Origin: Myxococcota bacterium
GTDB lineage: Bacteria > Myxococcota_C > UBA6777
NCBI GenBank assembly: GCA_023150835.1
Contig: JAKLKB010000195.1
Coordinates: 1 to 7,576, forward strand
Direction: 5' to 3'
DNA length: 7,576 bases
The notes under the pieces were generated by a model. The model was not told the DNA's origin, ran no database searches, and saw only the letters and a program-made list of their open reading frames with translations. Positions 1-7,576 of the stretch are shown one piece after another; the stretch's first letter is position 1, and every line of letters starts with the position of its first letter. A program made the translations under genes and the position numbers.

Positions 1-87
1 CGCCGAAAGCTCTAGCTCTTTTACGATGTCTGCGGGGATTCTCAGCGCCAAACTGTTGCCCCATACCGAGATGGATGCTTTGCGCAT
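1..87 (-). CDS. mazE: MazE-type antitoxin, N-terminal part (runs off left edge)
   Basis: The minus strand encodes 29 codons before the window ends. The residues V-W-G-N-S-L-A-L-R-I-P follow the start of MazE/SpoVT-AbrB antitoxins, where [K/R]-W-G-N-S-x-[A/G]-[V/L]-R-I-P forms the first strand of the swapped-hairpin DNA-binding fold. The start at 85-87 is set by a consensus AGGAGG at 94-99 with six bases between. In this family the protein binds its own promoter and neutralises a MazF-type endoribonuclease, usually encoded directly downstream, which here would lie beyond the left edge. The duplicated palindromic sequence upstream (129-227) fits autoregulation. The C-terminal toxin-binding tail is not visible, so the partner toxin is inferred. 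A lone AbrB-like regulator is the alternative. Confidence 0.82.
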   Translation of the reverse strand, partial: MRKASISVWGNSLALRIPADIVKELELSA

Positions 88-128
88 ACGATGCCTCCTT
101 TCCATTTCTTCTTGCTGCTCACAAAACG

Positions 129-159
129 GCAGAGAAGAACATATATATACATCGTATAT
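129..159. repeat. 31-bp direct repeat, copy 1, with ATATAC-N3-GTATAT palindrome
   Basis: This 31-bp block is identical to 197-227. It contains an inverted repeat with arms 144-150 and 154-160 around the spacer ATC. It ends about 40 bases upstream of the mazE start. Position and symmetry suggest an operator for the antitoxin or toxin-antitoxin complex. The AT-rich arms could also hold a -10 element. Binding is inferred. Confidence 0.7.
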
Positions 160-196
160 AAGTCTCGTCACACACGGCGTATTGTCTCAGCTTTAT

Positions 197-227
197 GCAG
201 AGAAGAACATATATATACATCGTATAT
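197..227. repeat. 31-bp direct repeat, copy 2
   Basis: This is a perfect copy of 129-159, offset by 68 bp, with palindrome arms at 213-218 and 222-227. The 37 bp between the copies are unrelated to them. No third copy is found at the next expected offset on either side. Two identical palindromic sites upstream of a toxin-antitoxin gene are consistent with cooperative operator binding. Confidence 0.7.
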
Positions 228-323
228 CCGTTCAAAGTTCTGGCGTCAAACACTTTGTCCGGTACAAATGAATGAAATATGCTACGTCGCCTCGCTTCTT
301 CTTCGCGACTTTTTCAACAAGTT

Positions 324-1118
324 TTAGGCACTTTCAAACGGGTGTCGGCTCGGCAAGTACGTTGTGCAAAATCTGCTGGTAATGTCCCACAGATCCGAAG
401 TTAACAACGCCTTCACTTTTTCTTGGATGGTTTGCGGCACACCGCCGTAAAAGGCTTCTGCGATGCTTCCCGCGATGCAAGCCAGCGTATCGCTATCGCC
501 TCCGAGAGAGACCGCGTTTCGGACGGCGTCTTCGTACGAATCGGAATCTAGAAACGCGATGATCGCTTCAGGAACCGTACCTTGGCAGGAGACGTCGAAA
601 GAGTACGTCGGTCGGATCTCTTCGGTGGTGCGGCCCAGATCATAGTGAAATTGGCTGGATATCTGCGAACGGATGGATTCTTTGCTTTGGCCGGTCCTTG
701 CGAGGAAAATAGCAAGAGCCGTAGCCTGTGCCCCTTTGATGCCTTCTGGATGGTTGTGCGTGATCTCTGCGGTTGCTTTCGCTTGAGCCAACACTTCTTC
801 TTCGGTGGAAAAAGCGAAGGCAACGGGACTGACCCGCATCGCAGAGCCGTTGCCCCAACTGTTGTAAGGTCCGGCATTTTCAACGCGAAGCCACCGAATA
901 AACGTGCCACCATAACCAGCATTCGGATAGCGTCTACCGATCTCTCGCACAGAATCGACATAAGGTTTTCCACCAAGTATGGCATCTGCGATCGCGACCG
1001 TCAAAACCGTATCATCCGTGAAACGGCACGATGGATGGAAGAGAGGAAATGTTTTCGTCTTCATCGGACGGCGCTCGTACACAGATCCAATGATATCACC
1101 TGCGATGGCTCCGATCAT
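324..1118 (-). CDS. ADP-ribosylglycohydrolase family protein (DraG/ARH fold)
   Basis: The 264-residue protein matches the usual family length and looks complete. Enzymes of this family remove ADP-ribose from modified proteins or other acceptors using a binuclear metal site (Mg or Mn). Visible signatures are the N-terminal G-A-I-A-G-D-I-I-G-S-V-Y-E (residues 3-15), F-T-D-D-T (33-37), whose Thr and two Asp are metal ligands in the family, G-N-G-S-A-M-R (89-95), H-N-H-P-E-G (121-126), and G-G-D-S-D-T (206-211), which supplies the remaining ligands. All expected metal-binding residues are present, so it should be active. There is no signal peptide, so it is cytoplasmic. AGAGGA at 1127-1132 sits eight bases before the start. 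It lies 236 bp upstream of mazE on the same strand; the gap argues against a tight operon. The substrate cannot be told from sequence. Confidence 0.93.
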   Translation of the reverse strand: MIGAIAGDIIGSVYERRPMKTKTFPLFHPSCRFTDDTVLTVAIADAILGGKPYVDSVREIGRRYPNAGYGGTFIRWLRVENAGPYNSWGNGSAMRVSPVAFAFSTEEEVLAQAKATAEITHNHPEGIKGAQATALAIFLARTGQSKESIRSQISSQFHYDLGRTTEEIRPTYSFDVSCQGTVPEAIIAFLDSDSYEDAVRNAVSLGGDSDTLACIAGSIAEAFYGGVPQTIQEKVKALLTSDLWDITSRFCTTYLPSRHPFESA

Positions 1119-1459
1119 CTTGTGTATCCTCTGTGCTAAAGATTTATTCTGAGACAGATCAAGGGCTTGTTTGCTATAGCAACTCGTACAATTTTGTAAG
1201 TGCGAGAGCGGCTTGCGTTGCTGTTTCTTTCAGTTTATCAAGAGCATTCCAAAACATCTCGACTCCTTATTCAGGCCACTCCGTGTGTTGAAAGCGATCC
1301 GGCGGGAAACATATCGGCACCGTCTGACTTGTACAATGGGAACCATGTTCCGCACAAGTACCAAAACAGCAAGACACTGTTTTTTGTTTGACAGAAGAAT
1401 CCTTCTCGTGATAGCATCAAAAACGCTTGATACAATCAATCATACGTTGGAGAGACATC
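1119..1459. other. Divergent intergenic region with several palindromes, no gene seen
   Basis: This region separates the ADP-ribosylglycohydrolase (minus) from the lipoprotein gene (plus). It holds a 12-bp perfect palindrome TTGCTATAGCAA at 1171-1182, a nested inverted repeat (ACTTGT 1327-1332 with ACAAGT 1354-1359, enclosing GGAAC 1339-1343 and GTTCC 1347-1351), and AAAACAG 1363-1369 pairing with CTGTTTT 1377-1383, which runs into a T tract. The last resembles a weak plus-strand terminator, yet no plus-strand gene ends there. Short open frames here have no recognisable content or convincing ribosome site. Confidence 0.5.
1388..1417 (+). promoter_or_regulatory. Probable sigma70-type promoter of the cysteine-rich lipoprotein gene
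   Basis: A perfect -35 hexamer TTGACA (1388-1393) is followed 18 bases later by TAGCAT (1412-1417), a four-of-six match to the -10 consensus. It would give a leader of about 35 bases before the start at 1460. A small inverted repeat AGAAG/CTTCT (1393-1397, 1402-1406) lies in the spacer. An alternative -10, TACAAT at 1431-1436, lacks a matching -35. Confidence 0.42.
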
Positions 1460-2926
1460 ATGAGGAATTCAAGCGTTTTCTGGTTTTTCTTCGCGCTTAC
1501 TGTGCTGTATTCTAGCTCTTGCGTCATCATCGAATCACCCAAATGCTTACAAGATAAAGACTGTAAAGCAAACGAGACTTGTCAGAACTCAGTGTGTAAA
1601 TCGAAATTTACGCCTTGTGCGGGTGATCGCGATTGTAAAAATGGCGAATACTGCGAGAAAAAGCTTTTGATCTGCGTTGAGACCCCCAAATGCACAGACA
1701 ACAAAGGCTGCAAAAACGGAGAGATCTGTCAAAGTGGAACATGCACATCGGGACCTCAATGCACAAACAACAAAGACTGTAAGATCGCAGAGATCTGCCA
1801 AAACGGAGCATGTGTGGCCGATCCAAAATGTTTGCAAGAAGAGGTCTGCAACGGGTTGGACGACAACTGCAACGGTGCCGTGGATGAAAATATCGCCGCT
1901 CGAAATTGTTATACTGGGCCAGAATCTTCTCGCGGAAAAGGCGAATGTAAAGAAGGTAGACAGCTTTGCGTAAATGGCTCTTGGGCTTCTTGCCAAAACG
2001 AGACCGTCCCAAAAGAAGAAACCTGTAATCAAAAAGACGATGACTGCGATGGCTCCATCGATAATCTCGCCACGATCGGAAAAGAATGCGATTCTGGAGA
2101 AAAAGGAGAATGCGCCAAAGGCAAGCTGGAGTGCAAAGAAGGCCAATTAAAATGCACACCACAAACAGCATCTTCCGCTGAGGTTTGCGATGGGAAAGAC
2201 AATGATTGCAATGGTTTCATCGACGATTCAGCGGCTTGCTGCTCCTCTGGAAAAATGCTCGAATTAAAGGGAACCTCTTCTTACGTTTTCGTGGATCAAG
2301 CCAAACAAAACATCCAAATACAAAACCAATTCACGATGGAAAGCTGGGTATTCATCAACGAAACTCCACCCTTTCCCGGCAATCCCAAAGTGTTCAGCCT
2401 TGGACTGCCCGGTTCGACTTATGAGCATACTGTGTTGCATTTTTGCACAAACGCTTGCAAAGGCAAAGACAAGCCAAACGCACGTATGGTCGTGGCTGCC
2501 CCCGGAGAAATCATCTTCGATTCCCCAGAACAATCGCCGCTCAAAGTTTGGCTCCATCTGGCATTTTCATACGATGGCAAAACAGGGAACCTCTATATCA
2601 ACGGCGCTCTGAAAAAAAGCCTCCCCATCAGCGCACCTGTGAAAACAGATCCAAGACAACAAATGTACATCGGAAGAGGCGGCGGAGGCGAAGTGGATCG
2701 CTTTCTTGGGTACGTAGATGAAGTACGACTTTGGGACTATGCAAGATCTGAACAGCAGATTAAAGAAAATATGAAAAATAAATTAAATCCTCAAGAAAAA
2801 GGATTGATTGGCTATTGGAATTTTGACGATGGGACAGCAAAAGATCTTTCGACCAAACAAAACAACGGCGAATTAAAAGGAGAGGCAGCGATCATCCCAG
2901 TCAAAAAGCCCACATGGTGCGACTAA
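1460..2926 (+). CDS. Secreted cysteine-rich lipoprotein with MopE-like motifs and C-terminal LamG-like domain
   Basis: The 488-residue product starts at ATG 1460 behind GGAGAG (1449-1454). An in-frame TTG at 1427 would put 11 extra residues before the signal peptide and is less likely. A hydrophobic signal ends in Y-S-S-S-C with Cys21, a relaxed lipobox, so a lipid-anchored envelope protein is inferred. Four repeats of pattern C-x5-C-x5-C-x4/6-C occupy residues 29-118. Three MopE-like motifs follow at 128-143, 187-202 and 241-256, each near E-V-C-N-G-x-D-D-x-C-N-G-x-x-D; Pfam calls these putative metal-binding motifs and they are abundant in myxobacterial surface proteins. Residues about 265-480 form a LamG/concanavalin-like jellyroll, with W-L-H-L-A-F-S-Y-D-G (364-373), L-Y-I-N-G (378-382), I-G-R-G (404-407), V-D-E-V-R-L-W (419-425) and G-Y-W-N-F-D-D (451-457). 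It probably binds glycans or a surface ligand; no catalytic site is seen. Codon use is more AT-rich than in the hydrolase that follows. Confidence 0.92.
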   Translation: MRNSSVFWFFFALTVLYSSSCVIIESPKCLQDKDCKANETCQNSVCKSKFTPCAGDRDCKNGEYCEKKLLICVETPKCTDNKGCKNGEICQSGTCTSGPQCTNNKDCKIAEICQNGACVADPKCLQEEVCNGLDDNCNGAVDENIAARNCYTGPESSRGKGECKEGRQLCVNGSWASCQNETVPKEETCNQKDDDCDGSIDNLATIGKECDSGEKGECAKGKLECKEGQLKCTPQTASSAEVCDGKDNDCNGFIDDSAACCSSGKMLELKGTSSYVFVDQAKQNIQIQNQFTMESWVFINETPPFPGNPKVFSLGLPGSTYEHTVLHFCTNACKGKDKPNARMVVAAPGEIIFDSPEQSPLKVWLHLAFSYDGKTGNLYINGALKKSLPISAPVKTDPRQQMYIGRGGGGEVDRFLGYVDEVRLWDYARSEQQIKENMKNKLNPQEKGLIGYWNFDDGTAKDLSTKQNNGELKGEAAIIPVKKPTWCD

Positions 2927-3045
2927 CACTCTCCTCCAAGAATCGGCGATAAGAACACTGTTTCCTGTGTCACAAAGCCTTCGTGGGGCGACTAGCAGAG
3001 ACAACAAGCCCGTCCGTCAAATCTTGTAGAACCCACGAAGCGCAC
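2927..3045. other. Convergent intergenic region with long-range inverted repeat
   Basis: No gene is seen. CTTCGTGGG (2979-2987) pairs with CCCACGAAG (3032-3040), and within that loop ACAAG (3004-3008) pairs with CTTGT (3023-3027). Lying just past the lipoprotein stop and before repeat A, this may act as a transcription end for one or both converging genes, but neither stem is followed by a T tract. Confidence 0.35.
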
Positions 3046-3170
3046 AAAAAACCCGTGTTCGTGCCGTTTCAAGCGAGAGAGTTATTGGTGTAAAAAACGA
3101 TGATCTTTTCGCCAACACGGGGTCAAGGGGCTATAGCCCCTTGCGGGGTGTGGGGTGGCACCCCACAAAA
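3046..3170 (-). repeat. Dispersed repeat, copy A (minus orientation)
   Basis: Read on the minus strand, this segment aligns without gaps to 4611-4735 on the plus strand. By hand count about 102 of 125 positions agree. It contains a perfect 20-bp palindrome CAAGGGGCTATAGCCCCTTG (3124-3143) and a hairpin GTGGGGT-N3-ACCCCAC (3150-3166). It lies directly downstream of the hydrolase gene, in the same direction. No transposase or coding content is seen, so it is a non-autonomous intergenic repeat of REP or MITE type, or a structured RNA element. Confidence 0.82.
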
Positions 3171-3182
3171 CGATCGAACTGT

Positions 3183-3242
3183 GTCTATCCTCGAATCTTA
3201 CGCGCAACGCGCCTCAAGCCAGCGCAAGATTCGAGGATAGAC
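3183..3242 (-). repeat. Perfect 17-bp inverted repeat spanning the hydrolase stop codon
   Basis: GTCTATCCTCGAATCTT at 3183-3199 is the exact reverse complement of 3226-3242, with a 26-base loop between. One arm encodes residues V-Y-P-R-I-L near the hydrolase C terminus. The loop holds the last codons and the other arm starts within the stop codon. In mRNA it would form a strong hairpin around the stop, possibly a terminator or 3' stability element, although no T tract follows. A snap-back copying event is another origin. Confidence 0.7.
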
Positions 3243-4367
3243 TTCTTCGTGGGCGTGTTTTGCGAAGATCAGTCCGTTGTGGCAATAATCCAATCGCGCC
3301 CCAAAAGATCGCCCCATCACATGAAATTCTTTGCAAGAAGAGCCGATCTTCTCGTAGCCAAGGCGCACTTGTGCAGGAGGGGCCAAGGTGTCGCCTTCCC
3401 CCGCGATACAACACAGCGGCACCCGAACCTTGGCGAGCTCCGCGAGATAATCGATCTTTCCATCCGCCGACAAAAAGCGGCCCGAACGCAACATCTCTAA
3501 AAAAACAGCCGTGATCCGTTCATTGAAGTCTTCGGTCATCACAAACAAGCCGCGCCGAAACACATACGGCTCGATATTTGGGGGATAACTGAAGCCCAGA
3601 TGGATCGGTAGATAAGGGATCAACATCGCCCCGCCACGCGTCAGCCAACGCAATGGAAAAACCGCACAAACCGCAAAGATCAACGGAGCCACCCATGCGA
3701 TCAGTCGATTCGAGAGGCTCGGTGGTAACCCCGCAGGGGAGCCCAAACAGCACAACGAGGCGACGCGTGTTTCTTCGGGATGAAGGCCCAAATAAGCATA
3801 CATCACCAACCCGCCCATCGAATGCCCCACCCAATGCACTACATCAACCCCCGATTCTCTCGTAATATGCGCCAAGATCGCAGGGACATCTCGGCTCGCA
3901 TGATCATCAAAACTCCACAGCGGATCGCTCGGCCCCCCCTCCGCCACAGAACGCGCACGACTCTCCCCGTACCCCCGCAGATCCACATTCCACACCTCAA
4001 AACCATGCCGACAGAAAAATTCGACAAGGCTCGCTCCCGTGATCAGGTCCATATTGCCCCGGTTGGCATTGAATCCGTGGCACGTCACCACCACCGCACG
4101 GCGAAGCCCCTCCGCAGGATGTCGCGCCACCGCCAACGACCACCCGCCTTCCAACACGATCCGATCCACTCGCGGAGCCTGCCGCGCTTCGCCCAACCGA
4201 CGCCCCCCAACCCAAGTAGAAACCATCCACACGATCTCAAAAATACCCAATACTCCGACAAAGATCAAAAGACTCGTCCAAGACCACCACGCCCACAACA
4301 GCACCATCCCCACAAAGGCCAACCATAAAACGACCCGATGAACTCGAATCCGCCGATCCTTCGGCAT
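3198..4367 (-). CDS. Membrane-anchored alpha/beta hydrolase (lipase/esterase-like)
   Basis: The 389-residue protein has two adjoining hydrophobic segments at about residues 11-30 and 31-53, then an alpha/beta-hydrolase domain from about residue 68 to the end. Visible motifs are C-H-G-F-N-A-N-R-G-N (96-105) at the oxyanion hole, V-D-L-R-G-Y-G-E-S-R (128-137), the nucleophile elbow G-H-S-M-G-G (181-186, Ser183), G-E-G-D (323-326, acid candidate Asp326) and D-Y-C-H-N-G (360-365, catalytic His363) followed by E-E-V-Y-P-R-I-L-R-W-L. The complete Ser-Asp-His set suggests an active esterase, lipase or acyltransferase-type enzyme. A lid-like insertion, hydrophobic around 220-250, separates the Ser and Asp motifs. 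AGGAGG at 4373-4378, five bases before the ATG, fixes the start. It has no same-strand neighbour and is flanked by inverted repeats A and B. The substrate cannot be assigned. Confidence 0.9.
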   Translation of the reverse strand: MPKDRRIRVHRVVLWLAFVGMVLLWAWWSWTSLLIFVGVLGIFEIVWMVSTWVGGRRLGEARQAPRVDRIVLEGGWSLAVARHPAEGLRRAVVVTCHGFNANRGNMDLITGASLVEFFCRHGFEVWNVDLRGYGESRARSVAEGGPSDPLWSFDDHASRDVPAILAHITRESGVDVVHWVGHSMGGLVMYAYLGLHPEETRVASLCCLGSPAGLPPSLSNRLIAWVAPLIFAVCAVFPLRWLTRGGAMLIPYLPIHLGFSYPPNIEPYVFRRGLFVMTEDFNERITAVFLEMLRSGRFLSADGKIDYLAELAKVRVPLCCIAGEGDTLAPPAQVRLGYEKIGSSCKEFHVMGRSFGARLDYCHNGLIFAKHAHEEVYPRILRWLEARCA

Positions 4368-4610
4368 CCAAACCTCCTCGTCTCACCGCTCATCCGCATC
4401 TAAGCCACGCACCCACGTCTAAGCCACGCACGATCAGGCTTAAGCGCAGACACTTGATGCGCTCGATCAAGCCCATCGCCGCCCAAAGATGAACATCCCC
4501 CCTCACAACGCAAGCCACACACCCCAGAGATGACAAAACACAGACAAAGATGTGACACGGCAAACGATGGCTGGGTCTTTCTATCTGATCGGAGTGACTT
4601 GTTGAATTCA
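4368..4610. other. Intergenic region upstream of the hydrolase, no gene seen
   Basis: The only structure noted is a 14-bp direct repeat TCTAAGCCACGCAC at 4399-4412 and 4418-4431 (period 19), close upstream of the hydrolase ribosome site, where it could be part of a leader or operator. No convincing promoter pair was recognised for the minus-strand hydrolase gene. Confidence 0.4.
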
Positions 4611-4735
4611 TTTCGTGGGGCGTTGCCCCACACCCCACAAGGGACTTTCGCCCCTTGACCCCGTATCGGCGAAGAGAGCGTCGCTTTTCACACCAACGAC
4701 TCTCTCGCTTGCAAAAGCACGAACTCGGGGTTTTT
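4611..4735 (+). repeat. Dispersed repeat, copy B (plus orientation)
   Basis: This is the inverted counterpart of copy A, ungapped and about 82% identical by hand count. It contains the hairpin GTGGGGC-N3-GCCCCAC (4615-4631), a decayed form of A's 20-bp palindrome (CAAGGG/CCCTTG arms, 4638-4657), and the block A-C-T-C-T-C-T-C-G-C-T-T-G shared with A. It lies between the hydrolase and redoxin genes. A further small stem GCGAC-AA-GTCGC (4737-4748) lies just past its end. The rest of the region to 4820 shows no gene. Confidence 0.82.
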
Positions 4736-4820
4736 CGCGACAAGTCGCTGCTCTTCGAGAGAACACAACACTTCGACCCGCAACGTGACACCGCAAGCAA
4801 CGGCCTTGCACAAAACAGAA

Positions 4821-4826
4821 AAGGAG
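4821..4826 (+). promoter_or_regulatory. Ribosome binding site that selects a TTG start
   Basis: AAGGAG lies seven bases before TTG 4834-4836. No ATG or GTG in this frame is equally well placed, so the redoxin gene most likely begins with the rare TTG start. Confidence 0.75.
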
Positions 4827-4833
4827 CCTCGCC

Positions 4834-5640
4834 TTGACCCCAGATATCCAAATCCTCTTTTCTGCCGTAGGGCTGGGCGTTGTCGTCTTTGGATGGCTGC
4901 ATTACCTCTCCTTGATCGGCAAAGAAAAAGTCCCCAAGCATCCCCAGTTTTCTCTTTCCACGATGCTCGCAGGAAGCCTTCTTTCGCTCGCTCCTTGGAT
5001 GGTGGCTGTTGCCCAACAGCTTCCGCTCTCTCTGTTTGCGGTCTCGCTCTCGATTCGAGCCGTCGGACTGGCCTTGTTTTTCGTGTACCTGTTGCGCCAA
5101 GCCCCACTCCCCGATCAACCGATCCGATTGCAGGTCAACGATCGTTTTCCACCCATCCAAATCGTCGATGCCAACGGGCAATTACGCAACACCCAAGATC
5201 AGCAAGGCCAACGCTTTTTATTCAAGTTCTTTCGCGGCCATTGGTGACCGTACTGTTCCGCCGAGTTGCGGCGGTTTGAACAAATGAAGCCTCTCTTTGA
5301 AACCTACAACGTCGCTGTGTACGCTCTCAGCAAAGACACACCCGCTGAAGCCAAAGCTCACCAAGAACGCGATGCCTTGGGATTTGTGAGACTCTTCTGC
5401 GATCCAGCGATGCGGCATATCCGCGCATTGGGACTAGAGCACCACAAAGCTCTCGAATTCAAAACGTGGGATATCTTGGGCATTCCGCTCGGCTATCCAA
5501 GCGGATTCAAAAGCATGGCGATCCCAACATCCATCCTTGTTGATGAAAACGGAAACGTCCGATGGATCGACCAATCCGACGATTATCGGATGCGGGGCGA
5601 TGCACAGCGCATCCAAGACGCCCTCCTCCAAAGCTTTGGG
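4834..5640 (+). CDS. Selenocysteine-containing membrane redoxin (AhpC/TSA-like, U-x-x-C); 3' end unresolved
   Basis: The frame from TTG 4834 reaches a TGA at 5245-5247 and continues in the same frame as clear redoxin sequence. Read with Sec at codon 138, the active site is F-F-R-G-H-W-U-P-Y-C-S-A-E-L-R, matching the R-G-x-W-C-P-Y-C-x-x-E-L site of AhpC/TSA-like thioredoxin-fold proteins. Three hydrophobic segments (about residues 6-28, 42-61, 66-87) anchor the protein. The domain opens with V-N-D-R-F-P-P-I-Q-I-V-D-A-N-G (101-115). After the active site come R-L-F-C-D-P-A-M-R and the cis-proline segment A-I-P-T-S-I-L-V-D-E-N-G-N-V, usual fold markers. Sec as the attacking residue would suit a thiol peroxidase or oxidoreductase acting at the membrane. 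Typical redoxin sequence ends near 5640, but no in-frame stop occurs there and the frame stays open to 7392. A Cys-to-stop pseudogene is the alternative, less likely because redoxin motifs persist after the TGA. Confidence 0.83.
5245..5247 (+). other. In-frame UGA, probable selenocysteine codon
   Basis: This TGA lies between Trp137 and P-Y-C, exactly where the family has its first active-site cysteine. The codons on both sides are in frame and continue the same domain. Sec insertion would require SelA, SelB, SelC and SelD elsewhere in the genome, which cannot be seen here. Confidence 0.83.
5254..5282 (+). promoter_or_regulatory. Bacterial SECIS-like hairpin after the UGA
   Basis: CCGCCG (5258-5263) pairs perfectly with CGGCGG (5269-5274) around the five-base loop AGTTG. 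A lower stem TGTT/AACA (5254-5257, 5279-5282) pairs across a four-base bulge on the 3' side. The loop begins 16 bases after the UGA and has G as its second base. Both agree with the published bacterial SECIS model (small apical loop, an early G in the loop, UGA-to-loop distance of about 16-37 bases). In bacteria this hairpin recruits SelB with Sec-tRNA. The folding is by eye. Confidence 0.72.
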
Positions 5641-5853
5641 CCCTTAGCACAGAGAGGCCACGCAGTCGGCAAAAGCCCCCATGCCCGGGTGTTTCGTATC
5701 GCTCCTACACAAATCTCCTCCCGCCATCTCTGCTCTCCAACAATTTTTGATAAACCCGCCACCTTGACGACACAGAAAGAACCAGAAAGGCAACAACGCT
5801 TTTCCTTTCATTCTTTATCACAACAACACCCACACCGCCGATGGAGTCAGCCT
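5641..5853 (+). other. Open linker between redoxin and lipoprotein, same frame, low-complexity-like
   Basis: These 71 codons continue the redoxin frame without a stop, but the translation is rich in R, H, S, Q, P and T and resembles no domain. In the +1 frame a TAG appears at 5645-5647, right after the expected redoxin end, so a one-base difference near the GGGCCC at 5638-5643 would restore a normal stop. No clear terminator or promoter is seen; TTGACG at 5764-5769 has no good -10. It may therefore be intergenic DNA open by chance, or a true linker in a fusion of about 852 residues. Confidence 0.5.
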
Positions 5854-7392
5854 ATGCGCACACCTACGCATCTGTACCTACCCTTTTGTCTGTTTTTTCT
5901 CGGAGGTTGCTGCACCTTGCCTGCCCCCCTCAACTTAACGGCCCCTGCGGATCTTCCGGCACATGTTTATTTCCGAACCCGCACAGAAACCTTTAACAAG
6001 AATTATGTTCTCGCTCTACGCGACGGGCGGATCTGGTACAAACACAACGTAGAAAATACCCAAAAAAGCAGCGATTGGAAATTGCTTGGGCGAACAGGAA
6101 GGCCCGAAGGATGCGGGTTGTCGAAGTTTGGCGTCCCCAAAAACCTCGTGTCGCTGTCTGCGGATGGTATCCATCTTCAAGTTCTAGGGGAAAATCAGGT
6201 CATTTATCGCGCCACCAATCTTCGAGAAGATATCGAAAAAGGGGTGGAATGGAACGATAGTTGGGGATGGCCGATGGCCGGTGGACCCGGACTCAAAAGC
6301 GAGTGGGGGTCTCAAACAATCTGGGATGTCGCAGATGCCCACACCTTCGACCTCAAATACTACGAAGACGCCAACGGAACACGCCATCACATCGGCTTGG
6401 GCGTTGCGCACATCTACGTGCTCGATCCCGAAAAGAAAAAGATCCATTACAACGACTGGTGGCTGCCTGCGGATTGGAGCCGCCAAGTGTGCGGCCCCCA
6501 ACGCGGAACCTTCAAAGCGATCCAGATGAGCGTTAGCGGTTCGACACTCTTCGTGATCAACCAACAGGGCGAGATGTTTACACGCCTCTATGACTTCGAT
6601 ACCTCGGGAGAAAACCCCTTCCTGACTTATACATTCGTCCAAACACAACCCGCCCCTCACGTTCGCCGTATCCCGATCCCTGACTGGCACCGCCAGCCTG
6701 CGATCTCGTCGGGACGCATCACCTCGCGCATCACCATATTTCAAGACGGCGAAGGCAACGCAGCGCGAACGCTTCGGGTGGAAGGCGAACAAAACGGCGT
6801 GGCCGGCTTTTTTCACAAAAAGATCTTCGCGCCAACTTGGGCGTTTCAAGCAACGCACCACACGATCAAAACTCCCTTCCTTTCGGACACAACGCAACCT
6901 GCTCCCCAATCCACGTTCACCAACGCCGAAGAGATCCGCTACAGCGGAACCCTTCGGCGCGAAGATCTCGGTCGCACGCTACAAGTCGAATTCCAAGGCT
7001 TCCACTTTGTCTGCTCTCCTTCTTCCTTGCGCGTCCTATTTGAGGGAAAACCTGTTTTGCAAAAAGACGGAACCCCCTTGTTGCTCACCTTTCACCACGT
7101 CCACACGATGGTCACACAGATCCGTCCCCGCGACTATTGGCAAAAAGGCACCAAGGCCCCCATCCGCGCAGGCTTAATTTCTCCAAAGGATTTCTCTGTT
7201 ATCTCAAACGATCAAGCGCGCACGATGCTTCGCGAATTTTTCGGCGACCTCTCCGTCATCAATCTGAGCGGCGAAGCCTCCACACAAACCCTGAAAATGA
7301 AAGAGCTTACACGCGGCGAACTCTTCCGCGCACCCGACGAAGAAAAAGCCCACACCGCTCGCTTTGTACTGGACCTTTCCGTCGCAAAATAA
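5854..7392 (+). CDS. Lipoprotein of unknown family
   Basis: The 512-residue product starts at ATG 5854 with GGAG at 5843-5846. The N terminus is a lipoprotein signal: a hydrophobic stretch ending L-G-G-C with Cys19 as the lipidated residue, then a second Cys20 and a proline-rich tether. This signal in mid-frame is the best argument that translation restarts here rather than running on from the redoxin. The mature part is rich in beta-strand-like and aromatic sequence, for example Y-V-L-A-L-R-D-G-R-I-W-Y-K, H-I-Y-V-L-D-P-E-K-K-K-I-H-Y and T-L-F-V-I-N-Q-Q-G-E-M-F, which recall blades of a beta-propeller, but no repeat register was established. No catalytic motif is recognised. It shares frame and strand with the redoxin and is probably co-transcribed, which suggests an envelope role. 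A stop at 7390-7392 is followed by repeat copy C. Confidence 0.78.
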   Translation: MRTPTHLYLPFCLFFLGGCCTLPAPLNLTAPADLPAHVYFRTRTETFNKNYVLALRDGRIWYKHNVENTQKSSDWKLLGRTGRPEGCGLSKFGVPKNLVSLSADGIHLQVLGENQVIYRATNLREDIEKGVEWNDSWGWPMAGGPGLKSEWGSQTIWDVADAHTFDLKYYEDANGTRHHIGLGVAHIYVLDPEKKKIHYNDWWLPADWSRQVCGPQRGTFKAIQMSVSGSTLFVINQQGEMFTRLYDFDTSGENPFLTYTFVQTQPAPHVRRIPIPDWHRQPAISSGRITSRITIFQDGEGNAARTLRVEGEQNGVAGFFHKKIFAPTWAFQATHHTIKTPFLSDTTQPAPQSTFTNAEEIRYSGTLRREDLGRTLQVEFQGFHFVCSPSSLRVLFEGKPVLQKDGTPLLLTFHHVHTMVTQIRPRDYWQKGTKAPIRAGLISPKDFSVISNDQARTMLREFFGDLSVINLSGEASTQTLKMKELTRGELFRAPDEEKAHTARFVLDLSVAK

Positions 7393-7410
7393 AGCCGCTC
7401 ATTGCGTGGT

Positions 7411-7450
7411 GTGGTGGGGCTTTGCCCCACGCCCCACAAGGGCTTTCTCT
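7411..7450 (+). repeat. Dispersed repeat, partial copy C
   Basis: This matches the first third of copies A and B: hairpin GTGGGGC-TTT-GCCCCAC (7414-7430), then C-C-C-C-A-C-A-A-G-G-G and a second stem CAAGGG/CTCTTG (7436-7441, 7446-7451) with one G-T pair. Similarity fades after about 7450. It lies 19 bases past the lipoprotein stop, where the hairpins could help end or protect the transcript. Confidence 0.7.
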
Positions 7451-7479
7451 TGGACACTTTATGTGTAAGTGGTTAGAAT
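7450..7479 (+). promoter_or_regulatory. Probable sigma70-type promoter for the right-edge gene
   Basis: TTGGAC (7450-7455) and TAGAAT (7474-7479, five of six bases of the -10 consensus) are separated by 18 bases. A transcript would start near 7486, giving a leader of about 30 bases. The -35 element lies at the end of repeat C, where copies A and B carry TTGACC. Confidence 0.5.
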
Positions 7480-7518
7480 GACAAGCAGCGCTTTTTAAGG
7501 TACAAGAAGGAGACGATG

Positions 7519-7576
7519 ATGTACTACATAAAGTCTGAAAGAGAATGGGCAAAAAAAACTTTAAACACAGCCAAGT
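7519..7576 (+). CDS. Start of an unidentified gene (runs off right edge)
   Basis: Nineteen codons are visible, reading M-Y-Y-I-K-S-E-R-E-W-A-K-K-T-L-N-T-A-K. AGGAG at 7508-7512 gives a six-base spacing to ATG 7519; the adjacent in-frame ATG at 7516 leaves only three bases and is less likely. A plausible promoter lies at 7450-7479, so it is probably its own transcription unit. The coding sequence turns AT-rich compared with the preceding lipoprotein. The fragment is too short to identify. Confidence 0.6.
   Translation, partial: MYYIKSEREWAKKTLNTAK

Follow-up and report, generated by a model that had tools for sequence, protein, structure and literature searches.

Reading frame and in-frame UGA

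The window analysed here is a stretch of 7,576 nucleotides from a Myxococcota bacterium (contig JAKLKB010000195.1, forward strand). It raises one question: does the TGA at 5245-5247, which lies in the middle of a redoxin gene, terminate a short protein, or is it decoded as selenocysteine (Sec)? In the frame 4834-7392, this TGA is the sole stop before the TAA at 7390. An earlier, sequence-only reading had taken the segments on either side as one gene, and we found that their frames are identical, (5245-4834)/3 being exactly 137 codons. One redoxin domain spans the TGA, as that reading had also held: a single Pfam AhpC-TSA match (PF00578) covers residues 101-244 with an E of 5e-19, and its score of 68.8 bits is above the gathering score of 26. 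When the TGA is translated as U, it takes the first position of the motif WUPYC (...KFFRGHW-U-PYCSAELRRF...). The same column is Cys in homologues, with TGC in the locus L040 and WCPFC or WCPLC in more distant proteins. A mechanical ORF call split the gene just as had been predicted, into a 137-aa product at 4834-5247 and, at 5266-7392, an ORF with a false TTG start. The features of the frame are as follows.

4821..4826, + strand: Shine-Dalgarno-like AAGGAG, 7 nt 5' of the TTG start, from the sequence; AAGGAG-N7-TTG is also found at the sister locus L021
4834..5643, + strand: gene for a membrane-anchored redoxin, very probably a selenoprotein; begins with TTG and counts 270 codons, a single in-frame UGA among them, until the conserved domain ends
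5245..5247, + strand: UGA, read as selenocysteine U138; TGC in L040

Conservation of the UGA in relatives

The UGA was present at the same codon in 34/34 non-redundant homologues inspected, which came from at least three bacterial groups. Within the window's own small phylum (five genomes examined), one sister encodes a 94% identical protein, and the proteins of two more distant relatives are 55% and 47% identical; all three genes have TGA at this codon. Genome contigs were also scanned; of the seven loci obtained, all of which had TGA there, three were the own-phylum relatives already known and four were new. For the phylum of one of these loci, 377 genomes were scanned and 69 had a match; among the 70 matches at E <= 1e-35, exactly one TGA was present in 69 and none in the remaining one. 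A match containing one TGA also came from each of five alphaproteobacterial genomes. The UGA form was carried, too, by a single MAG with the label Actinomycetota, alone among 296 genomes of its phylum.

These relatives bear on the possibility that the gene is a pseudogene formed by a nonsense mutation, or that TGT or TGC was turned into TGA by an error in sequencing or assembly. In the contig, the normal stop is also lost from the same gene, so that a nearby error or decay is conceivable. Decay, however, gives random stops, which the sequence-only reading had named as evidence against recoding, and the relatives show instead one stop at one fixed codon. The same TGA, in an otherwise intact frame, is found in the sister and in 33 other relatives, the most distant at 27% identity, and compensatory changes keep the hairpin described below. 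A pseudogene or an error is thus very improbable.

A SECIS hairpin downstream of the UGA

The hairpin CCGCCG-AGTTG-CGGCGG, noticed in the sequence-only reading, was confirmed at 5258-5274. It starts 10 nt after the UGA, its loop lies 16 nt after the UGA, and the second loop base is G.

5258-5263 / 5269-5274, + strand: putative bacterial SECIS hairpin, stem of 6 bp, loop AGUUG at 5264-5268; by folding, covariation and a codon-preserving null

In PMC13188914, the bacterial SECIS model is given as a loop of 3-9 nt with G in the first two loop positions, a stem of 4-16 bp, a spacing of 16-37 nt and an MFE <= -7.5. The window hairpin satisfies every rule (loop 5, G second, stem 6 bp, spacing 16, MFE -12.1), with its 16-nt spacing at the lower limit of the model. 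Taken alone it is weak evidence: of the 189 TGA triplets in the two strands of the window, 9 have a hairpin that fits the rules, and with a folding z-score of just -1.1 this one is unremarkable. The z-scores of single hairpins ranged from -1.1 to -1.9, none being significant alone; a codon-preserving covariation test was therefore used. An extension of the stem below 5258-5274 was considered and rejected, as the extra pairs are not conserved in the family. When the window was scanned with Rfam, no match reached threshold.

The covariation set consisted of 27 distinct 36-mers, representing 35 sequences including that of the window, and the null came from 5000 trials in which synonymous codons were redrawn according to how often these genes use them. 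Watson-Crick pairs occupied 160/162 stem cells in the 27 distinct sequences, against a null mean of about 90 and a maximum of 109 in the 5000 trials. The closing pair 14-30, which links a second codon position with a synonymous third position, was C-G in 7, G-C in 7 and U-A in 13 of them. In the tree, C-G and G-C alternate inside clades (L028 and L029 are sisters), and the changes at the closing pair are therefore not one event. The Leu codon in the loop was UUG or UUA in 34/34 genes, whereas these two codons make up 10% of the Leu codons in the rest of these genes. Judged from these sequences, the conservation of the UGA and the covariation of the stem put the recoding signal far beyond chance.

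Selenocysteine machinery and a Cys homologue

Recoding by selenocysteine calls attention to selA, selB, selC and selD, which the sequence-only reading had proposed to look for; all four are present in the window's own genome. The tRNA-Sec has the anticodon UCA and scored 70.6 bits (cut-off 47), while selA, selB and selD were found with E values of 7e-154, 1e-99 and 6e-114. The selD gene (L017, 1501-2427, same genome as the window) itself has an in-frame UGA in the context CAG-U-ASK, the known UxxK motif. The genome therefore holds at least two selenoprotein genes.

Across one phylum, selA was present in 60/62 genomes with the UGA form vs 181/315 others (Fisher p 6e-11, uncorrected for kinship). 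The two UGA-form genomes without a selA match, G009 and G201, may both be incomplete. selB was found in 8/8 genomes tested, 7 of which hold the redoxin gene. G003, a genome from the window's family, has SelB and gave no redoxin match at E <= 1e-20, which indicates that a genome can keep Sec decoding where the redoxin is lost or escapes detection.

L040 is the only close Cys homologue. It has TGC at the Sec codon and CPFC in place of UPYC, and its hairpin is destroyed, with 2/6 stem pairs left. selA was undetected in its genome, and in the tree L040 is nested inside the Sec clade. Together, the nesting, the lost hairpin and the undetected selA suggest that Cys replaced Sec in this lineage after loss of the machinery.

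The frame would be open under any decoding of UGA, including a genome-wide reading as tryptophan or another residue, or near-cognate readthrough, in either case independent of selenium. Such a reading would leave unexplained why a single UGA is fixed at the cysteine position of a CxxC, and also the tRNA-Sec, SelA, SelB and SelD, the covarying hairpin and the Cys homologue; we regard it as the least probable of all the alternatives, below even a pseudogene or error. None of the three refuting observations named in the sequence-only reading holds. The Sec machinery in the genome, the fixed codon in relatives and the TGC of the Cys homologue support the selenocysteine interpretation first put forward from the window's letters, and the TGA in the middle of the gene is almost certainly decoded as selenocysteine at the active site of the redoxin.

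Predicted membrane anchor, fold and active site

The protein was modelled with AlphaFold2 (pLDDT 94.7). The model has three N-terminal helices of 22-26 residues followed by a thioredoxin-fold domain, and U138 sits directly before the helix 139-150.

4840..4917, + strand: transmembrane helix 1, residues 3-28, predicted from the AlphaFold2 model and hydropathy
4945..5013, + strand: transmembrane helix 2, residues 38-60, predicted likewise
5032..5097, + strand: transmembrane helix 3, residues 67-88, predicted likewise
5134..5565, + strand: AhpC-TSA / peroxiredoxin-like domain, residues 101-244 by Pfam; to 270 in the model
5245..5256, + strand: UxxC redox motif U138-P139-Y140-C141
5524..5529, + strand: P231-T232, presumed cis-Pro loop of the thioredoxin fold, invariant in 35 rows

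In the loop that joins helix 1 to helix 2 (residues 27-38), K or R occurs in 35/35 rows of the alignment; in the one that joins helix 2 to helix 3, it occurs in 5/35. By the positive-inside rule, this distribution predicts an N-out, C-in topology with a redoxin domain that faces the cytoplasm. W137, U/C138, P139, C141, E144, P231, T232, D246, Q247, Y251 and R254 are invariant in the 35 rows, and the UxxC motif varies only in Y/F and in the Cys form, L040.

The closest folds to the predicted model are the peroxiredoxins Bcp/PrxQ and AhpE (Z 20-22); with Bcp4 (3hjp), 157 residues from the region 98-270 were aligned with a Z of 21.9 and an rmsd of 2.2. The best PDB match by sequence is ResA (4nmu, E 3e-12), and U138 aligns with the first cysteine of its CxxC. 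In the Bcp alignment (2cx3), C141 is at the peroxidatic Cys. The sequence-only reading had proposed to look for Cys or Sec in the UGA column of related families; the Sec stands at the first CxxC position, as in ResA, whereas in true peroxiredoxins it is C141 that the peroxidatic Cys matches. Three residues before C141, Sec is found in 34/35 rows and Cys in 1/35, with no Thr or Ser. Of the two marks of a TxxC/TxxU peroxiredoxin, the protein has the fold (Bcp4, as above) and lacks the Thr/Ser three residues before the peroxidatic Cys.

These comparisons bear on the substrate, within the selenoprotein explanation. The protein may work mainly as a membrane-associated, peroxiredoxin-like peroxidase and not as a thiol-disulfide oxidoreductase, since its best structural neighbours (Bcp4, Bcp1 and AhpE) are peroxiredoxins and C141 aligns with the peroxidatic Cys of PrxQ/Bcp. 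On the other side, the threonine of the Prx TxxC is replaced by Sec, the UxxC is as in ResA and thioredoxin, the best PDB sequence match is ResA, and a shared fold is no proof of function. To a mainly peroxidase role we give slightly less than an even chance.

Place among known redoxins and selenoproteins

Selenoproteins of the Prx-like kind with UxxC were known by 2005 at the latest, and PMC1088965 describes a thioredoxin-like UXXC where Sec-Prx has TXXU. Prx-like selenoproteins also appear in PMC2398784 and in Table 1 of PMC13188914. By domain and motif, the window protein is a member of this Prx-like UxxC kind. The published representative sequence, WP_010940744.1, was outside the comparison, and therefore no new family is claimed.

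With the Prx-like thiol:disulfide oxidoreductase selenoproteins (PF00578, UxxC), the window protein shares the AhpC/TSA domain, Sec as the first residue of UxxC, a bacterial SECIS just downstream and the existence of Cys homologues; it differs in its three N-terminal transmembrane helices and in the motif WUPYC. With oxidoreductases of the ResA/TlpA type it shares the alignment of Sec with the first Cys of the ResA CxxC. ResA and TlpA are periplasmic and have one anchor, whereas the window protein has three helices, a redoxin predicted to be cytoplasmic, and Sec for Cys. PrxQ/Bcp and AhpE peroxiredoxins are closest in fold, with C141 on the peroxidatic Cys of 2cx3, but the window protein has Sec for the TxxC threonine, and a membrane anchor. 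Sec-containing Prx (TxxU) are AhpC/TSA selenoproteins too, with Sec at the second, peroxidatic position; in the window protein it is at the first.

All 35 members of the family match the SelL-related NCBIfam model NF040769 weakly (best 1e-10). The SelL-like membership raised by the sequence-only reading was not borne out, as the window protein scored 32.5 bits vs a cut-off of 120. All NCBIfam scores listed for the window protein, including the SelL-related one, are far below the cut-offs. With no curated NCBI model at cut-off, such genes are likely to appear in annotations as two, a shortened membrane protein and a redoxin without its head.

A literature search for UPYC together with selenoprotein found nothing, and one for Prx-like with transmembrane or fusion found nothing relevant; both are weak evidence, as subscription papers were mostly outside the search. 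In the passages of the literature covered, no description was found of the three-helix anchor or of the scarcity of close Cys forms. The chances are about even that these proteins form a widespread, undescribed subfamily of three-helix membrane-anchored redoxins in which Sec is nearly obligatory (69/70 close homologues, one phylum), with a redox site on the cytoplasmic side of the membrane.

The 3' end of the gene and other features of the window

No stop occurs at 5248-7389, and the redoxin frame runs into a lipoprotein-like gene, to 7392; since the frame is open past the domain, the true C-terminus is uncertain. A fusion of the selenoprotein to the following lipoprotein-like sequence in its own genome would account for this open frame. 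In the sister genome, however, the redoxin has a stop and is followed by map (methionine aminopeptidase) and then by a separate lipoprotein gene. Compared with L021, the window has one extra G in the run 5638-5640, which puts the immediate TAG at 5645-5647 out of frame. The roughly 70 residues at the junction look as though they were translated from DNA that used to lie between genes, and the lipoprotein has a start and a signal sequence of its own. map is absent at the window locus (region 5638-5853), and the nearest copy in the own genome is 36% identical. A fusion is therefore unlikely, and from the extra G and the gene order of the sister genome, the long ORF most plausibly reflects the loss of a stop codon or an erroneous indel, and should not be taken as an established fusion.

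The window has further features. Near its left end lie two identical 31-nt direct repeats, GCAGAGAAGAACATATATATACATCGTATAT, at 129-159 and 197-227, 68 nt apart. They are upstream of a MazE-like antitoxin gene that the end of the contig truncates (1-87, - strand; Pfam MazE_antitoxin, 25.6 bits) and look like operator sites of a toxin-antitoxin operon. An ADP-ribosylglycohydrolase is encoded at 324-1118 on the - strand (PF03747, E 3e-36), and a secreted Cys-rich lipoprotein at 1427-2926 on the + strand. The lipoprotein combines a Laminin_G_3 domain with copper-binding motifs like those of MopE, and its gene has an internal repeat, about 69 nt in length. At the 3' end of a minus-strand hydrolase gene (3198-4367) there is an inverted repeat at 3183-3242 (21 nt, 95% complementary, 18 nt apart), possibly a terminator. 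A dispersed intergenic repeat, GTGGGGCGTTGCCCCACACCCCACAAGGG, is found at 4615-4643 and 7414-7442; the inverted pair 3046-3173 / 4608-4735 (128 nt, 81% complementary) belongs to the same repeat, a short piece of which precedes the redoxin in the sister genome too.

Proposed mechanism and implications

The sequence and the comparison with relatives show a recoding signal, the machinery to decode it and selection on Sec. We propose that SelB with Sec-tRNA(Sec) would bind the mRNA hairpin 10 nt past the UGA at 5245, so that selenocysteine would be inserted there in place of termination, and the product would be a selenoprotein of about 270 residues. Its three N-terminal transmembrane helices would hold the peroxiredoxin/ResA-like domain at the cytoplasmic face of the membrane. 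We infer an enzymatic activity in which Sec138-Pro-Tyr-Cys141 would act as the redox pair: attack by the selenolate on a peroxide or a disulfide, at the membrane or close to it, would lead to a selenenylsulfide between Sec and C141, which a thioredoxin-like thiol would then reduce. This Sec-Cys chemistry is likely, though we hold it with less confidence than the recoding itself. Inspection of 13 loci by eye gave no conserved gene neighbourhood that hints at a substrate.

Scores of bacterial genomes hold relatives with the same recoded codon, in a family where Sec has very seldom been lost. The family supplies a clean collection of bacterial SECIS elements whose stems covary under the constraint of coding for protein, and L036, L030 and L034 together with L040 form a natural Sec/Cys pair for testing what selenium contributes to a membrane redoxin. 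If the three-helix subfamily is real, it might serve, for example, in the reduction of lipid hydroperoxides or of disulfides in membrane proteins.
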